A stretch of DNA of 64,000 nt from Chloroflexota bacterium (GCA_009840135.1 VXOH01000020.1:30202-94201); one strand, 5' to 3'; shown: positions 1-64,000, numbered from the stretch's first letter. Numbers and translations are program-made. The notes: generated from the sequence alone by a model not told the origin.

Positions 1-174
1 GTGGATGTAGGTGAGACCGTCATCAGGCTGGAGGGAAGGCAGCTTCATACGCCGGTCATTTTTGCCGGTGAAGGTGAGCCCGCCCTGCTGGGCGTTGTTA
101 CCCTGGAGCAGGCCAGGCTGGCCGTTGACCCATTGGGGCAGAAACTGGTTCCCACCGCGCTGCTCCGCTACTAA
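1..174 (+). CDS. C-terminal end of a retropepsin-like (clan AA) aspartic protease, partial
   Basis: The frame is open from base 1 to TAA at 172-174, giving 57 residues. The block LGVVTLEQARLAVDPLGQKL followed by a short C-terminal strand is the usual end of small prokaryotic clan AA proteases, where a hydrophobic Gly-containing segment closes the pepsin-like half barrel. The catalytic DTGA part lies before the window. Two further members of this superfamily occur at 18236-19166. The family assignment rests on the C-terminal third only, and the substrate is unknown. Confidence 0.6.
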   Translation: MDVGETVIRLEGRQLHTPVIFAGEGEPALLGVVTLEQARLAVDPLGQKLVPTALLRY

Positions 175-284
175 GATACTGTTTCAAAAGTCCCCTCTCC
201 CTCTGGGAGAGGGTTAGGGTGAGGGCGAGCAGGTAGGATGCATGGCCCCGTTGGGACGGCCAGAACCAGTTTTGAGATAGTTTC
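175..284. repeat. MITE-like element A, copy 1
   Basis: About 110 bp directly after the preceding stop codon. The right end TTTTGAGATAGTTTC is an imperfect inverted copy of the left end GATACTGTTTCAAAA. Between them is a GGGAGAGGGTTAGGGTGAGGG core. Copy 2 is at 28086-28196 and an inverted half copy at 63804-63864. No coding capacity is seen, which fits a non-autonomous element. Confidence 0.6.
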
Positions 285-468
285 TAAACCGATGAAACAG
301 GGAGTCTGCAATTCTCTCGTTCTATCCAGGCGGCCCCTTGCTGGCCGCCTCTCTTTCTTTGTATATTTGTCCCAGGAAAACGGGCGGCATGTTTATCCGG
401 TGGGCTTGCCCTCACTATGCTTAACCACTGTGTTTACCCGCCGGGACCGTCCAGGAGCCCTGATTGAG

Positions 469-762
469 GTGCCCCAATTGCTGAAAGACCTGAGCAGAAG
501 TCTCCTGGGCCGGCTGATCAGCCTCGGCATTTTCGCGCTGGGATTCTGGGTGCTCTACCAGGGACTGCTGCGGGACGACAATCCGTTGCTGCTGGGCCTG
601 GGGGTCATAGTGGGCAGCGTCCTCATCCTGGGCGGCCTTTATCTCATGGCCACCACCCGACGACTGGCGGCCCGCCGTGCTTCAGAGCAGGATGCCCAGC
701 GAGACTTGGAACAGGAGGAACCAACCGTTGATTCCCTCGACGGAAGCGGCAAAAGCGATTAG
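469..762 (+). CDS. Small two-helix membrane protein
   Basis: About 97 residues. After an amphipathic start (QLLKDLSRSLLGR) come two hydrophobic segments, around residues 17-33 and 40-60, joined by a short polar loop (RDDN), then a basic and acidic cytosolic tail. The frame stays open far upstream into a repeat, so the start is uncertain: GTG 469, with AGGAG at 453-457, or TTG 478. The end overlaps the next gene by 35 bases, which suggests translational coupling with the TPP-enzyme-like protein. I do not recognise a family. Confidence 0.55.
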   Translation: MPQLLKDLSRSLLGRLISLGIFALGFWVLYQGLLRDDNPLLLGLGVIVGSVLILGGLYLMATTRRLAARRASEQDAQRDLEQEEPTVDSLDGSGKSD

Positions 763-1297
763 TTTCCACCGGCAGGACGCCCTGGTGGTATCCACCTCCG
801 CGGCCCTGCGGGACTGGAACCAGGTTTCGGACCGGCGAGAACTCGATATTGACCTGACCGACTGCATGGACCGGGCCCCTGCCGTCGGCCTCGGCCTGTC
901 CCTGGCCCAGCCCGACCGCAAAGTCCTGGTCCTGGACTGCGACGCCACCCTGCGCACTGACCTGGGATCGCTGGCCACCATCGGGGAGTCCCGGCCGGAA
1001 AACCTGGTCCACTTCGTTTTTGACGATGCCACCCATGTATCCACCAGCGGGGTTCCGGTGGAAGGTCTGGACAACGTCAACTTTGCCTCCATGGCCCAGG
1101 GCGCCGGTTACACCCGCACCTTCAGCTTTGACAATCCCGAGGAACTGTTCATCGGTCTTGAGGACGTATTGAAGGAGCAGGGCCCGGTTTTCGTGGTGGT
1201 CAAGGTGTATCGGGACGACGAATCGGCTTCGTTTCCCGAACGGCGCATGGCCGAGGGGTGGGCCGAGGTCAGGGAAACCCTGCTGGCGGGAGGCTGA
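728..1297 (+). CDS. TPP-dependent decarboxylase-like protein (sulfopyruvate/phosphonopyruvate decarboxylase beta type)
   Basis: 189 residues. TTG 728 is chosen because AGGAGGA lies 8 bases upstream at 713-719. The fold is that of the pyrophosphate-binding subunit of ComDE-type enzymes: LGSLATIGE, a hydrophobic strand ending VHFVFDDATHVSTSG, then a region matching ASMAQGAGY and a C-terminal strand VFVVVKVYRD. The TPP motif normally begins with GDG and contains an Asn in the LDN position. Here the equivalents read LDCDATLRTD and FDD, so cofactor binding may be altered or lost. No alpha (Pyr) subunit is adjacent. Function beyond the family is inference. Confidence 0.65.
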   Translation: MIPSTEAAKAISFHRQDALVVSTSAALRDWNQVSDRRELDIDLTDCMDRAPAVGLGLSLAQPDRKVLVLDCDATLRTDLGSLATIGESRPENLVHFVFDDATHVSTSGVPVEGLDNVNFASMAQGAGYTRTFSFDNPEELFIGLEDVLKEQGPVFVVVKVYRDDESASFPERRMAEGWAEVRETLLAGG

Positions 1298-1428
1298 GGA
1301 ATCAACACCCGCGCCGGGGCCGTTGCCCTCCCCGTGCCAGGGAGACAACATCCCCGGAATTTTCTACCCCAGGGGCATAGACACCGGCTTGCACGTCTCT
1401 ATAGACGAACTCATGAGCGGAGGAAGTC

Positions 1429-1797
1429 ATGGCCGATGCAACTGTCTATCTGCGCATCCTTGGAGAACTGGGCATTGACACGGACCAACTCTGGCCGAAC
1501 CTGGGCCATTCCGGTCGGATACTGAGGAAACGGAGTGGTGAGCGGTTCCCTGGCCTATACTTCAATCGCCAGGGCCAGGTCTGTTACCTTACCCTGAACC
1601 CCCGGGTGGCAACCGTCCAGGTTGACTGGAACCTGTGGCAGGAAGTTCCCGACTCTATTTCGGTGCCCCACTTCGATCAGGACAAGCATAACATCGTGCC
1701 CAATCCGGGGCAGGAACAGAGGGCGCTGCGGAGCCTGTTGGGAGCGCCGTCGGGAGGCGGATTACTGAGTGCTCTCAAGAGAATTTTCGGCAGATAG
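1429..1797 (+). CDS. Hypothetical protein, 122 aa
   Basis: Well-formed gene with GGAGGAAG just before ATG 1429. The protein is soluble, with an N-terminal helical segment (YLRILGELGI), a central beta-rich part containing GLYFNRQGQVCYLTL, and a basic C-terminal helix LLSALKRIFGR. I do not recognise a domain. It follows the TPP-enzyme-like gene by 131 bases on the same strand. Confidence 0.55.
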   Translation: MADATVYLRILGELGIDTDQLWPNLGHSGRILRKRSGERFPGLYFNRQGQVCYLTLNPRVATVQVDWNLWQEVPDSISVPHFDQDKHNIVPNPGQEQRALRSLLGAPSGGGLLSALKRIFGR

Positions 1798-1807
1798 CCC
1801 CTGAGCA

Positions 1808-1877
1808 GGCGACTTCGTCGCTGCAAATCAACGGTTCTTCCCCACGACGTAGGGGCGATTCGCGAATCGCCCCTACT
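1808..1877. repeat. Palindromic repeat type P (copy 1)
   Basis: A perfect 28-bp palindrome at 1849-1876 (GTAGGGGCGATTCG and its complement) is preceded by a conserved flank containing GCTGCAAATCAACG. The same unit occurs inverted at 20694-20765, so the mobile or duplicated unit is about 70 bp and not just the hairpin. Relatives of the hairpin alone are at 3029-3051 and 56005-56032. Confidence 0.6.
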
Positions 1878-1962
1878 CGGATGCCGGCCGAAATGCACAT
1901 ACTACCTTCGCTTCAGTCCAGTCTTCCTCCGTTAACGGGGAGGAAATTCATGCGAATATTCC

Positions 1963-2742
1963 TTAACCCTCTTCCGGCTCTTCCGGCTCTTCCGCCGGGC
2001 GTACCACAATTTGCTGGGCCACGGTAAACCCCATGGATACCTGGTCCTTCGGGGTTGACACTGTCATTACGCCCAGGTAGGGAGTGGACTCGGTGACGCT
2101 TACCGGGCTCTCCGGCACAATCTGCGCGGCGTCCAGGAACTGCAGCAAATTGGAATCTTCCTCGGGAATGCGCTCCACTACGTAGCCCCGGTCCTTGACT
2201 GCGGCATCCAACGTAATGCAGTTGGCAGCCAGCGCGGAGTCGCCGAATCCTGGTATTGGCCGGCCAAAAGGCGACTTCTTCGGATAACCCAGCTTTTCCC
2301 GCAGCCTGGCCTCCAGTTCACCGGAAATGCCGTGTTCCAACCGGTGGGCCTCGATATAAGCGCGATGCAGTTCCATTCCCAGCAGCTCTACCACCAGCCA
2401 CTCAGCCAGGCGGTGACGGCGGGCAATATCCTCGCCGCCCTCGAATCCCTTGCCGGTAAGCCTGATGCGCTTGTCGGTCCCGATATCTACCAGTCCCTGC
2501 TTCTGCATCCGGCGGGTCATTCCTGCCACGGAAGGCACCGAGGAACCCAGGCCCTCGGTGGGCGGCAGCTGCTTGATGGCGTCGGTTAGCTGGGTCACGG
2601 TGGGAGTTACCGAATCTTCCCACAGGCGGTACAGGCACAGCAGGTAGTTTTCGGTTACCGCTGAAAATCTCTCCAGCCCTTCCATTTCCTCGTCTTCGTC
2701 ATGCCTGCTGGCGCGTGGGGCGCTCCTTCTGGCTCTGGGCAT
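1963..2742 (-). CDS. DtxR/MntR-family metal-dependent transcriptional regulator
   Basis: 259 residues, with GACGAGG upstream of ATG 2742. After a polar, acidic N-terminus, residues about 25-90 form the winged helix (ENYLLCLYRLWED, then VAGMTRRMQKQGLV), followed by the dimerisation and metal-binding helices (RRHRLAEWLVVELLGM, RLEHGISGELEARL) and a C-terminal FeoA/SH3-like domain. The winged-helix loop carries an insertion rich in Pro and Gly (QLPPTEGLGSS). Proteins of this family sense Fe(II) or Mn(II) and repress uptake genes. The adjacent iron-type ABC transporter genes are the likely targets. The acidic EEPEEPEEG tail is unusual. Confidence 0.85.
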   Translation of the reverse strand: MPRARRSAPRASRHDEDEEMEGLERFSAVTENYLLCLYRLWEDSVTPTVTQLTDAIKQLPPTEGLGSSVPSVAGMTRRMQKQGLVDIGTDKRIRLTGKGFEGGEDIARRHRLAEWLVVELLGMELHRAYIEAHRLEHGISGELEARLREKLGYPKKSPFGRPIPGFGDSALAANCITLDAAVKDRGYVVERIPEEDSNLLQFLDAAQIVPESPVSVTESTPYLGVMTVSTPKDQVSMGFTVAQQIVVRPAEEPEEPEEG

Positions 2743-3183
2743 AGGAATACCTCGTCACGTGATGGCTGGGCGTCGCCCTCATACCGGCAACGGTTGCCAT
2801 TAGTCAGAAAAATGGAAAACTATAGAGGGGATTATACAGGGGCGCCGGCTCTTGTGGTAGGCAGGAGAAAAATAGGCCAGGGTCCTTCGTTTGTACGAAC
2901 CCCCTCACCCTCGACGGGGGCGGGATCCGCCTGAGGCGGACCTGTGGCTGTTAGGGTGGGCTGGGAGCTAATGCGCTAGTAGGCAGTTCAGATGGCCGGA
3001 CCAGGCCCCCTCACCCTCACCCTCTTCCGTAGGGGCGGTTCGCGAACGGCCTTATCCCCCACCTGTTCCCGCTCTTCCTGGGCCTGTCGAAAGATGTCTG
3101 CCCGCGCGGCGCATGGTTCGAAAAATTTCGGAAGACGAGATGGCCCCGCAGAATTGGCAGGGGGAACCGGAGAAGCGGTGAGG
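2743..3183. other. Intergenic region with degenerate repeats
   Basis: No supported gene. It holds a CCCTCACCCT-rich stretch near 2900 and another near 3008, the palindrome GTCCGCC-TGAGGCGGAC type at about 2924-2941, and a degenerate copy of repeat type P at 3029-3051. The A/T-rich stretch at about 2805-2845 upstream of the regulator gene may contain its promoter, but I cannot define boxes. Confidence 0.4.
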
Positions 3184-4302
3184 TTAATCAGCCAGCGCGG
3201 CGCCGTCGATGAATGGGCGCATGGAATGGCCGCAGCGTACCCGGACCATTACCCCGGCTCCAACCTCATATTCGTCGGTGTGGGAAAGGAGGCAGCGCAC
3301 CGAGCCACCCGAGTTCAGCGCAATGCGGTAAAGGTAAAAGGCCCCGCGGAACTCGCGCTCCATAATCACCCCGTTGCCATTCTCCGCAGGTTCACATTCC
3401 ACGCAGTCGGGACGGACCATGATCTCCAGGCTTCCGGCGCTGCTGCGGTCGCCGGTGCTGTCGGTATTGTCGGTGTTGTCGGTGTTGTCCTTCGGATTGT
3501 CGGGACAGGCCGGCCAGTCAGCGTCGCCAATATCCGACAAGATTCGGCCCTTTTCCCACCTGGCGGGTACGAAATCAACCATGCCAATGAACTCGGCGAC
3601 GAACTTGCTGCGGGGGCGATGGAATATATCCTGGGGGGTTCCCTGTTGCTCGATTCTGCCCTGGTTCATAACGGCGATGGTGTCGCCCACGTACATGGCC
3701 TCTTCCTGGTCGTGGGTCACGAACACCGCAGTAACGCCGCCGGCCCGCAGAATGTCCACCACATCCCGGCGGACCTGCTCCCGCAACCCCGGGTCCAGGT
3801 TGGAGAAGGGTTCATCCAGCAGTAGAAGCTCGGGACGGGGAGCCAGGGCCCGGGCCAGGGCTACGCGTTGCTGCTGCCCGCCGGACAACTCGTAAGGCAT
3901 CCGCTGCACCAAGCCGTCCAGCCCGGTCATGCGGACAACAGCGTCAACGCGCTCGGGCTTGTTGTCATTCCTGGACAGGCCATAGGCGATGTTCTGCTCT
4001 ACCGTCAGGTGGGGGAAGAGGGCGCCTTCCTGGAAGACCATGCCTACGCGGCGCTTTTCCGGCGGAACGCTGCGCCTTTCTTCATGCATCGTTTCACCGG
4101 CAATCCTTATGGCTCCCGAGTCGGGTTGAGCGAACCCCGCTATGGACCTCAGGGCCGTGGTCTTTCCGCAGCCGCTGGGACCCAGCAGCGCCACCACCTG
4201 CCCCTGCTGCACCTGGAGGTTGAACCCCCGCAGAACGGCCACATCGTCAAACTGCTTATTGACGTCCACGCACTCCAGCATGCAGTCTGCCAGTGGGCCC
4301 AT
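3184..4302 (-). CDS. ABC transporter ATP-binding protein, iron(III)/2-component TOBE type (FbpC-like)
   Basis: About 372 residues from the internal ATG at 4302; an upstream GTG at 4389 is also open and the ribosome site is weak for both. Walker A GPSGCGKTT, Q-loop VFQEGALFPH, signature LSGGQQQR, Walker B LLLLDEP and switch VTHDQEEA are all intact, followed by a C-terminal TOBE-like region. It would power import with the divergent permease at 5606-7222. No periplasmic binding protein gene is in the window. The TOBE region contains the low-complexity insert DNTDNTDNTD, encoded by 9-bp repeats. Substrate iron(III) is inferred from family and the DtxR neighbour. Confidence 0.85.
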   Translation of the reverse strand: MGPLADCMLECVDVNKQFDDVAVLRGFNLQVQQGQVVALLGPSGCGKTTALRSIAGFAQPDSGAIRIAGETMHEERRSVPPEKRRVGMVFQEGALFPHLTVEQNIAYGLSRNDNKPERVDAVVRMTGLDGLVQRMPYELSGGQQQRVALARALAPRPELLLLDEPFSNLDPGLREQVRRDVVDILRAGGVTAVFVTHDQEEAMYVGDTIAVMNQGRIEQQGTPQDIFHRPRSKFVAEFIGMVDFVPARWEKGRILSDIGDADWPACPDNPKDNTDNTDNTDSTGDRSSAGSLEIMVRPDCVECEPAENGNGVIMEREFRGAFYLYRIALNSGGSVRCLLSHTDEYEVGAGVMVRVRCGHSMRPFIDGAALAD

Positions 4303-4456
4303 CTTATCTGCTATTGGATCACCCGATCCCGATTGAATCCCGGGGGCAATGTGGTTTCTTACGCCGGTAGCCAACTGGGTTCCATGCACCTCTTATGGTT
4401 TCCACGTTCGCCTGACCAGCATATATACGGCCAGGATCTCCACTCACACAAGCACA

Positions 4457-4506
4457 ACTTGCTTGTCTGCTAAGGCAAGTCAGTTAAGGCCATACAATGT
4501 TAAGGC
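4457..4506. promoter_or_regulatory. Candidate operator region upstream of the ABC ATPase
   Basis: An inverted repeat ACTTGC(12)GCAAGT spans 4457-4480. TAAGGC recurs at 4471, 4485 and 4501, that is at 14- and 16-base spacing. These sit 150-200 bases before the ATPase start codon, where a DtxR-type regulator might bind. They do not match the classical IdeR box closely. Confidence 0.3.
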
Positions 4507-4937
4507 TTATGGCGAACAAACGCAATGCTTTCAGCATACATCTTTCTTATTTCGTCCTCTTGCCTCCCAGCGTCACTTGCCGCCACCGGTTAATGCAAAG
4601 TCCTTCCTGCAGGATTGAGCTTACCATGCTGCCCAGGGAGCCGCCTGGCCTTTCCGTCGGCGCCTTCCTCCTCCTTCGTCTACAATCATCTTCTTCAATT
4701 ATTCCGGCCTGGTTCATTACCCACGGGGCAGGCACGACCGTTAGCTCCCCCCGCGCCGGACAGCTTCGGACTGAAGCTATTTGTGCCGATGGCACCTCCG
4801 GCAGCAAGGGAACAGGCGGACCCGCATTAATGCATGTCTGGCGCCGGAGAAAGTTCCCCGGTTTTCCTGGATTGCCACAAGGCCCTCTTCCTGGCGAGGT
4901 AACCGCAATACATACACACACGATGCACAAATAAGTG

Positions 4938-4983
4938 TTGACACTGTACAAACATTGTGCTACCCTCATATACGATTTATCGT
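4938..4983 (+). promoter_or_regulatory. Candidate promoter with adjoining palindrome
   Basis: TTGACA (4938-4943), a 17-base spacer and TACCCT (4961-4966), followed at 4972-4983 by the palindrome ACGAT-TT-ATCGT at the expected start region. The next supported plus-strand gene is the permease at 5606, so this would give a leader of over 600 bases or an unrecognised transcript. Confidence 0.35.
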
Positions 4984-5359
4984 TAACATTAGCATGTAAG
5001 TCATTTACCAGTTAAGATTGACGATATTCGCCGGTGCGTCTCCTCCACTTTTCCGTCCTCCTCCCCGGGCGGCGAAAGGAGACGCACTTCCAGTTTAAGC
5101 TGCGCCGCGCCGCCGGGAAGCCATGAGGAATCGAGGAGTGATCGGAGGCATCCCGAAGTATCGCCGGGATACCGTTTACTGGCCAACTGGGAACAGTCCC
5201 ACAACATCCGCAGTACGGCAGGGGTGAATTACCTGCCGGGCTTGGTAGGTTCTTCAAAACTCCCTTGCTCTCTATATGGAGGAGGTGGGCAGGGGCGATG
5301 AACCATATCCCGCCAGTAGCCGAACAACGTTGCTCTTGACGGTTGGGACTGGAGTCTGT

Positions 5360-5420
5360 TCGTGGTGAGCTTGTCGAATCCGCCTGAGGCGGACGGCCCT
5401 TCGACAAGCTCAGGGTGAGC
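5360..5420. repeat. Inverted repeat type S (CTTCGACAAGCTCA), copy 1
   Basis: The arms GGTGAGCTTGTCGAA and TTCGACAAGCTCAGGGTGA flank the nested palindrome TCCGCCTGAGGCGGA. Similar inverted pairs are at 20851-20911 and 30881-30950, with single arms at 55964-55995 and 63711-63738. They are dispersed palindromic repeats in intergenic DNA. Confidence 0.6.
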
Positions 5421-5475
5421 GGAAAACAACCCATCATTTAAAAGCTGTTGACCCGCTTGTGGAGTTTAGGCTCCC

Positions 5476-5503
5476 TTGCGGCTGTCGGACGTTCTGCCAT
5501 AAT
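5476..5503 (+). promoter_or_regulatory. Candidate promoter of the permease gene
   Basis: TTGCGG (5476-5481), a 16-base spacer and CATAAT (5498-5503), about 100 bases before the permease start. This is a moderate match to the housekeeping sigma consensus. Confidence 0.3.
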
Positions 5504-5605
5504 GGGTTGGCCTTAATGGGTTGGGCCGGGTTGGGAACAAAAGCAGGCCCGTCACCCGGCACCATACTGAACACATCAAACTAAGAAACCGAAAGAACGC
5601 ACCCG

Positions 5606-7222
5606 TTGAATTCACCCATTTCAAGATTAATTGGCCCGGCCTGGCGTCGGGTTGGCGCGATTGACGCCCCTCCGGCGGTGCTGTGGGCGCCCGCCCTGCT
5701 TATTGGCGCTCTCCTGCTGTTGTCGCCCGTTTATCTGACCATCCGTTCCCTGGGAGCCGGTCAGGAATTCTGGGAAGCCCTGTTGCGATGGCGGGTGCTG
5801 GAAATCCTGCTGCGCACCCTCCTGCTGGTAGGAACGGTCACCGTTGCCTCCCTGGCTATTGCGCTGCCTCTGGCCTGGCTGACGGTCCGCACCGATTTAC
5901 CCTTCGCCAGGGTGTGGGGCGTACTCCTGGCCCTGCCCCTGGTAATACCCAGCTACGTGGCTGGTTTCGCCATGGTGGTGGCGCTGGGTCCCCGGGGAAT
6001 GCTGCAGGGGTTCCTGGAGGGCCCCTTCGGGGTGGAAAGGCTGCCCGACATCAGCGGTTTCCCGGGAGCAATGGTAACCCTGACCCTCCTTAGCTACCCC
6101 TATGCTTTGCTCACCATCCGCGCCTCCCTTCAGCGACTGGACCCCTCGCTGGAGGAGTCATCCCGGGGGCTGGGCTACAGCTGGCCCGCTACCTTCAGGC
6201 GCGTGGTGGTACCCCTTCTCAGGCCTTCCATGGCCGCCGGAGGATTGCTGGTAGCCCTCTATACCCTCAGCGATTTTGGCGCCGTTTCCCTGCTGCGCTA
6301 CGAGACCTTTACTTGGGCCATCTTTATCCAGTACGAGTCGGCCATTGACCGCACCCTGGGAGCGGCCTTCTCCCTGGCCCTGGTGGCGCTGGCCCTGGCT
6401 TTCCTGGTCGGGGAGTATCTCAGCCGCGGCCGGTCCCGGTATTACCGGGTGGACCAGGGGGTTGTCCGACCTGCCCAAAACGTGCCCCTGGGCTCCTGGC
6501 GCTGGCCGTCGGTGGTTCTCTGCGCCGTCATAGCATGCCTTTCCCTGGCCCTTCCCATGGCGGTGCTGTTCTTCTGGGTAGTGCGCGGGGTGAGCGCCGG
6601 CGAACCGTTGCTGCTGCTTTGGCAGGCTGCCGGAAACTCCCTTTACATTTCCGCCCTGGCTGCTCTGGTCGCCGTCCTGGCCGCCTTTCCCATCGCGACC
6701 CTTTCCGTGCGGCACTCCGGGCTGCTTAGTTCCCTGCTGGAACGGATAACTTACGTGGGATTCGCCCTGCCCGGCATTGCGGTAGCCCTGGGGCTCGTTT
6801 TCTTCGGGGCCAATTTCGCCCGGATCCTTTACCAGAACCTGTCCCTGCTCATCCTGGCCTACGTGGTATTGTTCCTGCCCACGGCGGTGGGTTCCACCCG
6901 AACCTCCATACTCCAGGTCAATCCGAGAATGGAGGACGCTGCCCGCAGCCTGGGCCGGGGCCCGGCGCAGGTCTTCATGTCGGTAACCCTTCCCCTGGCA
7001 AGACCCGGCCTTCTGTCTGGCGCCGCCCTGGTCTTCCTTCTTACCATGAAAGAACTGCCCGCAACCCTGATTCTCCGGCCCACGGGATTCCCGACCCTGG
7101 CCACCTCCATTTGGAGCGCGGCCTCCGAGGCCTTCTTTGCCCAGGCCGCTGCCCCGGCCCTGCTGCTGGTGTTGGCATCCTCGGTGCCCCTGTCCTTCCT
7201 CATGCTGCGGGAACGGCGGTAG
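5606..7222 (+). CDS. Iron(III)-type ABC transporter permease with two fused permease domains (FbpB-like)
   Basis: 538 residues with about 12 hydrophobic segments in two homologous halves. Each half has the cytoplasmic EAA-type loop that contacts the ATPase: LEESSRGLGYSWPATFRRV in the first and MEDAARSLGRGPAQVF in the second. This duplicated architecture is typical of Fe(III) permeases of the FbpB family. The start is TTG 5606 with a poor ribosome site. The partner ATPase is divergent at 3184-4302 and the DtxR-like regulator follows it. The binding protein is not seen, so the transporter may use one encoded elsewhere. Confidence 0.85.
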   Translation: MNSPISRLIGPAWRRVGAIDAPPAVLWAPALLIGALLLLSPVYLTIRSLGAGQEFWEALLRWRVLEILLRTLLLVGTVTVASLAIALPLAWLTVRTDLPFARVWGVLLALPLVIPSYVAGFAMVVALGPRGMLQGFLEGPFGVERLPDISGFPGAMVTLTLLSYPYALLTIRASLQRLDPSLEESSRGLGYSWPATFRRVVVPLLRPSMAAGGLLVALYTLSDFGAVSLLRYETFTWAIFIQYESAIDRTLGAAFSLALVALALAFLVGEYLSRGRSRYYRVDQGVVRPAQNVPLGSWRWPSVVLCAVIACLSLALPMAVLFFWVVRGVSAGEPLLLLWQAAGNSLYISALAALVAVLAAFPIATLSVRHSGLLSSLLERITYVGFALPGIAVALGLVFFGANFARILYQNLSLLILAYVVLFLPTAVGSTRTSILQVNPRMEDAARSLGRGPAQVFMSVTLPLARPGLLSGAALVFLLTMKELPATLILRPTGFPTLATSIWSAASEAFFAQAAAPALLLVLASSVPLSFLMLRERR

Positions 7223-7272
7223 GGAGAAGCGAGAGGGTAGTTGCCCAACGGGTTGCCTAGAATTAGCTGGCG

Positions 7273-7299
7273 ACAGGATCTAAGGCGGTCCTGTATTTT
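7273..7299 (+). terminator. Weak rho-independent terminator candidate after the permease
   Basis: ACAGGA (7273-7278) and TCCTGT (7289-7294) can pair, followed by ATTTTC. The stem is only 6 bp with a 10-base loop, so this is tentative. Confidence 0.3.
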
Positions 7300-7417
7300 C
7301 CGTAGCAAGACCTACACACCGGCTTTTGCAAAGTGGTCCCGTATTCGGTTCCACAAAGGAACTCTGCCATAGTCTTTACGCCTCGGAGCTCGGCGAATCG
7401 GTTCAGTCATCGAAAGG

Positions 7418-7579
7418 CTAACATTGGCACCGGGCTCTATTCATCCTTCGAGCCTCCTTGCGGACTGCCATAGCACCCAATTTGAACGCCAATTCACTTA
7501 CAACATGGGCTACCAAAAAGCCGAAAATGCCAGCAACGCTGATTATGGCAGCAAGCCAGAAAACATTCGGAATGCACAT
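7418..7579 (-). CDS. Possible small single-helix membrane protein, 53 aa
   Basis: From ATG 7579, preceded by GGGGGAT about 9 bases away, the frame encodes MCIPNVFW, one hydrophobic helix (AAIISVAGIFGFLVAHVV) and a basic Arg-rich tail, which is an ordinary topology for a small inner-membrane protein. The frame also extends upstream to an ATG at 7636 without a ribosome site. Base composition is lower in GC than the neighbours. No family is recognised and it could be a chance frame. Confidence 0.35.
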   Translation of the reverse strand: MCIPNVFWLAAIISVAGIFGFLVAHVVSELAFKLGAMAVRKEARRMNRARCQC

Positions 7580-7713
7580 CTCGACGATCCCCCAGGCTGT
7601 GACTTCGAACAAAGGCGTGGACTTAGCTCCAAGCATAGTATCAGAAAGGATGCCTTTGTAGGCCGCGAAAGTGCTACACTATGGACCCGGGCTATCTCTC
7701 GTCGGGTGTTGCC

Positions 7714-9297
7714 ATGCTTCGGCTGACAGTTCTCCTTCCCTTTACAATCCTGGCGGCAACCTTCCTGTTCCTGGGACCCTTTCCGCCAACAGCGTCCGCC
7801 CATGGATTCGGTGAGCGTTATGACCTGCCTCTCCCCCTCACCTATTTCGCTATAGCCGGAGCCGCCGCCGTTGTCCTCTCCTTTGTCGTGGTGGGCCTGT
7901 TTGTCCGAGGAAACCCCGCCCGCACCGGCTATCCCCGTTTCAACCTCTTCCGGTTCACCCCGGTTAGAATCATCCTGACCGGGCCCGTGGCCTGGGCGCT
8001 GAAGCTCGCTTCCGTGTTCCTGTTTTTCCTGGTAATCGCCACCGGCCTGTTTGGTTCCGAGCGTCCCGTCAGCAACCTGACACCCACCTTTGTCTGGATA
8101 ATATGGTGGGTGGGCATGGGATTCGTGGTGGCCCTGCTGGGCAATCTCTGGGCCCTGGTTAACCCCTGGAAGATACTCTACGGGCTGGCCGAGGCCATTT
8201 ACAACCGGTTCAACCCCGACTGGGAGCTTGGCCTGGGCCTGGACTACCCAGAAAGAGTCGGCGTATGGCCCGCTGTGGTCCTTTTCTTCGCCTTCGTGTG
8301 GGTGGAAAACGCCCTGCCGGACAGCGCCTCTCCGGCCATGCTGGCCTGGCTGATCATTTCCTACAGCGTTCTCACCCTGGGCGGAATGTACCTGTTCGGC
8401 AAGCACCGGTGGCTGCAGCGCGGCGAGGCTTTCACCGTCATATATGGATTCCTCTCCCGTTTTTCCGTAACCGAGGTGCGCTTCACCGATAAGGATGCCT
8501 GCATTGAACGCGATAGGCCGGAAGGGGAACCCGGAGACAAAGCGGCTGGGCAGGGCTGCGTGGACTGCTATGAGGGCTTCGAGTACGCGGAGGAACGAGA
8601 GTTCAACCTGCGGCCGCCGGCCATCGGGCTGCACTCGGAGCGTCCGCTGCCTTCCGGACTCACGGCCTTGGTGCTGTTGGTGCTGGCCACCGTAACTTTC
8701 GACGGCTTCAGCGATACTCCGGAGTGGGCAACGGTACTGGGCTGGGCCCTGGAGCAAACGCCCCAACTGACTTCCCCATACCTGAACGGCCTCGTAATTG
8801 CCAATACGCTGGGCCTTGCCCTCTTCCCCCTGGCCTTCGCCGCAATTTACTGGGGGTTCTCATCCCTGATGCGGTGGGTTGTGCAGCGTGGCGGAGGTTC
8901 AAGTCCCATCACCGTGGAGTTGATGGCGGCCTTCGTCTTCTCGCTGGTGCCAATTGCACTGGCCTACCATTTCGCCCATTACCTGGGTTTCCTGCTCATC
9001 CAGGGCCAGCTCATAATTCCCCTGGCATCGGATCCCTTCGGGGTCGGCGCCGACTTGTTCGGCACTGCCGGCTACAGGGTCAACATCGCCATAACCAACG
9101 CCCGATTCATCTGGTTCTTCGCCATAATTTCCATCGTCGTGGGACACATCATAGCGGTGTACCTGGCCCACCTGCGGGCCGCTTCCCTCTTCAAGAACGG
9201 GCAGTTGGCCCTGAAAAGCCAGCTGCCCATGCTTGTGCTAATGGTGATTTACACGGTGGTGAGCCTCTGGATTATTTCGAGGCCGATTACCGAGTGA
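7714..9297 (+). CDS. Polytopic membrane protein, possibly fenitrothion-hydrolase-like family
   Basis: About 527 residues from ATG 7714, chosen because it puts a signal-like helix (LTVLLPFTILAATFLFLG) at the start; ATG 7681 is 33 bases upstream. About 12 further hydrophobic segments follow. A mature-start motif AHGFGERYDLPLPL resembles proteins annotated as fenitrothion hydrolase in actinobacteria and chloroflexi. A soluble loop near residues 255-300 has three Cys in KDACIE and GCVDCYEG. His residues in YHFAHYLGF and VVGHIIAVYLAH lie inside membrane segments and could bind metal. The biochemical role is unknown. Confidence 0.6.
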   Translation: MLRLTVLLPFTILAATFLFLGPFPPTASAHGFGERYDLPLPLTYFAIAGAAAVVLSFVVVGLFVRGNPARTGYPRFNLFRFTPVRIILTGPVAWALKLASVFLFFLVIATGLFGSERPVSNLTPTFVWIIWWVGMGFVVALLGNLWALVNPWKILYGLAEAIYNRFNPDWELGLGLDYPERVGVWPAVVLFFAFVWVENALPDSASPAMLAWLIISYSVLTLGGMYLFGKHRWLQRGEAFTVIYGFLSRFSVTEVRFTDKDACIERDRPEGEPGDKAAGQGCVDCYEGFEYAEEREFNLRPPAIGLHSERPLPSGLTALVLLVLATVTFDGFSDTPEWATVLGWALEQTPQLTSPYLNGLVIANTLGLALFPLAFAAIYWGFSSLMRWVVQRGGGSSPITVELMAAFVFSLVPIALAYHFAHYLGFLLIQGQLIIPLASDPFGVGADLFGTAGYRVNIAITNARFIWFFAIISIVVGHIIAVYLAHLRAASLFKNGQLALKSQLPMLVLMVIYTVVSLWIISRPITE

Positions 9298-9407
9298 CGG
9301 GCCGATGCAACGGGTTATTCAGCGAATACTCGCCGACGGGCCACCCGCTGCATACGCTTATGGTGCGCAACACCTCACTTATTCAGTCCAAAGCTTCCTA
9401 AAGATAC

Positions 9408-9437
9408 AAAAAAAGGCCGGGCTTTATGGCCCGGCCT
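9408..9437 (-). terminator. Rho-independent terminator of the FAH-family gene
   Basis: Read on the minus strand, a 9-bp stem AGGCCGGGC/GCCCGGCCT with a 6-base loop is followed by seven T. It lies about 50 bases after the stop codon of the minus-strand gene at 9485. It has no T-run on the plus strand. Confidence 0.85.
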
Positions 9438-9484
9438 ATTCAGTGTTCTTCGTGAACCTTCGTGTCCTTCGTGGATGGCCTCAC

Positions 9485-10255
9485 CTAGCTTTCCAGCTTC
9501 ACCGGGTTGCGCAGTATGCCAATGCCGTCAATGTCAATCTCGCAGACGGCGCCGTCGTCCATATTGCTGGTGGTGCCGGGAGTTCCGGTGTAGATGCAGT
9601 CTCCGGCGTCCAGGGTCACGTAGCGGGAGATGAACTCGATCATCGTGGGCACGTCGAAGATCAGGTGAGCGGTGGACTCGTTCTGCTCCTCACTGCCATT
9701 GACCCGGGTGCGCAGATGCTGGGCATGGGGGTCCAGGTCCGTCTCAATCCAGGGACCCATGGGCGAGAAGGTGTCGGCCGACTTGGCCCGCCACCAGTCC
9801 GAGTTGTTCTCGTTGCGGTCGCGGCGCTGCCAGTCGCGAGCGCTGACGTCGTTGCCACAGGTGTAGCCCAGGACGTGGTTTAGGGCATCTTCCTTGGACA
9901 CGTTCTTGCAGGTGTCCTTGATTATCAGCACCAGCTCGCCCTCTGCATCCAGGCGCTCCACTTCCTTGGGGCGGATGATGGTGTCTTCCGGGCCAATGAC
10001 ACTGGTGGGAGTCTTGTGGAAGACCATGGGGTAGGGAGGCGCCGGCCGGTCACCGATGTGGCTGGTGTAGTTCAGGCCCATGGCCAGGATTTTGCCGGGA
10101 ACCACCGGGGCCAGCAGCTTGACGTCGCTGAGTTTGTGAATGTGGTCGGTAACGGTGAAGTCGCCGAACATATCGCCGTCAATGGCGGCAACGCTGTCGC
10201 CGTCTATGACGCCGAAGTGAACTCTTCCGTGGGCTTCGTAACGGGCTATCCTCAT
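9485..10255 (-). CDS. Fumarylacetoacetate hydrolase (FAH) family protein
   Basis: 256 residues. ATG 10255 is chosen because AAGGAG precedes it; the frame runs on upstream but into non-homologous sequence. The core shows the family metal-binding and catalytic motifs: KILAMGLNYTSHI, then LDAEGELVLIIK (acidic metal ligands), NDVSARDWQ and the C-terminal GDCIYTGTPGT. Members cleave or isomerise beta-diketone-type acids (for example hydroxymuconate or oxaloacetate derivatives) using Mg or Mn. The exact substrate cannot be told. It ends at a clear terminator. Confidence 0.88.
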   Translation of the reverse strand: MRIARYEAHGRVHFGVIDGDSVAAIDGDMFGDFTVTDHIHKLSDVKLLAPVVPGKILAMGLNYTSHIGDRPAPPYPMVFHKTPTSVIGPEDTIIRPKEVERLDAEGELVLIIKDTCKNVSKEDALNHVLGYTCGNDVSARDWQRRDRNENNSDWWRAKSADTFSPMGPWIETDLDPHAQHLRTRVNGSEEQNESTAHLIFDVPTMIEFISRYVTLDAGDCIYTGTPGTTSNMDDGAVCEIDIDGIGILRNPVKLES

Positions 10256-10380
10256 TTGTCGCTCCTTGAAATTCCGAGAGAAATTGGCGCCGCCGTTTCT
10301 TCGATGGCAATCCCGGGCGGCACAGCGCAATAATGTTAGCACCAAGAGTGGGGGTTGGCTACCGGGGAATGGTGAGAGCA

Positions 10381-10406
10381 GGGCAGACACACAGGTCTGC
10401 CCCTAC
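10381..10406. repeat. Palindromic repeat type G (GGCAGACC...GGTCTGCC)
   Basis: GGGCAGAC and GTCTGCCC flank a 6-base centre. The same element occurs at 23089-23114 and 63894-63921. It lies between the FAH-type gene and the Uma2 gene. Confidence 0.55.
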
Positions 10407-10413
10407 CGGTCGT

Positions 10414-11076
10414 TCAGAGGGACGGTTCCCAAATGCGCTGCATTTCCAGCACGAAGCCGGGGAGTTCCGGGTCGCCCGACAGGGTTTCCGGAGCCTCCAC
10501 CACCTCCACCGTAACGCCGGGGCGGTAAATGTAGACGCGATGGCGGGGGTCCAGGGGGTCGATGAGCCAGCCCAGGCGGGCGCCATTGGCCAGGTATTCC
10601 TCCATTTTGGCCTGTATATCGCGTAGCCGGTCGGATTCGGAACGCAGTTCGACTACGAAGTCGGGGCAGATGGGAGAAAACTTGAGACGTTCCGGTTCCG
10701 GTATTTCCACCAGGCGGCTCTTTAGAACCCAAGACGCATCCGGGGAGCGGAGGGCGCCGTTGGGCAGGGTGAACCCTGCATTTGACTCAAAGGCCAGTCC
10801 TGAATCGTCGGTCTCGGCCCAAATTTGCAGCCGTGCAGAAATTCTAATGTTCTTGTTTGACGTATTGTTGAAAGTAGGGGCCATAAGCTCCAGTTCTCCC
10901 CGGGCGTTGATTTCAATGCGGAGCGTGTCGTTCAGTCCGCACAACTCCAGGAACTGGTCCTCAGTCAACTTCCATTCGGGGGGCAACCGGAGCACTATGG
11001 GGCCATTGGGTTCCGGAGTGACTGGATCCGGAACTGCCGGGGTTTCCTGGCGGGGTTTTGCCCGGGGAGTAGTCAT
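10414..11076 (-). CDS. Uma2-family (DUF820) restriction-endonuclease-like protein
   Basis: 220 residues from ATG 11076 (AAGAGGTAG upstream). The PD-(D/E)XK-type core is visible: IRISARLQIWAE, then SPDASWV, the strand CPDFVVELRSESD with the acidic pair, the downstream KMEEYLANGARLGWLIDP and a C-terminal GFVLEM. Uma2 proteins are expanded in Chloroflexota and Cyanobacteria and are often near mobile elements; nuclease activity is a fold-based inference. An unusually Pro- and Arg-rich head (KPRQETPAVPDPVTPEP) precedes the domain. A second member is at 49498-50202. Confidence 0.85.
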   Translation of the reverse strand: MTTPRAKPRQETPAVPDPVTPEPNGPIVLRLPPEWKLTEDQFLELCGLNDTLRIEINARGELELMAPTFNNTSNKNIRISARLQIWAETDDSGLAFESNAGFTLPNGALRSPDASWVLKSRLVEIPEPERLKFSPICPDFVVELRSESDRLRDIQAKMEEYLANGARLGWLIDPLDPRHRVYIYRPGVTVEVVEAPETLSGDPELPGFVLEMQRIWEPSL

Positions 11077-11135
11077 TTTGGCACTACCTCTTAACTGGTC
11101 GGGCTTGGTGGTTACCTGGAATGATACCAAAATCG

Positions 11136-11960
11136 CTAACCCGGCCTCCCGTACTGCTGCTGGGCCAGGGTCTGGTACGTTACCGGCGTTACCTGCACCA
11201 GTCCCGCGTCCACCGGCAATACCACTCCGTTTACCCATCGGGCCTCGTCGCTGGCCAGGTATACGGCGGCATAGCCAATGTCCCAGGAATCTCCCTCGGT
11301 GCGCAGCGGCGCGGCGTTCCGGCGGATTTCCCGTAAATCCGAGTCCATGCGCGGCGCCACCATGGGCGAATAGACCAGCCCCGGAGCGATGCAGTTGACC
11401 CGTATGCCGTCCGGGCCGTGGTCGGCCGCCATGGACATGGTCAGGCCCTGTACCGCCGCCTTGGACGTGGTGTAGGGGGTGCTGCTGTGGGCCCTGAGAC
11501 CGGCTATTGATGAGATGTTTATGATGGATCCGCCGCCGCTTTCTATCATTCTTGGGATTGCAAACTTGCTGCATAGGACTATGCTCTTGACGTTGACCGC
11601 CATCACGAAGTCCCAGTCATCTTCGCTGATCTCCAGCACCGAACCCCGGCGGGAGATTCCCACGTTGTTGTCCAGCACGTCCAGCCGACCCCACCGTTCT
11701 ACGGCGGCATCTACCATCCGGCGGCAGTCGTCGGCATTGATGACGTTAGCCTCGAACACGTCGGCCTCGCCGCCCTCTTCCCTGATTAGGCCCAGGGTTT
11801 CCTCCGCCCTTTCCTGCACGTTATCCACCAACAGGACCTTCGCCCCTTCCCGTGCGAACAGCACGGCGGCGGCCTTGCCGTTGCCCACCCCGGGGCCGCT
11901 GGAACCGGCGCCGGTTACGATTGCCACCTTACCTTCAAGTCTGCCGTTGCGTTCGGGCAT
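11136..11960 (-). CDS. Short-chain dehydrogenase/reductase (SDR) family oxidoreductase
   Basis: 274 residues, AGGAG upstream of ATG 11960. The NAD(P) motif is GAGSSGPGVGNG, slightly longer than the usual TGxxxGxG. An acidic residue after the second strand (LLVDNV) favours NAD. The catalytic set is present: NNVG in place of NNAG, Ser in IINISSIAGL, and YTTSK supplying Tyr and Lys. The C-terminal GVVLPVDAGL is typical of classical SDRs. The substrate is unknown; it lies 59 bases from the Uma2 start but shares no obvious function with it. Confidence 0.88.
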   Translation of the reverse strand: MPERNGRLEGKVAIVTGAGSSGPGVGNGKAAAVLFAREGAKVLLVDNVQERAEETLGLIREEGGEADVFEANVINADDCRRMVDAAVERWGRLDVLDNNVGISRRGSVLEISEDDWDFVMAVNVKSIVLCSKFAIPRMIESGGGSIINISSIAGLRAHSSTPYTTSKAAVQGLTMSMAADHGPDGIRVNCIAPGLVYSPMVAPRMDSDLREIRRNAAPLRTEGDSWDIGYAAVYLASDEARWVNGVVLPVDAGLVQVTPVTYQTLAQQQYGRPG

Positions 11961-12004
11961 GATTTGGCTCCTGAGTATTGGATGAGCTAATACTAAAGCA
12001 ATGT

Positions 12005-12316
12005 CTATCTGGCGCTTGTCTGCGCCTGAGTGGCGACTGCGAACTTCTCAACTTCAATGGACTCAGCCAAGTCTTGAGCTTGCCAAAGGTCGTACGCGGC
12101 CTGGATACCTAGCCAGGTTTCGGGGGTTGAACCGAAGGCCATTGACAGCCGGATAGCCATTTCGGCGGATATGCTGGCCCTGCCATTTATGACGTCAGAC
12201 AACTTCTGGCGGCTTATTCCCAAGCCCCTGGCCGCCCTTGTAATAGTTAGACCCAGGGGCTCCAGGCATTCATACCTGACTATCTCGCCAGGATGGCAAG
12301 GATCATGTATGGGCAT
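12005..12316 (-). CDS. higA: HigA-family antitoxin
   Basis: 103 residues of XRE/HigA type. The start HPGEIVRYECLEPLGLTIT leads into a helix-turn-helix with LGISRQKLSDVINGRASIS and the family-typical AIRLSMAFGSTPETWLGIQ. It follows the toxin gene by 12 bases, the toxin-first order usual for HigBA. It would neutralise HigB and repress the operon. Confidence 0.9.
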   Translation of the reverse strand: MPIHDPCHPGEIVRYECLEPLGLTITRAARGLGISRQKLSDVINGRASISAEMAIRLSMAFGSTPETWLGIQAAYDLWQAQDLAESIEVEKFAVATQAQTSAR

Positions 12317-12328
12317 TGTGAAGCCCTC

Positions 12329-12607
12329 CTAATGGTAATCTGTATAGTCCACATCGACTGCGTGCCCGTCCTCGAACCTGAAAGTGACACGCATGTTGCC
12401 CGACACTGAAACGGCCCAATGCCCGGCCAGTTGGCCGGACAAGGGATGAAGCCTCAATCCCGGTAAGTCCATACCCTGTGGACTGCTGCTTCGGTCCAGT
12501 ATTGTGAGTATGCGCCTCACTTTACCAATATGTTCCGGGGCAATTCGCCGCGAATTCCGCCCGTTGTAGAAGTCCCTTAGGCCACGGTTCCTGAAAGATT
12601 GAATCAA
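12329..12607 (-). CDS. higB: HigB-family toxin (RelE-like mRNA interferase)
   Basis: 92 residues from TTG 12607 with AGGA upstream. Matches the plasmid-maintenance killer family: MIQSFRNRGLRDFYN, IAPEHIGKVRRILTILD, PGLRLHPLSGQLAGHWAVSVSGNMRVTFRFEDG and the terminal VDYTDYH with the conserved Tyr-His end. Predicted to cut ribosome-bound mRNA. It is translated just before higA. Confidence 0.9.
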   Translation of the reverse strand: MIQSFRNRGLRDFYNGRNSRRIAPEHIGKVRRILTILDRSSSPQGMDLPGLRLHPLSGQLAGHWAVSVSGNMRVTFRFEDGHAVDVDYTDYH

Positions 12608-12616
12608 AGTTCAATC
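12597..12616. promoter_or_regulatory. Candidate HigBA operator
   Basis: GATTGAA-6-TTCAATC overlaps the higB start codon. A 7-bp inverted repeat at this place fits autoregulation by the HigA helix-turn-helix dimer, but no binding data exist. Confidence 0.35.
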
Positions 12617-12689
12617 CTGGTTTCCAAGGTCTTTTGTCCTACTTTTCCTAGCATCGAGTTGGCGCAGACTTCGAGGACGCGCTGCCTTG

Positions 12690-13118
12690 CTAACTAATCT
12701 CCACCACTTCAATCTCAAACGTAAGGTCCTTGCCGGCCAGCGGGTGGTTCGCGTCCAGCTTAACCTTGTCGTCGGACAGCTCGAGGACCGTCATTTGCGC
12801 CGGCCTTCCATCGGCCGAGGTGGCCTGCAACTGCATGCCTACCTCCAGGGGTATGGACGCGGGTATCTCGGAGCGGTCCACTTCAAAAACGCCATCGGGC
12901 CGGTGTACGCCATAGGCCTGATCGGCGGCAATAATTATGGTTCGAGTTTCTCCCTGCTCCATTCCAACAACGCCCTGTTCAAAGCCGGGAATCATTTGCT
13001 TTTGGCCAACGGTAAATTCCAGGGGCTGCCCCCCTGCGGAGGAATCGAACACGGTGCCGTCGTCAAGTTTGCCCGTATAATGGACCTTTACCCTGCTACC
13101 CTGCGTTACTTCTGCCAT
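12690..13118 (-). CDS. FKBP-type peptidyl-prolyl isomerase, SlyD-like
   Basis: 142 residues; GAGGAGG lies 7 bases before ATG 13118, which decides the start against a longer open frame to 13352. VKVHYTGKLDDGTVFDSS is the FKBP active-site strand, interrupted after PGFEQGVVGMEQGE by an insert-in-flap domain (residues about 70-120) and resumed at NHPLAGKDLTFEIEVVEI. This is the SlyD layout, but the His-rich nickel tail of Escherichia coli SlyD is absent. It acts as a folding helper in the cytoplasm. Confidence 0.92.
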   Translation of the reverse strand: MAEVTQGSRVKVHYTGKLDDGTVFDSSAGGQPLEFTVGQKQMIPGFEQGVVGMEQGETRTIIIAADQAYGVHRPDGVFEVDRSEIPASIPLEVGMQLQATSADGRPAQMTVLELSDDKVKLDANHPLAGKDLTFEIEVVEIS

Positions 13119-13404
13119 ATCTTGCCTCCTCGGCTGATGCCCTACCTTAACACCCTTTGCTGCGGGTAGTCCATTCTGCAAATCAGGACCGTAGCGTTGC
13201 GGTTTAGCTGCTATGACAGTTCGAATCACCGGTGTAGACCTATGCATCTGCCCTGGTTTCGCCCACTTAACCACCCGAATTGGAACACCACTCGACCCAT
13301 GCCCGTTATAGCGTCCATTTCCCGTTTCGTGTAACATGAACCTAATACCCATTTAGGCCCTTATCCCGCAAGTTGGAAAAAGGTCAATATCGGGGGTCAA
13401 ACCA

Positions 13405-14544
13405 ATGAATAAGCGTCGCGTTACCAAGCCGGTTTACGTGGGCGGAGTAAAGGTCGGCGGCGATGCCGAAATTACGGTCCAGTCCATGACCAAGACCGAT
13501 ACCCGAGACGTCAAGGCCACCGTGCGCCAGATTCACGAACTGGAAGAGGTGGGTTGCGACATCATCCGCTCGGCGGTGCCCGACATGGAAGCCGCCAGGG
13601 CCATGGCCGAGATCAAGAAGCAGATTAACATCCCCCTCATCGCCGACATTCACTTCCATTACCAGCTGGCCATCGAGTGCGCCATGGGTGGCGTTGACTG
13701 CCTGCGCCTGAACCCCGGCAACCTGCGCAACGAAGAACAGGTCAAGGAAGTTGTGAAGGTTGCCAAAGAGCGAAACATCCCCATCCGCATCGGCGTGAAC
13801 TTCGGCAGTCTGCCCCCCGTGGGCGGCATCGGTCGCACCCGCGGCTTCTCCCGGCACATGGACCTGGTGAACCGCCTCCCCAAGGCCGGAGAGGCCCAGG
13901 AAGGCCAGTACAGCATCGTGGACCACATGGTAGCCACCGCCCTGTGGGAAATCACCCTGCTGGAGCAGCAGGACTTTGACCAGATCAAGATCTCCCTGAA
14001 GGCCTTCGACGTGCCCACCACGGTGGAGGCCTACCGCCAGTTGGCCGAAATGGTCCCATACCCCTTCCACCTGGGCATTACCGAGGCGGGCACTGCCCAG
14101 TCCGGCTCTATCCGTACCGCCGTGGGTTTGGGTTATCTGCTGTACGAGGGCATCGGTGACACCATCCGCGTTTCCCTGAGCGACGACTCGACTGAGGAAG
14201 TGGTCGTTGGCTATGAAATCCTGAAGTCGCTGAACCTGCGGACCAAGGGCACCACCCTGGTAGCCTGCCCCAGCTGCGGCCGGGCCGATGTGGACGTGCG
14301 CAAGCTGGCCAACGATGTGGACGCCCTGCTGAAGAAGACGGACAAGAACATCAAGGTCGCGGTCATGGGCTGCGAGGTCAACGGCCCCGGCGAGGCCAAG
14401 GATGCCGACGTGGGCATCGCCGCCGGCGCTGGCCGGGCGGTAATCTTCCGCAAGGGAGAGAAGGTGCGGGTGGTCCCCGAGGAGGAAATGTTCACCGCAC
14501 TGATGGAAGAGGTGGAGAACACGCCGGTAGAGGCAGGGGATTAG
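13405..14544 (+). CDS. ispG: 4-hydroxy-3-methylbut-2-en-1-yl diphosphate synthase
   Basis: 379 residues. It converts MEcPP to HMBPP in the MEP isoprenoid pathway with a [4Fe-4S] cluster. The TIM-barrel half begins VGGDAEITVQSMTKTDTRD, and the cluster ligands are CPSCGR and VMGCEVNGPGE, the last Glu being the fourth ligand in the family. First gene of a run with fitA (14 bases on), fitB, proS and an RDD protein. ispG-proS proximity is common in Chloroflexota; the toxin-antitoxin pair between them is not. Confidence 0.97.
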   Translation: MNKRRVTKPVYVGGVKVGGDAEITVQSMTKTDTRDVKATVRQIHELEEVGCDIIRSAVPDMEAARAMAEIKKQINIPLIADIHFHYQLAIECAMGGVDCLRLNPGNLRNEEQVKEVVKVAKERNIPIRIGVNFGSLPPVGGIGRTRGFSRHMDLVNRLPKAGEAQEGQYSIVDHMVATALWEITLLEQQDFDQIKISLKAFDVPTTVEAYRQLAEMVPYPFHLGITEAGTAQSGSIRTAVGLGYLLYEGIGDTIRVSLSDDSTEEVVVGYEILKSLNLRTKGTTLVACPSCGRADVDVRKLANDVDALLKKTDKNIKVAVMGCEVNGPGEAKDADVGIAAGAGRAVIFRKGEKVRVVPEEEMFTALMEEVENTPVEAGD

Positions 14545-14558
14545 CCGGAGGTGATACC

Positions 14559-14882
14559 GTGGCCAGCATAACAGTTCGCAACTTGGACGAGGGCCTGAAA
14601 CAGCGCCTGAAGGAACAAGCCGCCAGGCACGGCTGCTCCATGGAGGAGGAAGTGCGGCGGATTCTGCAGGCGGCGCTGCCCCTAAAGGTCAAGCCAAATC
14701 CAGCCAAGGCGCAGGAAACGCCAAAGACCGGATTGGACATGGCTATGGGAATACACAATTTGTTCCGTTCGTCCGGCCTGACTGACGAAGACATTGAGAT
14801 GTTCATCAATAATGTCGAGGAACTCCGGCATCCCGAGCGCTCCAGCCGGCGACACGTTGACGATTCTGAATCCAGCCGGTGA
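14559..14882 (+). CDS. FitA-like ribbon-helix-helix antitoxin
   Basis: 107 residues from GTG 14559 with GGAGGTGA upstream. The N-terminal MASITVRNLDEGLKQRLKEQ and the helix pair HGCSMEEEVRRILQAAL are the Arc/MetJ fold of FitA antitoxins. The C-terminal half, with SSGLTDEDIEMFINN, probably wraps the toxin. It overlaps the PIN toxin gene by 4 bases. Confidence 0.9.
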   Translation: MASITVRNLDEGLKQRLKEQAARHGCSMEEEVRRILQAALPLKVKPNPAKAQETPKTGLDMAMGIHNLFRSSGLTDEDIEMFINNVEELRHPERSSRRHVDDSESSR

Positions 14883-15316
14883 TAATCCTCGATACGAACG
14901 TAATATCTGAATTGATGTTGGCACTCCCAGTTGCACCCGTCGCAAGTTGGTGGAGTACCCAGCCCCTTGCAGATTTGTACATCACCACTGTAGTGGAAGG
15001 AGAACTGAGATACGGGGCTGCCAGGTTGCCTGTGGGGCGGAGACGTGGCTTGCTGATTCAATCCATTGACCTGGTACTTGCAAACTTCCTGCCTGACCGA
15101 ATCCTGCCGTTCGACCGGGCAGCCGCCAGCGAGTATGCCCAAATAATGGCGCACCGCAGGTCTATTGGCCGCCCTATGGAAGGGCATGAACTGGATTGCC
15201 AGATCGCTGCCATCGCCCGAGTCAACGGGGCGGCCGTTGCTACCCGCAACGTGCGGGACTTCACCGACTGCGGCGTCGAAATAATCAACCCCTGGGAAGC
15301 CGCGGCCACGCCATAA
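14879..15316 (+). CDS. FitB/VapC-like PIN-domain ribonuclease toxin
   Basis: 145 residues from GTG 14879, which overlaps the antitoxin stop. Acidic residues of the PIN active site are visible: Asp in MIILDTNVISEL, Glu in VVEGELRYGA, Asp/Glu in PMEGHELDCQIAAIA and Asp in ATRNVRDF. FitB toxins are Mg-dependent RNases. It is transcribed between ispG and proS, so its dosage may be tied to that operon. Confidence 0.9.
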   Translation: MIILDTNVISELMLALPVAPVASWWSTQPLADLYITTVVEGELRYGAARLPVGRRRGLLIQSIDLVLANFLPDRILPFDRAAASEYAQIMAHRRSIGRPMEGHELDCQIAAIARVNGAAVATRNVRDFTDCGVEIINPWEAAATP

Positions 15317-15331
15317 AAGGGACACGACTAT

Positions 15332-17032
15332 ATGCGTTTCACCCAACTTGTAACGAAAACCCTGCGGGAAGACCCGCCCGAGGCGGAGACCGCCAGCCAT
15401 CGCCTGATGCTGCGGGCCGGCCTCATCTACCAGGTGGCGGCCGGGGTTTACGCCTATCTGCCCCTGGCCTGGCGCTCGCTGCGCAAGATCGAAAGCATCA
15501 TCCGCGAGGAGATGGACGCTGCCGGTGGTCAGGAGTTGATGATGCCTGCCCTGCAGCCCCGGGAACTCTGGGAGCAGACGGGCCGCGCCGAAGCCATGGG
15601 GGAAGTCCTCTTTTCCATGGAAGACCGACGGGGCCGTCCCATGGTGCTGGCCCCCACCCACGAAGAAGTGGTAACCAGCATCGTCCGCGCCAACGTCCAG
15701 AGCTACCGCGACCTGCCGGTAATCCTCTACCAGATCCAGACTAAATTCCGCGACGAACCCCGTCCCCGCGCCGGGCTGGTGCGGGTGCGCGAGTTCGACA
15801 TGAAGGACGCCTACAGCTTCAACGCCGACGACGACAGCCTGGACGACAGCTACCAGGCCATGGCCCAGGCCTATCGCAACATTTACCGCCGCTGCAGCCT
15901 GCCCGTACTCATGGCCGAGGCCGACAGCGGCGCCATCGGGGGCAAGGACTCCCATGAGTTCCTGCTGTCCACCCCCACCGGCGAGGACACGGTAATCACC
16001 TGTCGCAGCTGCGGCTACACCGCCAACGCGGAAAAGGCGGAGGGAATCTACCCAGAACAGTCGGCTGGGCCCCAACTTCCCCTGGAGGAGGTGGACACCC
16101 CCGGCCTCAAGACCATCGCCGGCCTGGCGGACTTCCTGAACGTGCCCACCAGCCAGACCCTGAAGGCCGTCTTCTATTCCGCCGACGGCGAGGTGGTCTT
16201 CGTTACCGTGCGCGGTGACCTGGAGGTCAACGAGGTCAAGCTGAAGAACAATCTCCATTGCAACGAATTGCGTTTAGCCACCGATGAAGAGGTGCGAAAT
16301 GCTGGCCTGGTTGCCGGATCGGCTTCCCCCATTGGCATCACGGGAATGCGGCGGGTGGCCGATAACTCTATAACCCAGGGCAGCAACTTCGTGGTGGGGG
16401 CCAACAAGCCCGATACCCACTTCCGCAACGCCAATTATCCTCGCGATTTTGAGGTGGACCTGCTGACCGACATCGCCCTGGCCCAGCCCGGCCAACTCTG
16501 TCCCCTGTGCCGCACCCCACTGGAAGCCACCCGGGGCGTGGAAGTAGGGCACATTTTCAAGCTCGGCACCTCCTACAGCGAAGCCTTGGGCGCCATGTAC
16601 CTGGACCAGGAAGGGCAGCAGCGCCCCATTACCATGGGTTGCTACGGCATCGGCGTGGGCCGCCTGCTGGCCGCCGCCGTTGAGCAGAACCACGACGAAA
16701 AGGGCATCGTCTTTCCCGCACCCATCGCTCCCTACCAGGTGCATATGGTGGGTCTCAACATGACCGACGACTCCGTAGCCGCTGTGGCAGACAAGCTTTA
16801 CCGGGATCTGTGGGACCAGGGAATTGAAACTCTGTTTGATGACCGGCCCGACCAGGCGGCCGGCGTCAAGCTTAACGATGCCGACTTGATGGGGCTGCCC
16901 ATCAGGTTAGTGGTCAGCCCGCGCAACCTGCGCAATGATGCCGTTGAAATGAGGGGCCGCACGGAAGACGAGGCGACCATGGTAGGCCTGGAAGGAGTAA
17001 CGACGGCGGTGCGGGAAGCGCTCCTGGACTAG
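15332..17032 (+). CDS. proS: Prolyl-tRNA synthetase, bacterial type with editing insert
   Basis: 566 residues. Class II motifs are clear: motif 2 in FRDEPRPRAGLVRVREFDMKD... and motif 3 in TMGCYGIGVGRL. Between them, residues about 230-400 form the INS editing domain that clears mischarged alanine, with a Cys-pair segment ITCRSCGYTANAEKAE at its border. The C-terminal anticodon-binding domain starts at PYQVHMVGLN. It charges tRNA-Pro. It begins 15 bases after fitB and is followed almost directly by an RDD gene. Confidence 0.97.
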   Translation: MRFTQLVTKTLREDPPEAETASHRLMLRAGLIYQVAAGVYAYLPLAWRSLRKIESIIREEMDAAGGQELMMPALQPRELWEQTGRAEAMGEVLFSMEDRRGRPMVLAPTHEEVVTSIVRANVQSYRDLPVILYQIQTKFRDEPRPRAGLVRVREFDMKDAYSFNADDDSLDDSYQAMAQAYRNIYRRCSLPVLMAEADSGAIGGKDSHEFLLSTPTGEDTVITCRSCGYTANAEKAEGIYPEQSAGPQLPLEEVDTPGLKTIAGLADFLNVPTSQTLKAVFYSADGEVVFVTVRGDLEVNEVKLKNNLHCNELRLATDEEVRNAGLVAGSASPIGITGMRRVADNSITQGSNFVVGANKPDTHFRNANYPRDFEVDLLTDIALAQPGQLCPLCRTPLEATRGVEVGHIFKLGTSYSEALGAMYLDQEGQQRPITMGCYGIGVGRLLAAAVEQNHDEKGIVFPAPIAPYQVHMVGLNMTDDSVAAVADKLYRDLWDQGIETLFDDRPDQAAGVKLNDADLMGLPIRLVVSPRNLRNDAVEMRGRTEDEATMVGLEGVTTAVREALLD

Positions 17033-17034
17033 CG

Positions 17035-17613
17035 GTGGGCGGCAATTCTCCCGGGCTGCGGCCCCTCACTTTTGTCGAACGCCACATCACCTGGATGTAC
17101 GGCTTCATGCCGGCGGTGGCAATTTACACCGTACTGCTGGCGGTTTCCTACTTTCTTACTCGCCCCGACATCAACATTTTCCTCTATTTCCTCACCTTCT
17201 CCCAGACCGTGGATCCGGTAACAGGCCGGGAACTTCCCATCAACGTCCAGATGATGTTGGCCCGGGGCTTCTACCTGATTGCCTATTTCACCTGGGGGCG
17301 TTCCACCGGCCACCTGCTCATGGGAGCCCACGTAATTGACCGAAAGACGGGCCGCCGCATGACTACCTGGCAGAAGCTGGTGCGCGGTTCGGCGCAGATG
17401 CTCACCGGTTCCTTGTATATAGTCCTGGACGGAATATCTCTCATCCTGGTCTTGCTGGACCGGCAGGAAAGGCGGTCGGTGTACGACTGGTTATCCGGTA
17501 CGGTGGTGGTTATGGGAGACCTGCCGCCCGAGGAGGAGACGGTCACCTCCCGCAGCTGGGTTGCTCAGCTGATCGGCTCCCTGCGAAGGGGCGCAGCCGA
17601 TGAAAGTCGGTAG
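17035..17613 (+). CDS. RDD-family membrane protein
   Basis: 192 residues starting at GTG two bases after the proS stop; ATG 17096 is an alternative. Three or four hydrophobic segments: AVAIYTVLLAVSYFLT, INIFLYFLTF, and LYIVLDGISLILVLL. The loop GHLLMGAHVIDRKTGRRMT has the Arg/Asp pattern of RDD domains. The C-terminus is cytosolic and polar. Role unknown; some relatives affect ion exchange. Confidence 0.75.
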   Translation: MGGNSPGLRPLTFVERHITWMYGFMPAVAIYTVLLAVSYFLTRPDINIFLYFLTFSQTVDPVTGRELPINVQMMLARGFYLIAYFTWGRSTGHLLMGAHVIDRKTGRRMTTWQKLVRGSAQMLTGSLYIVLDGISLILVLLDRQERRSVYDWLSGTVVVMGDLPPEEETVTSRSWVAQLIGSLRRGAADESR

Positions 17614-17678
17614 CTCTACCTGTCTCGATAACAGTCGCTGAGAACAGGGAGAGTTAAGGCGCTTTGGGGTGGTTATCT

Positions 17679-18185
17679 TTACCGGGCCTCCAGTACGGAG
17701 CTCAGGTAAATCAGGTTGGCCTTCAATTCCGGGGCAATGTTGCCCTCCCTGGAAGATGCCAGTAGCAAGAGCAGGCGCAACTGGGCGGCCAGGTCAGAGG
17801 CCAGCTTCTGCTTTGCTTCGGCTTCCGTATCCCCCGCCACGGGCACCCTCAAACCCTGCAGGGGAAGCCTGGTGCGGGACTCTCCCGCCCAGTACTGGTC
17901 CAGTGTGTCTATGATCAGGACCGGTATTTCATTGGTGATTACAAATGGAGCGTCGGAGGGCGAGTCCTCGGGCCGCAGCGCGTCCACTTTCACCTGCGTG
18001 ACATCGCTGTGATTTATGTGGAAGACTGCTGCGTTGGGCTGGCTGGCCCCGATGATCCGCCAGTCCCAGTCCTCGGGAGTTGTTGCGTCCATCTCCGATT
18101 CGATATGCACGGGAATGGTGTCGTGTTCGGCCAGACGAGACTCGTTATCTCGCGGTGTGTCGGGTTGCGATTCGGGGGCGGGCAT
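17679..18185 (-). CDS. Hypothetical protein, 168 aa
   Basis: GGGAGG precedes ATG 18185. An acidic, Pro-rich head is followed by a mixed domain with VFHINHSDVTQVKVDALR, PVLIIDTLDQYWAG and a C-terminal long helix KQKLASDLAAQLRLLLLLAS. The strand-then-helix end vaguely recalls HicB-type folds, but I cannot assign a family. It is last in a minus-strand cluster with two retropepsin-like genes and a DUF3467 gene. Confidence 0.6.
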   Translation of the reverse strand: MPAPESQPDTPRDNESRLAEHDTIPVHIESEMDATTPEDWDWRIIGASQPNAAVFHINHSDVTQVKVDALRPEDSPSDAPFVITNEIPVLIIDTLDQYWAGESRTRLPLQGLRVPVAGDTEAEAKQKLASDLAAQLRLLLLLASSREGNIAPELKANLIYLSSVLEAR

Positions 18186-18235
18186 TGATGGCCTCCCAGG
18201 TGGTGAAATTGGTCAATTAACAGGAGTATATTGGG

Positions 18236-18679
18236 CTACAAGGTCAGGATGCCAGGTACGAGCCGCTTGCTACCGGCGTCGGCGGCCAAGGCAGCACCGG
18301 TAAGGGCTATGCTGCCGACGACTATGGTACTACCCTTGGGCTCAAATATAACCTCAACGTGCCAGGGGGTCTCGCCTTCCAGTTCTATTCTGGCCAGTCC
18401 CACTGGGCGGGACTGGATGGAGCCGTCGGGTTGGCGAAAATCCCGGTCCTGCCACTTCTTTACGTCCAATTCATCCAGAACGTCCTCCGGCACATGAGTG
18501 AAAATTGATCTGGTGTCAACCAAACCGGTCAACTCGACGGATGTCGTCCGATCATCGTCCCACAGCCGGAAATCCACGGAAAAGCTGCCTGGCTCGCCAC
18601 CAATAGTGCTTCCAGCCAGGATCATCGGCTCGCCTGGCACCCGCTTCCTTTCTGCATCGGTATCATCATTTGAAACCAT
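18236..18679 (-). CDS. Retropepsin-like protein with altered catalytic motif (DTRS)
   Basis: 147 residues from ATG 18679. It aligns along its length with the neighbour at 18723-19166: a hydrophobic strand, FSVDFRLWDDDRTTSVELTGLVDT, then VGLARIELEG and ending VVGSIALTGAALA. The catalytic loop reads LVDTRSI where active clan AA members have DTGA/DTGS, so the conserved Gly is Arg. This may abolish proteolysis. It is likely a duplicate of the upstream gene. Confidence 0.75.
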   Translation of the reverse strand: MVSNDDTDAERKRVPGEPMILAGSTIGGEPGSFSVDFRLWDDDRTTSVELTGLVDTRSIFTHVPEDVLDELDVKKWQDRDFRQPDGSIQSRPVGLARIELEGETPWHVEVIFEPKGSTIVVGSIALTGAALAADAGSKRLVPGILTL

Positions 18680-18722
18680 ATTGTTCCACTCCAACACCAC
18701 AAGCCTTGCCGGTAGTTTCAAC

Positions 18723-19166
18723 CTACAAAGGCAGGTCTGCCGGTATGAACTTCTCATTTCTGGCATGAATGGCCAAGGCAAAAATCTCCAGGGCCAAGGC
18801 CCCCAGCAACGTGCTGCTTCCCGCCGGCCCAAAAACCGCGTAGACACTGCGCCTCTGTCCTTCCAACTCTATTCTGACCTGCCCAACGTCCAGTTCGAGC
18901 TTGGTACCGTCGGCCAATCTGAAGACCTCGGAGAATTCCCGTTCAATGCCCAGGTCCTCGAGGATGAGTGCAGGAACCTGCGGGTAGAATGCCCCAGTGT
19001 CCACCAGCCCGTTCAAGGTATGGGAGCGGGTCCCATCGTTACTCCAGAGCGTAAAGTCCGCGTAGAAGGTACCCAAATCCCCTCCGACAACGGTGGCAGG
19101 GAGAACAAGCTCCTCCACCGGCAGCCTCTTTACGAAGGCAGCGGCCGCCCGATTTTCTGTGCTCAT
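18723..19166 (-). CDS. Retropepsin-like (clan AA) aspartic protease
   Basis: 147 residues, with GGCAGGA before ATG 19166. Key features are TFYADFTLWSNDG, the catalytic LVDTGAF, a flap-like strand VGQVRIELEGQRRSVYAVFG and the closing SSTLLGALALEIFALAIH. Such half-pepsins act as homodimers in the cytoplasm. It is in the same orientation and 14 bases from the DUF3467 gene stop, suggesting one operon. The substrate is unknown. Confidence 0.8.
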   Translation of the reverse strand: MSTENRAAAAFVKRLPVEELVLPATVVGGDLGTFYADFTLWSNDGTRSHTLNGLVDTGAFYPQVPALILEDLGIEREFSEVFRLADGTKLELDVGQVRIELEGQRRSVYAVFGPAGSSTLLGALALEIFALAIHARNEKFIPADLPL

Positions 19167-19180
19167 ATTTTCCTGCCCCG

Positions 19181-19534
19181 CTAGGCCTGCCCCACCTCTA
19201 TGTCCCAGGCGTTGTAGACCTGTTCCGGCAAGGAAATGGGGCCGACGGCCTCCTCGTAGTCCTTCACGTGCTTGCTGGCCAGCAGGGCAAAAGCCTTCAG
19301 CATCTGGGGGCTCACCTTTACGCGGGCCCGCAAAATGGGCTCCCTTTCTTCCATCTGCTCTCCGAAAAACATGACCGCAGAGTAGAGGCTGCTGTAAATG
19401 TGGAAAGAATCACAGTAGAAGGTTATCGGCTCCCCCGAAACCTCTGCAGTTTGAGTATCGCCGGGGTTGACGTAGCTGTCTTCCTGGGGTGGCTGGTCTT
19501 CAGGCGGAACGTAAGGACGCTGGATGATTGGCAT
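19181..19534 (-). CDS. DUF3467-domain protein
   Basis: 117 residues; GGGAGGTC precedes ATG 19534. The C-terminal ARVKVSPQMLKAFALLASKH plus KDYEEAVGPISLP matches the end of DUF3467 proteins (SP-hxx-h-L-x-h-YE-x-x-G-x-I). The middle contains ITFYCDSFHIYSSLYSAVMFFG. Function of the family is unknown. First gene of the cluster with the two retropepsin-like genes. Confidence 0.65.
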   Translation of the reverse strand: MPIIQRPYVPPEDQPPQEDSYVNPGDTQTAEVSGEPITFYCDSFHIYSSLYSAVMFFGEQMEEREPILRARVKVSPQMLKAFALLASKHVKDYEEAVGPISLPEQVYNAWDIEVGQA

Positions 19535-19671
19535 TTTATTGACCTCCCCGATTCTGGTACGCGGTTCCCATTATACACAGCCGGTGACAGCAGACGGTTA
19601 CCTCGGGTGGGCAAATAGAAACCGAAAAAGAACATGCATCCGTCCGCCTCCAGCCTCTGGCTTTCATCACC

Positions 19672-20166
19672 TTAGCCTTCATCACGTTTGCTTTCTACTT
19701 GCAGCCCGCGTGAGTACCTGCATAGGTGATAATACCCTATAGCCATAGCCTCCCACTCGTGGGTTGACTTCCTTGCACCGATCAGACCCATGCGCCGCAT
19801 AATGGCAAAGGCCAGTTGGTCCTGCGGCACCCGGGCGTGGCTGGACAGGGCCGCCCGGACCTCTTGCGCCGAGTAGGTGAATAGCGGCAGGCGATGCCGC
19901 TCAGACCAGTTAATCAGGGAATTGTCCAGCAGTTCCAGGGAAGGCACCGGCCAACGCATCCCTGACGGTTGCCCGTAAGCCACCGTACCGGGATGCCAGC
20001 GCTCCACCAACAGGTCAAGATTTCGCACCAAATGGTTAACCCGGCCCGCGGCATCCGGGTCCCGGCTCTTGGACATTCTGATTATGCCGGTTTGGATGAT
20101 TCCACCAGGATTGAATACCGCCCATCCCGTCTCTCGGACAGCGGCATCCAGGGCCAAGAGTGTCAT
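19672..20166 (-). CDS. RuvC-fold (RNase H-like) protein
   Basis: 164 residues; GGAGAGGG before ATG 20166. The first strand LALDAAVRETGWAVF matches the RuvC start with its catalytic Asp. The second acidic position appears as VAYGQPSG, where RuvC has Glu, and the last helix HEWEAMAIGYYH replaces the DAADALAVA signature. So the fold is RuvC-like but the active site is altered. It is co-directional with, and 36 bases from, the zinc-ribbon gene behind a LexA-type box, which points to a role in DNA repair; this is inference. Confidence 0.65.
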   Translation of the reverse strand: MTLLALDAAVRETGWAVFNPGGIIQTGIIRMSKSRDPDAAGRVNHLVRNLDLLVERWHPGTVAYGQPSGMRWPVPSLELLDNSLINWSERHRLPLFTYSAQEVRAALSSHARVPQDQLAFAIMRRMGLIGARKSTHEWEAMAIGYYHLCRYSRGLQVESKRDEG

Positions 20167-20202
20167 GCTTCCCTCTCCTGTTCCTCATGGTGTGCCTCGT
20201 TG

Positions 20203-20505
20203 TTAACCGGACAGCGCTGCCATGAGCCGGCTGTACCCGCCCACAAGCCGGTTTGGTGAATTGCCGAAGCTGGAGAGTGGTTGACCTGGACTGCCGAAGA
20301 ATTGTGGCGTGCCCCGAGTCTCGTCTCCTTCCGTTTCAAGACTCATTCCGAAGGCCGGCTCCACGCCTGCGTTCAATGGTGTATCCTCCTGAAGGTAAAG
20401 GCCGACGTAGGAATATGCGCCGCACTGTAGGCAAATCCAGTCTCCATCGTCCCTGGCCAGGTCGCCGCCGCACCGTCCGCAGGCTTTCAATCTGAAATAG
20501 TCCAT
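20203..20505 (-). CDS. Zinc-ribbon protein, 100 aa
   Basis: ATG 20505 is preceded by GAGAGGT. The N-terminal 30 residues form a ribbon with two CxxC knuckles (KACGRCGGDL and WICLQCGAYS), which would bind one zinc. The rest is Gly-, Ser- and Pro-rich and probably disordered. First gene of the predicted SOS-controlled operon with the RuvC-like protein; it could bind DNA or a partner. Confidence 0.65.
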   Translation of the reverse strand: MDYFRLKACGRCGGDLARDDGDWICLQCGAYSYVGLYLQEDTPLNAGVEPAFGMSLETEGDETRGTPQFFGSPGQPLSSFGNSPNRLVGGYSRLMAALSG

Positions 20506-20528
20506 CTGTACCTCTCTGGAAAGTCCAA

Positions 20529-20566
20529 TATAGAACAATTGTTCTATAGCAATCGTTGCTTGTCAA
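20529..20566 (-). promoter_or_regulatory. Promoter with perfect LexA-type (SOS) box
   Basis: A perfect 20-bp palindrome, TATAGAACAATTGTTCTATA, occupies 20529-20548. Its core GAAC-AATT-GTTC equals the GAACNNNNGTTC box of LexA in Gram-positive-type bacteria. On the minus strand TTGACA (20566-20561), a 17-base spacer and AACAAT (20543-20538) form a promoter whose -10 lies inside the palindrome, so a bound repressor would block it. Confidence 0.75.
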
Positions 20567-20693
20567 GAGGTTTGCTCGTACATGCGATGGCACAGTCTGG
20601 CCAGAAAGTTTAGAATCCCGGCAGCGTTTCACAGTTTCCGCAACAATCCTGAACCAAATCCAAGGTGGGATATGCATTCAGCCCCGCATGCTA

Positions 20694-20765
20694 AGTAGGG
20701 GCGATTCGCGAATCGCCCCTATGGTCCGGGGCAGAAGCGTTGATTTGCAGCGGCGAGGTACGGTT
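20694..20765. repeat. Palindromic repeat type P (copy 2, inverted)
   Basis: Carries the same palindrome as 1849-1876 followed by CGTTGATTTGCAGCGGCGAG, the complement of the flank of copy 1. Lies in the gap before the chromate transporter. Confidence 0.6.
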
Positions 20766-20850
20766 GGTTCGTTTCCAGTCAAATGTAGTTTTCACTTTGG
20801 CTTTAGTTTAGTAGGCCATCGCTATTGGATTGACGGATTACCCTTGAGTG

Positions 20851-20911
20851 CGTTCGTGGTGAGCCTGTCGAACCATGAATCGGCGGCCCTTCGACAAGCT
20901 CAAGCGAACGG
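20851..20911. repeat. Inverted repeat type S, copy 2
   Basis: CGTTCGTGGTGAGCCTGTCG and CGACAAGCTCAAGCGAACG form an imperfect 20-bp inverted pair. Related to 5360-5420 and 30881-30950. Confidence 0.55.
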
Positions 20912-20978
20912 GGAAATACCCATCAATCCAAAGGCCTCTGTGTACCAGGCCTGCGGTGCTCTCCAAATAGGAGTCAAC

Positions 20979-22223
20979 ATGAACGACTTGCCGGCGGGTT
21001 CGCCTACGGACTCCACTCCATCCCTGGCCCGGCGGCTGGCCGAGGTGGCCTGGGCTTTCCTGCCCCTGGGTTGGATTGCCTTCGGCGGGCCCCAGGCCCA
21101 CATCGCCCTGCTCCAGGAGCGGTTTGTGGCGCGGCGGCGCTGGCTGGACGAGGAACGGTTCGTGGAGCTGCTCGGCCTGGGCCAAGGACTGCCGGGGCCT
21201 ACTTCCACCCAGATAGTTGTGGCCGTCGGCGCCGCCCGGGCCGGTCCCCTGGGTGGATTGGTCGCCCTCTTTCTTTTCCTGCTGCCCGCCGCAACCATCA
21301 TGGCCCTGGCCGGCCTGGGCATGACCCGGTTCCTGTCCGAGGGAGACCGCCCGGCCTGGCTGGACGGGGTGCAGCCGGCCACCGTAGCCCTGGTGGCGGT
21401 GGCGGCCTGGCGCCTGGGGATAGTCGTGGTAAACACCCGCCTCACCATGGGCCTGATGCTCCTGGGCGCGGTGGTTGCCATCCTCGTCCGTCAACCCTGG
21501 GCGTTTCCGGCAGTGCTGGCCGCCGGCGGGATAGTCACCGGCTTCGCGCTGCGGGAGCAAAGACCAGACTCAACTCAGGCCTCCGGCGGTGTGCCTCTCC
21601 GGAACCTGGGCATATCACCACTGGCCGGCTTCCTTCTGTTGGCCCTGTTTTTCATACTGCTGGTCGGTCTGATTCCCGCCCGGCTGATATTCCAGCATCA
21701 GTCTCTGGAGCTGTTCGAGTCCTTCTACCGCACCGGGTCCCTGATTTTTGGAGGAGGGCAGGTGGTGCTGCCCATGCTGCTGACCGAGGTGGTGGAACCC
21801 GGCTGGGTAACCGAGGAGCAATTCCTGGACGGCTTTGCCTTGATGCTCGCTCTCCCAGGGCCGCTGTTCAGCTTCAGCGCCTACCTGGGGGCCGTGGCCG
21901 GCGGCGTGCCTGGGCTGCTCCTGGCCTTCGTTGGCCTCTTCCTGCCTGGAGTGTTGATAATCTACGCGGTTCTGCCCTTTTGGGAACGGGTGCGGCAATA
22001 TCCCTGGGTGCGGATCGCCCTGGTGGGCGTCAACGCCACTGCAATAGGCCTGGTTGTAGGAGTGGTGTTTCTCTTGTGGGAGCGGGCCGACCCCAATGCG
22101 GCCGGCGCCGTCATTGGCTTGCTGGCTTTCGGGTCTGTGATGTTCTTCCGGCTACCGGCCCCCCTGGTCATAGTGGGCGCCGGTATCCTGGGCTGGCTCT
22201 TCGGCCTGTTGGGACTGCTGTAG
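20979..22223 (+). CDS. chrA: Chromate transporter, long two-domain CHR family
   Basis: 414 residues from ATG 20979 (GGAG upstream; the frame is open further but crosses repeats). Two homologous CHR halves: the first with FGGPQAHIALL and GLGQGLPGPTSTQ, the second with IFGGGQVVLPML and LALPGPLFSFSAYLG. About 10-12 membrane segments. ChrA proteins export chromate using the proton-motive force. The upstream gap has repeats only, so no regulator is seen. Confidence 0.92.
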   Translation: MNDLPAGSPTDSTPSLARRLAEVAWAFLPLGWIAFGGPQAHIALLQERFVARRRWLDEERFVELLGLGQGLPGPTSTQIVVAVGAARAGPLGGLVALFLFLLPAATIMALAGLGMTRFLSEGDRPAWLDGVQPATVALVAVAAWRLGIVVVNTRLTMGLMLLGAVVAILVRQPWAFPAVLAAGGIVTGFALREQRPDSTQASGGVPLRNLGISPLAGFLLLALFFILLVGLIPARLIFQHQSLELFESFYRTGSLIFGGGQVVLPMLLTEVVEPGWVTEEQFLDGFALMLALPGPLFSFSAYLGAVAGGVPGLLLAFVGLFLPGVLIIYAVLPFWERVRQYPWVRIALVGVNATAIGLVVGVVFLLWERADPNAAGAVIGLLAFGSVMFFRLPAPLVIVGAGILGWLFGLLGLL

Positions 22224-22260
22224 AAGGGGCGGCAACTCCCCTCTTATCTCGGAAGGGGGC

Positions 22261-22396
22261 AGGGGCTGTCGCATGAAAGGTCTGGGAAAGTACCGCCGTT
22301 CCCGCGCAGGCGGGAACCTCGCAGGCAAAAGTCAAGATTCCTGCCTTCGCAGGAATGGCGAAAGGTGCCGGGGAACCCTCATGCAATCGCCCTGGG
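22261..22396. repeat. MITE-like element B, divergent copy
   Basis: The ends AGGGGCTGTCGCATGAAAG and CCCTCATGCAATCGCCCT are imperfect inverted copies. The interior has the palindrome GTTCCCGCGCAGGCGGGAAC and AGTCAAGATTCCTGC, both also inside element B at 23191-23330. Confidence 0.45.
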
Positions 22397-22458
22397 TACT
22401 TCTTGGCGGGTACCTGCTGGTTGCTAGTCGTTAGCGGCTGATTGCCAATGGAAAAATG

Positions 22459-22908
22459 TCAGCCGGAAAATTCCACGCCCACGCCGACAATTTCTATCTG
22501 CATGGAACGGGTATCCGGCGAGCCGTCGGCAAAAGTCACGCCAACGGTAACATTGAGGCCCTTCTGGACCTCCGGGGTCCCCGGAATCTCGAACCGAGCG
22601 TCCAGATTGTCCCCCTGCATTCCCAGTTCCATGTGCTCGGCAATCCGCTTCTCTCCGTCGTAAACGATTACCTCGTGTACGGTGGCATGCGGTCGGGTGC
22701 GGAAGCTGACCAGCGCCGCCTCGGCCTTGGTAGCCTTGCCGTTGGCCACCGCCATGGTGGGAATCGGGAAATGGACCCAAGTATTCTGTCCCCCGGCCCC
22801 TTCAATGCGGACAAAGGGCCCGGTGTGCCGCACCGAAGTGATCCGGCCCACATATTCCGCCTGCATGCTGGCCCCGTGTACCCACTCTACGTACTTGCCG
22901 TCTGCCAT
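22459..22908 (-). CDS. Hypothetical beta-rich protein, 149 aa
   Basis: Soluble protein with alternating strands: YVEWVHGASMQAEYVG, FVRIEGAGGQNTWVHFPIP, EAALVSFRT, HEVIVYDGEKRIAEH and a last strand SMQIEIVGVGVEF. The YDGEKRIAEH segment and the WVHFPIP core suggest a beta-sandwich. I recall similar uncharacterised proteins, but cannot name the family with confidence. No clear operon partner. Confidence 0.6.
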   Translation of the reverse strand: MADGKYVEWVHGASMQAEYVGRITSVRHTGPFVRIEGAGGQNTWVHFPIPTMAVANGKATKAEAALVSFRTRPHATVHEVIVYDGEKRIAEHMELGMQGDNLDARFEIPGTPEVQKGLNVTVGVTFADGSPDTRSMQIEIVGVGVEFSG

Positions 22909-23088
22909 CTCTTACCGTTCCTCTGTCTCTGCTTGCGATAAAGTTCTTTGGGACAAACCATTGCCCTTCGGTTACAACGGGATTATAGCCGCTAACGCCG
23001 GCCCGGTACAGGGCGGAGCCTCCGTGGGCAGGTTCTTTTCATTCTCCGGATTCCCGCTCATCCTGGGCGGTGTTTGCACCCAGCTTGC

Positions 23089-23114
23089 AGGGGCAGACCT
23101 GGATGTCTGCCCTG
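23089..23114. repeat. Palindromic repeat type G, copy 2
   Basis: GGGGCAGACCTGGATGTCTGCCC, degenerate relative of 10381-10406 and 63894-63921; arms GGGCAGAC and GTCTGCCC are intact. Confidence 0.5.
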
Positions 23115-23190
23115 TTCCCAAAAACGAACCCCAGATTTGGACCGCTGCCGCCATCACAACGCCATGGCCGCCGCCTTGCCTTCGGATTGC

Positions 23191-23330
23191 CTAGGGGCTG
23201 TCGTCAAATTGAAGGTGGAAGTCTCCCGGCCTTTCTTTTCGTCGTTCCCGCGCAGGCGGGAACCTCGCTGGCTACAGTCAAGATTCCTGCTTGCACCGTA
23301 ATGATGGAGCGATTTGACGACACTCTCTAG
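23191..23330. mobile_element. MITE-like element B with CTAG termini
   Basis: 140 bp bounded by CTAGGGGCTGTCGTCAAAT and its imperfect complement ending ATTTGACGACACTCTCTAG. The ends match at about 15 of 19 positions and both finish in CTAG. It has no open frame of note and contains a GTTCCCGCGCAGGCGGGAAC hairpin. Related copies are at 54948-55109 and 22261-22396. Confidence 0.6.
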
Positions 23331-23448
23331 AGGCCATTTCAAAATACCTTCCCGCTTGATGGGGGAAGGTCAGGATGGGGGTGACTGCCCAAAGATTCAT
23401 GCCAATTCCGCAGTGAAATACATCCCTCCCAGATTATTGAAACAGGTT

Positions 23449-24672
23449 CTAGAAGAATCTGCCCCGCTGCCGTCCCCTCTGGTAGGCCAGCCGCAACAGG
23501 TAAAAAGACGCCGCGCCCACCGCGACGGCAACCAAAATAATCAGCACCGGTGTCCAGAATCCCACGCCCGAAGAACCGGCCACGTAGGCCACCTGGATAC
23601 TGGCGTTGGGCGTCCGGCTTTGGGCTGCTTCCAACCCCGCCGCACCGGAAATCTCCAGGAGTTCGCGGGCTGTTACCCTGCCCTGCCCCTCAATGAACCT
23701 GGTGGTCCCGTCGAAGTCCCTGTCCAGCATTCGGAAACTGATTTCAGCCCGCTCCTCATCTCCGGAAGAGGCCAGATAGACCTCGTCAATCTCTCCACCG
23801 CGACCGGCTACGTATTTGCGCAGCTCGCCCACACGCCCCATCACGTCGGAGACCTCCAGGGCGAAGCTGGCCGACGGCCCCGCGACACCAAGGCTGCCCA
23901 TGGGGAACAGGGACACCTGGATCGTGGCCAGCTCCAGCCGCTGTTGCAGCGTATCCAGCTGGTTTTGACTTCGCTCGATATTGCCTCTCACCCGGGCCAG
24001 CTCCCTCTCTACGCTCAGCAGTTCCGATACCGAACTGCTGCGCCCCATCAGGGAAGTCAGGCTTTGCTCCTCCTTGTGGTATATCGCCAGCCGGGCCGTC
24101 AGGTCCTTGTGTTGGTCCGTAAGGTCCTCGCTTCCCAGGCTGCGAAACTGCACGTTGCCCAGTCCCTCAATGAATTCCATGGCAGTGCTGAACCGTTCCT
24201 GCGGGACCTTGACCACAATATCGGTGCGGGGCAAAGTTGAACCGCCCGAACTGGACAGTCGCTCCACGAAACCGCCCAGGTTCTCCGCTATAGTCTGCAC
24301 CCGCAGGGCCGCGCCCTGGATTGAGTCCACCTCAATTGCAACGCTGGCCAGCGACAGGGACCCCACGTTGCCTCCGTATGTATGGCCGCTGCCGCCAAGT
24401 CCTGCCGCCGGCCCGTAGCTGGGCAGGAGCGCCGGAGGCGCAAAAGTTGCCGACGATGCGGCGGCGGCGTCCGCCCCGGGCATCTGTCCGGCGGCGCGCA
24501 GGGACATTTCCTGCCTTGCCGCAGCCCTGTCCCTCAGCCCCGACACCGGGCCGGATCCGGTATCCAGGGTACGCAGAGTCAACGTCCTGCCGCTGTCCTC
24601 GGAAGGGGAGCCGCACGCCATAAACAGAACCAGAAAGGCCGCCAGAAGCAGAAATCCAACTGTCTTATTCAT
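23449..24672 (-). CDS. DUF4349-domain lipoprotein
   Basis: 407 residues. Signal peptide with lipobox LFMACG (Cys20), so it is anchored outside the membrane. After a Ala/Gly-rich linker, residues about 105-345 are the DUF4349 domain: LASVAIEVDSIQGAALRV, GGFVERLS, VVKVPQERFSTAMEFIEGLG, then a coiled coil (LLSVERELARVRGNIERSQN) and LATIQVSLFP. A C-terminal transmembrane helix (WTPVLIILVAVAVGAASFYL) and basic tail follow, so it is held at both ends. Family function is unknown. Confidence 0.85.
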   Translation of the reverse strand: MNKTVGFLLLAAFLVLFMACGSPSEDSGRTLTLRTLDTGSGPVSGLRDRAAARQEMSLRAAGQMPGADAAAASSATFAPPALLPSYGPAAGLGGSGHTYGGNVGSLSLASVAIEVDSIQGAALRVQTIAENLGGFVERLSSSGGSTLPRTDIVVKVPQERFSTAMEFIEGLGNVQFRSLGSEDLTDQHKDLTARLAIYHKEEQSLTSLMGRSSSVSELLSVERELARVRGNIERSQNQLDTLQQRLELATIQVSLFPMGSLGVAGPSASFALEVSDVMGRVGELRKYVAGRGGEIDEVYLASSGDEERAEISFRMLDRDFDGTTRFIEGQGRVTARELLEISGAAGLEAAQSRTPNASIQVAYVAGSSGVGFWTPVLIILVAVAVGAASFYLLRLAYQRGRQRGRFF

Positions 24673-24942
24673 CTGGTGTACTCTTTTGGGTTAAAATGAT
24701 AATCAGGAACCGATTTTACTATAAAACAGTCCGGGCCCCGTATGACACGAAAACCCGTGTAGAGGGATTTGGCTTAAAATTCTCGGGTGAGCCAGGGACA
24801 GGCCGGCGCTTGCCAGCCGAGGTTGAAATACGGCGGCAATGTCAATCCCCGTTCCCTGGCTCGGGCGTATATCAGAATACCGGGCAGTCGCATTACAACC
24901 ATCGCACCCTGCCCCAGCTTCTCCTGTCAGGAGGTCTTGGAA

Positions 24943-26622
24943 ATGACAAAACTTTCGTCCGCCCTGGGTTTTGGAGCCTTGGCGGGAGCCTTGGTGTCCG
25001 CCCCGCTGGTTGGCCTGATGTACCTGGCCGACAAGTTGCTGGACCTTCCCTTTGTTCCCTTCGCCTTGTTCGACTGGATTGCCCGCGTCACCCCGGGACC
25101 CATGATTACCTTCGGCATCGACATGATGATCGAAGCCTTGCTTCTGTTCAACCTTAGCGTGGCCGCCGCCGCCAAGACCAGTGAGCAGATTGCCGCCATA
25201 CTCCTGGTTTTCGCCATAGGCGTGGTTGCCGCAGTCATCTTCTTCGCAGTCCTGCGAAATAGTCCTGTCCATGGTCCCGGCCTGGATGCCGGATGGATTT
25301 CCAGGCTATTCTCCCAGCCCGTTCCCGGCCTGGTTCTGGGCCTCATAGTTGGCCTTCCGCTTACCCTGGTCAGCCTGCCCATGGGCCAGTCCACCATGAA
25401 CCCCATTGTCACTTCTGTCGTGCTGATGGCCCTCTTCCTGGTATGGGGCCTGACGCTGGGTTACGCGCGGCGCCGCCTCTTCCAGGGCGTTTCCGCGGAA
25501 CAGCTGGTGCTGGGCGGAGAGGTCAGGTACGCTAATGTAATCAACCGGCGCCAGTTCCTGGTGCGCCTGGGCGCCACCACCGCTACCATCACCGTGGCCG
25601 GCGCGGGTCTCGGCGCCGTTCTTGCCCAGGGCGAACAGGCGCGCATCAGCGAGTCTGTAGCCGGCTCCATGCCGGCCGAAGAGATGAAGCCCCGGCGTGC
25701 CCTGCCCAACGACGGCGACCCGGTCACCCCGGCGCCCGGAACTCGCCCGGAGTTCACCCCGGTGGAAGACCACTACCAGGTATTCCTCCGCACCGAACCC
25801 ACTTTTATAGATATTTCCAACTGGGTGCTGCCCATCCACGGCCTGGTAGCCAACCCCAAAGAACTGACCATTGAGAATATTCGGAACAACTATACCTCCC
25901 GTGACCAGTACGTAACCCTGTCCTGCATTTCCGGGCGTATCGGCACCTCGCTGATCAGCACCACCTGGTGGACGGGAGCGGTAATGCAGGAGGTGCTGGC
26001 CGACGTGCAACCGCTGCCCGAAGCCAAGTATTTGGTTATCAAGTCGGGCGACGGCTTCTATGAAACGGTGGCGCTGGACCTGATCGCCTCCGACGAGCGA
26101 ATCATGCTCTGCTACGCCTGGGATGGTGAGCCCTTGCCCTTCGACCATGGCTTCCCCCTCCGCATCTGGCTGCCCGACCGCTACGGCATGAAGCAGCCCA
26201 AGTGGATTATTGATATCGAGGTGGTCAGCGAGTACGAAGAGGGTTATTGGGTGGAACGCGGCTGGGACGAGGTGGCCCGGGTGAGGGCCACGTCGGTTAT
26301 TGACACCGTGGCGGTCAGGGACGTATTCGAAAAGGACGGGCGGCAACTGGTCCCCGTGGGCGGCATTGCCTTCTCCGGCGCCCGGGGAATCTCCCAGGTG
26401 CAGGTAAGGGTGGACGGCGGCCCCTGGCAGGACGCCCAGTTGCGCACTCCGCTATCCGAAACTACCTGGGTAATCTGGCGTTACGACTGGCCCTTCGCCG
26501 CCGGCGACCACACCTTTGAGGTCCGCTGCGCCGAGGCCGACGGCACCCCCCAAATTGAAGAGGACATGGGCAACCGCCCCAGCGGAGCCACCGGCATCCA
26601 CAGCCGCAAGGCTTCGTTGTAA
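24943..26622 (+). CDS. Membrane-tethered sulfite-oxidase-family molybdopterin oxidoreductase
   Basis: 559 residues, AGGAGGT before ATG 24943. The N-terminal 200 residues hold about five hydrophobic segments. These are followed by a Tat-like motif NRRQFLVRLG and a further hydrophobic stretch, then a periplasmic-type domain: the Moco domain (residues about 270-430) with the likely Mo-ligand Cys in VTLSCISGRIG, and WWTGAVMQEVL, and a C-terminal dimerisation domain starting near EEGYWVERGW. The family includes sulfite oxidase and the methionine sulfoxide reductase MsrP. Substrate is not predictable. moeA at 39239 supplies cofactor assembly. Confidence 0.87.
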   Translation: MTKLSSALGFGALAGALVSAPLVGLMYLADKLLDLPFVPFALFDWIARVTPGPMITFGIDMMIEALLLFNLSVAAAAKTSEQIAAILLVFAIGVVAAVIFFAVLRNSPVHGPGLDAGWISRLFSQPVPGLVLGLIVGLPLTLVSLPMGQSTMNPIVTSVVLMALFLVWGLTLGYARRRLFQGVSAEQLVLGGEVRYANVINRRQFLVRLGATTATITVAGAGLGAVLAQGEQARISESVAGSMPAEEMKPRRALPNDGDPVTPAPGTRPEFTPVEDHYQVFLRTEPTFIDISNWVLPIHGLVANPKELTIENIRNNYTSRDQYVTLSCISGRIGTSLISTTWWTGAVMQEVLADVQPLPEAKYLVIKSGDGFYETVALDLIASDERIMLCYAWDGEPLPFDHGFPLRIWLPDRYGMKQPKWIIDIEVVSEYEEGYWVERGWDEVARVRATSVIDTVAVRDVFEKDGRQLVPVGGIAFSGARGISQVQVRVDGGPWQDAQLRTPLSETTWVIWRYDWPFAAGDHTFEVRCAEADGTPQIEEDMGNRPSGATGIHSRKASL

Positions 26623-26657
26623 TGGGCCGGAAGGCGAAGTCTCATTGCCGGCTTCGG

Positions 26658-26684
26658 TTGTTTCGCCAGGTGTGAGGGTATAAT
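26658..26684 (+). promoter_or_regulatory. Promoter giving a near-leaderless PIN gene transcript
   Basis: TATAAT at 26679-26684 is only 8 bases before ATG 26693, so transcription would begin at or next to the start codon. A weak TTGTTT at 26658-26663 sits 15 bases upstream. No ribosome site is seen. Confidence 0.5.
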
Positions 26685-26692
26685 ATGCGGCC

Positions 26693-27187
26693 ATGGCCGT
26701 CATCCTGGACGCCAACGCGCTGATAAACCTCTACCGGGCGGAGATTCTATCCCTGATATACCTTGCAACGGAATGTATTGTGCCAGCCGAGGTTTACGCC
26801 GAAGCCGTAACCAACGGCCAGATGGCCGGTTATCCCGACTCGTCAGGCATCGCCGAAATAATAGGGCCATGTACCGAGGAATTTATGGAAATCCAACCGG
26901 ATCTGGGCCGCACAGGGCGGGGCGAAACGGCAGTGCTGAGAGTGTATTTAGAAAGGCGTGGTAACTCGTTCCCTAGCGACGATCAGCGATTCTTGAGGTA
27001 TCTGGAGCGCATGGAGCGCAGCGAAAGAGTCGCAATTAGGCACTTGGGTACGCCTCAGTTTATCGTGCAGTCTACGATTAACGGATTGATAACCAAGTCT
27101 CAAGCCCTGGACGGCATTGCCAGTCTGGGAGGCGGAATTTCCGAAGTGCAGTCTACTGACGCCCTTCAACGCTTGGAGACACTATGA
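26693..27187 (+). CDS. PIN-domain-like toxin
   Basis: 164 residues. MAVILDANALINLYRAE gives the first catalytic Asp; VPAEVYAEAV supplies Glu; RTGRGETAVLRVYLE and SDDQRFLRYLE give the third and fourth acidic positions. Hence an RNase fold related to VapC. The next gene overlaps by 4 bases and looks like its antitoxin. Promoter signals suggest a leaderless message. Confidence 0.72.
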   Translation: MAVILDANALINLYRAEILSLIYLATECIVPAEVYAEAVTNGQMAGYPDSSGIAEIIGPCTEEFMEIQPDLGRTGRGETAVLRVYLERRGNSFPSDDQRFLRYLERMERSERVAIRHLGTPQFIVQSTINGLITKSQALDGIASLGGGISEVQSTDALQRLETL

Positions 27188-27549
27188 CACGCAAGTTGAG
27201 CAAAAAGAACCAAATTACCAGTCTGGAAATACCCTTGGAGCTTTCCAGTTGCGCCGAACTGTTTTCTGAAATCACAGGCATTGACAAATCAGACGCGCTG
27301 CTCGATTGGTTACGGTCTGGCGCAGAAAGGGAAATGCTGCGATTAGTTAGCGAAGGAGAATTGAGCGCCGGGAAGTTCGTCGAACTCCTCGGTATTACCT
27401 ACTTTGACGTTCCTCAACTAACTGAAAAGTACAATATAGAAATCGGCCCAACCGAGGAACAAGTGCAATATATGTGGGACAAACACGCAGAAGCAGTAGG
27501 CGCTATTCTAAAGAAATCCGTTAAATCCCATCAGGAGCAGCAAGACTAA
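27184..27549 (+). CDS. UPF0175-like antitoxin
   Basis: 121 residues, ATGA overlap with the PIN gene. The middle, EMLRLVSEGELSAGKFVELL followed by GITYFDVPQLTEKYNIEIG, fits the UPF0175 helix-turn-helix pattern. The N-terminal LSKKNQITSLEIP is strand-like. Order is toxin first. A/T-rich codons compared with neighbours suggest acquisition as a unit. Confidence 0.6.
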   Translation: MTRKLSKKNQITSLEIPLELSSCAELFSEITGIDKSDALLDWLRSGAEREMLRLVSEGELSAGKFVELLGITYFDVPQLTEKYNIEIGPTEEQVQYMWDKHAEAVGAILKKSVKSHQEQQD

Positions 27550-27965
27550 TGTCCGACAAGCCCTTTATTGACTTCGACCAGGCTCAGGCCGCCATGAAGG
27601 CCATCATCGAAGAGGCCACTCAGCCCGGCGGCATGCCCGTGGCCGTCTCCATCGTGGACGATGCCGGCAACATGGTGGCCTACGCGCAAATGGACCACGT
27701 CCGTCTCTACGCCCGACGCCACGCCTTCCGCAAGGCCTACACCGCCGCCATCATGGGCATGGATACCGGGCCCCACGGCGAGCAGCTCAAGGAACGGGGC
27801 CGCACCGTCAGCGACTACGGCGACCCCAACCTGACTCCCGGCATTGGCGGGGTCGTTGTCAAGTCTGGCGACGGTGTAATCATGGGCGGCATCGGCGTAG
27901 GAGGCTACCTGGCCCGGGACGAGGAACTGGCCATGATCGGCCTCAAGGCCATGAACATTTCCTGA
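27549..27965 (+). CDS. GlcG/HbpS-family haem-binding-like protein (DUF336)
   Basis: 138 residues, ATG overlapping the previous stop. Typical pattern: FDQAQAAMKAIIEEATQPGGMPVAVSIVDDAGNMVAYAQMD, then ARRHAFRKAYTAA, and the glycine-rich C-terminus GIGGVVVKSGDGVIMGGIGV. Members bind haem or corrinoids or are linked to glycolate or diol metabolism. The gene is close to the toxin-antitoxin pair only by position. Confidence 0.88.
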   Translation: MSDKPFIDFDQAQAAMKAIIEEATQPGGMPVAVSIVDDAGNMVAYAQMDHVRLYARRHAFRKAYTAAIMGMDTGPHGEQLKERGRTVSDYGDPNLTPGIGGVVVKSGDGVIMGGIGVGGYLARDEELAMIGLKAMNIS

Positions 27966-28085
27966 ATCCGCTTCAAATCCCTTGCTCATTGATGGAAAAG
28001 GGTTAGAATTGAGGTGAAGGGTCACCCTTCAGGGGTGGCATTTGGATCAATGTCTCCGAAATACTCGCTCGCCGCGGGAGCCACT

Positions 28086-28196
28086 TGGAAACTTTCTCAA
28101 AAGTCCCCTCTGCCCCTGGGAGAGGGTTAGGGTGAGGGCGAACAGGTATAGTGGAGAACCGGTTGGGACAGCCAGCGCCGGTTTTGAGATAGTTTC
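28086..28196. mobile_element. MITE-like element A, copy 2
   Basis: 111 bp with TIRs GAAACTTTCTCAAAA and TTTTGAGATAGTTTC that match at 14 of 15 positions. Core contains GGGAGAGGGTTAGGGTGAGGG as in copy 1 at 175-284. Confidence 0.65.
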
Positions 28197-28238
28197 TTAA
28201 CCAATCTCATCCAGGAACGCTTTTTGGAGGTAATTGAC

Positions 28239-28640
28239 ATGCCGGAACGCAATCCCTACATGCCAACGTTCACCACGGGAAGCATCAAGGTCAGCATGAT
28301 TCAGCATACCAACGTGGAAACCAGCGACGTGGCCCGCAGCCAGGACTGGTACCGCCGGGCCTTCGGGGCCGAGTGGACCGAGGACGGCCCCCGCTACCTG
28401 AAGCTGGGCAACACGGAACTGCATCTGCACGTTGAGGCCAACCCCCAGCCCCATCCCACCAACCACTTCGCCGTTGAGGTCGAGGACTGGGACGCCTGGC
28501 TGGCCAACCTCCAGCAGGAGGGCATTGACTTTGAGCCCGGGCGGGCGCCCAAGCTCAACGACAGCGGCAAGCTGGCCGGCTTCGTGCGCGACCCGGACGG
28601 CAACCTGATCGAGGTCATGTACCACGCCGCCTGGCACTAA
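28239..28640 (+). CDS. VOC/glyoxalase-superfamily protein
   Basis: 133 residues; GGAGGT precedes ATG 28239, better placed than the upstream TTG 28224. IQHTNVETSDVARSQDWYRR begins the first beta-alpha-beta-beta-beta unit, NHFAVEVEDWDAWLANL the second, and FVRDPDGNLIEVM ends it with the usual Glu metal ligand. His in IQHTN and NHFAV could complete a metal site. Could be a lyase, dioxygenase or resistance protein. Confidence 0.85.
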   Translation: MPERNPYMPTFTTGSIKVSMIQHTNVETSDVARSQDWYRRAFGAEWTEDGPRYLKLGNTELHLHVEANPQPHPTNHFAVEVEDWDAWLANLQQEGIDFEPGRAPKLNDSGKLAGFVRDPDGNLIEVMYHAAWH

Positions 28641-28660
28641 CCCGCCGCAAGGGAAGGTCC

Positions 28661-28738
28661 CGTCGTTCCTGCGAAGGCAGGAACCTCGCTCGGGTCTACC
28701 CAGGTCTAACCCGGGCTTCTGCCTTCGCAGTAATGACC
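28661..28738. repeat. Palindromic repeat type T (GTTCCTGCGAAGGCAGGAAC)
   Basis: The palindrome TCCTGCGAAGGCAGGA is followed by a partial inverted second copy (TGCCTTCGCA), as in many bacterial intergenic repeats. Similar units are at 32144-32220, 42079-42107 and inside element B. Confidence 0.55.
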
Positions 28739-28852
28739 AAAAGGCAGCGACGCCAGCTCACCAGGGGGCGAAAGTTACCCAACCCCAACCCGTAGGGGCA
28801 GCCCTTGTGGCTGCCCTCTGCCCCGCCGGGCAGCCGCCCTGGGCGTTTTCTC

Positions 28853-29146
28853 TTACCCCTGCATCCCCTCGACAAAAATAGCGTTGGTGGTAGCCGTGTT
28901 GTGCCGCATCGCCTTGGGACCCGCGTACTCTTCCGAGTAGTACCAGGCCTTGGCCTGCTCCACGCTGTCAAACTCCAGGACTACCAGGCGGCTGGGGCTC
29001 CAGTCCCCCTCCACCGTCTCTGTGGCCCCACCCCGCACCACGTACCGGCCGCCATAGGCCTCGATGGTTCCGCTGACCAGCTTGCGGTACTCCTCAAACC
29101 CCTCCGGGTCCGTTACCGTAACGTCTGCAATCATGTACCCAGCCAT
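28853..29146 (-). CDS. DUF1330-family protein
   Basis: 97 residues; GGAG before ATG 29146. A ferredoxin-like dimeric alpha-beta barrel fold: MIADVTVTDPEGFEEYRKLV, EAYGGRYVVRGG, LVVLEFDSVEQAKAWYYSEE and a final strand with NAIFVEG. The family pattern is well kept but no reaction is established. Confidence 0.85.
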   Translation of the reverse strand: MAGYMIADVTVTDPEGFEEYRKLVSGTIEAYGGRYVVRGGATETVEGDWSPSRLVVLEFDSVEQAKAWYYSEEYAGPKAMRHNTATTNAIFVEGMQG

Positions 29147-29593
29147 TCGATGCTCCTTTTTGCTGTCCTCGTAACTTAAGGAAAATTTTGCCCGAGCCTC
29201 TCTTCCCCCTTGATGTGTTGACAGGGTATGTACCTGCCGGAGACTCTCTTCTCCCTTGATGTGCTGACAGGGTATGTACCTGCCGCAAACCCTGCCCCGT
29301 TAGTACGTCATCCTGCCCGTTAGTATGTCATTCTGAACGGAGTGAAGAATCTATAGTCACCCCCTTATGACGACTTTCGGAATAGCAAGGCAATCTATCT
29401 TCGCGAGCTCGGGTCCTTCGCGTAGTTTATCTTGAGCTATGCCGAAGGGCTAAGGATGTCATATCAGCCGGCAATTCTTCACCGCAAGGTCCGAATACAT
29501 ACCGCTCTCAGCCCTTGGAGAGGGCGTAATCCGCCTCAGGCGGACCTGTGCCGGTAAGGTCAGGACTGGGGCGAAGCCTTCCCATCTCCGGAA
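29147..29593. other. Gene-free stretch with tandem and dispersed repeats
   Basis: Holds the 46-bp tandem duplication 29194-29285, a second short tandem CCCGTTAGTA at about 29298-29339, the phrase GAACGGAGTGAAGAATCT near 29334 (a repeat seen in many bacterial genomes) and a TCCGCCTCAGGCGGA palindrome near 29531. Confidence 0.5.
29194..29285. repeat. 46-bp tandem duplication
   Basis: Two adjacent units, 29194-29239 and 29240-29285, differ at only three positions and share GACAGGGTATGTACCTGCCG. Only two units without spacers, so not a CRISPR. Confidence 0.75.
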
Positions 29594-30769
29594 TTACCCG
29601 TGGGAATGGTCGTGCTGCTCCCGGTGCTGCCGCAGCAGGTCCTTGCCGTAGTCGTTGCCGTTGGGCGTCCGCATCACGGTGTGGATGTGGTTGCGGGTGG
29701 GGTAATCGTTGTCCAGGAAAATGCCGTTCTGGTGATCAAACTCGATGAGTATTACCGGGCTGTGTACCCGGTAGTAGAAAACGCTGTCCTCTCCGGTCCC
29801 GCCCATCCAGGCGAAGTGGGTTTCGCTGAGATGTTGCCTGACTTCGTCCATTCTTAATTGGGCATGGCCGGCCGGCATCCGGTTTACGTAAGTCCCGATC
29901 AGATCGAACATTATGGCCTGCTGGTGGCTGGACAGGTCGTCGAACTTGATGCCCTCATAGTGCATTTCGAAGTTGTCCCGGAACGCCCCGGTAAACACTC
30001 CGGAAGGAACATCCTCCGATACAACTGCCTTCCTGCGCTGGTCGGCGGTGAAAGTCTGGGCCAGGTTGATTGCGGCGCTCTCCTCCGCCTGGAATACCCT
30101 GGTGCCGGCGTACTTACCGATATCCACGGCCACCGGCTCGGAGCCCATGAACATGGGCGTCATTACCACCTGGTCCCCCAGCACGAACCAGTTGACGTTC
30201 AGGTGATGGCCGTCGAACTGCCAGCCCCAAGGCTCGTCCTGGGAGGGCTCGCCCATTATGCTGAGCCAGTAAAGCCATTCCCCCAGTTCTTCATCGCTGC
30301 CGGTAATTTCCCGTATTGCCTCGTTCAGCCTCATAATGTTGCGGGCCAGCTCAAATCCCTGGGGACTGAATCCCTGTCGCAGCAGGCCAAAGACCAGCTC
30401 CCGCTGGTCCTGGCTCATGGGTTCCATCATGGCCCCGTGGCGCATCAGGAAAACGTGGATGTTGCTCCAGCGGCGCCAGGCATCGCTATCCATCGTAAAC
30501 CGGGCAGCGTCGCGCTGGCTGGCGTCCAGCGAAGCCAGCCAGGCTTCTGCGGCCCCTTTCATTACATCGGTCGAGAGCCCCGTCTGTTGCAGCGAGTACA
30601 GCCCCGGCTTTACCTGGCCGTCGGCAGACAGCCCCTTGAAGGGTTCGGCGATTTGAGCCTCGGCGTTGCTGAGGTTCTCCCGCATCTGCTCCGACATGTC
30701 GGGGTCCAGCCTTCGTCCCGAAACAACCGGCCGGTTTCGTATCTTGAAGTCCTTCAAAGTGAGTGTCAT
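29594..30769 (-). CDS. DUF3500-domain protein
   Basis: 391 residues from ATG 30769 (GGAGGAC upstream). Family features include LSIMGEPSQDEPWGWQFDGH, then HLNVNWFVLGDQVVMTPMFMGSEP, GTRVFQAEE, RVHSPVILIEFDHQNGIF and a C-terminal HIHTVMRTPNGNDYG with many His. The segment WGWQFDGHHL looks like a metal or ligand site. DUF3500 proteins are often secreted in other bacteria, but no signal peptide is visible here. Function unknown. Confidence 0.88.
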   Translation of the reverse strand: MTLTLKDFKIRNRPVVSGRRLDPDMSEQMRENLSNAEAQIAEPFKGLSADGQVKPGLYSLQQTGLSTDVMKGAAEAWLASLDASQRDAARFTMDSDAWRRWSNIHVFLMRHGAMMEPMSQDQRELVFGLLRQGFSPQGFELARNIMRLNEAIREITGSDEELGEWLYWLSIMGEPSQDEPWGWQFDGHHLNVNWFVLGDQVVMTPMFMGSEPVAVDIGKYAGTRVFQAEESAAINLAQTFTADQRRKAVVSEDVPSGVFTGAFRDNFEMHYEGIKFDDLSSHQQAIMFDLIGTYVNRMPAGHAQLRMDEVRQHLSETHFAWMGGTGEDSVFYYRVHSPVILIEFDHQNGIFLDNDYPTRNHIHTVMRTPNGNDYGKDLLRQHREQHDHSHG

Positions 30770-30880
30770 CAGTATCGTCCTCCCATGGAAGATAGCCAAT
30801 TATACTACGGCGGCCGTTGCCAGGAATTCTTTCCCCAGTGCAAAGCGGAGCGACGGCAAGAACGCAGCAAATGTTCCTAT

Positions 30881-30950
30881 CCGCTCATCCTGAGCTTGTC
30901 GAAGGACGCCCCCGAATCGAGGGATGGCTCGACAAGCTCACCATGGGCGG
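30881..30950. repeat. Inverted repeat type S, copy 3
   Basis: CCGCTCATCCTGAGCTTGTC and GACAAGCTCACCATGGGCGG flank a CGAATCGAGG centre. Same family as 5360-5420. Confidence 0.55.
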
Positions 30951-31081
30951 CTAAGTGAATGCTCGGCAATGGTCCTGAGCAGGGCAGAGGGCAAATTAAA
31001 CGCCCTGGTTTTGCCCCCGCCCGTCAGGGGTCGGGCAGTGGGCGGGTGCGGCGGCCCTGTTTGTCGGCTGGGGCGCTTCCT

Positions 31082-32089
31082 TTACGGCCACTGGTTCCCC
31101 ACGGCCTCAACGTAAAGCGAGTACAGGGACTGGCTGCAGGTCATGAACAGCCGGTTCTTCTTGACTCCGCCGAAACAAAGATTGGAACAGGGCTCCGGCA
31201 GGTGAATCCGGCCAATCAGCTCGCCCTCAGGAGTGAAGCAATGGACTCCGTCTCTGCCGGCCCCGGCCCAGCCCACGCTGGACCACAGGTTCCCGTCCCG
31301 GTCCGTCCTCATTCCGTCGGCAAATCCGGGCGATAGGTCGGCAAACACCTTCCCGCCCCGCAGCTTTCCCCCGTCCTCCACGTCGAATGCTCGAATATGT
31401 CCCAGCGCATGGGGATCGTGGGAAATGCCGCTGTCGGAAATGTACAGCCGTTTCTCGTCCGGCGAAAAGCACAGTCCGTTGGGCTTCACCAGATCATCGG
31501 CAACTACAGCCACGCCGCCGGTACCGGGGTCCAGGCGATAGACTTGAGTGGGCAGTTCCGCCTCGGCTCGCTGACCTTCGTAGCCCACGATTATTCCATA
31601 GCCGGGGTCGGTAAACCAGACCGACCCGTCGGACTTGACCACCACGTCGTTGGGCGCGTTTAATCTCTTCCCCTCAAAGCTGTCCAGCAGCACGGTAAGG
31701 CTGCCATCGTACTCGGTGCGCGTAACCCGACGGGGCAGGTGCTCACAGGTTATCAGGCGCCCCTGCAGGTCCCTGGTATTGCCGTTGCCGTAGTTGGAGG
31801 GTTGCCGGAAAACCGACACCGAATTCGTTATCTCGCAGTAGCGCAGCATCCGGTTGTTGGGAATGTCGCTGAACACCAGGGAGCCGAAGTCGCCGAACCA
31901 TACCGGCCCCTCGGCCCAGCGAGTCCCCGTGTACAGGCATTCCACGGCGGCGTTTCCGTTCCGGTATGCGTTGAACCGCGAATCAACAACCTCCACCGCC
32001 ACGTCCGGGTAACGGACGATTCCCTGGTCCCAGCGCCTGCTCAATTCAGGAGTCCATTCTCCGGGAGTCCGTTCATTGTTTCCTGGCAT
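31082..32089 (-). CDS. SMP-30/gluconolactonase-family protein
   Basis: 335 residues. Six-bladed propeller pattern with metal ligands: Glu in TRWAEGPVWFGD, then RLNAPNDVVVKSDGSVWFTD, PNGLCFSPDEKRLYISDSG and GFADGMRTDRDGNLW. Members hydrolyse sugar lactones with Ca or Zn. No sugar-metabolism partner is adjacent; the ALDH starting at 32411 on the other strand may be related in catabolism, which is only suggestive. Confidence 0.9.
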   Translation of the reverse strand: MPGNNERTPGEWTPELSRRWDQGIVRYPDVAVEVVDSRFNAYRNGNAAVECLYTGTRWAEGPVWFGDFGSLVFSDIPNNRMLRYCEITNSVSVFRQPSNYGNGNTRDLQGRLITCEHLPRRVTRTEYDGSLTVLLDSFEGKRLNAPNDVVVKSDGSVWFTDPGYGIIVGYEGQRAEAELPTQVYRLDPGTGGVAVVADDLVKPNGLCFSPDEKRLYISDSGISHDPHALGHIRAFDVEDGGKLRGGKVFADLSPGFADGMRTDRDGNLWSSVGWAGAGRDGVHCFTPEGELIGRIHLPEPCSNLCFGGVKKNRLFMTCSQSLYSLYVEAVGNQWP

Positions 32090-32143
32090 TGCCTGCTCCT
32101 TCCAGTGGTCCGAGAAGTATGTTTTGATGAGCTGGGGAATAAC

Positions 32144-32220
32144 CGTCGTTCCTGCGAAGGCAGGAACCTCCGCTCATTGGGTGCGATCCGCCTGAGGCGG
32201 ACGCCTTCGCAGGAATGACG
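32144..32220. repeat. Palindromic repeat type T with nested TCCGCCTGAGGCGGA
   Basis: TCGTTCCTGCGAAGGCAGGA and CTTCGCAGGAATGACGG flank a TCCGCCTGAGGCGGA palindrome, which shows repeats nested in one another. Lies in the 321-bp divergent gap between SMP-30 and ALDH genes, which otherwise shows no feature. Confidence 0.55.
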
Positions 32221-32410
32221 GAATTGCCAAACAGCCTTCATTCCAGTTGCGTTTACCCTGTGATTTCTATCAATTAATTCCTGCCAATCGGAAAAGACCC
32301 AGCTTTGTTCATATCCCTCGCCTTGCCCCATTCCTTCCCGTAATGGTACTTTACTGCATAGCATTCTGACACTGGCGCTCCAGATTCAAACAACTGACGA
32401 GGAATAACTT

Positions 32411-33907
32411 ATGGCAACTGCACCGGCGGCGCCCCATCGCAACTTTATTGGCGGACAGTGGGTTGAGTCCGCGTCCGGCCGCACCTATCCCATCTACAAC
32501 CCGGCCCACAAGGGTACGGCGCTGGGCGAGTTCCAGACCTCGACCCCCGATGATGCCCTGCAGGCGGTGGCCGCGGCCAAGGAGGCCCTGGAAGGCTGGG
32601 CCAATACCCCCGCCCCGGCCCGGGCCCAGGTGCTGTTCCGCGCCCTGGAAATTATGGGCCGCCGCAGCGACGAACTGGCCCGCACCATAACCGAGGAGGA
32701 GGGCAAGCCCCTGCCCGACGCCATGGGCGAGGTCCGGCGCGCCATGAACATTATCGAATACGCCGCCGGCGAGGGACGCCGAATGTTCGGCTATACCACC
32801 CCATCGGAACTGCCCAGCACCGTGGCCTACACCGTGCGCCGTCCCCTGGGCGTGGTCGCCATAATCACCCCCTGGAACTTTCCCATCGCCATACCGGCCT
32901 GGAAGATGGCTCCGGCCCTGATCTGCGGCAATACCCTGGTCTTCAAGCCGGCTTCCATCACTCCCCTCAGCGCCGTAAAACTCACCGAGGTATTCGAGGA
33001 AGCCGGCCTGCCTCCCGGAGTGCTGAACCTGATCACCGGCCCCGGCGGCTCGGTGGGCAACGCCCTGGTGGAGAGCCCGGATGTTAACGGCATCTCCTTC
33101 ACCGGCTCCACCGACATCGGCACCGGCATCTACGCCCAGGGAGCCCAGCGGCTCAAGAAAGTCCAGTGCGAGATGGGCGGCAAGAACGCCGTCATCCTGC
33201 TGGCCGACGCCGACCTGGACAAGGCCCTGGGCGGTATCGTCCAGGGGGCCTTCGGCTCCACCGGGCAGCGCTGCACCGCCACCAGCCGCGTCATCGTGGA
33301 GGAAGGCGTTTACGACACATTCATGGAACAGTTGATTGACCGGACTTCAAAGCTCAAGGTAGGCGACGGCCTGGCCCCGGACACCGACGTCAGTCCCCTG
33401 TCCAGCCAGTCCCAGCTGGACACCGTGCTGGAGTACATCGGCATCGGCGCCGAGGAGGGCGCCCACCTGGCCTTTGGCGGCCACGCCGTAACCGGCGGCG
33501 AGTTCGACGAAGGCTATTACGTTGAACCAACCATCTTTACCGACTGCACGCCCGATATGCGCATCTCCCAGGAGGAGATATTCGGCCCGGTCCTGACCGT
33601 CTTCAAGGCCCGGGACCTGGAAGAGGCGGTGGAAATCTCCAATAGCGTCAAGTTTGGCTTGTCCTCGTCGGTTTACACCCGCGACCTGCCCCGCGCCTAC
33701 CGGTACATCAACACCGTGGATGCCGGCATGGTCCACGTAAATGCTCCCACCCTGGGCGGCGAGGTACATCTCCCCTTTGGCGGTCTCAAGTCCTCCGGCG
33801 TGGGCCAGCGGGAGCAGGGCGTGGAAGCGGTGGACTTCTTCAGCGAAGTCATCACCGTGTACATTGACTACGCCGACGCCCCCCGAACCCAGGCCAGATT
33901 TATCTAG
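32411..33907 (+). CDS. NAD(P)-dependent aldehyde dehydrogenase
   Basis: 498 residues. ALDH superfamily: [20 protein letters not shown] (cofactor pocket), the Gly-rich FTGSTDIG, catalytic base Glu near 254 in CEMGGKN, nucleophile Cys near 288 in GQRCTATS, and [16 protein letters not shown] near the end. The sequence is closest in style to succinate-semialdehyde or alpha-ketoglutarate-semialdehyde dehydrogenases, but substrate choice is not decidable. The protease gene starts immediately after its stop. Confidence 0.93.
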
Positions 33908-34996
33908 ATGGGGAAGGGAGTTCGCAAATGCCGTTCGGGGGTCTTGGCCGCGCTGGTCTTCTTGGGGCTGGCCCTGGCCCTCCCCGCCTGCGGCCCCTCC
34001 GACGAGGAGCTGGACCGGCTCATTGATCAACGGGCGCAGGCCATCGATGACGCCATGCCCACCGTCACGCCCCAGGTCATTCCCGTTCCTACGCCTCAGC
34101 CTACGGCCACGCGCATACCCGACCCTACTCCCCTGCCAACGCCCACGTTGGTATCCACTGCCACGCCCGCGCCGGCTCCCACACCCGTGCCTACCCCCAC
34201 CAGCCTGCCCACCGCAACCCCGCAACCCACGGCTACACCCGTAGCCTTTCCCGCTACGGCCACGCCGGCTCCCACGCCGACTCCTGTAACTTTCCCCCCT
34301 ACGGCTACTCCCGTCGTCATTCCCAACACCCCCACGCCGCAGCCCACCGCTACGCCCCAGCCCTTTGCCGACTTCAGGGCCATTCATCAGCACGCCTGGA
34401 CCTCGGTTTTTATGATCGAAACCCGGTTAAGCCGCGGCTCCGGCTGGCTGATTGAGCCGGACCTGATTATCACCAACGAACACGTCGTGGGGCATTACCG
34501 GTCGGTGACCGTGCGGCAGGGCGAGGACCCGAAGTTCACCGCCAGTGTCCTGGCCGTTGACCGGGATAGAGACCTGGCCCTGATCGAATTTGACCCGGAC
34601 AAGGTGCCCTTGAGCAGCCGCGCCTCTCCCCTTCCCCTGGGCACCGTCCCCTCCGAGGACATCGCCCAGGAGTTGATGGCCCTCGGCTACTCCACCACTT
34701 CTCCTCGCGATGATGGCTCCGTCGGCGCCGCCTCCGCCAACCGGGGCGTATTGTCCCAGGTGGTTTACGTTGACGACGACCGGCAGGTCACCAACCTGCT
34801 TATGGACGTGCCGGTGGACCCCGGGGACAGTGGCGGGCCCGTCTTTAACGGCAAGGGCGAGGTTATTGGGCTGGTGCGCGCCGCCCAGACCCAGGCGGCC
34901 GGCGGCAAACGGGTGGTGGGTACCTTCTTCGCCGTCCATGTGGATGAAATCAGGGAAGCCCTGCCCGACCTGAAGCAGGGCAAATCCAGCCATTGA
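33908..34996 (+). CDS. Trypsin-like (S1C) serine protease lipoprotein
   Basis: 362 residues. Signal peptide with lipobox LPACG (Cys28), then a Thr/Pro-rich stalk to about residue 150, and a chymotrypsin-fold domain. The triad is visible: His in IITNEHVVGHY, Asp in DRDRDLALIEFD and Ser in VDPGDSGGPVFNG. No PDZ domain follows, unlike DegP. It would be an envelope-anchored protease. ATG 33908 abuts the ALDH stop, implying cotranscription. Confidence 0.88.
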   Translation: MGKGVRKCRSGVLAALVFLGLALALPACGPSDEELDRLIDQRAQAIDDAMPTVTPQVIPVPTPQPTATRIPDPTPLPTPTLVSTATPAPAPTPVPTPTSLPTATPQPTATPVAFPATATPAPTPTPVTFPPTATPVVIPNTPTPQPTATPQPFADFRAIHQHAWTSVFMIETRLSRGSGWLIEPDLIITNEHVVGHYRSVTVRQGEDPKFTASVLAVDRDRDLALIEFDPDKVPLSSRASPLPLGTVPSEDIAQELMALGYSTTSPRDDGSVGAASANRGVLSQVVYVDDDRQVTNLLMDVPVDPGDSGGPVFNGKGEVIGLVRAAQTQAAGGKRVVGTFFAVHVDEIREALPDLKQGKSSH

Positions 34997-35057
34997 GCAA
35001 CGTCCTGGCGGCCTCGATCTGACCGCCCCGACCTGGCAGCGCTTCCCTTGCCTCAAC

Positions 35058-35086
35058 TTGACCCTTGTAGGTACGAATCCTATAAT
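35058..35086 (+). promoter_or_regulatory. Promoter of pheS
   Basis: TTGACC (35058-35063), exactly 17 bases, then TATAAT (35081-35086). This is the best housekeeping promoter in the window, about 57 bases before the pheS start. Confidence 0.8.
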
Positions 35087-35142
35087 GGCGTGGCGGGAAC
35101 AATCCCTTTTCCCGCTTATTCTCCCGGTATAGGTGTAAAGGC

Positions 35143-36201
35143 TTGACGCAAAGCACCGTCCAGTCCATCGAAGCCCTGACCCAGACCGCCCTTGATGAGC
35201 TCGACAGCATAGATGATGCCGATTCGCTGGAACAGTGGCGGGTAAGATTCCTGGGAAGACGAGGCGAACTGACCGGCATTCTGCGGGGTCTCTCCCAGTT
35301 GGATTTGGAAGAGCGGCGCCAGGTTGGCGCCCTGGGCAACCAGGCCAAGTCCGGCCTGGAAGAAGCCTTGGACCGCCGCTCACAGGAAATCAGCCAGGCC
35401 AGGCTGGCCCAGGTGGCCGACCTGGAACGTATTGACGTCACCTTGCCCGGCCGTCCCGTGGCCACCGGTCGGCTTCACCCGACCACCCAGGTGGTCAGGG
35501 AAATTACCGACGCCTTCGTGGCCATGGGTTTCAGCATCGTTGAGGGTCCCGAGGTGGAATGGGACCATTACAACTTTGAAATGCTGAACATTCCCCAGGG
35601 ACATCCCGCCCGCGATATGTGGAATACCCTGTGGGTGGATTACGTCAACGAGGAAGGCCAGCGGCCCATGCTGCTGCGTACCCACACTTCGCCCATGCAG
35701 GCCCGGGTTATGGAGCAGGTGCAGCCTCCGGTGCGCGTGGTTGTGCCGGGCAAGTGCTACCGGTACGAGGCCACCGACGCCACCCACGAATGGCACTTCT
35801 ACCAGGTGGAAGGCCTGGCCGTGGATGAAGGCATTACCTTCGCCGACCTGAAGGGCACGCTTTACGAATTTGCCCGAAGGCTGTTCGGCTCGGAACGCAA
35901 GGTGCGGTTCCGCTGCGACTACTTCCCCTTCGTTGAACCCGGCGTGGACATGTCCATTGACTGCTTTGCCTGCGATGGGTCGGACAACTCCTGCCGTATT
36001 TGCCGGGGCAGCGGTTGGATTGAGATTATGGGTGCGGGCATGGTGCATCCCCAGGTATTGGCCGGCGTGGGTTACGACACGGAAAAATACACGGGATTCG
36101 CCTTCGGCCTGGGACCGGAGCGTATTGCCATGCTGAAGTACGGCATTGACGATATCCGGCACTTCTACTCCAACGACCTGCGCTTCCTGAGGCAGTTTTA
36201 G
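35143..36201 (+). CDS. pheS: Phenylalanyl-tRNA synthetase alpha subunit
   Basis: 352 residues from TTG 35143. N-terminal coiled coil (LDSIDDADSLEQWRVRFLG), then the class II core: HPTTQVVREITDAFVAMGF, EVEWDHYNFEMLNIPQGHPA, motif 2 CYRYEATDATHEWHFYQVEG and motif 3 LGPERIAMLKYG. A CxxC pair segment (DCFACDGSDNSCRICRGSGW) could bind zinc, as in a subset of bacterial PheS. The beta subunit is not directly adjacent, a 140-residue coiled-coil gene intervenes. Confidence 0.97.
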   Translation: MTQSTVQSIEALTQTALDELDSIDDADSLEQWRVRFLGRRGELTGILRGLSQLDLEERRQVGALGNQAKSGLEEALDRRSQEISQARLAQVADLERIDVTLPGRPVATGRLHPTTQVVREITDAFVAMGFSIVEGPEVEWDHYNFEMLNIPQGHPARDMWNTLWVDYVNEEGQRPMLLRTHTSPMQARVMEQVQPPVRVVVPGKCYRYEATDATHEWHFYQVEGLAVDEGITFADLKGTLYEFARRLFGSERKVRFRCDYFPFVEPGVDMSIDCFACDGSDNSCRICRGSGWIEIMGAGMVHPQVLAGVGYDTEKYTGFAFGLGPERIAMLKYGIDDIRHFYSNDLRFLRQF

Positions 36202-36234
36202 CTGCGGAAGCATCCAACTGGCGGAGGGCCAATT

Positions 36235-36657
36235 GTGACCCCGAATAACGGACCAGACCGTTTCGCCGAACTTAGCAACCAGGTAGCAGTGCTTCAAGAG
36301 CACATAAACGCCCTCAGCTCGGGCGTAGCTTCCCTTGAAGCTACTGTAGCCGATCATGGCAGGAAGCTGGAGCACGTTGAGGACCAATTGGAGCGTTTGG
36401 GAGGTAGGGTTGGCAACATTGAGGCCAAGTTGGACCGGGTGGTAAGCGACGTTAGTTCTCTGGAAAGCAGTTTGAATTCCATCCAGGAGAACGTAACCGG
36501 CAATCGTGAGCAGCTCATTCGTGTGAGTACGCAAATTGAAGACCTTGGCAACAGAGTGCAGGGCACGGAACAAAGGGTAACTCTGCTATACATTTCCACG
36601 TTGGGAGCCTTTCTCGCGGCCTTAGCCCTCGTTGTTGTGAACAACATCCTGACCTGA
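36235..36657 (+). CDS. Coiled-coil protein with C-terminal membrane anchor
   Basis: 140 residues from GTG 36235 (GGAGGG upstream). Residues about 10-110 are a long heptad-rich coiled coil (LQEHINALSSGVASLEATV, LEHVEDQLERLGGRVGNIE), and the end has one hydrophobic helix (LLYISTLGAFLAALALVVV). A tail-anchored topology is inferred. It lies between pheS and pheT, which normally adjoin. A shorter protein of the same layout is at 41247-41456. Confidence 0.75.
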   Translation: MTPNNGPDRFAELSNQVAVLQEHINALSSGVASLEATVADHGRKLEHVEDQLERLGGRVGNIEAKLDRVVSDVSSLESSLNSIQENVTGNREQLIRVSTQIEDLGNRVQGTEQRVTLLYISTLGAFLAALALVVVNNILT

Positions 36658-36725
36658 CAACACAATCATTTTGAACCGAATCGCCGAAATGGCGAGTTCG
36701 GAGCCAATTTAGAGATTCAAAACCC

Positions 36726-39143
36726 ATGCAAGTACCTTTAAGCTGGTTGCGGGAATATGTGGACATTGACCTGCCGCCCCACGAGTTGGCCCATCGCCTG
36801 ACCATGGCCGGCGTCGAGGTCGGCGAGGTAACCGAGTTCGGCGGTTGGGAAAACTGTTGCGTTGGCCTGGTTCTGGAGGTCAATCCTCACCCCAATGCAG
36901 ACTCCCTTCAGCTGTGCCGCGTAAGCCCCGGCGACGGTTCCGAAATGGAAGTGGTCTGCGGCGCGCCCAACGTGGCCGCCGGCCAGAAGATATGCTTTGC
37001 CCGGGTCGGAGCCCGCCTCTACAACACCCACAGCGAAAGGCATGAGACCCTCAAGGCCGCCCGAATCCGGGGCGTGGTCTCCGAGGGAATGATCTGCTCC
37101 GAGCTTGAGCTGGGCCTGGGTGAAGCCCATGAGGGCATCGTGGTGCTGCCCGAGGACGCTCCCCTTGGGACTCCGCTGGACGATTATCTCGGCGACACAA
37201 CACTTGACCTGGAAGTCACTCCCAACCGGCTGGACTGCTTCTCCGTACTGGGCGTGGCCCACGAAATCGGGGCTCTGACGGGCAAGCCGGTACGGGTGCC
37301 CGATGTCAGCTACAGTGAAGCGGGCCCTCCCATTGCCGGGGAGGCCAGCGTTTCCGTGGCCGACCCGGACCTGTGCCACCGCTACACCGCCAGCCTCATT
37401 CAAGGAATCAAGATAGGACCGTCGCCCCAGTGGCTGCAGGACCGGTTGACCCGGGCGGGCCTGCGCCCCATCAGCAACGTAGTGGACGTAACCAACTACG
37501 TGATGCTGGAGTTCAACCAACCCCTCCACGCCTTCGACCTGGACAAAGTTCGCGACAAGACCGTTATCGTCCGTCGCGCCGCGCCGGGCGAGACCCTGGA
37601 AACCCTGGACGGAACTCCCCGGGAATTGAATACCGAGGTATTGGTCATCGCCGACTCCCGTGACCCCATTGGTCTGGGCGGGGTCATCGGCGGGGCCAAC
37701 AGCGAAATAGGCCCTGAAACCACCTCCGTGCTCCTGGAGTCCGCCACCTTCAACAGCTTCAATAACCGGCGCACCGCCGATACCTTCCGCCTCCACACCG
37801 ATGCTTCCCAGCGCTTCGAGAAGGGGCTCCGGCCGGAGTTGGCCCCCATTGCCCTGCGCCGGGCCACCCAGCTTATTCAGGAAGTAGCCGGCGGGACCAT
37901 CGCCCAGGGCATTTACGACATATACCCGGACGCCGACAAGCCCAGTCCGGCGGTTCCGCTGACCTTGCGGCGCTTGAAGCAAATCCTGGGCATGGACGTT
38001 ACCCTCGAACAGGTGGAAGAGGTGTTCCGTTCCCTGGAGTTTGCCACTGAACGTACCGGGGAGTCCTCGCTGGAGGTGGCAGTTCCCTACTGGCGCAGCG
38101 ACATCAATATCGAGGAAGACCTGATTGAAGAAGTGGTGCGCATCATCGGGTACGACAACGTGCCCACCACCATGCTGTCCACGCCCATTCCCTACCGGCA
38201 GCCGGCGCCCATGACCGAGCTGCGCGGGCGGGTAAAGGAGGTCCTTGCCTCCGTGGGCTTGCAGGAAACCATCAGCTATCCGCTGATCAGCCTGGAAGAC
38301 CTGGAAAAGGTCAATCACGGCGCCGGGGACCACAGCCCGCTGCGGGTGGCCAATCCCATGAGCTCGGATAGCGACTATCTGCGTCCCACTCTGTTGTCCA
38401 GCCTTTTGAATACCCTTTCGTATAACGAAGGCCACAACGAAGGGCCCTTCCGGTTCTTTGAGCAAGGGCGCGTCTTCCTGCCCCGCTCCAACCAGCTTCC
38501 AAACGAGCGGGAAGTGGCCAGCGGGATTGTTGCGGGCCTCCGTTCCGAACCGTCCTGGCTGGTGGACAATGGGCCGCTGGACTTCTTTGACGTTAAGGGA
38601 ATGTTGACCTCGGCCCTCGTTTTCCTGGGGATTGCCCCCCAATGGGAACCGCTCCCGTCGCCCGAGGCGCCGGCCTTGCATCCGGGGCGTTGCGCCCGCA
38701 TTATGTGTGACGGAAATCAGATTGGAGTCCTTGGGGAAATCCATCCAACCGTTGCGGACAACTTTGACCTGAAACACCGGCCCGCCACGTTGTTCGAGCT
38801 TTACCTGGACGACCTCCTGGCCCTGCCCGAAAAGTCGGGAAGAAACTTCCGCTCATTGACCCGATTCCCGGCGGCGAACCGGGACGTGGCCCTGCTGGTA
38901 GCCGACGACGTGCCCGCGGGACGGGTGCAGGAAATTCTGGCCCGCCACCGGCTGGTGGAAAGAGTGGAGCTATTCGACGTTTACGAGGGCCAGAACCTGG
39001 AAGGGGGGGTCAAGTCCCTGGCCTTTCACGTTTATTTCCAGTCGCCGGACCGCACGCTGACTGCGGAAGAAGTAAACCGTACCCTGGACGGCCTGCTGCG
39101 GACCTTGCAGCGGGATACGGGCGCAACCCTGCGGGACCAGTAA
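36726..39143 (+). CDS. pheT: Phenylalanyl-tRNA synthetase beta subunit
   Basis: 805 residues. Full domain order: N-terminal core, EMAP/tRNA-binding domain (CCVGLVLEVNPHPNADSLQL), B3/B4 editing domain, B5, the inactive class II domain and a C-terminal anticodon-like domain FRSLTRFPAANRDVALLV. Together with PheS it makes the (alpha-beta)2 enzyme that charges tRNA-Phe. It follows the coiled-coil gene by 68 bases. Confidence 0.97.
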   Translation: MQVPLSWLREYVDIDLPPHELAHRLTMAGVEVGEVTEFGGWENCCVGLVLEVNPHPNADSLQLCRVSPGDGSEMEVVCGAPNVAAGQKICFARVGARLYNTHSERHETLKAARIRGVVSEGMICSELELGLGEAHEGIVVLPEDAPLGTPLDDYLGDTTLDLEVTPNRLDCFSVLGVAHEIGALTGKPVRVPDVSYSEAGPPIAGEASVSVADPDLCHRYTASLIQGIKIGPSPQWLQDRLTRAGLRPISNVVDVTNYVMLEFNQPLHAFDLDKVRDKTVIVRRAAPGETLETLDGTPRELNTEVLVIADSRDPIGLGGVIGGANSEIGPETTSVLLESATFNSFNNRRTADTFRLHTDASQRFEKGLRPELAPIALRRATQLIQEVAGGTIAQGIYDIYPDADKPSPAVPLTLRRLKQILGMDVTLEQVEEVFRSLEFATERTGESSLEVAVPYWRSDINIEEDLIEEVVRIIGYDNVPTTMLSTPIPYRQPAPMTELRGRVKEVLASVGLQETISYPLISLEDLEKVNHGAGDHSPLRVANPMSSDSDYLRPTLLSSLLNTLSYNEGHNEGPFRFFEQGRVFLPRSNQLPNEREVASGIVAGLRSEPSWLVDNGPLDFFDVKGMLTSALVFLGIAPQWEPLPSPEAPALHPGRCARIMCDGNQIGVLGEIHPTVADNFDLKHRPATLFELYLDDLLALPEKSGRNFRSLTRFPAANRDVALLVADDVPAGRVQEILARHRLVERVELFDVYEGQNLEGGVKSLAFHVYFQSPDRTLTAEEVNRTLDGLLRTLQRDTGATLRDQ

Positions 39144-39160
39144 TCGCCAGGCTTGTCAGT

Positions 39161-39187
39161 GACGGATGGGCAATCCGCCCATCCGTC
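39161..39187. other. Perfect 11-bp hairpin between pheT and moeA
   Basis: GACGGATGGGC-AATCC-GCCCATCCGTC, a perfect stem with a 5-base loop, 17 bases after the pheT stop. There is no T-run, so it may be an RNA-stabilising or rho-dependent end structure. Confidence 0.6.
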
Positions 39188-39238
39188 CACCGGGCCAGGT
39201 TGCCGTCGGAAAGCGGCAAAGGAAGGATCATAAGGATC

Positions 39239-40645
39239 ATGCAGAATCCGCAGCAAGGACATCACGAACGCAATGAACGACACGAGCACAATGACCGGCA
39301 CGGCCACGGCAGCCATGGCCGCCACCACGAGCCGCCCCACGACCACGGTCACCGTCACGTGGATGAGGATATGCTCTCGGTGGAAGAAGCTTACCGGCAG
39401 ATAATGGCGTGTTTCTCTCCCCTGGAAGTGGAGGAGAAACCCATTCTGGATTGCCTCGGCCAGACCCTGGCGGTTGACGTGCATTCCCCCCTGGCGCTGC
39501 CTCCCCTGGCCAATTCGGGTATGGACGGCTACGCGGTCAGGCGGGAAGACATAGCCGGGGCCTCGGAGGCCTCGCCCCGCAACCTGACCGTTATCGGACT
39601 GGTCGCCGCGGGCCAGGTGTCCGACCAGACCGTCACCTCCGGCACGGCCATCCGAATCATGACCGGCGCCCCCGTACCTTCCGGCGCCGATACCGTCGTC
39701 CCCTTTGAGGAGACCGATGAAATCAGCCGCCGCTCGTCCGGGCGGCCCCTGACCGATATTGACATCCAGGCCGACCTGCCCTTTGGCTGCAACGTCCGCC
39801 CTGCCGGCGAGGACGTGCAGACCGGCCAGTTGGTTCTCGACGCGGGCACGCTTATCCGTCCGGCGGAAATGGGTGTCCTGGCTTCTCTGGGGCTGCAGCG
39901 GGTGCGGGTCATCCGGCGCCCACTGGTCTCCGTCCTATCTACGGGCGACGAACTGGCCACGCTGGGAGAAGAACTGGCCGGAGGAAAGATTTACGACAGC
40001 AACAGCTTCGGCGTGGCCGCCTCGGTGGCGGCGGCCGGTGGAGTGCCCCGGGTCCTGGGCATAGCCCGGGACAACCTGGAGGACATGCACCGCAAGCTGG
40101 AAGAGGTCGCCGGCTCCGACCTGCTGGTTACATCGGCCGGCGTATCCAAGGGCGATTACGACGTGGTCAAGGACGTATTGACCGAGCGGGGCGACATCAA
40201 CTTCTGGTCGGTCCGCATGCGGCCCGCCAAGCCCCTGGCCTTTGGAATGTTGCGCGGCGACCCGGTCAACGGCTCCGGCAAGCCGGTCCCCCTGATGGGG
40301 CTGCCCGGCAACCCGGTCAGCGCCATGGTGGCCTTTGAAATGTTCGCCCGCCCGGCCATCCGAACCATGCTGGGACGCAGGCAGCTGGCCCGGCCCACCG
40401 TGGAAGGCGTACTCACCGCGCCCATCTACAACAGCGACGGACGGCGGGTTTACGCCCGCGTTGAAGTGGAGAAGCGCGACGGAACCTACTACGCCAATCC
40501 CACCGGTCCCCAGGGTTCCAACATCCTGACCTCCATGTCCCGGGCCAATGCCCTGGCCATCTGCCCGGAGGACTTGCCCGCCAAACAGGCCGGCGAAACA
40601 GTGCAAATTATCATGCTTGATTGGAACGAAGAGGTAAACATATGA
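39239..40645 (+). CDS. moeA: Molybdopterin molybdenumtransferase MoeA with His-rich N-terminal extension
   Basis: 468 residues from ATG 39239. Domains of MoeA: LPPLANSGMDGYAVR, TSGTAIRIMTGAPVPSGADT, the MoCF domain with VLSTGDEL, SNSFGVAAS, TSAGVSKGDYD and GLPGNPVSAMV, and a C-terminal beta domain. It inserts molybdate into molybdopterin-AMP. Residues about 6-55 add an unusual stretch with more than ten His in HHERNERHEHNDRHGHGSHG and following residues, suggesting metal (Ni, Zn or Co) binding. ATG 39371 would give a protein without this head. It overlaps the next gene by 4 bases. Confidence 0.9.
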   Translation: MQNPQQGHHERNERHEHNDRHGHGSHGRHHEPPHDHGHRHVDEDMLSVEEAYRQIMACFSPLEVEEKPILDCLGQTLAVDVHSPLALPPLANSGMDGYAVRREDIAGASEASPRNLTVIGLVAAGQVSDQTVTSGTAIRIMTGAPVPSGADTVVPFEETDEISRRSSGRPLTDIDIQADLPFGCNVRPAGEDVQTGQLVLDAGTLIRPAEMGVLASLGLQRVRVIRRPLVSVLSTGDELATLGEELAGGKIYDSNSFGVAASVAAAGGVPRVLGIARDNLEDMHRKLEEVAGSDLLVTSAGVSKGDYDVVKDVLTERGDINFWSVRMRPAKPLAFGMLRGDPVNGSGKPVPLMGLPGNPVSAMVAFEMFARPAIRTMLGRRQLARPTVEGVLTAPIYNSDGRRVYARVEVEKRDGTYYANPTGPQGSNILTSMSRANALAICPEDLPAKQAGETVQIIMLDWNEEVNI

Positions 40646-41073
40646 CGGTCCCGAACCCGGAGGCGCAAACCCAGGAAGAGGAGGACATTCTCCGTTACTA
40701 CCAGGTCAGCTTCGAGCGGCTGGAGGAGCTTAACCGGTCGGCTATTACCCTGCTGGCCGCCCGGCGGGGCGCCATGTCACCCTCCATGGTGCAGGAAGAC
40801 CACGAGCTGAACAACCCGCAGGAATTGCTGGAGGAGATCTCGGACTACTCGGCCGGCGAGGCCGATTTCATCAGCTCGGACATGCCTATCCAGGAGATCG
40901 TGTTCCGGATGCTGCTGGTGCGCCGCAACGAGCCGACGGCGCTGACCGAGCTGCACCACGAACTGACCGAGCGGTGGGCGACCCCGGTGCGACCCATCAA
41001 CGTATCCCTGAAAAGCCTGCAGCGCATCCTGGACAGCGACAACTACTACGGATTTGCGAGCTCGGGAAGCTAG
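40642..41073 (+). CDS. Hypothetical helical protein coupled to moeA
   Basis: 143 residues starting at an ATGA overlap with the moeA stop. Predominantly helical, with LRYYQVSFERLEELNRSAIT, QELLEEISDYS, IVFRMLLVRRNEPTALTELH and a C-terminal SLKSLQRILDSDNYYGF. The last third resembles small winged-helix-like domains in having an HHELTERW turn; I recognise no family. Translational coupling suggests a role with MoeA. Confidence 0.65.
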   Translation: MTVPNPEAQTQEEEDILRYYQVSFERLEELNRSAITLLAARRGAMSPSMVQEDHELNNPQELLEEISDYSAGEADFISSDMPIQEIVFRMLLVRRNEPTALTELHHELTERWATPVRPINVSLKSLQRILDSDNYYGFASSGS

Positions 41074-41175
41074 ACCCGGGTCCGGAGCCGGCGGGGGCAA
41101 CCGGCGAGACAACTTTCATGAGCAACGACCCAAAGCAACAACAAAGAGCAACGATCAGAAGCACCAGACGTAAGC

Positions 41176-41216
41176 GACCGGGATGGGCGAATTGCCTTCA
41201 TCCCGGTCTTGCTTTC
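41176..41216 (+). terminator. Rho-independent-like terminator of the moeA operon
   Basis: GACCGGGATG (41176-41185) pairs with CATCCCGGTC (41199-41208), 10 bp, followed by TTGCTTTC. A moderate T tract is present, 100 bases past the last stop. Confidence 0.65.
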
Positions 41217-41246
41217 GGGAACGGTCAGGGCGGCGGGAAGTATTGG

Positions 41247-41456
41247 CTAACCAAGAAGCCGGTCAATCACCAGGGTCAAAGTGCATGCCACCGCCACCGA
41301 TGAAATCATCGTACCTACAATCCACTTGATGATCGTAGTTTCGACCCTGGCAATGTCCGCCTTCAGTTCTGCCCTCAACTCGGCAACGTCCGCTTTGGTC
41401 GCCAGTGATGTATGCGCCCCTTCAAGATAGCTTACTCTTTCTTCCAACGAAGCCAA
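41247..41456 (-). CDS. Small coiled-coil protein with C-terminal membrane anchor
   Basis: 69 residues from TTG 41456 with GGAGCGG upstream. A short coiled coil (LEERVSYLEGAHTSL, ADVAELRAELKADIARVE) followed by a membrane helix (WIVGTMISSVAVACTLTLVI). Resembles DUF1640-type proteins and the larger protein at 36235-36657. Lies after rplT on the minus strand, 177 bases on. Confidence 0.6.
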   Translation of the reverse strand: MASLEERVSYLEGAHTSLATKADVAELRAELKADIARVETTIIKWIVGTMISSVAVACTLTLVIDRLLG

Positions 41457-41633
41457 TGTTGCCGCTCCAGTTTATGTTCCAACCGGATGATGTCGCCTGT
41501 TTGTCATCTGATTGTGTTATTGAATTTAATTATATGACTTTGGCAATGGAAAGTCACCCTGTTCATCAGATGCAAAAAGGGCGTTTTCAGATCGTGCCAG
41601 CGGCAGCCTGGAGACGGGGCAGGCCGGGCAGAC

Positions 41634-41993
41634 CTAGGCGGCCCGGGCTTCGGCGGATATGCCCAAAAGCTTCTCGAAACCGGCGGGGTCGTTGACGGCC
41701 AGGTCGGCCAGCATCTTGCGGTCCACCTCAACACCGGCCACCTTGAGGCCGTGCATGAACTGGCTGTAGGTGGTGCCGGACTGGCGGCAGGCGGCGCCGA
41801 TGCGGACAATCCACAGTCGACGGAAATCGCCCTTGCGCTCCCGGCGGTGGCGGTAGGAGTAGCTCCAGGCGTGGAGCAGGGCCTCCTTGGCCCACTTGTA
41901 GTTACGGCTGGAGGAGCCCTGGAAGCCCCTGGCCTGGGACAATATTTTCTTATGGCGGTGGCGCTTGGTGACGCCGCGTTTCACTCTGGACAA
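41634..41993 (-). CDS. rplT: 50S ribosomal protein L20
   Basis: 119 residues. MSRVKRGVTKRHRHKKIL and SSRNYKWAKEALLHAWSYSY, RLWIVRIGAACR are diagnostic. It binds 23S rRNA early in assembly, and in other bacteria represses the infC-rpmI-rplT operon. The gap to rpmI contains a palindromic repeat. Confidence 0.97.
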   Translation of the reverse strand: MSRVKRGVTKRHRHKKILSQARGFQGSSSRNYKWAKEALLHAWSYSYRHRRERKGDFRRLWIVRIGAACRQSGTTYSQFMHGLKVAGVEVDRKMLADLAVNDPAGFEKLLGISAEARAA

Positions 41994-42078
41994 CGTAAAA
42001 ACTCCGGGGAAATGTCGAAGATGGCTACCTTTCCGGCAGGGCTAAGGGTTATGCGATGCAATTCCCCTGGCGCAAAAG

Positions 42079-42107
42079 CGAGGTTCCCGCCTTCGCGGGA
42101 ACGACGG
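42079..42107. repeat. Palindromic repeat type T inside the ribosomal operon
   Basis: GAGGTTCCCGCCTTCGCGGG with complement parts; relation to 28661 and 32144. It sits between rpmI and rplT in the transcribed region. Confidence 0.5.
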
Positions 42108-42137
42108 GTTTTTCCCAAAACTGATATGCGAAAAGCC

Positions 42138-42338
42138 CTAGGCGTCGTAGGGGATCAGCTTGCTCAGCCGCTTGACGTCGGCCTCGGCCACGTTCATCTT
42201 GGCATCGTATTTGCGGGTCACCTTCTTGGGCTTCTTGCGGCGCAGATGGCTGCTCATGCGCTTGCGCCGCATCAACTTGCCCGAACCGGTGACATGGAAG
42301 CGGGCCTTGGCGCCCTTGTGAGTCTTAAGCTTCGGCAT
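42138..42338 (-). CDS. rpmI: 50S ribosomal protein L35
   Basis: 66 residues: [20 protein letters not shown] and [20 protein letters not shown]. Its start codon lies inside the end of infC (14-base overlap), so the two are translationally coupled. Confidence 0.97.
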
Positions 42339-42888
42339 TGGCTAGGTCTTCCACCTTTTTGTCGGTCTTTTCGCCCTTGGCCAGGCTGGGAATCAGAATC
42401 ATGGACAAGGCCCGGCCCTCCATGGCCGGGGGCTTTTCCAGCCGCACTTCTTCCTTCAGGTCGTCAGCTACTCGTTTGAGCAAAGAAAGGCCCAACTGCT
42501 GGTGTACCGCCTCGCGGCCCCGGAATCGCACCGTCAACTTGACCTTGGAGCCGTCGTCAATAAACTCCTTCACCTTGCGGAGCTTGGCTTCCAGGTCGTG
42601 GTCGCCGATGTTGGGGCGGAAGCGGACCTCCCTCAGTTCGGTATTCTTCTGGGCTTTCTTGGATTCCCGTTCCTTCTTGGAGTAAAGGTAGCGCAGTTTT
42701 CCGTAATCCAGCAGGCGACAGACCGGCGGGTCTGCGTTGGGGGCTACTTCCACCAGGTCAACACCACTCTGCCGGGCCTGCTGAAGGGCCTGGTCCAGGG
42801 GCATTACGCCAAGCTGCTCTCCGTTCTCTCCGATGACGCGAATGCGGGGTGACCGAATCTGCTCGTTTACTCTATACTGCCTCGCTAT
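42325..42888 (-). CDS. infC: Translation initiation factor IF-3 with AUA start codon
   Basis: 187 residues. The family N-terminus [20 protein letters not shown] is in frame upstream of the first ATG (42804). An in-frame TAG lies shortly before it, and the only start between them that keeps the N-domain is ATA at 42888-42886, nine bases after GGAGG. infC genes are known to use AUU, AUC or AUA for autoregulation, since IF-3 rejects such codons. C-domain features: [30 protein letters not shown]. Confidence 0.93.
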
Positions 42889-42991
42889 GCTCTCCTACCT
42901 CCGAAAGAATTTCGTGCGAGTCCATGCCAGACCAGGCGCCGGATACACCCCCGGAATCACGCCTGACTCTGTGCCCAGGAAGGGTTGAAAC

Positions 42992-43020
42992 AATGTAGCA
43001 CAAGCCCAAAAGGGAGTCAA
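42992..43020 (-). promoter_or_regulatory. Promoter of the infC-rpmI-rplT operon
   Basis: On the minus strand TTGACT (43020-43015), 17 bases, TACATT (42997-42992). Predicted start near 42985, giving a leader of about 97 bases with the infC SD. Confidence 0.7.
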
Positions 43021-43110
43021 TCAGTCCCGGTGGCGGCAGTTGGCGAGATTACCGACCGGGGTGGCCCTGACCCCGGCACGTACGCTGGTCCCTCTTAATA
43101 TGTAAGGAAC

Positions 43111-43437
43111 CTACATGAGGTATCGCTTAATCATCAACCAGATATTGAAGCCGATTACTGCAGCCATCACGGCAAAGACGAAGCCGATTCCGACCTCCTG
43201 CCCGATGAAGACTGTGTCCATAATCATTTCCAGGAAGAGAAACAAGGCCAAGCACCCTAGTCCGACCAGCAGTCCACGGCGAAAGTTACTCTTGCCGCTC
43301 TGTTCCGCCCGACGCTCAATTCGGGTATAGAATTCAGAGGGCAAGTCCGTTTCGGGACCCATCCGGGGCAGGTATTGGGCGCAGGAGCAATGGGTCTGAC
43401 CGGCAACTACCGCAGCCCCACATCGAGGACAATTCAT
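43111..43437 (-). CDS. Zinc-ribbon membrane protein (108 aa)
   Basis: N-terminal MNCPRCGAAVVAGQTHCSCAQ (four Cys of a zinc ribbon), a cytosolic helix containing EFYTRIERRAEQSGKSNFRR, then two hydrophobic helices (LLVGLGCLALFLFLEMIM and VGIGFVFAVMAAVIGFNIWLMI). Last of six co-directional genes after vWA, PP2C and kinase genes, and shares the ribbon with the others. Predicted to hold the zinc-ribbon at the inner face of the membrane. Confidence 0.75.
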   Translation of the reverse strand: MNCPRCGAAVVAGQTHCSCAQYLPRMGPETDLPSEFYTRIERRAEQSGKSNFRRGLLVGLGCLALFLFLEMIMDTVFIGQEVGIGFVFAVMAAVIGFNIWLMIKRYLM

Positions 43438-43453
43438 GCCTTGCCTCCTAATC

Positions 43454-43781
43454 CTATTTGTTACGGCCCCGTATGAGTAGCCAAATATTGAAGCCGCTCA
43501 ACCCTATCATCGCGAGAAAAGCAAGGAAAATGAGCAATGGCCTTGCAAAATCGCTGGTATCAACCGCCGTTTCCAGCACCCAGGAACAGGGCTAGGAAGC
43601 CCAGTCCCAACAGCAGCCCCCGCCGAAAGTTGTCCTTCCCGCTTTTCTCCACTTGGTTCTCCAGCCGGGTGTAGAACTCGCTGGGCATATCTGTGTTCGG
43701 CCGTATCCTTGGCAGGTATTGGCCGCAAGAGCAATGGGTCTGCCCTGATTCTACTTTGGCGCCGCATTGTGGACAGTTCAT
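43454..43781 (-). pseudogene. Frameshifted paralogue of the zinc-ribbon membrane protein
   Basis: From ATG 43781 the sequence MNCPQCGAKVESGQTHCSCG... follows the neighbour at 43111-43437 closely until FLALFLG, where one extra base moves it to an early stop. In the next frame it continues LETAVDTSDF and a second helix with MIGLSGFNIWLLIRGRNK to TAG at 43454. The shift is in GGGTGCTGGA near 43580. It is either a real frameshift, a sequencing error, or programmed slippage. Confidence 0.75.
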
Positions 43782-43807
43782 GATCGTCCAAATCCTTAAT
43801 AGCAAGA

Positions 43808-45016
43808 CTAACTGTGATTCTGCAGGCTTCGAATAATCTCGTTGCTGATATCTTCGTTGGTAAACCCTAGTTCAGCTTCTATGTGCAAGTCCGCTTCGCA
43901 TACATCTACGTGAAGGGCAATGCCGGTACTTGGATAGTGGGTCAGTAGAGCGGTTTCCCGGATAACAACATAACCCTTTGTTCCGCATAGTTCATCTGAA
44001 GAGTATCTCTCCTTGAAGTAGGTGCCGACCAGGTTTACGCCCGCCTCTTTAAGGGCTGTAATGTCATACCTGGTAGCCCCTCTGATCGTGTTGGCTTGTA
44101 CCCAGGGCCCCGGTGGTCCTTCGTAATTCCTTCCAAAGAAAGTTACGTGGCCACCAGACCAGTTCGAAGGTACATTTACGGTATAGTGAGCGCCAGCATG
44201 TCTGGCGTGTCGCAAGACCTTGGACACGCGGGTTGGCACCGGCACAGGCGTAATCGTGGGCGTCGGGGTTGGTAAGGCAATTACTTGGAAAATTGTCTGG
44301 GTTTCGACATTGCCAATCCTAACCACAACAGGGTATAACCCACCGACTAGTCTGGGTACGCTAAAGTTCAGGTACAAGTTACCATTGGAATCGGTGAAGG
44401 GTTTGGGCGAGGGAGTTACGTCAATATACCCTATGCCTAATTGTATGTACACCTGGTCCACCTGAACATTGGCCTGGACCCCGCGGCCATATATGGACAC
44501 TTCGGTGTAAGGGTGCCCGGTACTGGGGGACAGCTCAATCCCACGTGGAATGACCGTGGAAGTCGCTGTTGGGCGGGGCGTTGGTGTTGGTATTGGCAAG
44601 GGTGTAGGTGTCGCCGTAGGCATTGGTGTAGATGTATTCGTAGGCCTGGGTACGGCAGTAGGCGTGGGATTGGGAGTAGGAGAGGCAGTGAGAGTCGGGG
44701 TAGCCGTCGGCATGGGTGTAAACGTAGCTTGGGGAGTCGGCGCGGGCCGGGATTCCTCAGGAACTGCGGTAGGAGTTGGACTAGGGTCAGGAATCACGAC
44801 GGGCACGGCCGCAGTCACCTCCTCTTCCTGAACGAAGCTGCCAAATAGCCAGTTTCCTGCTCCCACCAGCAAAATAATCAATGCAATACCCAAGATGATG
44901 CCATTTCTGCGAGACCTCGAGCGGGCAGGGATCTGAGTAGGGAGAACTCGCGCGCCGCAATAGGCGCAGAAGATCGTGGAGCTGGGAATTACGTTCTGGC
45001 AGCGGGGGCAATTCAT
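43808..45016 (-). CDS. Zinc-ribbon, membrane, Thr/Pro-stalk, TIG-like domain protein
   Basis: 402 residues. Layout: zinc ribbon MNCPRCQNVI...FCAYCG (1-21), basic segment RSRSRRNG, one membrane helix (ILGIALIILLVGAGNWLFG, about 40-60), a Thr/Pro stalk (about 73-158), a TIG/IPT-like beta domain with HPYTEVSIYGRGVQANVQVD and FVVRIGN-type strands, a second short Thr/Pro stretch and a C-terminal domain (about 275-402) containing LKEAGVNLVGTYFKERY and three Cys. The N-terminus would be inside and the rest outside. It is in the vWA-PP2C-kinase operon, so it may be its receptor; that is inference. Confidence 0.78.
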   Translation of the reverse strand: MNCPRCQNVIPSSTIFCAYCGARVLPTQIPARSRSRRNGIILGIALIILLVGAGNWLFGSFVQEEEVTAAVPVVIPDPSPTPTAVPEESRPAPTPQATFTPMPTATPTLTASPTPNPTPTAVPRPTNTSTPMPTATPTPLPIPTPTPRPTATSTVIPRGIELSPSTGHPYTEVSIYGRGVQANVQVDQVYIQLGIGYIDVTPSPKPFTDSNGNLYLNFSVPRLVGGLYPVVVRIGNVETQTIFQVIALPTPTPTITPVPVPTRVSKVLRHARHAGAHYTVNVPSNWSGGHVTFFGRNYEGPPGPWVQANTIRGATRYDITALKEAGVNLVGTYFKERYSSDELCGTKGYVVIRETALLTHYPSTGIALHVDVCEADLHIEAELGFTNEDISNEIIRSLQNHS

Positions 45017-45032
45017 GCCTCAGGGCTGACCT

Positions 45033-46418
45033 CTATCTCACGTTGGTGCCACACCGTATGCAGTAAATGACATTGATTGAGTTTTGAGCCCGGCAATTGG
45101 GGCAGGTTATGGTTCCCTGGCGAGCTTGAGGAGAAACCGACGGCCTTCCGCGCACCGCTGCGGGTTGCCCTGTACTGGCGTGGGCCGTGGTGGAGGCAGT
45201 CTGAGAGAGTCCGCACTGGGGGCAATAGCGGGCATTGGCTGGAATGGACGCCTGACAAGGGCATGTCTTCGCCGAGCTTGAAAGCGGAGCCGTGCAAGAA
45301 TGGTCAACACAGTAGATCAGCCCTTGGTCGTTGTTCCGTCCACATTTGGGACACTTAACCAAGTTGTTGGATGATGCACCGGCCGGCACGGGTTGGGGAC
45401 TCGGCTTGGGAACGGGCGCAGCCTGCTTCTGGAGCATTTCACGATATCCACCGGAATCTGGCACCCCTTGCGCGCCGGTGGTTGGCTGGGTCCGTGGCGG
45501 GGATGAAGCGGCCGGTGCGCCGCGCAGGGCAGTCACCAGATTCGGCACCTGCTCCACTGGTAGCGCACAATACTCTTCGAGCCGAGTTGCCAACGTTTTT
45601 ACCTGCGCGTCGGGGCTTTGCTTCAATGCTTGCAAGCATTTTGAATTCCGAGGGTCGCCGTAATCCTTCTGGGTAAGAAGAAGGTTGTCATCATTGTAGA
45701 ATCGGTCCCATAGGCTTCGATCAGCTTTCAGAGCCAGCAAGCTGAGATAAATCACCAGGGCGGGGAAGTTGTCTATCTGGTGATTGTAGTTGCTGGCTGT
45801 ACGCTGGGGATGCTGGTAGTTCTTGTGCCCAGTCTCCGGGCTGGATTGTCCTTGGAAATCGGGGAGGAAAATGCCGTCGTAGTCCACTAAGCGAATCAGG
45901 CCGTCGGGCCGCACCATAACATTGCCGTGCTGCAGGTCATTGTGGGCGATTTCTAGACCCCGCAAGGTGGCGACGGTGGCAAGCCACCGGGCGGCAACCT
46001 TCGCGATGGCCTCTGGATTGTCTAGATTATTCTGAACGAATTTGTTCAGCGGGTCTCCACTAGCCCAGCCCATCCTGACAATGGGGTACCACCGGCCCTT
46101 CACCAGGATGCCCTGCTCTACGTATCGGAAATCTACAAAGGATTCCGGCAGTACTCCCTGTAAGTAAGTGCTTAACTGCTCGTAACGCTGCTGCTGGTCT
46201 TTGACTTCGCTAGTGAAGCAACGAACAGCAACCTCCCTGTTCCCCGTATTTAATTTGTACACACAGGCGAACTGGCCGCTGGCCACTACCGGCATGCCAG
46301 TGAGTCCTCCCCGGTCATAGACAGCAACTTGGCCATTGGCCAACTCCGTGTTCCCTCGGAAGCAGACGCCGGGGTTCTGTATTGCGTCAGTAAATTCGGT
46401 GGTGCCGGGCCACGGCAT
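45033..46418 (-). CDS. Protein kinase with C-terminal zinc ribbons (TerY-P triad kinase)
   Basis: 461 residues. Kinase-like core about 30-290: the position of the ATP-binding lysine reads EVAVRCFTS (Arg in place of Lys), catalytic loop AHNDLQHGNVMV (HxDxxxxN) and VDYDGI for DFG. After a Pro-rich linker come three Cys clusters: VKCPKCGRN, KTCPCQAS...RYCPQCG and ITCPNCRA...IYCIRCG. The order vWA, PP2C, kinase with zinc ribbons equals the TerY-P triad from comparative genomics, and the YegL-YegK-YegI type. Targets are not known. Confidence 0.85.
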   Translation of the reverse strand: MPWPGTTEFTDAIQNPGVCFRGNTELANGQVAVYDRGGLTGMPVVASGQFACVYKLNTGNREVAVRCFTSEVKDQQQRYEQLSTYLQGVLPESFVDFRYVEQGILVKGRWYPIVRMGWASGDPLNKFVQNNLDNPEAIAKVAARWLATVATLRGLEIAHNDLQHGNVMVRPDGLIRLVDYDGIFLPDFQGQSSPETGHKNYQHPQRTASNYNHQIDNFPALVIYLSLLALKADRSLWDRFYNDDNLLLTQKDYGDPRNSKCLQALKQSPDAQVKTLATRLEEYCALPVEQVPNLVTALRGAPAASSPPRTQPTTGAQGVPDSGGYREMLQKQAAPVPKPSPQPVPAGASSNNLVKCPKCGRNNDQGLIYCVDHSCTAPLSSSAKTCPCQASIPANARYCPQCGLSQTASTTAHASTGQPAAVRGRPSVSPQARQGTITCPNCRAQNSINVIYCIRCGTNVR

Positions 46419-46440
46419 AAATCTAGCTCGTTCAGTAAGT

Positions 46441-47214
46441 CTACCGGATACGGGTTACGACCAAGGTGGTATCGTCATTGCGCATGGAGCCGGCTTGCCG
46501 CTGGGTATTCACCCAACTCTCCCATTGAGCAGGCTCAAGATTCAAGAGAGTGTGCCAGGGCTTTTCTCCGGCGGAGTGCTGGGTCAGAAACCAACCAGCC
46601 AAAGCATCCGACGCCAACATGATCACATCACCTAGTTCGCAGGTCCCCTTTGCCAGTTGGACCCCTTCAGGAAAGACACCATTGTTGGTCGGATTACTGC
46701 ATAGCAAGGCCGGCGTGTTGCCAAACTGGGCAGCGTCATCCAGAGGAAAAGAGAGGAACAACTCATCTCGGCGGACCATGAAAAGGCAACTGTCTCCGAC
46801 AGCGAGGGCACTCCAGTGGAGGACAGGGGAAGATACCAATTTCCGGCGAATGGTTAGTCCCAGAAGGGTCGCCAAGGCACCAGCCCGTGTCTTGGCCTCT
46901 CCATGCCAAGGTATGCGAGACCACGGGATTAAACGGTCCCAGCTTTCCTGGCTGGGGGCCAGCCAAGCCTTCAAATCGCCCATCTCATCGCTGACTAGAT
47001 CCGGTGTCCGCTCAACAAAGTCCCTAGCCAAAATTTGCGCCCAGTCCCGAGAGAAAGCCGACTCGGTGGCACCGTCAGCTAGAGCGAAGCGGGCAGCTTT
47101 CTTTTCGTCACGACCTAACCGAACGGGATAAACCACGCGGCAATCATCTTCGCACTCATCGGGCCTGTTGCCGAACTTGGGAGTTATCAGCCTAAGAGGA
47201 GGAAACAAGTCCAT
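46441..47214 (-). CDS. PP2C-type protein phosphatase (TerY-P triad)
   Basis: 257 residues from ATG 47214 (AGAGGG upstream; the longer frame would overlap the vWA gene). PP2C motifs: FALADGATESAFS (Asp of the metal site), ALAVGDSCLFMVR, IMLASDALAGWFL and the end MRNDDTTLVVTRI (second metal Asp). Expected to reverse the action of the kinase immediately downstream. Ten bases after the vWA stop. Confidence 0.8.
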   Translation of the reverse strand: MDLFPPLRLITPKFGNRPDECEDDCRVVYPVRLGRDEKKAARFALADGATESAFSRDWAQILARDFVERTPDLVSDEMGDLKAWLAPSQESWDRLIPWSRIPWHGEAKTRAGALATLLGLTIRRKLVSSPVLHWSALAVGDSCLFMVRRDELFLSFPLDDAAQFGNTPALLCSNPTNNGVFPEGVQLAKGTCELGDVIMLASDALAGWFLTQHSAGEKPWHTLLNLEPAQWESWVNTQRQAGSMRNDDTTLVVTRIR

Positions 47215-47224
47215 GGGCAACCCT

Positions 47225-48085
47225 CTAGTGCAAGTCAGCGCTGGTGACGCCCCTGGTGCCAATTTCCAGAAATCGCACCAGAGCTTCCAAATTTGCGTTA
47301 AAAACAAATCCACGGGCATTTTCTTCTGCTACTACATCCAACGTAGCGGCCAAGTCCCGAAAGGATGGCGGGAATGTGGAGGACATGCGAAAAAGCTTCA
47401 TCGCATGTTCGTCAGCCAATCCCTCTGGCTGAGCGGGAAACTGGACCGGCATCGCAGCTATGTCAGAGAGGTGAGCATTAAACATCAACGTATTTCCGTC
47501 CGAAGTTCCCAGGCTCATTATCTCTGCCGCAAAGTTCTCGGGGTCTCCGTCCGTTGCCATGCCGTCGGAAATGTTTATTACAATTGGTGGAAAAGCATTG
47601 GGGTGCTGAGAAATCCAGTCACGCAGAGCTACTCCGGCCAAGTCTAAGGCCTCGCACATGGGGGTACCGTATTCCGCATCAGGACGCAGCCATACAGGAA
47701 AGTTTCGAGTAACGTTTACGAGTCCGCCGGCTCCATCACTCTCCCTGACCTCCCGCTCTTCGATCTCGGCAATATCTACAACTTGGCTAATCAGCAAGAA
47801 AGGTTGATCAACGCTTGTCCCTGCAAGTAAGGATTGAATTATAGAACCTCCCTGCTGATCTGTCTTATAACCTAGTGCTCCAATATGGAAGTAGTCCCGA
47901 ACATCCATACCTTGCGAACAGCGCTGGGAAATGGCGTTCAAGGTTCGATTCAGAGAATCCGCCGCCTGGTCCATCTTACGCATACCGGGCTGGCCGCCTA
48001 GGGCCTGGGTCATTGATCCGGACTGGTCAATAAGAAAGAGGAAGCAGCCTGGGTTGGTACGGCTAATATCTGCCGAGTAGGGCAT
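47225..48085 (-). CDS. von Willebrand A-domain protein (TerY-like)
   Basis: 286 residues. MIDAS motif FLFLIDQSGSM at Asp20, the Thr site in YGTPMCEALD, and NISDGMATDGDP. The fold binds a divalent metal and partner acidic residues. First gene of the six-gene operon; AAGGGGGT lies before its ATG. It would act as the scaffold or substrate of the kinase/phosphatase pair. Confidence 0.85.
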   Translation of the reverse strand: MPYSADISRTNPGCFLFLIDQSGSMTQALGGQPGMRKMDQAADSLNRTLNAISQRCSQGMDVRDYFHIGALGYKTDQQGGSIIQSLLAGTSVDQPFLLISQVVDIAEIEEREVRESDGAGGLVNVTRNFPVWLRPDAEYGTPMCEALDLAGVALRDWISQHPNAFPPIVINISDGMATDGDPENFAAEIMSLGTSDGNTLMFNAHLSDIAAMPVQFPAQPEGLADEHAMKLFRMSSTFPPSFRDLAATLDVVAEENARGFVFNANLEALVRFLEIGTRGVTSADLH

Positions 48086-48243
48086 TTGATGTACCCCCTT
48101 GCAATTGCGTGACGGGTTGTTCTAGTCCCCATGCGGACCGTGCGTTAGCTTAAACCGTCAAGCCTCGTATTGCAAGGTTTCAGTCTTATCTAAAATGACA
48201 TGAACAAGTATGCCCAGGAAAGGGCAGTCAGGTTGGCAGACCC

Positions 48244-49452
48244 CTACCGCAGTGCCAGCATCCTCTCCAACGCTACGTTGGCTTCCTGGCGCATTTGTTC
48301 GGGGACGGTGATCTGGTTGTTGACGTGGCCCTCGGCCAGGCCTTCCAGCACCCAGAGCAGGTAGGCCGGGTGGATGCGGTACATGGTGGAGCAGGGGCAA
48401 CTTACCGGGTCGAGGCAGAAGACGGTCTTGTCCGGATTCTGCAGGGCCAGGCGGTTGACCAGGCTGATCTCGGTGCCCACGGCCCACTGGCTGCCGGCCG
48501 GGGCCTCGTTGATGGTCTTGCGGATGAACTCGGTGGAGCCGTTCATGTCGGCGACCTGTAGGGTTTCCATGGGGCATTCAGGGTGGACCAGCACGTTGAC
48601 GTCGGGATAGCGGTCGCGGGCCGACTGGACCTGGGCCGGGGTGAAACGAGTGTGGACGGAGCAGTGGCCTTGCCAGAGGACCATTTTGGCGTTGCGCAGT
48701 TGCTCCGGGGTGTTGCCGCCCAGCCGCTTGAAGGGATTCCAAACCACCATTTCATCCAGGGGAATGCCCAGCTTGAGGGCGGTGTTGCGTCCCAGGTGCT
48801 GGTCGGGCAGGAACAGGACCCGCTCGGCCCGCTCAAAGGCCCACTCCAGGACGGCGGGCGCGTTGGAGGAGGTGCAGACGGCGCCGTTGTTGCGACCGCA
48901 GAGAGCCTTGATGCCGGCGATGGAGTTCATGTAGGTGACGGGAATGATGCCGCCGTGATCGCCCAGCACGTCCTGCAGGTCGTCCCAGGCATCTTCCACG
49001 TCGTCCATGGGGGCCATATCGGCCATGGAGCAGCCGGCGGTGATGTTGGGGAGAATCACCTGCTGGTGGGGCGCGCAGAGAATACAGGCGGTCTCGGCCA
49101 TGAAGTGAACGCCGCAGAAGACGATGTAGCTGGCCTCCGGACGGGAGGCGGCCTCCTGGGAGAGAAGGAAGGAGTCGCCCTGGAAGTCGGCGTACTTGAT
49201 GATTTCCTCGCGCTGGTAGTGGTGGCCGAGGATGGTAACGTCGGTACCGAGCTTCTGGCGCACGTCGTGGATACGCTGGTCCAGCTCTTCGGGGGAGCAG
49301 CGCAGGTATTCCGGGGGAATTTTCTGCCAGCGAACGTTGATGGCGATTTCCTCGGCCAGGGACTTGGCGGGGAGTTCGTCCTCGGGCCGGCAGAAGGCGG
49401 CGTGCTCGATTTCCGTGAGGGGTATCGTAGGCGTCCTTGGCTTAGTTGCCAT
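48244..49452 (-). CDS. nadA: Quinolinate synthase
   Basis: 402 residues, start 49452 with GAGGAAG. NadA makes quinolinate from iminoaspartate and dihydroxyacetone phosphate using a [4Fe-4S] cluster. Cys ligands occur in CGVHFMAETACILC, VHPECPMETL and FCLDPVSCPCSTMYRIHP. Substrate segments YVIFC and LGHHYQREEI are clear. This is the longer NadA type. nadB and nadC are not in the window. Confidence 0.95.
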   Translation of the reverse strand: MATKPRTPTIPLTEIEHAAFCRPEDELPAKSLAEEIAINVRWQKIPPEYLRCSPEELDQRIHDVRQKLGTDVTILGHHYQREEIIKYADFQGDSFLLSQEAASRPEASYIVFCGVHFMAETACILCAPHQQVILPNITAGCSMADMAPMDDVEDAWDDLQDVLGDHGGIIPVTYMNSIAGIKALCGRNNGAVCTSSNAPAVLEWAFERAERVLFLPDQHLGRNTALKLGIPLDEMVVWNPFKRLGGNTPEQLRNAKMVLWQGHCSVHTRFTPAQVQSARDRYPDVNVLVHPECPMETLQVADMNGSTEFIRKTINEAPAGSQWAVGTEISLVNRLALQNPDKTVFCLDPVSCPCSTMYRIHPAYLLWVLEGLAEGHVNNQITVPEQMRQEANVALERMLALR

Positions 49453-49497
49453 TTTCACTTCCTCGATAAAGGGTGGGCTGGCGGCGGGCCGGGGTAC

Positions 49498-50202
49498 TCA
49501 GGGAGCTTCCCGGCGGCGCAGTTCCGCTTCCAGTTCCTGAACGCGGGCCTCGGCGGAGGCGGCGCGTCCTTCGGCAGCTATTCGGGCTTCGGCTTCTTCC
49601 TCGTGGGTCTCAAGGTAGCGCCCGGATTCAGGGATACGCCACCGAAGTCTTCCGTTTTCCCAGCAAACATCCAGGCCCAGGGCGTCGCTACGGCCCGACA
49701 TGTGGCCCTCGGCGGACTGCTGGACTCCAATGGGCTGATAGGCGCCATCCACCAAGCGGTCGCCGGCCAACGGCGCATCATACCACCGCCCCCCGGTGGG
49801 GTCGAAACGCCAGTATTCGAGAATGCCGAAGGCGGCGTAGTCCTCCCGCTTCTGGGTGTAGTCATTGCGGGTGGTGGTGGGCGAAGCTACCTCCAGCACA
49901 AAGTCCGGAGGCTTGCTGTGTTCCTCGATGGAGTAGCCGTTGCGGGAGATAGCCGCTGCCGGGTCTATATTGAATGCCACGAGCAGGTCCGGTATGCGGG
50001 CGTAGCGGCTGGGATACCAGTAAACGGGAATCTCTCCAAAAACCAGGGTGGTGTCCCGGTGGCCCAGGTGCCGCGCCAGGGCGACCAGATAACTGGGCTG
50101 GTAGAGATACAATATATTCTGCATATCGTCCCTGGGTGGAAAATCGGGAAACTGCTCAAGCCTGTCCGGCCGGTCAGTTTGCATTGTCAGCTTGCTGGTC
50201 AT
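49498..50202 (-). CDS. Uma2-family protein with C-terminal coiled coil
   Basis: 234 residues from ATG 50202. The Uma2 core: VFGEIPVYWYPSRYARIPDL, the strand PPDFVLEVASPTTTRND (acid pair), KREDYAAFGILEYWRFDP and a C-terminal GLDVCWENGRLRWRIPE. Then a helix rich in Glu, Ala and Arg (EEAEARIAAEGRAASAEARV) as in many cyanobacterial and chloroflexal Uma2 proteins. Nuclease activity is inferred from the fold. Confidence 0.87.
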   Translation of the reverse strand: MTSKLTMQTDRPDRLEQFPDFPPRDDMQNILYLYQPSYLVALARHLGHRDTTLVFGEIPVYWYPSRYARIPDLLVAFNIDPAAAISRNGYSIEEHSKPPDFVLEVASPTTTRNDYTQKREDYAAFGILEYWRFDPTGGRWYDAPLAGDRLVDGAYQPIGVQQSAEGHMSGRSDALGLDVCWENGRLRWRIPESGRYLETHEEEAEARIAAEGRAASAEARVQELEAELRRREAP

Positions 50203-50269
50203 AGCGTTTCTCTCAGGCCCAGGTGATTGCAAGGGAACCGAGTTCAGAGTGACTCGGGCAAATTCTCCT

Positions 50270-51586
50270 TTAATCAGTCTTAACAGAGGCCGCGCCGTCC
50301 AGGGGCAGTCCCTGCAGGGCCCAGGGGCTGGCCTGGCTTACTTCCACATTTACCAGTTGGCCAGGGCGCACTCTGGCATCCAGTTCTTCGTCGGCGTTGA
50401 TGAAGACCAGCTTATCGGTGCGGGTGCGGCCCTGCCACTTGCCCCGCTTGCGGCCCTCCACCAGTACTTCCATTGTTTCCCCCACCAGGGCGGCGTTGGT
50501 CTCCCGCAGGATGCTCTCCTGCAAGGTGTCCAATTCCTTCATGCGGCGGTCCTTCACGTCCTTGGGAACGTCGTCCTCCATGGTGCGGTGGGCGATAGTG
50601 CCCGGGCGGGTGGAGTAGGCGGCGCAGTGGACCTTGTCGAAACGCAGTTCGGACACAAGATCCATGGTGCGGTCGAACTGCTCCTCGGTCTCACCGGGGA
50701 AGCCCACGATTATGTCGGTGCTCATGGACACGCCGGGGATGGTGTCGCGGATGCGTCCCACCAATTCCCGGTAGTGGTCGCGGGTGTAGGGGCGGCGCAT
50801 CTGCTTCAGGATCTCGTCGTCACCGGCCTGGACGGGCAGGTTTATGTGCTCACAGACCTTGGGCAGGTCGGCCACGGCCTGGATGATACGGTCGTCCATG
50901 TAGGAGGGGTGGGAGGTCAGGAAGCGAATGCGGTCCAGGTCTTCAATGGCATTGAGGCGGGTGAGCAGCAGGGACAGGTCGGGCTTGTCGGGCAGGTCGT
51001 ACCCATAGGCGTCCACCGTCTGGCCCAGCACGGTTACCTCGCGCACGCCCCGGTTCACCAGAAGTTCCACCTCCTGGACCACATCGTCCACCGGGCGGCT
51101 GACCTGGCGTCCCCGGCGATAGGGGATAATGCAAAAGGAGCACATCAGGTCGCAGCCGTGGATGATGGGCACGTAGCAGGTGACTTCGGGGTGGGCGGGA
51201 GCCAGGGAGCCAACGCAGCCCTCCCAGTCCAGGCCCTTGCGCTCGCCAATCAGCTCCAGAAGGGGCTCGAACTGCTGGGGCTGCATGAACAGGTCCACAT
51301 CGGGGAACCGCTTTTCCAGTTCGACAGTGTTGGGGCCGACCATGCAGCCCATGAGGGCCAGCACCCGGTCGGGTTGCTTCTTTTTGAGGGGATTGACCAT
51401 CCAGAGGTTGCCGACGACCTTGTTCTCGGCGCCCTGGCGTACCACGCAGGAGTTGAGGACGATGACGTCGGCGGCCTTGGCGGTATCCACCGGCTGAAGG
51501 CCAAGCTGCTCCAGGGCCGAACCGAGCCTTTCGGAGTCGGCCTTGTTCATCTGGCAGCCTATGGTCCAGATATAAAACGTATCCAT
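50270..51586 (-). CDS. miaB: tRNA-2-methylthio-N6-dimethylallyladenosine synthase
   Basis: 438 residues. N-terminal UPF0004 domain with its three Cys (TIGCQMNKADSERL, NSCVVRQGAENK, LMGCMVGPN), the radical SAM domain with CDLMCSFCIIPYRRGRQVSR, and a C-terminal TRAM domain from EVLVEGRKRGKWQGRTRTDK. It adds the methylthio group at A37 of tRNAs reading UNN codons. Confidence 0.95.
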   Translation of the reverse strand: MDTFYIWTIGCQMNKADSERLGSALEQLGLQPVDTAKAADVIVLNSCVVRQGAENKVVGNLWMVNPLKKKQPDRVLALMGCMVGPNTVELEKRFPDVDLFMQPQQFEPLLELIGERKGLDWEGCVGSLAPAHPEVTCYVPIIHGCDLMCSFCIIPYRRGRQVSRPVDDVVQEVELLVNRGVREVTVLGQTVDAYGYDLPDKPDLSLLLTRLNAIEDLDRIRFLTSHPSYMDDRIIQAVADLPKVCEHINLPVQAGDDEILKQMRRPYTRDHYRELVGRIRDTIPGVSMSTDIIVGFPGETEEQFDRTMDLVSELRFDKVHCAAYSTRPGTIAHRTMEDDVPKDVKDRRMKELDTLQESILRETNAALVGETMEVLVEGRKRGKWQGRTRTDKLVFINADEELDARVRPGQLVNVEVSQASPWALQGLPLDGAASVKTD

Positions 51587-51614
51587 GATAAATGCTTGCT
51601 ATTCTATCCAGCTA

Positions 51615-51638
51615 GCCCGGCACCTGAAAATGCCGGGC
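51615..51638 (-). terminator. Hairpin after tRNA-Ser
   Basis: GCCCGGCA pairs with TGCCGGGC around an 8-base loop, between the tRNA 3' end and miaB. No T-run follows, so it may be a processing or weak termination structure. Confidence 0.45.
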
Positions 51639-51659
51639 GGGAAGGGTCAAAAGCCAGGG

Positions 51660-51751
51660 TGGCGGAGGGAGTGGGATTCGAACCCACGATCCCGGTTTCC
51701 CAGGATAAGCGCTTAGCAGGCGCCCGCACTAGACCACTATGCGATCCCTCC
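51660..51751 (-). tRNA. tRNA-Ser (GCU anticodon)
   Basis: Read from 51751 down, the acceptor GGAGGGA pairs with TCCCTCC, followed by discriminator G and an encoded CCA. The anticodon loop CTGCTAA gives GCU. The long variable arm marks a class II tRNA, as for serine, and GGTTCGAATCC is the T loop. Confidence 0.95.
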
Positions 51752-51963
51752 GGAATTTGGGTATCCAATATAGCAGATTGGGGGTTTGGGGACAACTTTG
51801 GGAGTTGTTGGCTGATGCACCAATTCAGGCACGGTTGGGCGGACTTGCACATTGGCCGTACGCTTCGGGCCCCTTTATTCCGCTGCTACTCAACAAAGAT
51901 AAGATGAGGTACGCCTATTGCCGTTGGCGTACCTCTGACATACCGCCGGGATTTTGGCTTAAT

Positions 51964-53040
51964 TCAGAACATGCACCGCACCGAAAGCTCGGCGCAGGTG
52001 TCGCGGATGAACTGCACCACGTCCGGGTGCAGGGGGATTCCTTCTTCACGGCGCACGGCTTCCATTTCAGCTTCGGGCTGGCCCGCTACCAGGACCCTCT
52101 CGTGGCCCGGGGCCGGTTTGGTGCTCTTCATCATTTGGAGCCAGCCGTCCATTTCATCCTTGAAGTGGTCCGGGTCGTCAAATCCGGCCACGTTGTAGGC
52201 GGCGACGTAGTGGCCAAAATTGGGGCGTCCGGGGACGGCGCCGTAACCGAATCCGGTGAGCACACCGGCCAGGATGTCCACCACACAGGCCAGACCGTAG
52301 CCCTTGTGGGACCCCAGCTCGCGGGTAGCGCCCACGGGCAGCAGGTGGTAGTTCTCCGGTACGGGCACCTCTTCCATGATGGGAGTGCCGTCCTCGGAGG
52401 CCAGCCAGCCCGGCTCCAGGTCAGCGCCCAGGCGGCGGGCAATTTCAATCTTGTTCTGGGCCACGGAGCTGGTGGCAGCGTCGAACACAAAAGGCGCTTC
52501 ATTCCGGGAAGGCACTGCCACCGCAATGGGGTTCGTGCCCAGGCGCGGCTCGGCGCCGAAGGTGGGGACCATGCGGGGCGGCGCGCTGGTCATGCACACG
52601 CCGATCATGTCGTGTTCCAGGGCCAGCATGGCGTGGTAGGAGGCCATACCCAGGTGGCGGGAGTTGCCGATGGTCACCATGCCCACGCCCACTTCGCTGG
52701 CCTTGCGGATGGCGATTTCCATGGCCTTGGGAGTGACGATGGTGCCCAGCCCCCGGTCGGAGTCCACGGCGGCGGTGGCGGCGGTTTCGCGGACAATGCT
52801 GATGTTGGGTTGCGGGTTAATTTCCCCGCGCTGGTAGCCGCCCAGGTAGCTGCGGAGCATGTTGGAGACGCCGTGGCTGTCCACGCCCCTCAGGTCGGCC
52901 AGCACCAGCACGTCGGCGCCCAGTTCAGCATCCTCCGGGGGCACCCCCACCTTTTCGAATATGGAGGCGACGGTGGATTTAAGGTCGTCGCCGGGTACGT
53001 TGATGGCCTCGTCCAGGCTAACTCGGAATCTTGGCAGCAC
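51964..53040 (-). CDS. Ldh2/malate-L-lactate dehydrogenase-family oxidoreductase
   Basis: 358 residues from GTG 53040 (GGAG upstream). Family pattern: VLVLADLRGVDSHGVSNML (substrate His), VGMVTIGNSRHLGMASYHAM, TNPIAVAVPS, and ELGSHKGYGLACVVDILAGVL. These NAD(P)-dependent enzymes reduce 2-oxo acids and are common in catabolic gene sets of SAR202-type genomes. Specific substrate unknown. Confidence 0.9.
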   Translation of the reverse strand: MLPRFRVSLDEAINVPGDDLKSTVASIFEKVGVPPEDAELGADVLVLADLRGVDSHGVSNMLRSYLGGYQRGEINPQPNISIVRETAATAAVDSDRGLGTIVTPKAMEIAIRKASEVGVGMVTIGNSRHLGMASYHAMLALEHDMIGVCMTSAPPRMVPTFGAEPRLGTNPIAVAVPSRNEAPFVFDAATSSVAQNKIEIARRLGADLEPGWLASEDGTPIMEEVPVPENYHLLPVGATRELGSHKGYGLACVVDILAGVLTGFGYGAVPGRPNFGHYVAAYNVAGFDDPDHFKDEMDGWLQMMKSTKPAPGHERVLVAGQPEAEMEAVRREEGIPLHPDVVQFIRDTCAELSVRCMF

Positions 53041-53239
53041 GGTTTTTCTCCTATGTGAAGCGTGTTAGATGAAACATGGGGGGCAGGACTGGCGGGACAG
53101 GGGTCCGGGAGCGCCACTTCACCCCATCCTCACATTTCCCGACCTTCCGAAAAAGGTCCCTACCGATGATTAAGTTGCCAAACTGATGAGAAACTCGGTG
53201 GGGTCTGATTTGCCGAGGGCGGCGGTGGATAACTGCTGG

Positions 53240-53494
53240 CTATCGAAGTTCGCCGGGGTTCCCATCCAGCATACTTTGCAGACCGGAGCTACCGATGTTG
53301 GTCTGCTTGGGGCCAAGGATATTTCCCAGCGTCTTCTGGCCCAGGATTTTGTTCTTGTCAGGCACAACGATTCTCCTGGGCCGCTGTTCCCCGGGGAACT
53401 GGCGGGTCAGGACCAGGCCATGCCTGCTGCGGCGCCTGATTTCCCAACCGTGACGGAGCAGCAGGGCAATCACCGGCAAAGCGTTGATTGCCAT
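53240..53494 (-). CDS. HicA-like mRNA interferase toxin
   Basis: 84 residues, four bases after the HicB stop. PVIALLLRHGWEIRRRSRHGLVL has the double-strand RNA-binding style of HicA with its conserved His, then RRIVVPDKNKILGQKTLGNIL ending the domain. Slightly atypical in having a longer C-terminal tail. Confidence 0.65.
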   Translation of the reverse strand: MAINALPVIALLLRHGWEIRRRSRHGLVLTRQFPGEQRPRRIVVPDKNKILGQKTLGNILGPKQTNIGSSGLQSMLDGNPGELR

Positions 53495-53498
53495 CGGG

Positions 53499-53831
53499 TC
53501 AGGCTGTTATGCCTGCCACAGCTAACAGACGCACCGGTTGCTCCTCTTGCTGAGAGGCAGGCGTGTCGTAGCGGATCCCCTGGCCGTTGAGGTAGGCCCG
53601 TAAGTCCTCGTCCTCAGCGATGCTGTTCAGGTAAAGCAGCACCAAGTCCATTAGCTCCTCTCGGGCCTCCTCCAGCGTATCCGCGGTGGTGGCTACACCC
53701 AGCGCCTCGCATTCGCCTTCCCAGCCGTACTCTGTTGACTCGTAGGCCAGGCCCAAGCGGACTACCAGATGTTCGGCATTATCCAAATTAGCGAGGAGTA
53801 CACACTCTTCACGGTAATTTTCAGCCGCCAC
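53499..53831 (-). CDS. HicB-like antitoxin
   Basis: 110 residues from GTG 53831 with AAGGAGG. LVVRLGLAYESTEYGWEGEC, then VATTADTLEEAREELMDLVL, is the partial RNase H fold of HicB. The tail LRAYLNGQGIRYDTP may contact HicA. No DNA-binding domain is visible, but a palindrome lies at the promoter. Confidence 0.65.
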   Translation of the reverse strand: MAAENYREECVLLANLDNAEHLVVRLGLAYESTEYGWEGECEALGVATTADTLEEAREELMDLVLLYLNSIAEDEDLRAYLNGQGIRYDTPASQQEEQPVRLLAVAGITA

Positions 53832-53863
53832 TACGAGGGCCTCCTTACCTGCACTGGGCTTTC

Positions 53864-53897
53864 ATTATACCAAATATGGCAGCCGGGAAATTTCCCG
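53864..53897 (-). promoter_or_regulatory. Promoter and palindrome for hicBA
   Basis: TATAAT on the minus strand (53869-53864) is 33 bases before the hicB start. Upstream is a perfect 14-bp palindrome, CGGGAAATTTCCCG (53884-53897), at the -35 position. It may be an operator. Confidence 0.45.
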
Positions 53898-53997
53898 TCG
53901 AAACGACACAGCTACCGCTGATGCAAAAGTCTGCATTCTGATGAAAAGGCCGACCTTCCTTCGCCCGGGGGCAAAGGACCAGTCCCGAAACCGGCAG

Positions 53998-54780
53998 TTA
54001 CAGGAAGGAGTTGGCCGCCTGCAAAAACTCCTCGGTCTTTTCCATCTGGGGCAGGTGGCCGCAGTTGTCTATGATTACCAGTTCGGAGCCCGGAATGGCC
54101 TGCCGGTACAGGTGGCCGCACTCCACCGGAGCCAGCTTGTCGTCGCGCCCCCACAGGATGCGGGTGGGAATGTTGACGCGGGCCAGCCGGTCGGCGAGGC
54201 TCAGGCTGTGCATGTATGGCTTCCAGCAGATGCGGACCGACATCTCCCGGTTGCGCTCCAGGACGGCCATCATTTCCGGAGAGGGAGCCTGGCCGAATAC
54301 CTCGTCATATTCGGGCGACTGGGAAGGGTCGTGGAACAACAGGTCAATTACCTGGGCGGGGGTGATGATAAAAACGTCCGCGATCTCCCCGTCATTGGGC
54401 TTGATGCCCACGGGGGCCACCAGCATGAGCTTGCTGAAAACGGGACCTGCTGCCGCAACCATTTCCGAGGCCAGCCAGCCGCCCATGGAGAAGCCCATGG
54501 CCCGACAGCCGTGGAGGCCCTGGCTCTCCACGAACCAGTTGTAAAAGCAGGCCAAGTCGTGCATGTTCTCCATCCACTCAGGACGCTCGGATTCGTCGTA
54601 CCCGGGGTGGGAAGGCAGGTACACGGTAAAGCGCTCGGACAGGGCATCGAGGTAGCGGAGCCAGCCGCCGCTGCCGCCGGCGCCGTGGAGCACCAGCAGG
54701 GGATCGCCGGAGCCACCCTTCCGCAGTTGCACCTTTGAGCCGCCAACCTCGACAAATTCCTCGGTAAAGTTTGCGGGCAT
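53998..54780 (-). CDS. Alpha/beta-hydrolase-fold protein
   Basis: 260 residues. LLVLHGAGGSGGWLRYLDAL (oxyanion HG), nucleophile GFSMGGWLASE, acid in IPTRILWGRDDKLAP and His in IIDNCGHLPQMEKTE. A lid segment (PAQVIDLLFHDPSQSPEYD) lies between. Looks like a C-C or ester hydrolase of the haloalkane dehalogenase/epoxide hydrolase/MhpC group, substrate unknown. Confidence 0.88.
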   Translation of the reverse strand: MPANFTEEFVEVGGSKVQLRKGGSGDPLLVLHGAGGSGGWLRYLDALSERFTVYLPSHPGYDESERPEWMENMHDLACFYNWFVESQGLHGCRAMGFSMGGWLASEMVAAAGPVFSKLMLVAPVGIKPNDGEIADVFIITPAQVIDLLFHDPSQSPEYDEVFGQAPSPEMMAVLERNREMSVRICWKPYMHSLSLADRLARVNIPTRILWGRDDKLAPVECGHLYRQAIPGSELVIIDNCGHLPQMEKTEEFLQAANSFL

Positions 54781-54947
54781 AGATTCTTAGCCTCCCAGCT
54801 TGCCATTTTGGTAGCACAATCCTACCCGCAGGCAGGGCGTGGGTCAAGGAAAGCAACTACTGTGGCTGTGCAGAAGCGGAATTAGCAAACTGGCAGAAAA
54901 ACAGGTGGAAGTAATAGAGTAATAACATCCCTGTGTCTGATATAGTC

Positions 54948-55109
54948 CTAAGGGGCCTCGTCAAATCCTTCCGCCATTCCGTTGGCCCTTCCGCTTTTGA
55001 AAGGGAATCCAGCTAACTGGATGGGCCAAACTCGAAAACGTTCTGAGTCAACACTGAATTCCGGTTTTGGCCGGAAAGACGAGCGAGGCAATTTGACGAC
55101 ACGCCCCGG
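54948..55109. repeat. MITE-like element B, copy 2 (diverged)
   Basis: Ends CTAAGGGGCCTCGTCAAAT and ATTTGACGACACGCCCCGG are inverted and contain the TCGTCAAAT motif of 23191-23330. The interior differs. It lies just before the Thr/Pro lipoprotein gene. Confidence 0.5.
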
Positions 55110-55172
55110 CCAGCAGGTTGAAAAGTTTGAGGATCACCAAAGCAGATGATAAATAGTTCAAGAGCACTGACC

Positions 55173-55922
55173 ATGTCTTTTCGAGCGTTGATTCCCGTGG
55201 CGCTGCTGTTGCTGATGGCGGCCTGCACCAGCGAGCCCGAGCCCGCCACGGTGGCGAGTCCCGATGTACAGGCTACGGTTCAGGCGGAGGTGGCCGCTGC
55301 CCTGGCCGCCGCGCCCACGGCCACGCCCTGGCCGACGAACACACCATATCCCACCCATACGCCGTATCCCACGGCCACACCCTATCCGCCGCCGGCCGCC
55401 CTGCCGACGAACACGCCCTGGCCGACCCATACGCCGTACCCCACGGCCACACCCTATCCGACCCATACGCCGTATCCGACGCCCACCCAGGCGGCGACCC
55501 AGACGCCGCTGCCTACTTACACGCCCTATCCGACGCCCGTTAGAGCAACGACTGTTACCCAGCAGGTGGCTCCCACGCCCACCGTTCCGGTGCGCCCGCA
55601 CCTGGAATCCGATTCCTACGTGGAGCGGGATACCACCGACCGGTCTAATCAGATACTTAGTACCCATATCCTGGGAGGCACCAATTGCGACCGTGTGGCG
55701 GACTTGAGCCGCGAGTTGAGCCGGGAGCAGGACAACGCCATCCTGAAGGTCTATGACATGAGGATAGTGGTCAGCAATTCTCGGAGGGTTGAGTGCGCCG
55801 GCGAGGCCAAGTGGAGCCGCGGAGACAATACGTCAATAATAATCTTCGTGGAATCCGACGGAGACGGGGACGAGTTCTATGGCTACCGGTTCCAATCCAG
55901 GGGATTTGAGGGCTTTAACTAA
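55173..55922 (+). CDS. Lipoprotein with YPTxTP repeat stalk
   Basis: 249 residues from ATG 55173; ATG 55146 adds nine residues. Signal with lipobox LMAACT. Residues about 48-135 are tandem copies of a Thr/Pro motif (TNTPYPTHTPYPTATPYP), encoded by a degenerate DNA repeat at about 55320-55545. The C-terminal 100 residues form a small domain with two Cys (TNCDRVADLSRELSREQDN, VECAGEAKWSRGDN). A rigid stalk holding it away from the membrane is inferred. Confidence 0.8.
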   Translation: MSFRALIPVALLLLMAACTSEPEPATVASPDVQATVQAEVAAALAAAPTATPWPTNTPYPTHTPYPTATPYPPPAALPTNTPWPTHTPYPTATPYPTHTPYPTPTQAATQTPLPTYTPYPTPVRATTVTQQVAPTPTVPVRPHLESDSYVERDTTDRSNQILSTHILGGTNCDRVADLSRELSREQDNAILKVYDMRIVVSNSRRVECAGEAKWSRGDNTSIIIFVESDGDGDEFYGYRFQSRGFEGFN

Positions 55923-56004
55923 AGGGTCAGATCATTTGCATTGATGGATGACCCTTCCGCTCGCCCAAGGCTGGTCGAAGGGCCGCCCATTCATGGTTCC
56001 GCCC

Positions 56005-56032
56005 GTAGGGGCGCTTCGTGAAGCGCCCCTAC
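56005..56032. repeat. Palindromic repeat type P, variant
   Basis: GTAGGGGCGCTTC and GAAGCGCCCCTAC flank a GT centre; variant of 1849-1876. Confidence 0.55.
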
Positions 56033-56238
56033 CCCGAACAGACCTGCCGGTTAGCCATCAATTCAACTGCGATAGGCAACCGGAAGCTGTTAGCCAACCC
56101 TTCCCCTTGCGAGGGAGGGTCAGGATAGGGGTGACGCTCCTGCGGAGGTTGTCGTTTCAGGGAACTGACAGGCCGCTTGATTATTCTTGAAACAGATCCT
56201 TGACGCCAGACTCGGTGGCGTTGCCGGTTTAATTCCAC

Positions 56239-56290
56239 AAACCGTTCGTGGTGATTTCGTCGAGAGGTTCACCACGAACGGTTTCTTTTG
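56239..56290 (+). terminator. Strong hairpin with T-rich tail
   Basis: AAACCGTTCGTGGTGA (56239-56254) and TCACCACGAACGGTTT (56269-56284) form a perfect 16-bp stem, followed by CTTTTG. Could end transcription from the lipoprotein gene, though 316 bases beyond it, or be a repeat remnant. Confidence 0.5.
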
Positions 56291-56329
56291 CACTCCTGAT
56301 TCCTCTATACAGACTCTTCCTTCCGGCTG

Positions 56330-56452
56330 CCATTTGCCCAGGGCAATCGCGTTATAGATTCAGGCTATAGGGGACGCAAATTCGGTTGGCAAAGGTCATG
56401 TGGCCCCGCCAGGGGAGGACGCGGGCGGCTGAGCTTACCGAAGGGCCCGGAG
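56330..56452 (+). ncRNA. Structured RNA candidate, GEMM-I-like core (tentative)
   Basis: CAGGGCAA, a TATAG/CTATA hairpin (56353-56369) and GGGGACGCAAA (56370-56380) resemble the core of c-di-GMP-I riboswitches (GGGCAA, hairpin, GGGACGCAAA). GGCTGAGCTTACC at 56427-56439 is a weak match to the closing part. A possible -10 TATACA lies at about 56306. It precedes serA by about 200 bases. Conserved key bases are incomplete, so this may be chance. Confidence 0.25.
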
Positions 56453-56664
56453 TCCTTCTACTCAGCCCGATTGCGGGTAGTGAAGTTAGTCCCAGGCATA
56501 GATTTTAGATGCTTCGGCGGAGTTTATCCTGAGCTTGGACGAAGGGCTCAGCATGACCGTCAATTAAAGGGCGATTGTCTTGGCCATTTACCTCGTCTTA
56601 ACACCCTGCCAACCCGGATGGTGTATTATTTGGCGAAACCAATAACATGGATGTGATCAAGTTT

Positions 56665-58242
56665 ATGGCAAGAGTTTTGGTATCGGACCCCATTGCTTCC
56701 GAAGGTGTGGAACTGCTTGATTCCAGGACGGACGTCAAGGTAAAGACGGGACTGAAACCCGATGAGCTGGTTGACGCAATCCCCAACTACGATGCCCTGG
56801 TGGTGCGCAGCGAAACCAAGGTGACGCCCCGGGTGATTGAAGCCGGGCAGAACCTGAAAGTAATCGCCCGGGCGGGCATCGGCGTGGACAACATAGACCT
56901 GGCTGCGGCAACCAGCGCGGGCATCGCCGTGGTCAATGCCCCCATTGGCAACACGGTGGCGGCGGCGGAACATTCTCTGGCGTTGATGCTGGCCCTGGCC
57001 CGGAACATCCCCCAGGCCTACCAGTCATTGAAACAGGGGGAGTGGCGGCGCAGCGCCTTCATGGGCATTGAAGTGCGAAACAAGTACCTGGGCGTGGTCG
57101 GCCTGGGCCGGGTGGGTTCCGAGGTGGCCCGGCGCGCCGCCAGTTTCGGTATGCACCTGCTGGCCTACGATCCCTTCGTCGGGGCCGACTACGCCCGTCG
57201 CCTGGGAGCGGAACTGCTGCCTTTGGACGAGTTGCTGGCCCGGGCGGATTTCATCACCCTGCACACTCCCTTAACGCCCTCTACTGCCAACCTGATTGGT
57301 GCGAAGGAACTGGCCCTGATGAAGCCCAGCGCGCGCCTGATTAATGTGGCGCGGGGAGAACTGATAGACGAGGATGCCCTGCTGGAAGCTTTGGAATCGG
57401 AAAAACTGGCCGCCGCCGCTCTGGACGTATTCGTCCAGGAACCGCCGCAAAACCAGGCGCTGGTGAGCCACCCCCGGGTGATGGCTACGCCTCACCTGGG
57501 CGCGTCCACCCAGGAGGCGCAGCGCGAGGTGGCCATAGAGGCGGCGGAGCAGGTGCTGGCGGTCCTGGAGGGCCGTCCGGCGCGCAATACCGTCAACGCT
57601 CCCTTTATGGCATCGGACGCTCACGAGTTGCTGTCGCCCTTCATACCCGTGGGAACCCTGCTGGGCAAGCTGCTGACCCACCTGGCCCAGAACCAGTTTG
57701 TGGGCGTAAACATATCCTACGAAGGGGAGATAGCCCAGCACGACACCATAATGCTCAAGTCGGCGGTGCTGGCAGGGGTGCTGACACCCGTAACCTCGGA
57801 GCAGGTCAACCTGATCAATGCGCCGGTGCTGGCCCAGCAGCGGGGCCTGAGCGTGACCGAGCACAAGTACTCGGAGGCCCACGAATACGCCAGCCTGATC
57901 ACGGTCACGCTGACCACCAGCAGCGGGGACTTTACCCTGGCGGGCACGTCCCTCCGCAACGAACCCCACATCGTCAAGGTCAACGACTACTGGCTGGACC
58001 TGCCGCCTTCCGCTCCCTACATGCTGTTCGTGGACAACCGGGACCAGCCCGGTTCCATCGGCGCGGTGGGCACCATTGCCGGTCGTCACAACATCAACAT
58101 CAGCTTCATGGAAGTTGGCCGCCTGAGCCTGCGGGGCCAGGCCATGATGGTGCTGGGCCTGGACGATCCGGTGCCGAACCATGTGCTGGAGGAGATCAAG
58201 GCCCTGTCCCACATCTCGGATGCGCGGTTGGTGAAGCTGTAG
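56665..58242 (+). CDS. serA: D-3-phosphoglycerate dehydrogenase
   Basis: 525 residues from ATG 56665; ATG 56647 also fits. First step of serine synthesis: 3-phosphoglycerate to 3-phosphohydroxypyruvate with NAD. Domains: catalytic part, Rossmann fold with GVVGLGRVGSEVARRAASFG, catalytic Arg/Glu/His in INVARGELIDEDAL and TPHLGASTQEAQ, the intervening ASB domain and a C-terminal ACT domain (MLFVDNRDQPGSIGAVG) that usually senses serine. Confidence 0.95.
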   Translation: MARVLVSDPIASEGVELLDSRTDVKVKTGLKPDELVDAIPNYDALVVRSETKVTPRVIEAGQNLKVIARAGIGVDNIDLAAATSAGIAVVNAPIGNTVAAAEHSLALMLALARNIPQAYQSLKQGEWRRSAFMGIEVRNKYLGVVGLGRVGSEVARRAASFGMHLLAYDPFVGADYARRLGAELLPLDELLARADFITLHTPLTPSTANLIGAKELALMKPSARLINVARGELIDEDALLEALESEKLAAAALDVFVQEPPQNQALVSHPRVMATPHLGASTQEAQREVAIEAAEQVLAVLEGRPARNTVNAPFMASDAHELLSPFIPVGTLLGKLLTHLAQNQFVGVNISYEGEIAQHDTIMLKSAVLAGVLTPVTSEQVNLINAPVLAQQRGLSVTEHKYSEAHEYASLITVTLTTSSGDFTLAGTSLRNEPHIVKVNDYWLDLPPSAPYMLFVDNRDQPGSIGAVGTIAGRHNINISFMEVGRLSLRGQAMMVLGLDDPVPNHVLEEIKALSHISDARLVKL

Positions 58243-58315
58243 GAGTGAGATGGGTGTTGGCTTTCTGTAGTTGGTGGTTAGAGAACAGGTAGAAGTTAAG
58301 GAATGGTGAGTAGCC

Positions 58316-58906
58316 ATGCCCCGGTGCGTTGTGCATAATGCCGCTGATATTGAGGCGCTGCAGGATCAGATTGGTAAGGCTGCCAAGAAGGCCCGCGAAA
58401 ATCTGAGTCGTCTGGTTGAAGAACCAATGGAAGCCCTGTACAAACTAAAGCTAAGGAGGAGCGGTTATAAACTGCTGGAAAAGGAACCAGACGATTCAGA
58501 CAACCTGATCGAGCAGCTGAACCAGACCTTCACAATGATGGCAACTCTAGCTGCGGCGCGGCGCTTGCTTGAATGCTTCCCTGAAACCAAATACAAAGGT
58601 TTACAATTGAACTTAGGCCGTGCTCACGGCCCGGACATCAAGAGTATAGGTTGGAATCTGGTGGAAGCCGAGGTGTTCGTGGCAGTCACTCCGCGCAATA
58701 ACCGCAAGCTCAAAGAAGATGTTTATAGAGTTGGCGAATCTAACGCTACCTATCGTTATGTTTTCTTTCATTGCCCTGACGAGAGATCTGGCCGAAGGAT
58801 CAAGTTAGAGGACAATTATAAACAATACTTGGGAAAGCAGCCGGGAATCAAAGTAGTGATTTGGTCGCTTGAGAAGTCCGAAATCTTGTGGAAAGACCAC
58901 AGATAA
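58316..58906 (+). CDS. Hypothetical protein, 196 aa
   Basis: Soluble, basic and helical at the N-terminus (IEALQDQIGKAAKKARENLS), then strands VEAEVFVAVTPRNNRKLKED, YRYVFFHCPDE and a C-terminal IKVVIWSLEKSEI. Codon use is more A/T-rich than in serA, suggesting later acquisition. The pattern GWNLVEAEVFVAV then K recalls nuclease-like folds but no motif is decisive. Family unknown. Confidence 0.6.
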   Translation: MPRCVVHNAADIEALQDQIGKAAKKARENLSRLVEEPMEALYKLKLRRSGYKLLEKEPDDSDNLIEQLNQTFTMMATLAAARRLLECFPETKYKGLQLNLGRAHGPDIKSIGWNLVEAEVFVAVTPRNNRKLKEDVYRVGESNATYRYVFFHCPDERSGRRIKLEDNYKQYLGKQPGIKVVIWSLEKSEILWKDHR

Positions 58907-58933
58907 ATGGAATCAAAAAAGGAGTAAATCAGC

Positions 58934-59983
58934 ATGGCAGAAAAAATCGCAGTTATGGGCGCGGGAGCGTTGGGCAGCTACGTCGGCGCCTTTCTGACCC
59001 AGGCCGGCGAGGACGTTACCTTTATTGATATGTGGCCCGAGCACGTGGAAAAGATGCGGGCCGACGGCCTGCGGGCCAGCGGCAGCCAGGGCGACTTCAC
59101 CGTGCCGGTCAAGGCCATGCACCTGACCGACGCCCAGGGCATCACCGAGCCCTTCGACTTTGCCTTCATCGCGATGAAGTCCTACGACACGGAGTGGGCT
59201 ACTCACTTCATCAAGCGTTACGTCAAGCCCGACGGCTATTTCGTTTCCCTGCAGAACTGCTGGAACGACCCCATCATTGGGGAGATAGTCGGGCCGGAGC
59301 GGGAGATGGGCTGCATCGCCTCACACATCGAGGTGGCCCTGTGGGAGCCGGGCCACGTAAATCGGGGCGGCGCTCCGGGTCGCGACCACGGTCACGTGGT
59401 TTTCCGCGTGGGCGAGCAGACGGGGCACATCACTTCCCGCAGCGAAGGTGTCGCCAGCAAGCTGGACAACATTGACGCCGCCTATGCCACCGACAACCTG
59501 TGGGGCGAACGGTGGGCCAAGCTGTGCCAGAACGGCATGGGCAACGCCATCTCCGCCATGACCACCCTGGGCTCCCAGGAGATGGCCCAGGACTCCCGCT
59601 TCCGCACCATCCGCATTCAGCTGGCCAAGGAAGGGGCCCAGGTGGGCCTGGCCCAGGGCCTCAACGTAGTGGCCATCAACGGCATTCCGGCCCAGACCTG
59701 GGCCGACGCCGACAGGGGCGATGTGTTCGAGGAACTGAACGACATCATGAGCAAGGCTGGTGGGCGGGTGAACTGGCTGGCATCCATGGCCCAGGACGTT
59801 CACAAGGGCCGCCACTCCGAAGTGGACTTCATGAACGGCTTGATTTGCAGCAAGGGCCGCGAGACGGGCGTCCCCACCCCCTTCCATGACGCCATCGTGG
59901 ACACCATGCACGGCATAGACGACGGCTCCCTGAAGCCCGACCCGTCCAACGTGGAGTTGATAGTCCGGGCCGTGGGGATGTAG
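58934..59983 (+). CDS. Ketopantoate reductase (PanE/ApbA)-family protein
   Basis: 349 residues. NADPH motif IAVMGAGALGSYVGAFL at the N-terminus, AFIAMKSYDTEWA (Lys), QNCWNDPIIGEIV, and the C-terminal helical domain with the catalytic-type Lys in ERWAKLCQNGMGNA and HKGRHSEVDFMNGLI. Members reduce 2-oxo acids. A length of 349 exceeds PanE (about 300), so a catabolic relative is more likely than pantothenate synthesis. Confidence 0.85.
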   Translation: MAEKIAVMGAGALGSYVGAFLTQAGEDVTFIDMWPEHVEKMRADGLRASGSQGDFTVPVKAMHLTDAQGITEPFDFAFIAMKSYDTEWATHFIKRYVKPDGYFVSLQNCWNDPIIGEIVGPEREMGCIASHIEVALWEPGHVNRGGAPGRDHGHVVFRVGEQTGHITSRSEGVASKLDNIDAAYATDNLWGERWAKLCQNGMGNAISAMTTLGSQEMAQDSRFRTIRIQLAKEGAQVGLAQGLNVVAINGIPAQTWADADRGDVFEELNDIMSKAGGRVNWLASMAQDVHKGRHSEVDFMNGLICSKGRETGVPTPFHDAIVDTMHGIDDGSLKPDPSNVELIVRAVGM

Positions 59984-60007
59984 GCGGCAATTTACGATTG
60001 ATGAGAA

Positions 60008-60637
60008 TTACCAGGACCGGGGCTTGGTGATGGTGCCCTGGGCATCCGACAGTTGGCTTGGGAATTGGCTGGCGCCCAGCGGGCCCCTGCGGATTGGGCG
60101 ATAGAAGTCGGACGCTTGGTACAGCGCCCAACTCTTGGTCCTTTGCGGGTTGAAAACACCGACGGTCATGCCCAACTAGCTTCGTAGAAACTCGATGGGG
60201 GTCTTGAAGTCGGAGTCATTGGACAGCAATACCGCCATTTCGGACTCCCCGCTAAGGGAATCTGCCATCATGTAGGTGGTCAGGTTTACATCCGTACCTT
60301 TTTCCTCCGTCTTCAGTACCAGGGCAGTCTCAGTCTGCGGGCCAGTGGGAGAAGAGTGAGCCAGGGGCATCCTTACCGCATTAGTCAAAAAGTGGCCGTA
60401 ATGTATGGTCAGATTTGGTATGGTCTGCAGTGCCCGGAGATAAGTCTGTTGTCGCTGTCGCTGGTAAGGATTATCGGGTCTGAAATTGAGAGGAGCGGTA
60501 AAGTACCGGATACGGTAGATTTCGTGGGAGGACAGAAGCAGACTGCACAGCTTTGCCACATCCAGCCAGCGGTAGGGAGAATCCTTCAGACAACCATAGT
60601 AGAGATTGAAACCGTCAACGTAAGCGTTGGTCTTCAC
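60008..60637 (-). pseudogene. NYN-domain ribonuclease-like gene with one in-frame TAG
   Basis: From ATG 60637 (KTNAYVDGFNLYYG, first Asp) through VLLSNDSDFKTPIEFLRS the domain is normal, then TAG at 60178-60176. In the same frame the typical NYN end continues (GMTVGVFNPQR, ASDFYRPI, SQFPSQLSDAQGTITKP) to TAA at 60010-60008. The family is about 210 residues and the sum fits exactly. So a single amber codon breaks a full gene. Predicted Mg RNase. Confidence 0.8.
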
Positions 60638-60794
60638 AAACGGGTCCCTGAAATAGCTGAAGCCGCCCGGAGGCGGCCTCGCGCTCTGCCGCCGAAGAGA
60701 CAGAGGTGGTCCATTGAGTGTACGGATACTTTAGCTGTGTGTCAATACTTCTGTAAACGCTTGGGCACGGCTACCAGGCTAATGAGGAGGTCCC

Positions 60795-61271
60795 ATGTTC
60801 ATTAAGGTTGAACCGGCCGGGTTCTTCATGTACACCGTGCAGTTGATCTTTGACCCGGCCAGTCCTGACTCGGAGGACCAGGAGGTGCGGGACTACCTGG
60901 CCGACCATGAGCTGGAGCCCCGCTACCAGTACCAGATTGAAGAGGACGGCCGCCCCTGCGACGTGTTGCAGTTTGGCGGTTGCTACCTGGGTCGGCACCT
61001 GCAGTCCGTGGGCCAGATACAGCGCCACGCAGTGGAGGTAGAACTGCTGACCGCCGAGGTGGAGGGCCACCTGGCGGCCCTGGCGTTGCCTCAACTGGCC
61101 GCGCCCAATTCTGAGGACGGGGAAGTGCGGCAGGAGACGGTGGCTGCCCTGGTCTCAGAATTGCACGACGAGTCGGCGTTCCAACCCGACGAAAACGGTG
61201 AACTGGCGGTGGTCCTGGACCGGGAAGAAGTCAAGGCGGCGGCGTTGCGGGTGCTGGGGAAAGGCTCATGA
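60795..61271 (+). CDS. Hypothetical protein, 158 aa
   Basis: Acidic, probably alpha/beta: FFMYTVQLIFDPASPDSEDQ, YLADHELEPRYQYQIEEDGR and a C-terminal part ETVAALVSELHDESAFQPDE. AGGAGGTC precedes ATG 60795. I recognise no family. Lies between the two amber-broken genes. Confidence 0.55.
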   Translation: MFIKVEPAGFFMYTVQLIFDPASPDSEDQEVRDYLADHELEPRYQYQIEEDGRPCDVLQFGGCYLGRHLQSVGQIQRHAVEVELLTAEVEGHLAALALPQLAAPNSEDGEVRQETVAALVSELHDESAFQPDENGELAVVLDREEVKAAALRVLGKGS

Positions 61272-61341
61272 GTAGTGACATTGCCGTGTTAGAATGTGGC
61301 TATGACATGCAACGACCATAACCCGATAACTGGCTGTCCCG

Positions 61342-61818
61342 TTGATTAACGAACTGGGCAGCATTGCCAGCATTGTTGGCTTGCCCCTTTCGCTGATAGC
61401 GCTGGTTTTCGCGATTTACCATTAGTTAAGGCTGAGGGGCGAAACACGGGCGGCCAAGGAAGCGGCAGAAGAGGCGCAACGCCTGTTGCGTCGTGACTTG
61501 TCCATCAGCGACATAGCTCGTTTAAGAGGCAGGATAAGACATCTCATTGACTTGAATCGTAGAGGCGATAAGGGCCTTTCATTAAATCTCTGTCAAGATA
61601 TACAGGATCTGTTTCTGGACGTTCAGCGGCGGCATCCCAATTTGAACAAAGGAAGCCGGCAAGAAATACAGCGTGCGTTGGGTTTCTTGGTTGGCTGGCA
61701 AAGCGAGTTGGAAAACCTAACCGAAGATATGCCTGCGGAAATAGTTTCCCGGTTCAATGGCCAGTTGAACGGGTTTCAAATCGACCTTCTGGTTATGTTG
61801 GAGAATGACCTGTCTTGA
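61342..61818 (+). pseudogene. Membrane-helix plus coiled-coil protein with one in-frame TAG
   Basis: TTG 61342 starts a membrane helix (ELGSIASIVGLPLSLIALVF), stopped by TAG 61423-61425. In the same frame the sequence continues as a charged helix LRLRGETRAAKEAAEEAQRL and a domain ISDIARLRGRIRHLIDLNRR to TGA at 61818. This membrane-helix plus basic-helix join is usual in a family of single-pass proteins, so the gene is probably whole but for one codon. The downstream part could be translated alone from TTG 61486. Confidence 0.6.
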
Positions 61819-61837
61819 GTGTGCAGAGGTGACAGTA

Positions 61838-62179
61838 ATGGGTGAACCGAGAATATTCGAAATAGGCACTGAGCTCTTGCGGCTGTCAAGGGACGGCAAG
61901 TTAGAGTGGAAACAGGGTTACCGCAGCAACGAATACGACGTTTTCGTTCTGGAGTTGCTGGCCACAGTTTCTTGGCACGACGACGCCCGCTATTTTCGTC
62001 TCAAACTGTCTGATGACACAGGCAGAGTTATAGCTTCCATGGAAAGGAGACCCAGCGCCTTTGACCCCATTCCCGACCCGGGCAGGCCTCCGGACCTGGA
62101 GGAACTATATCGGCTGGCTGAAGGTTACGTGGAGAAAGGCAGCTTGGAAAGGACTCTTCAATACCTTAAGCAGTCGTAA
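61838..62179 (+). CDS. Hypothetical protein, 113 aa
   Basis: From ATG 61838 (GAGGTGA upstream); ATG 61805 is open but badly spaced. Beta-rich: IFEIGTELLRLSRDGKLEWK, YDVFVLELLATVSWHDDARY, RLKLSDDTGRVIA and a helical end DLEELYRLAEGYVEKGSLER. Next to the preceding broken gene, perhaps once its operon partner. No family. Confidence 0.55.
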   Translation: MGEPRIFEIGTELLRLSRDGKLEWKQGYRSNEYDVFVLELLATVSWHDDARYFRLKLSDDTGRVIASMERRPSAFDPIPDPGRPPDLEELYRLAEGYVEKGSLERTLQYLKQS

Positions 62180-62186
62180 CCCTCCC

Positions 62187-63602
62187 CTACCGCCTGTAGC
62201 TGTAGCCCCTCGGCGTTCTTTCGCAGTTGAGGCGGCGGTTTAGGTGGAGGCCCTCGAGGACGAACTCTACGGCGGAGGCTTGCAGTTCGGGGCGGGGGTC
62301 GTCGGTGAGGCGGGCTACCGCCTCGGTAAGGCCTTCCACCCCGGCAGCCATGGTTGAGTACTCCCCCGCCGGCTTCTCGCTGCCCGTTTCGGCCTGGCTG
62401 CCCAGATCGAAGGCGGTCACCACATCGTCCAGGGAATCCACGTCGAAGTAGCGGCCAAAGACCCGCAGCACGGCCCGCTTGGTCAGGTCCTCCATCACCC
62501 GGTCCTCGCGACCCTCTTCGAAGGTCTCCAGTTCGATTTTGCCGCCGAAAGATGCCTGGATGTAGGGCAGGTCGCTGATGCGGGGGCAGGTCAAGGCGTC
62601 GCCGGAGCGGATGGAGCGGCGGACGGCGTTACTCAACAGGGTCTCGTAGTTGGCGATGGAGACGCGAACGCTGACCCCGGACCGCTGGTTAATCTCGTTG
62701 CTGGCGCGGGCCTGGGCCGTAATCTCGGCGAGGATCTCCTTCATGTACTGGGGCACCACCAGGTTGTCCTCGTCAATGAAGCGGGCCCGCTCCTGGTCCA
62801 TGATGGTTATCTCTTCCTCGATGTGGCGGGGGTAGTGGGTGTGAATCTGGGAGCCGTAACGGTCCTTGAGGGGGGTGACGATGCGGCCCCGGTTGGTGTA
62901 GTCCTCGGGGTTGGCGGTGGCCACCACGTAAACGTCCAGGGGCAGGCGGATGCGGTAGCCCTTAATCTGGACGTCCCGTTCCTCCATCAGGTTGAAGAGG
63001 CCCACCTGGATTCGCTCGGCCAGGTCGGGCAGTTCGTTGATGGAGAAGATGCCCCGGTTGGTACGAGGCACCAGGCCGTAGTGGATGGCCTGCTCGTCGG
63101 ACAGGTGGCGTCCCTCGGCCACCTTGATGGGGTCTATCTCACCGATGAGGTCGGCGATGGAGATGTCGGGGGTGGCCAGCTTTTCGGAATAGCGGTCATC
63201 CCGTCCGATCCAATCGATGCCGGTGTCGTCGCTGGATTCGGAAATCCTGCCGCAGCGGCCCTGGCAGATGGGGTTGAAGGGGTCGCAGTTAATCTCGCAG
63301 CCGGCAACTTTGGGAATGGCCTCGTCCAGCAGGTTGACCAGGCTGCGGATGAGGCGAGACTTGGCCTGCCCCCGCTCGCCCAGGAGGATGATGTCCTGGC
63401 CGGCCAGGATGGCGTTTTCGAGTTGGGGGATGACGGTGTCCTCGAAGCCGATGATGCCGGGGAAGGCGATTTCTTCGGCCCGAATTTTCGCCACCAGGTT
63501 ATTGCGTATCTCCTCGCGGACGGGGGTTACGCGGTAGCCGCTATCGCGCAGTTCGCCGATGGTGTGGGGGCGGTGGTCACCCAGCTGGGTCAAAGAGGTC
63601 AT
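62187..63602 (-). CDS. ChlI-like AAA+ ATPase (magnesium-chelatase/MoxR type)
   Basis: 471 residues. Walker A ILLGERGQAKSRLIRSLV, Walker B in GIFSINELPDLAE, sensor ATANPEDYTNRGRI, and a C-terminal helical lid with ISDLPYIQASFGGKIELE. An inserted Cys-rich patch CEINCDPFNPICQGRCGRIS (four Cys) lies after the P-loop, and could bind metal. The ATPase probably works with a vWA protein lying beyond the window end. Not a real chlorophyll gene set. Confidence 0.85.
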   Translation of the reverse strand: MTSLTQLGDHRPHTIGELRDSGYRVTPVREEIRNNLVAKIRAEEIAFPGIIGFEDTVIPQLENAILAGQDIILLGERGQAKSRLIRSLVNLLDEAIPKVAGCEINCDPFNPICQGRCGRISESSDDTGIDWIGRDDRYSEKLATPDISIADLIGEIDPIKVAEGRHLSDEQAIHYGLVPRTNRGIFSINELPDLAERIQVGLFNLMEERDVQIKGYRIRLPLDVYVVATANPEDYTNRGRIVTPLKDRYGSQIHTHYPRHIEEEITIMDQERARFIDEDNLVVPQYMKEILAEITAQARASNEINQRSGVSVRVSIANYETLLSNAVRRSIRSGDALTCPRISDLPYIQASFGGKIELETFEEGREDRVMEDLTKRAVLRVFGRYFDVDSLDDVVTAFDLGSQAETGSEKPAGEYSTMAAGVEGLTEAVARLTDDPRPELQASAVEFVLEGLHLNRRLNCERTPRGYSYRR

Positions 63603-63803
63603 GGTTCGTCTCCCTCCGCTGCTGAACCAGGATTTGTAGCTACAAGACGGTTCAGCAAGTATAGCACAGGGTGTTTTTGACCGCAGTGTCCCTAGACGGG
63701 CTTAGTATGATCCTTCGACTAGCTCAGGATGAGCGGGGATATTCACCCCCATCCCCGGATGGCGTTGGGTGCAGGCACCAGCATTACCTTCGCTGGGAGT
63801 AGG

Positions 63804-63864
63804 GACGCCCTCACCCTCACCCTCACCCTCTCCCTCCGAGAGAGGGAACTCTTGAGATAGTTTC
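63804..63864. repeat. MITE-like element A, inverted half copy
   Basis: CCCTCACCC-rich stretch followed by TCTTGAGATAGTTTC, the reverse complement of the left half of elements at 175-284 and 28086-28196. Confidence 0.5.
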
Positions 63865-63893
63865 TAAATTTAGTCCTCCCTTCTCCTTCGGTG

Positions 63894-63921
63894 CGGGGCA
63901 GACCTGTGTGTCTGCCCCTAC
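63894..63921. repeat. Palindromic repeat type G, copy 3
   Basis: GGGGCAGAC, ctgt, GTCTGCCCC, the complement of 10381-10406. Confidence 0.55.
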
Positions 63922-63935
63922 GGAACCGGACGGGG

Positions 63936-64000
63936 TCAGGTGGGGATTTCGCCGTAGAGGAGGTCGTCGTAGCGGTGGTTCCAGGCCCAGGGCAGCAGGG
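63936..64000 (-). CDS. C-terminal end of an unknown protein, partial
   Basis: Reading from 64000, the frame gives LLPWAWNHRYDDLLYGEIPT and a TGA at 63938-63936. Twenty residues are not enough to name a family. Likely the next gene upstream of the AAA ATPase operon on this strand. Confidence 0.4.
   Translation of the reverse strand, partial: LLPWAWNHRYDDLLYGEIPT

Follow-up and report, generated by a model that had tools for sequence, protein, structure and literature searches.

Six co-directional genes of a Chloroflexota bacterium, at positions 43111-48085 on the minus strand of the window (the whole 64,000-nucleotide stretch of DNA that was analysed), encode a TerY-P triad followed by zinc-ribbon membrane proteins, and on balance they are best read as a membrane-coupled TerY-P module, a split transmembrane receptor-kinase system. 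The triad and its surface protein probably listen to the cell exterior, because the cytoplasmic end of the surface protein carries a zinc finger of the type found on the kinase and because a relative fuses both into one chain. More tentative is the general proposal of a split receptor-kinase architecture in which zinc-ribbon pairing links TerY-P kinases to surface receptors that can be exchanged. If this were true, exchanging nothing but the ribbon-tagged receptor, be it TIG/PsbP-like, an HtrA-like protease or another type, would suffice to direct one phospho-switch at new extracellular inputs. TerY-P triads are widespread and tied to phage defence and stress; a fused or ribbon-partnered lineage offers a testable proposal for their input and extends a system hitherto described mainly as cytoplasmic by receptor components.

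The TerY-P triad and its kinase

The genes run in the order vWA, PP2C, kinase, ribbon/TM/stalk/TIG protein and two small ribbon/two-TM genes, with intergenic gaps of 10, 22, 16, 26 and 16 nt. No RNA elements were found in the region, and candidate promoters and terminators were in no excess over shuffled sequence. The first gene (47225..48085; this and all following window genes and domains lie on the minus strand) encodes a TerY-like vWA protein of 286 aa that contains the MIDAS motif DQSGS and matches the PADLOC TerY profile over positions 1-273 of 277 (E 7.8e-79). The adjacent gene (46441..47214) encodes a PP2C phosphatase of 257 aa, with the metal motifs ADGAT and NDDTT that include the metal-binding Asp (PADLOC PP2C 5.6e-32; Pfam PP2C_2 3.7e-5). 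The third gene (45033-46418) encodes a Ser/Thr kinase of the TerY-P family, whose kinase domain (45525..46418; PADLOC STK_OB 6.7e-72, model positions 1-297) is followed by three C-terminal zinc ribbons (45033..45365; Pfam Zn_Ribbon_1 1.3e-10, DZR 1.1e-8). These matches bear out the preliminary description of a vWA protein, a PP2C and a three-ribbon kinase, and genes 1-3 are a TerY-P triad.

The STK_OB match ends at model position 297 of 562 and leaves the OB half unmatched, since the tail of this kinase consists of three zinc ribbons and not of an OB fold. Such ribbons are rare in the genome, with 17 Zn_Ribbon_1 matches in all 3.45 Mb. By alignment the kinase retains the catalytic loop HND..N (HNDLQHGN) and the DYDG motif (LVDYDG). 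In place of the canonical beta-3 Lys stands Arg66 (46221-46223), which is invariant in ten aligned family members, and the catalytic activity of the kinase is therefore not certain; the TerY-P literature searched does not count the beta-3 Lys among the defining features of these kinases. The best PDB sequence matches to a profile of the kinase family are the WNK ('no lysine') kinases, perhaps by chance. The window kinase chain has no TM helix, a PknB-type feature that is present in relatives.

The membrane partner and its outside domains

The fourth gene (43808..45016) encodes the partner protein of 402 aa, which is composed of a ribbon, a TM helix, a stalk, a TIG domain, a further stalk and a C-terminal domain. 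The N-terminal zinc ribbon MNCPRCQNVIPSSTIFCAYCGA (44942..45016; Zn_Ribbon_1 2.9e-4) is common to the partners of four other genomes (G007, G019, G026 and G016), and in four genera the N-termini conform to the pattern M[NKR]C..CQ..[IV]P.[ST]V/I.FCAYCG. It is followed by a single TM helix (44843..44899), identified by hydropathy and preceded by RSRSRR, so oriented that the N-terminus is inside with the Arg-rich ribbon side, and then by a Thr/Pro stalk (44546..44791). The TIG/Ig-like domain (44279..44545) scores below the Pfam cut-off (E 0.16). The AlphaFold2 model of the ectodomain shows a confident Ig sandwich over residues 1-88 (pLDDT ~95), for which Foldseek retrieved Ig folds with the CAMTA1 TIG domain among the matches. 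With 31-43% identity to the TIG repeats of surface proteins, the domain has a TIG fold and is homologous to those repeats; the TIG domains of these genomes reside mostly in large surface proteins.

The ribbon/TM/stalk/TIG architecture reported earlier thus stands, but that account overlooked the C-terminal domain (residues ~264-402; 43811..44209), which unlike TIG is common to relatives and is 59% identical to the copy in G007. In the G019 partner the C-terminal domain gives a model of pLDDT 90 that matches PsbP, LpqN, DcrB and Mog1 with TM-scores of ~0.6-0.75, those to PsbP, LpqN and Mog1 being ~0.7, whereas in the window only the TIG half of the ectodomain is modelled confidently and the C-terminal domain is a low-confidence part of the AlphaFold2 model. 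The profile-profile match of the window domain to its PsbP-like relatives is weak (hhalign P 0.005); in a blind search with a profile of these relatives it ranked first of ~912 ORFs, with the G007 copy near the top. The C-terminal ectodomain of the window is therefore graded as probably PsbP/Mog1-like. The PsbP-like domain family of the partners has two invariant Cys, which fits an exported domain. In other Chloroflexota the PsbP-like domain is also joined to an apparently secreted metallopeptidase-like domain with no triad nearby (L234-L236).

As a conserved hallmark of such loci the TIG domain is not supported: a TIG partner was found at no triad locus examined other than the window. The ectodomain of the ribbon-TM partner varies between loci, and among partners and fusions it includes TIG, the PsbP fold, Trypsin_2 (~1e-32) and RCC1 (2e-26). 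HtrA-like trypsin domains with intact-looking catalytic motifs occur outside the membrane on ribbon-TM proteins (L020 13358-15139, L018 13404-14555).

The two small genes complete the operon. The strand, order and gaps given in the preliminary description are correct, but the fifth gene (43454..43781) is not one open frame. An extra G in a GGG at ~43579-43581 breaks the frame of this zinc-ribbon/two-TM gene and truncates the product to 73 residues; the 3' part, which holds the second TM region, runs on in another frame, and the remaining frame is conserved with respect to its paralogue. The frameshift is either a recent mutation or an assembly error. The sixth gene (43111..43437) encodes an intact zinc-ribbon/two-TM protein of 108 aa, of which a 60% identical homologue follows the partner gene of G007. 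An MNCPxC start was earlier ascribed to three of four proteins downstream of the kinase; only three such proteins exist and all three begin in this way. Strong matches to the small ribbon/two-TM protein occur only in triad-bearing genomes (three of three, where 8 of the 59 genomes have TerY). In G013 a stand-alone ribbon/two-TM homologue lies between eno (enolase) and gap (GAPDH) (L055 1483-1854) and not near the triad. The genome of the window itself harbours clusters of several small zinc-ribbon membrane genes, RDD-like and other, on C88 and C155 (L230, L231) with no triad adjoining.

Relatives, fusions and the pairing of ribbon-tailed kinases with ribbon-TM proteins

TerY was detected in 8 of 59 sampled relatives and in one of the five genomes of the genus, and the TerY-P set is present in 8 of the 50 genomes of the family. 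Immediately behind the triad kinase, four further genomes from three genera (G007, G019, G026 and G016) encode counterparts of the partner, so that the ribbon-membrane gene beside the triad, which the preliminary description proposed to look for elsewhere, is not peculiar to the window. G007, of another genus, has the same flanks and the order nadA, TerY, PP2C, ribbon-tailed kinase, ribbon-TM-stalk protein and one ribbon/two-TM gene, which is the window order minus one duplicate; its partner has no TIG domain. In each of G019, G026 and G016 the gene after the ribbon-tailed kinase likewise encodes a ribbon-TM-stalk protein, whose ectodomain is PsbP-like, an HtrA-like trypsin or a combination of the two; the G026 contig stops within the gene. 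G013 encodes a single chain of 744 aa, counted from the conserved start, in which the kinase is joined to two ribbons, a TM helix, a stalk and an ectodomain of its own. A second fusion, of 1101 aa, joins a TerY-P kinase to a TM helix and RCC1 repeats (G030; L021 9873-13178), and the tails of other close kinases end with one or several TM helices. TerY is tandemly duplicated in G019 and G026 (L016, L018), an arrangement also known from some Type III-A CoCoNuT operons, and G019 has a second, divergent TerY (L022).

A kinase-alignment scan of 84,980 genomes yielded 79 loci from many phyla, in most of which TerY and PP2C lie just upstream of the kinase. Four more loci of the family bring the set to 83 kinase loci, with a few loci of one genome counted twice. 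Five of the 83 belong to the ribbon-tailed class, defined as having a tail with three or more CxxC motifs and no TM helix, and in all five a protein that starts with a ribbon and continues with a TM helix is encoded within 25 nt downstream. Among the other kinases such a protein follows in none of 78 (Fisher 3.4e-8); this value was computed post hoc and overstates independence, because all five loci with the ribbon-tail/partner state come from a single family and are related to one another, two as a clade. Tails elsewhere read from sequence as TM plus coiled coil plus helix-hairpin-helix-like, OB-like, TPR-like, SH3-like, or TM plus stalk. Another 29 TerY loci from the phylum showed neither a ribbon tail nor a ribbon partner, and triad order is retained in most of the 79 and 29 loci. 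The ribbon-partner variant therefore seems to be limited to a single family of Dehalococcoidia/SAR202-like Chloroflexota. Since triads without a ribbon partner exist (OB-tailed antiphage TerY-P and the 78 loci), the partner is specific to this variant and not a property of TerY-P generally. In the kinase tree the window joins G007 (100/99), and the ribbon kinase of G019 joins a TM-tailed paralogue encoded beside it (89/79). More than one change of the kinase tail is therefore probable, but support for the deep branches is weak.

The nadA-infC junction

In four genomes of the same genus (G001-G004) infC directly follows nadA with ~220-310 nt between them, as compared to 5.4 kb in the window. 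Similarity of the window to these empty sites breaks off close to the nadA stop and is regained at about 43022, upstream of infC, so that the missing block spans 43022..48243. Since the four congeners have the junction without any of the six genes, the latter behave as one unit that comes or goes as a block. The block may have been inserted once and then lost in some genomes, or inserted repeatedly. A chance neighbourhood, in which the triad was inserted beside unrelated ribbon surface genes, could be argued from the occurrence of ribbon-TM proteins elsewhere in the genome, but it is very improbable and largely refuted by the recurrence of this arrangement in four further genomes, in three of which it occupies a different chromosomal site, by the natural fusion and by the empty site that lacks all six genes at once.

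The neighbours of the block are the housekeeping genes nadA, infC and pheST, and no defence system other than the triad and no mobile element was seen at the site; the flanks thus give no support to a defence island. A gene for a putative endonuclease of the Uma2 family (49498-50232) adjoins nadA. These surroundings bear on a less probable reading of the module as antiphage TerY-P defence, in which the ribbon membrane proteins, above all the small two-helix ones, would be anchors or membrane-acting effectors that the kinase switch sets free, while the domain outside the membrane would either be incidental or sense phage at the cell surface. A defence role is possible by analogy, because TerY-P-like triads, including the OB type, defend against phage (Gao 2020, cited in PMC11090510) and protection against Autographiviridae has been shown (PMC10889362); the patchy presence, in one of five congeners and 8 of 50 genomes of the family, and the duplicated and varying membrane parts would also fit. 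Against this reading, besides the housekeeping setting, ectodomain proteins of 340-600 aa would be unusual as effectors, and a TerY-P-bearing population is protected even at high phage dose with most cells surviving (PMC10889362).

Proposed mode of action

As a split receptor-kinase system, the module would employ a soluble ribbon-tailed kinase without the membrane anchor of many relatives, a role that a separate one-pass ribbon protein would fill. Outside the membrane this protein has a Thr/Pro stalk and domains that can be exchanged, in the window TIG and a probable PsbP-like domain, which may sense a ligand or the state of the envelope. The signal would pass from outside to inside, with the ribbon end of the partner holding or controlling the kinase via the kinase ribbons. 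The kinase might then act on TerY and/or the ribbon membrane proteins, PP2C would reset this action and the metal-dependent vWA protein could relay the state by binding a target.

Kinase and partner are perhaps joined by ribbon pairing, yet the ribbons might bind nucleic acid and not each other. It has been proposed that the ribbon of TerY-P kinases binds nucleic acid, because OB-folds take its place, and a metal-sensing proposal is cited alongside (PMC11090510). By extension the ribbons here could be unpaired nucleic-acid or metal sensors, the partner being co-expressed since its ribbon answers the same metal or redox signal. This is less probable, as the ribbon of the partner is the cytoplasmic end of a membrane protein and relatives swap ribbon and partner for a TM helix of their own or a direct fusion, which fits coupling better than parallel sensing.

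Comparison with known systems

The TerY-P triad consists of a TerY vWA protein, a PP2C and a Ser/Thr kinase with a C-terminal zinc ribbon (Anantharaman 2012, via PMC11090510). The window shares the three genes, their order and the zinc-ribbon kinase tail, but adds the ribbon-TM-ectodomain protein and the ribbon/two-TM proteins and has no adjoining CoCoNuT or tellurite genes. All three window proteins also strongly match the profiles of the antiphage TerY-P with an OB-fold kinase (Gao 2020; PADLOC STK_OB), whereas the window kinase ends in zinc ribbons and not in an OB fold. In actinobacterial GAP1-N2 systems, kinases linked to PP2C and vWA genes carry zinc ribbons, beta-rich domains or TM helices as fusions (PMC7159879), and membrane-linked forms are therefore not without precedent; the window has no GTPase core, and there the connection to the membrane is made by a ribbon protein of its own that has a large ectodomain.

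The zinc-ribbon kinase tail has thus already been described, and what is new here is the coupling of the triad to a ribbon-TM partner. A limited search of the open literature found no separate ribbon receptor with exchangeable ectodomains. The way the module would work can be likened to receptor kinases of the PknB/PASTA type, which couple a cytoplasmic kinase to a sensor outside the cell and have a PP2C as counterpart. The window set is not a member of this group: its receptor and kinase are separate chains, and both the kinase family and the ectodomains differ.
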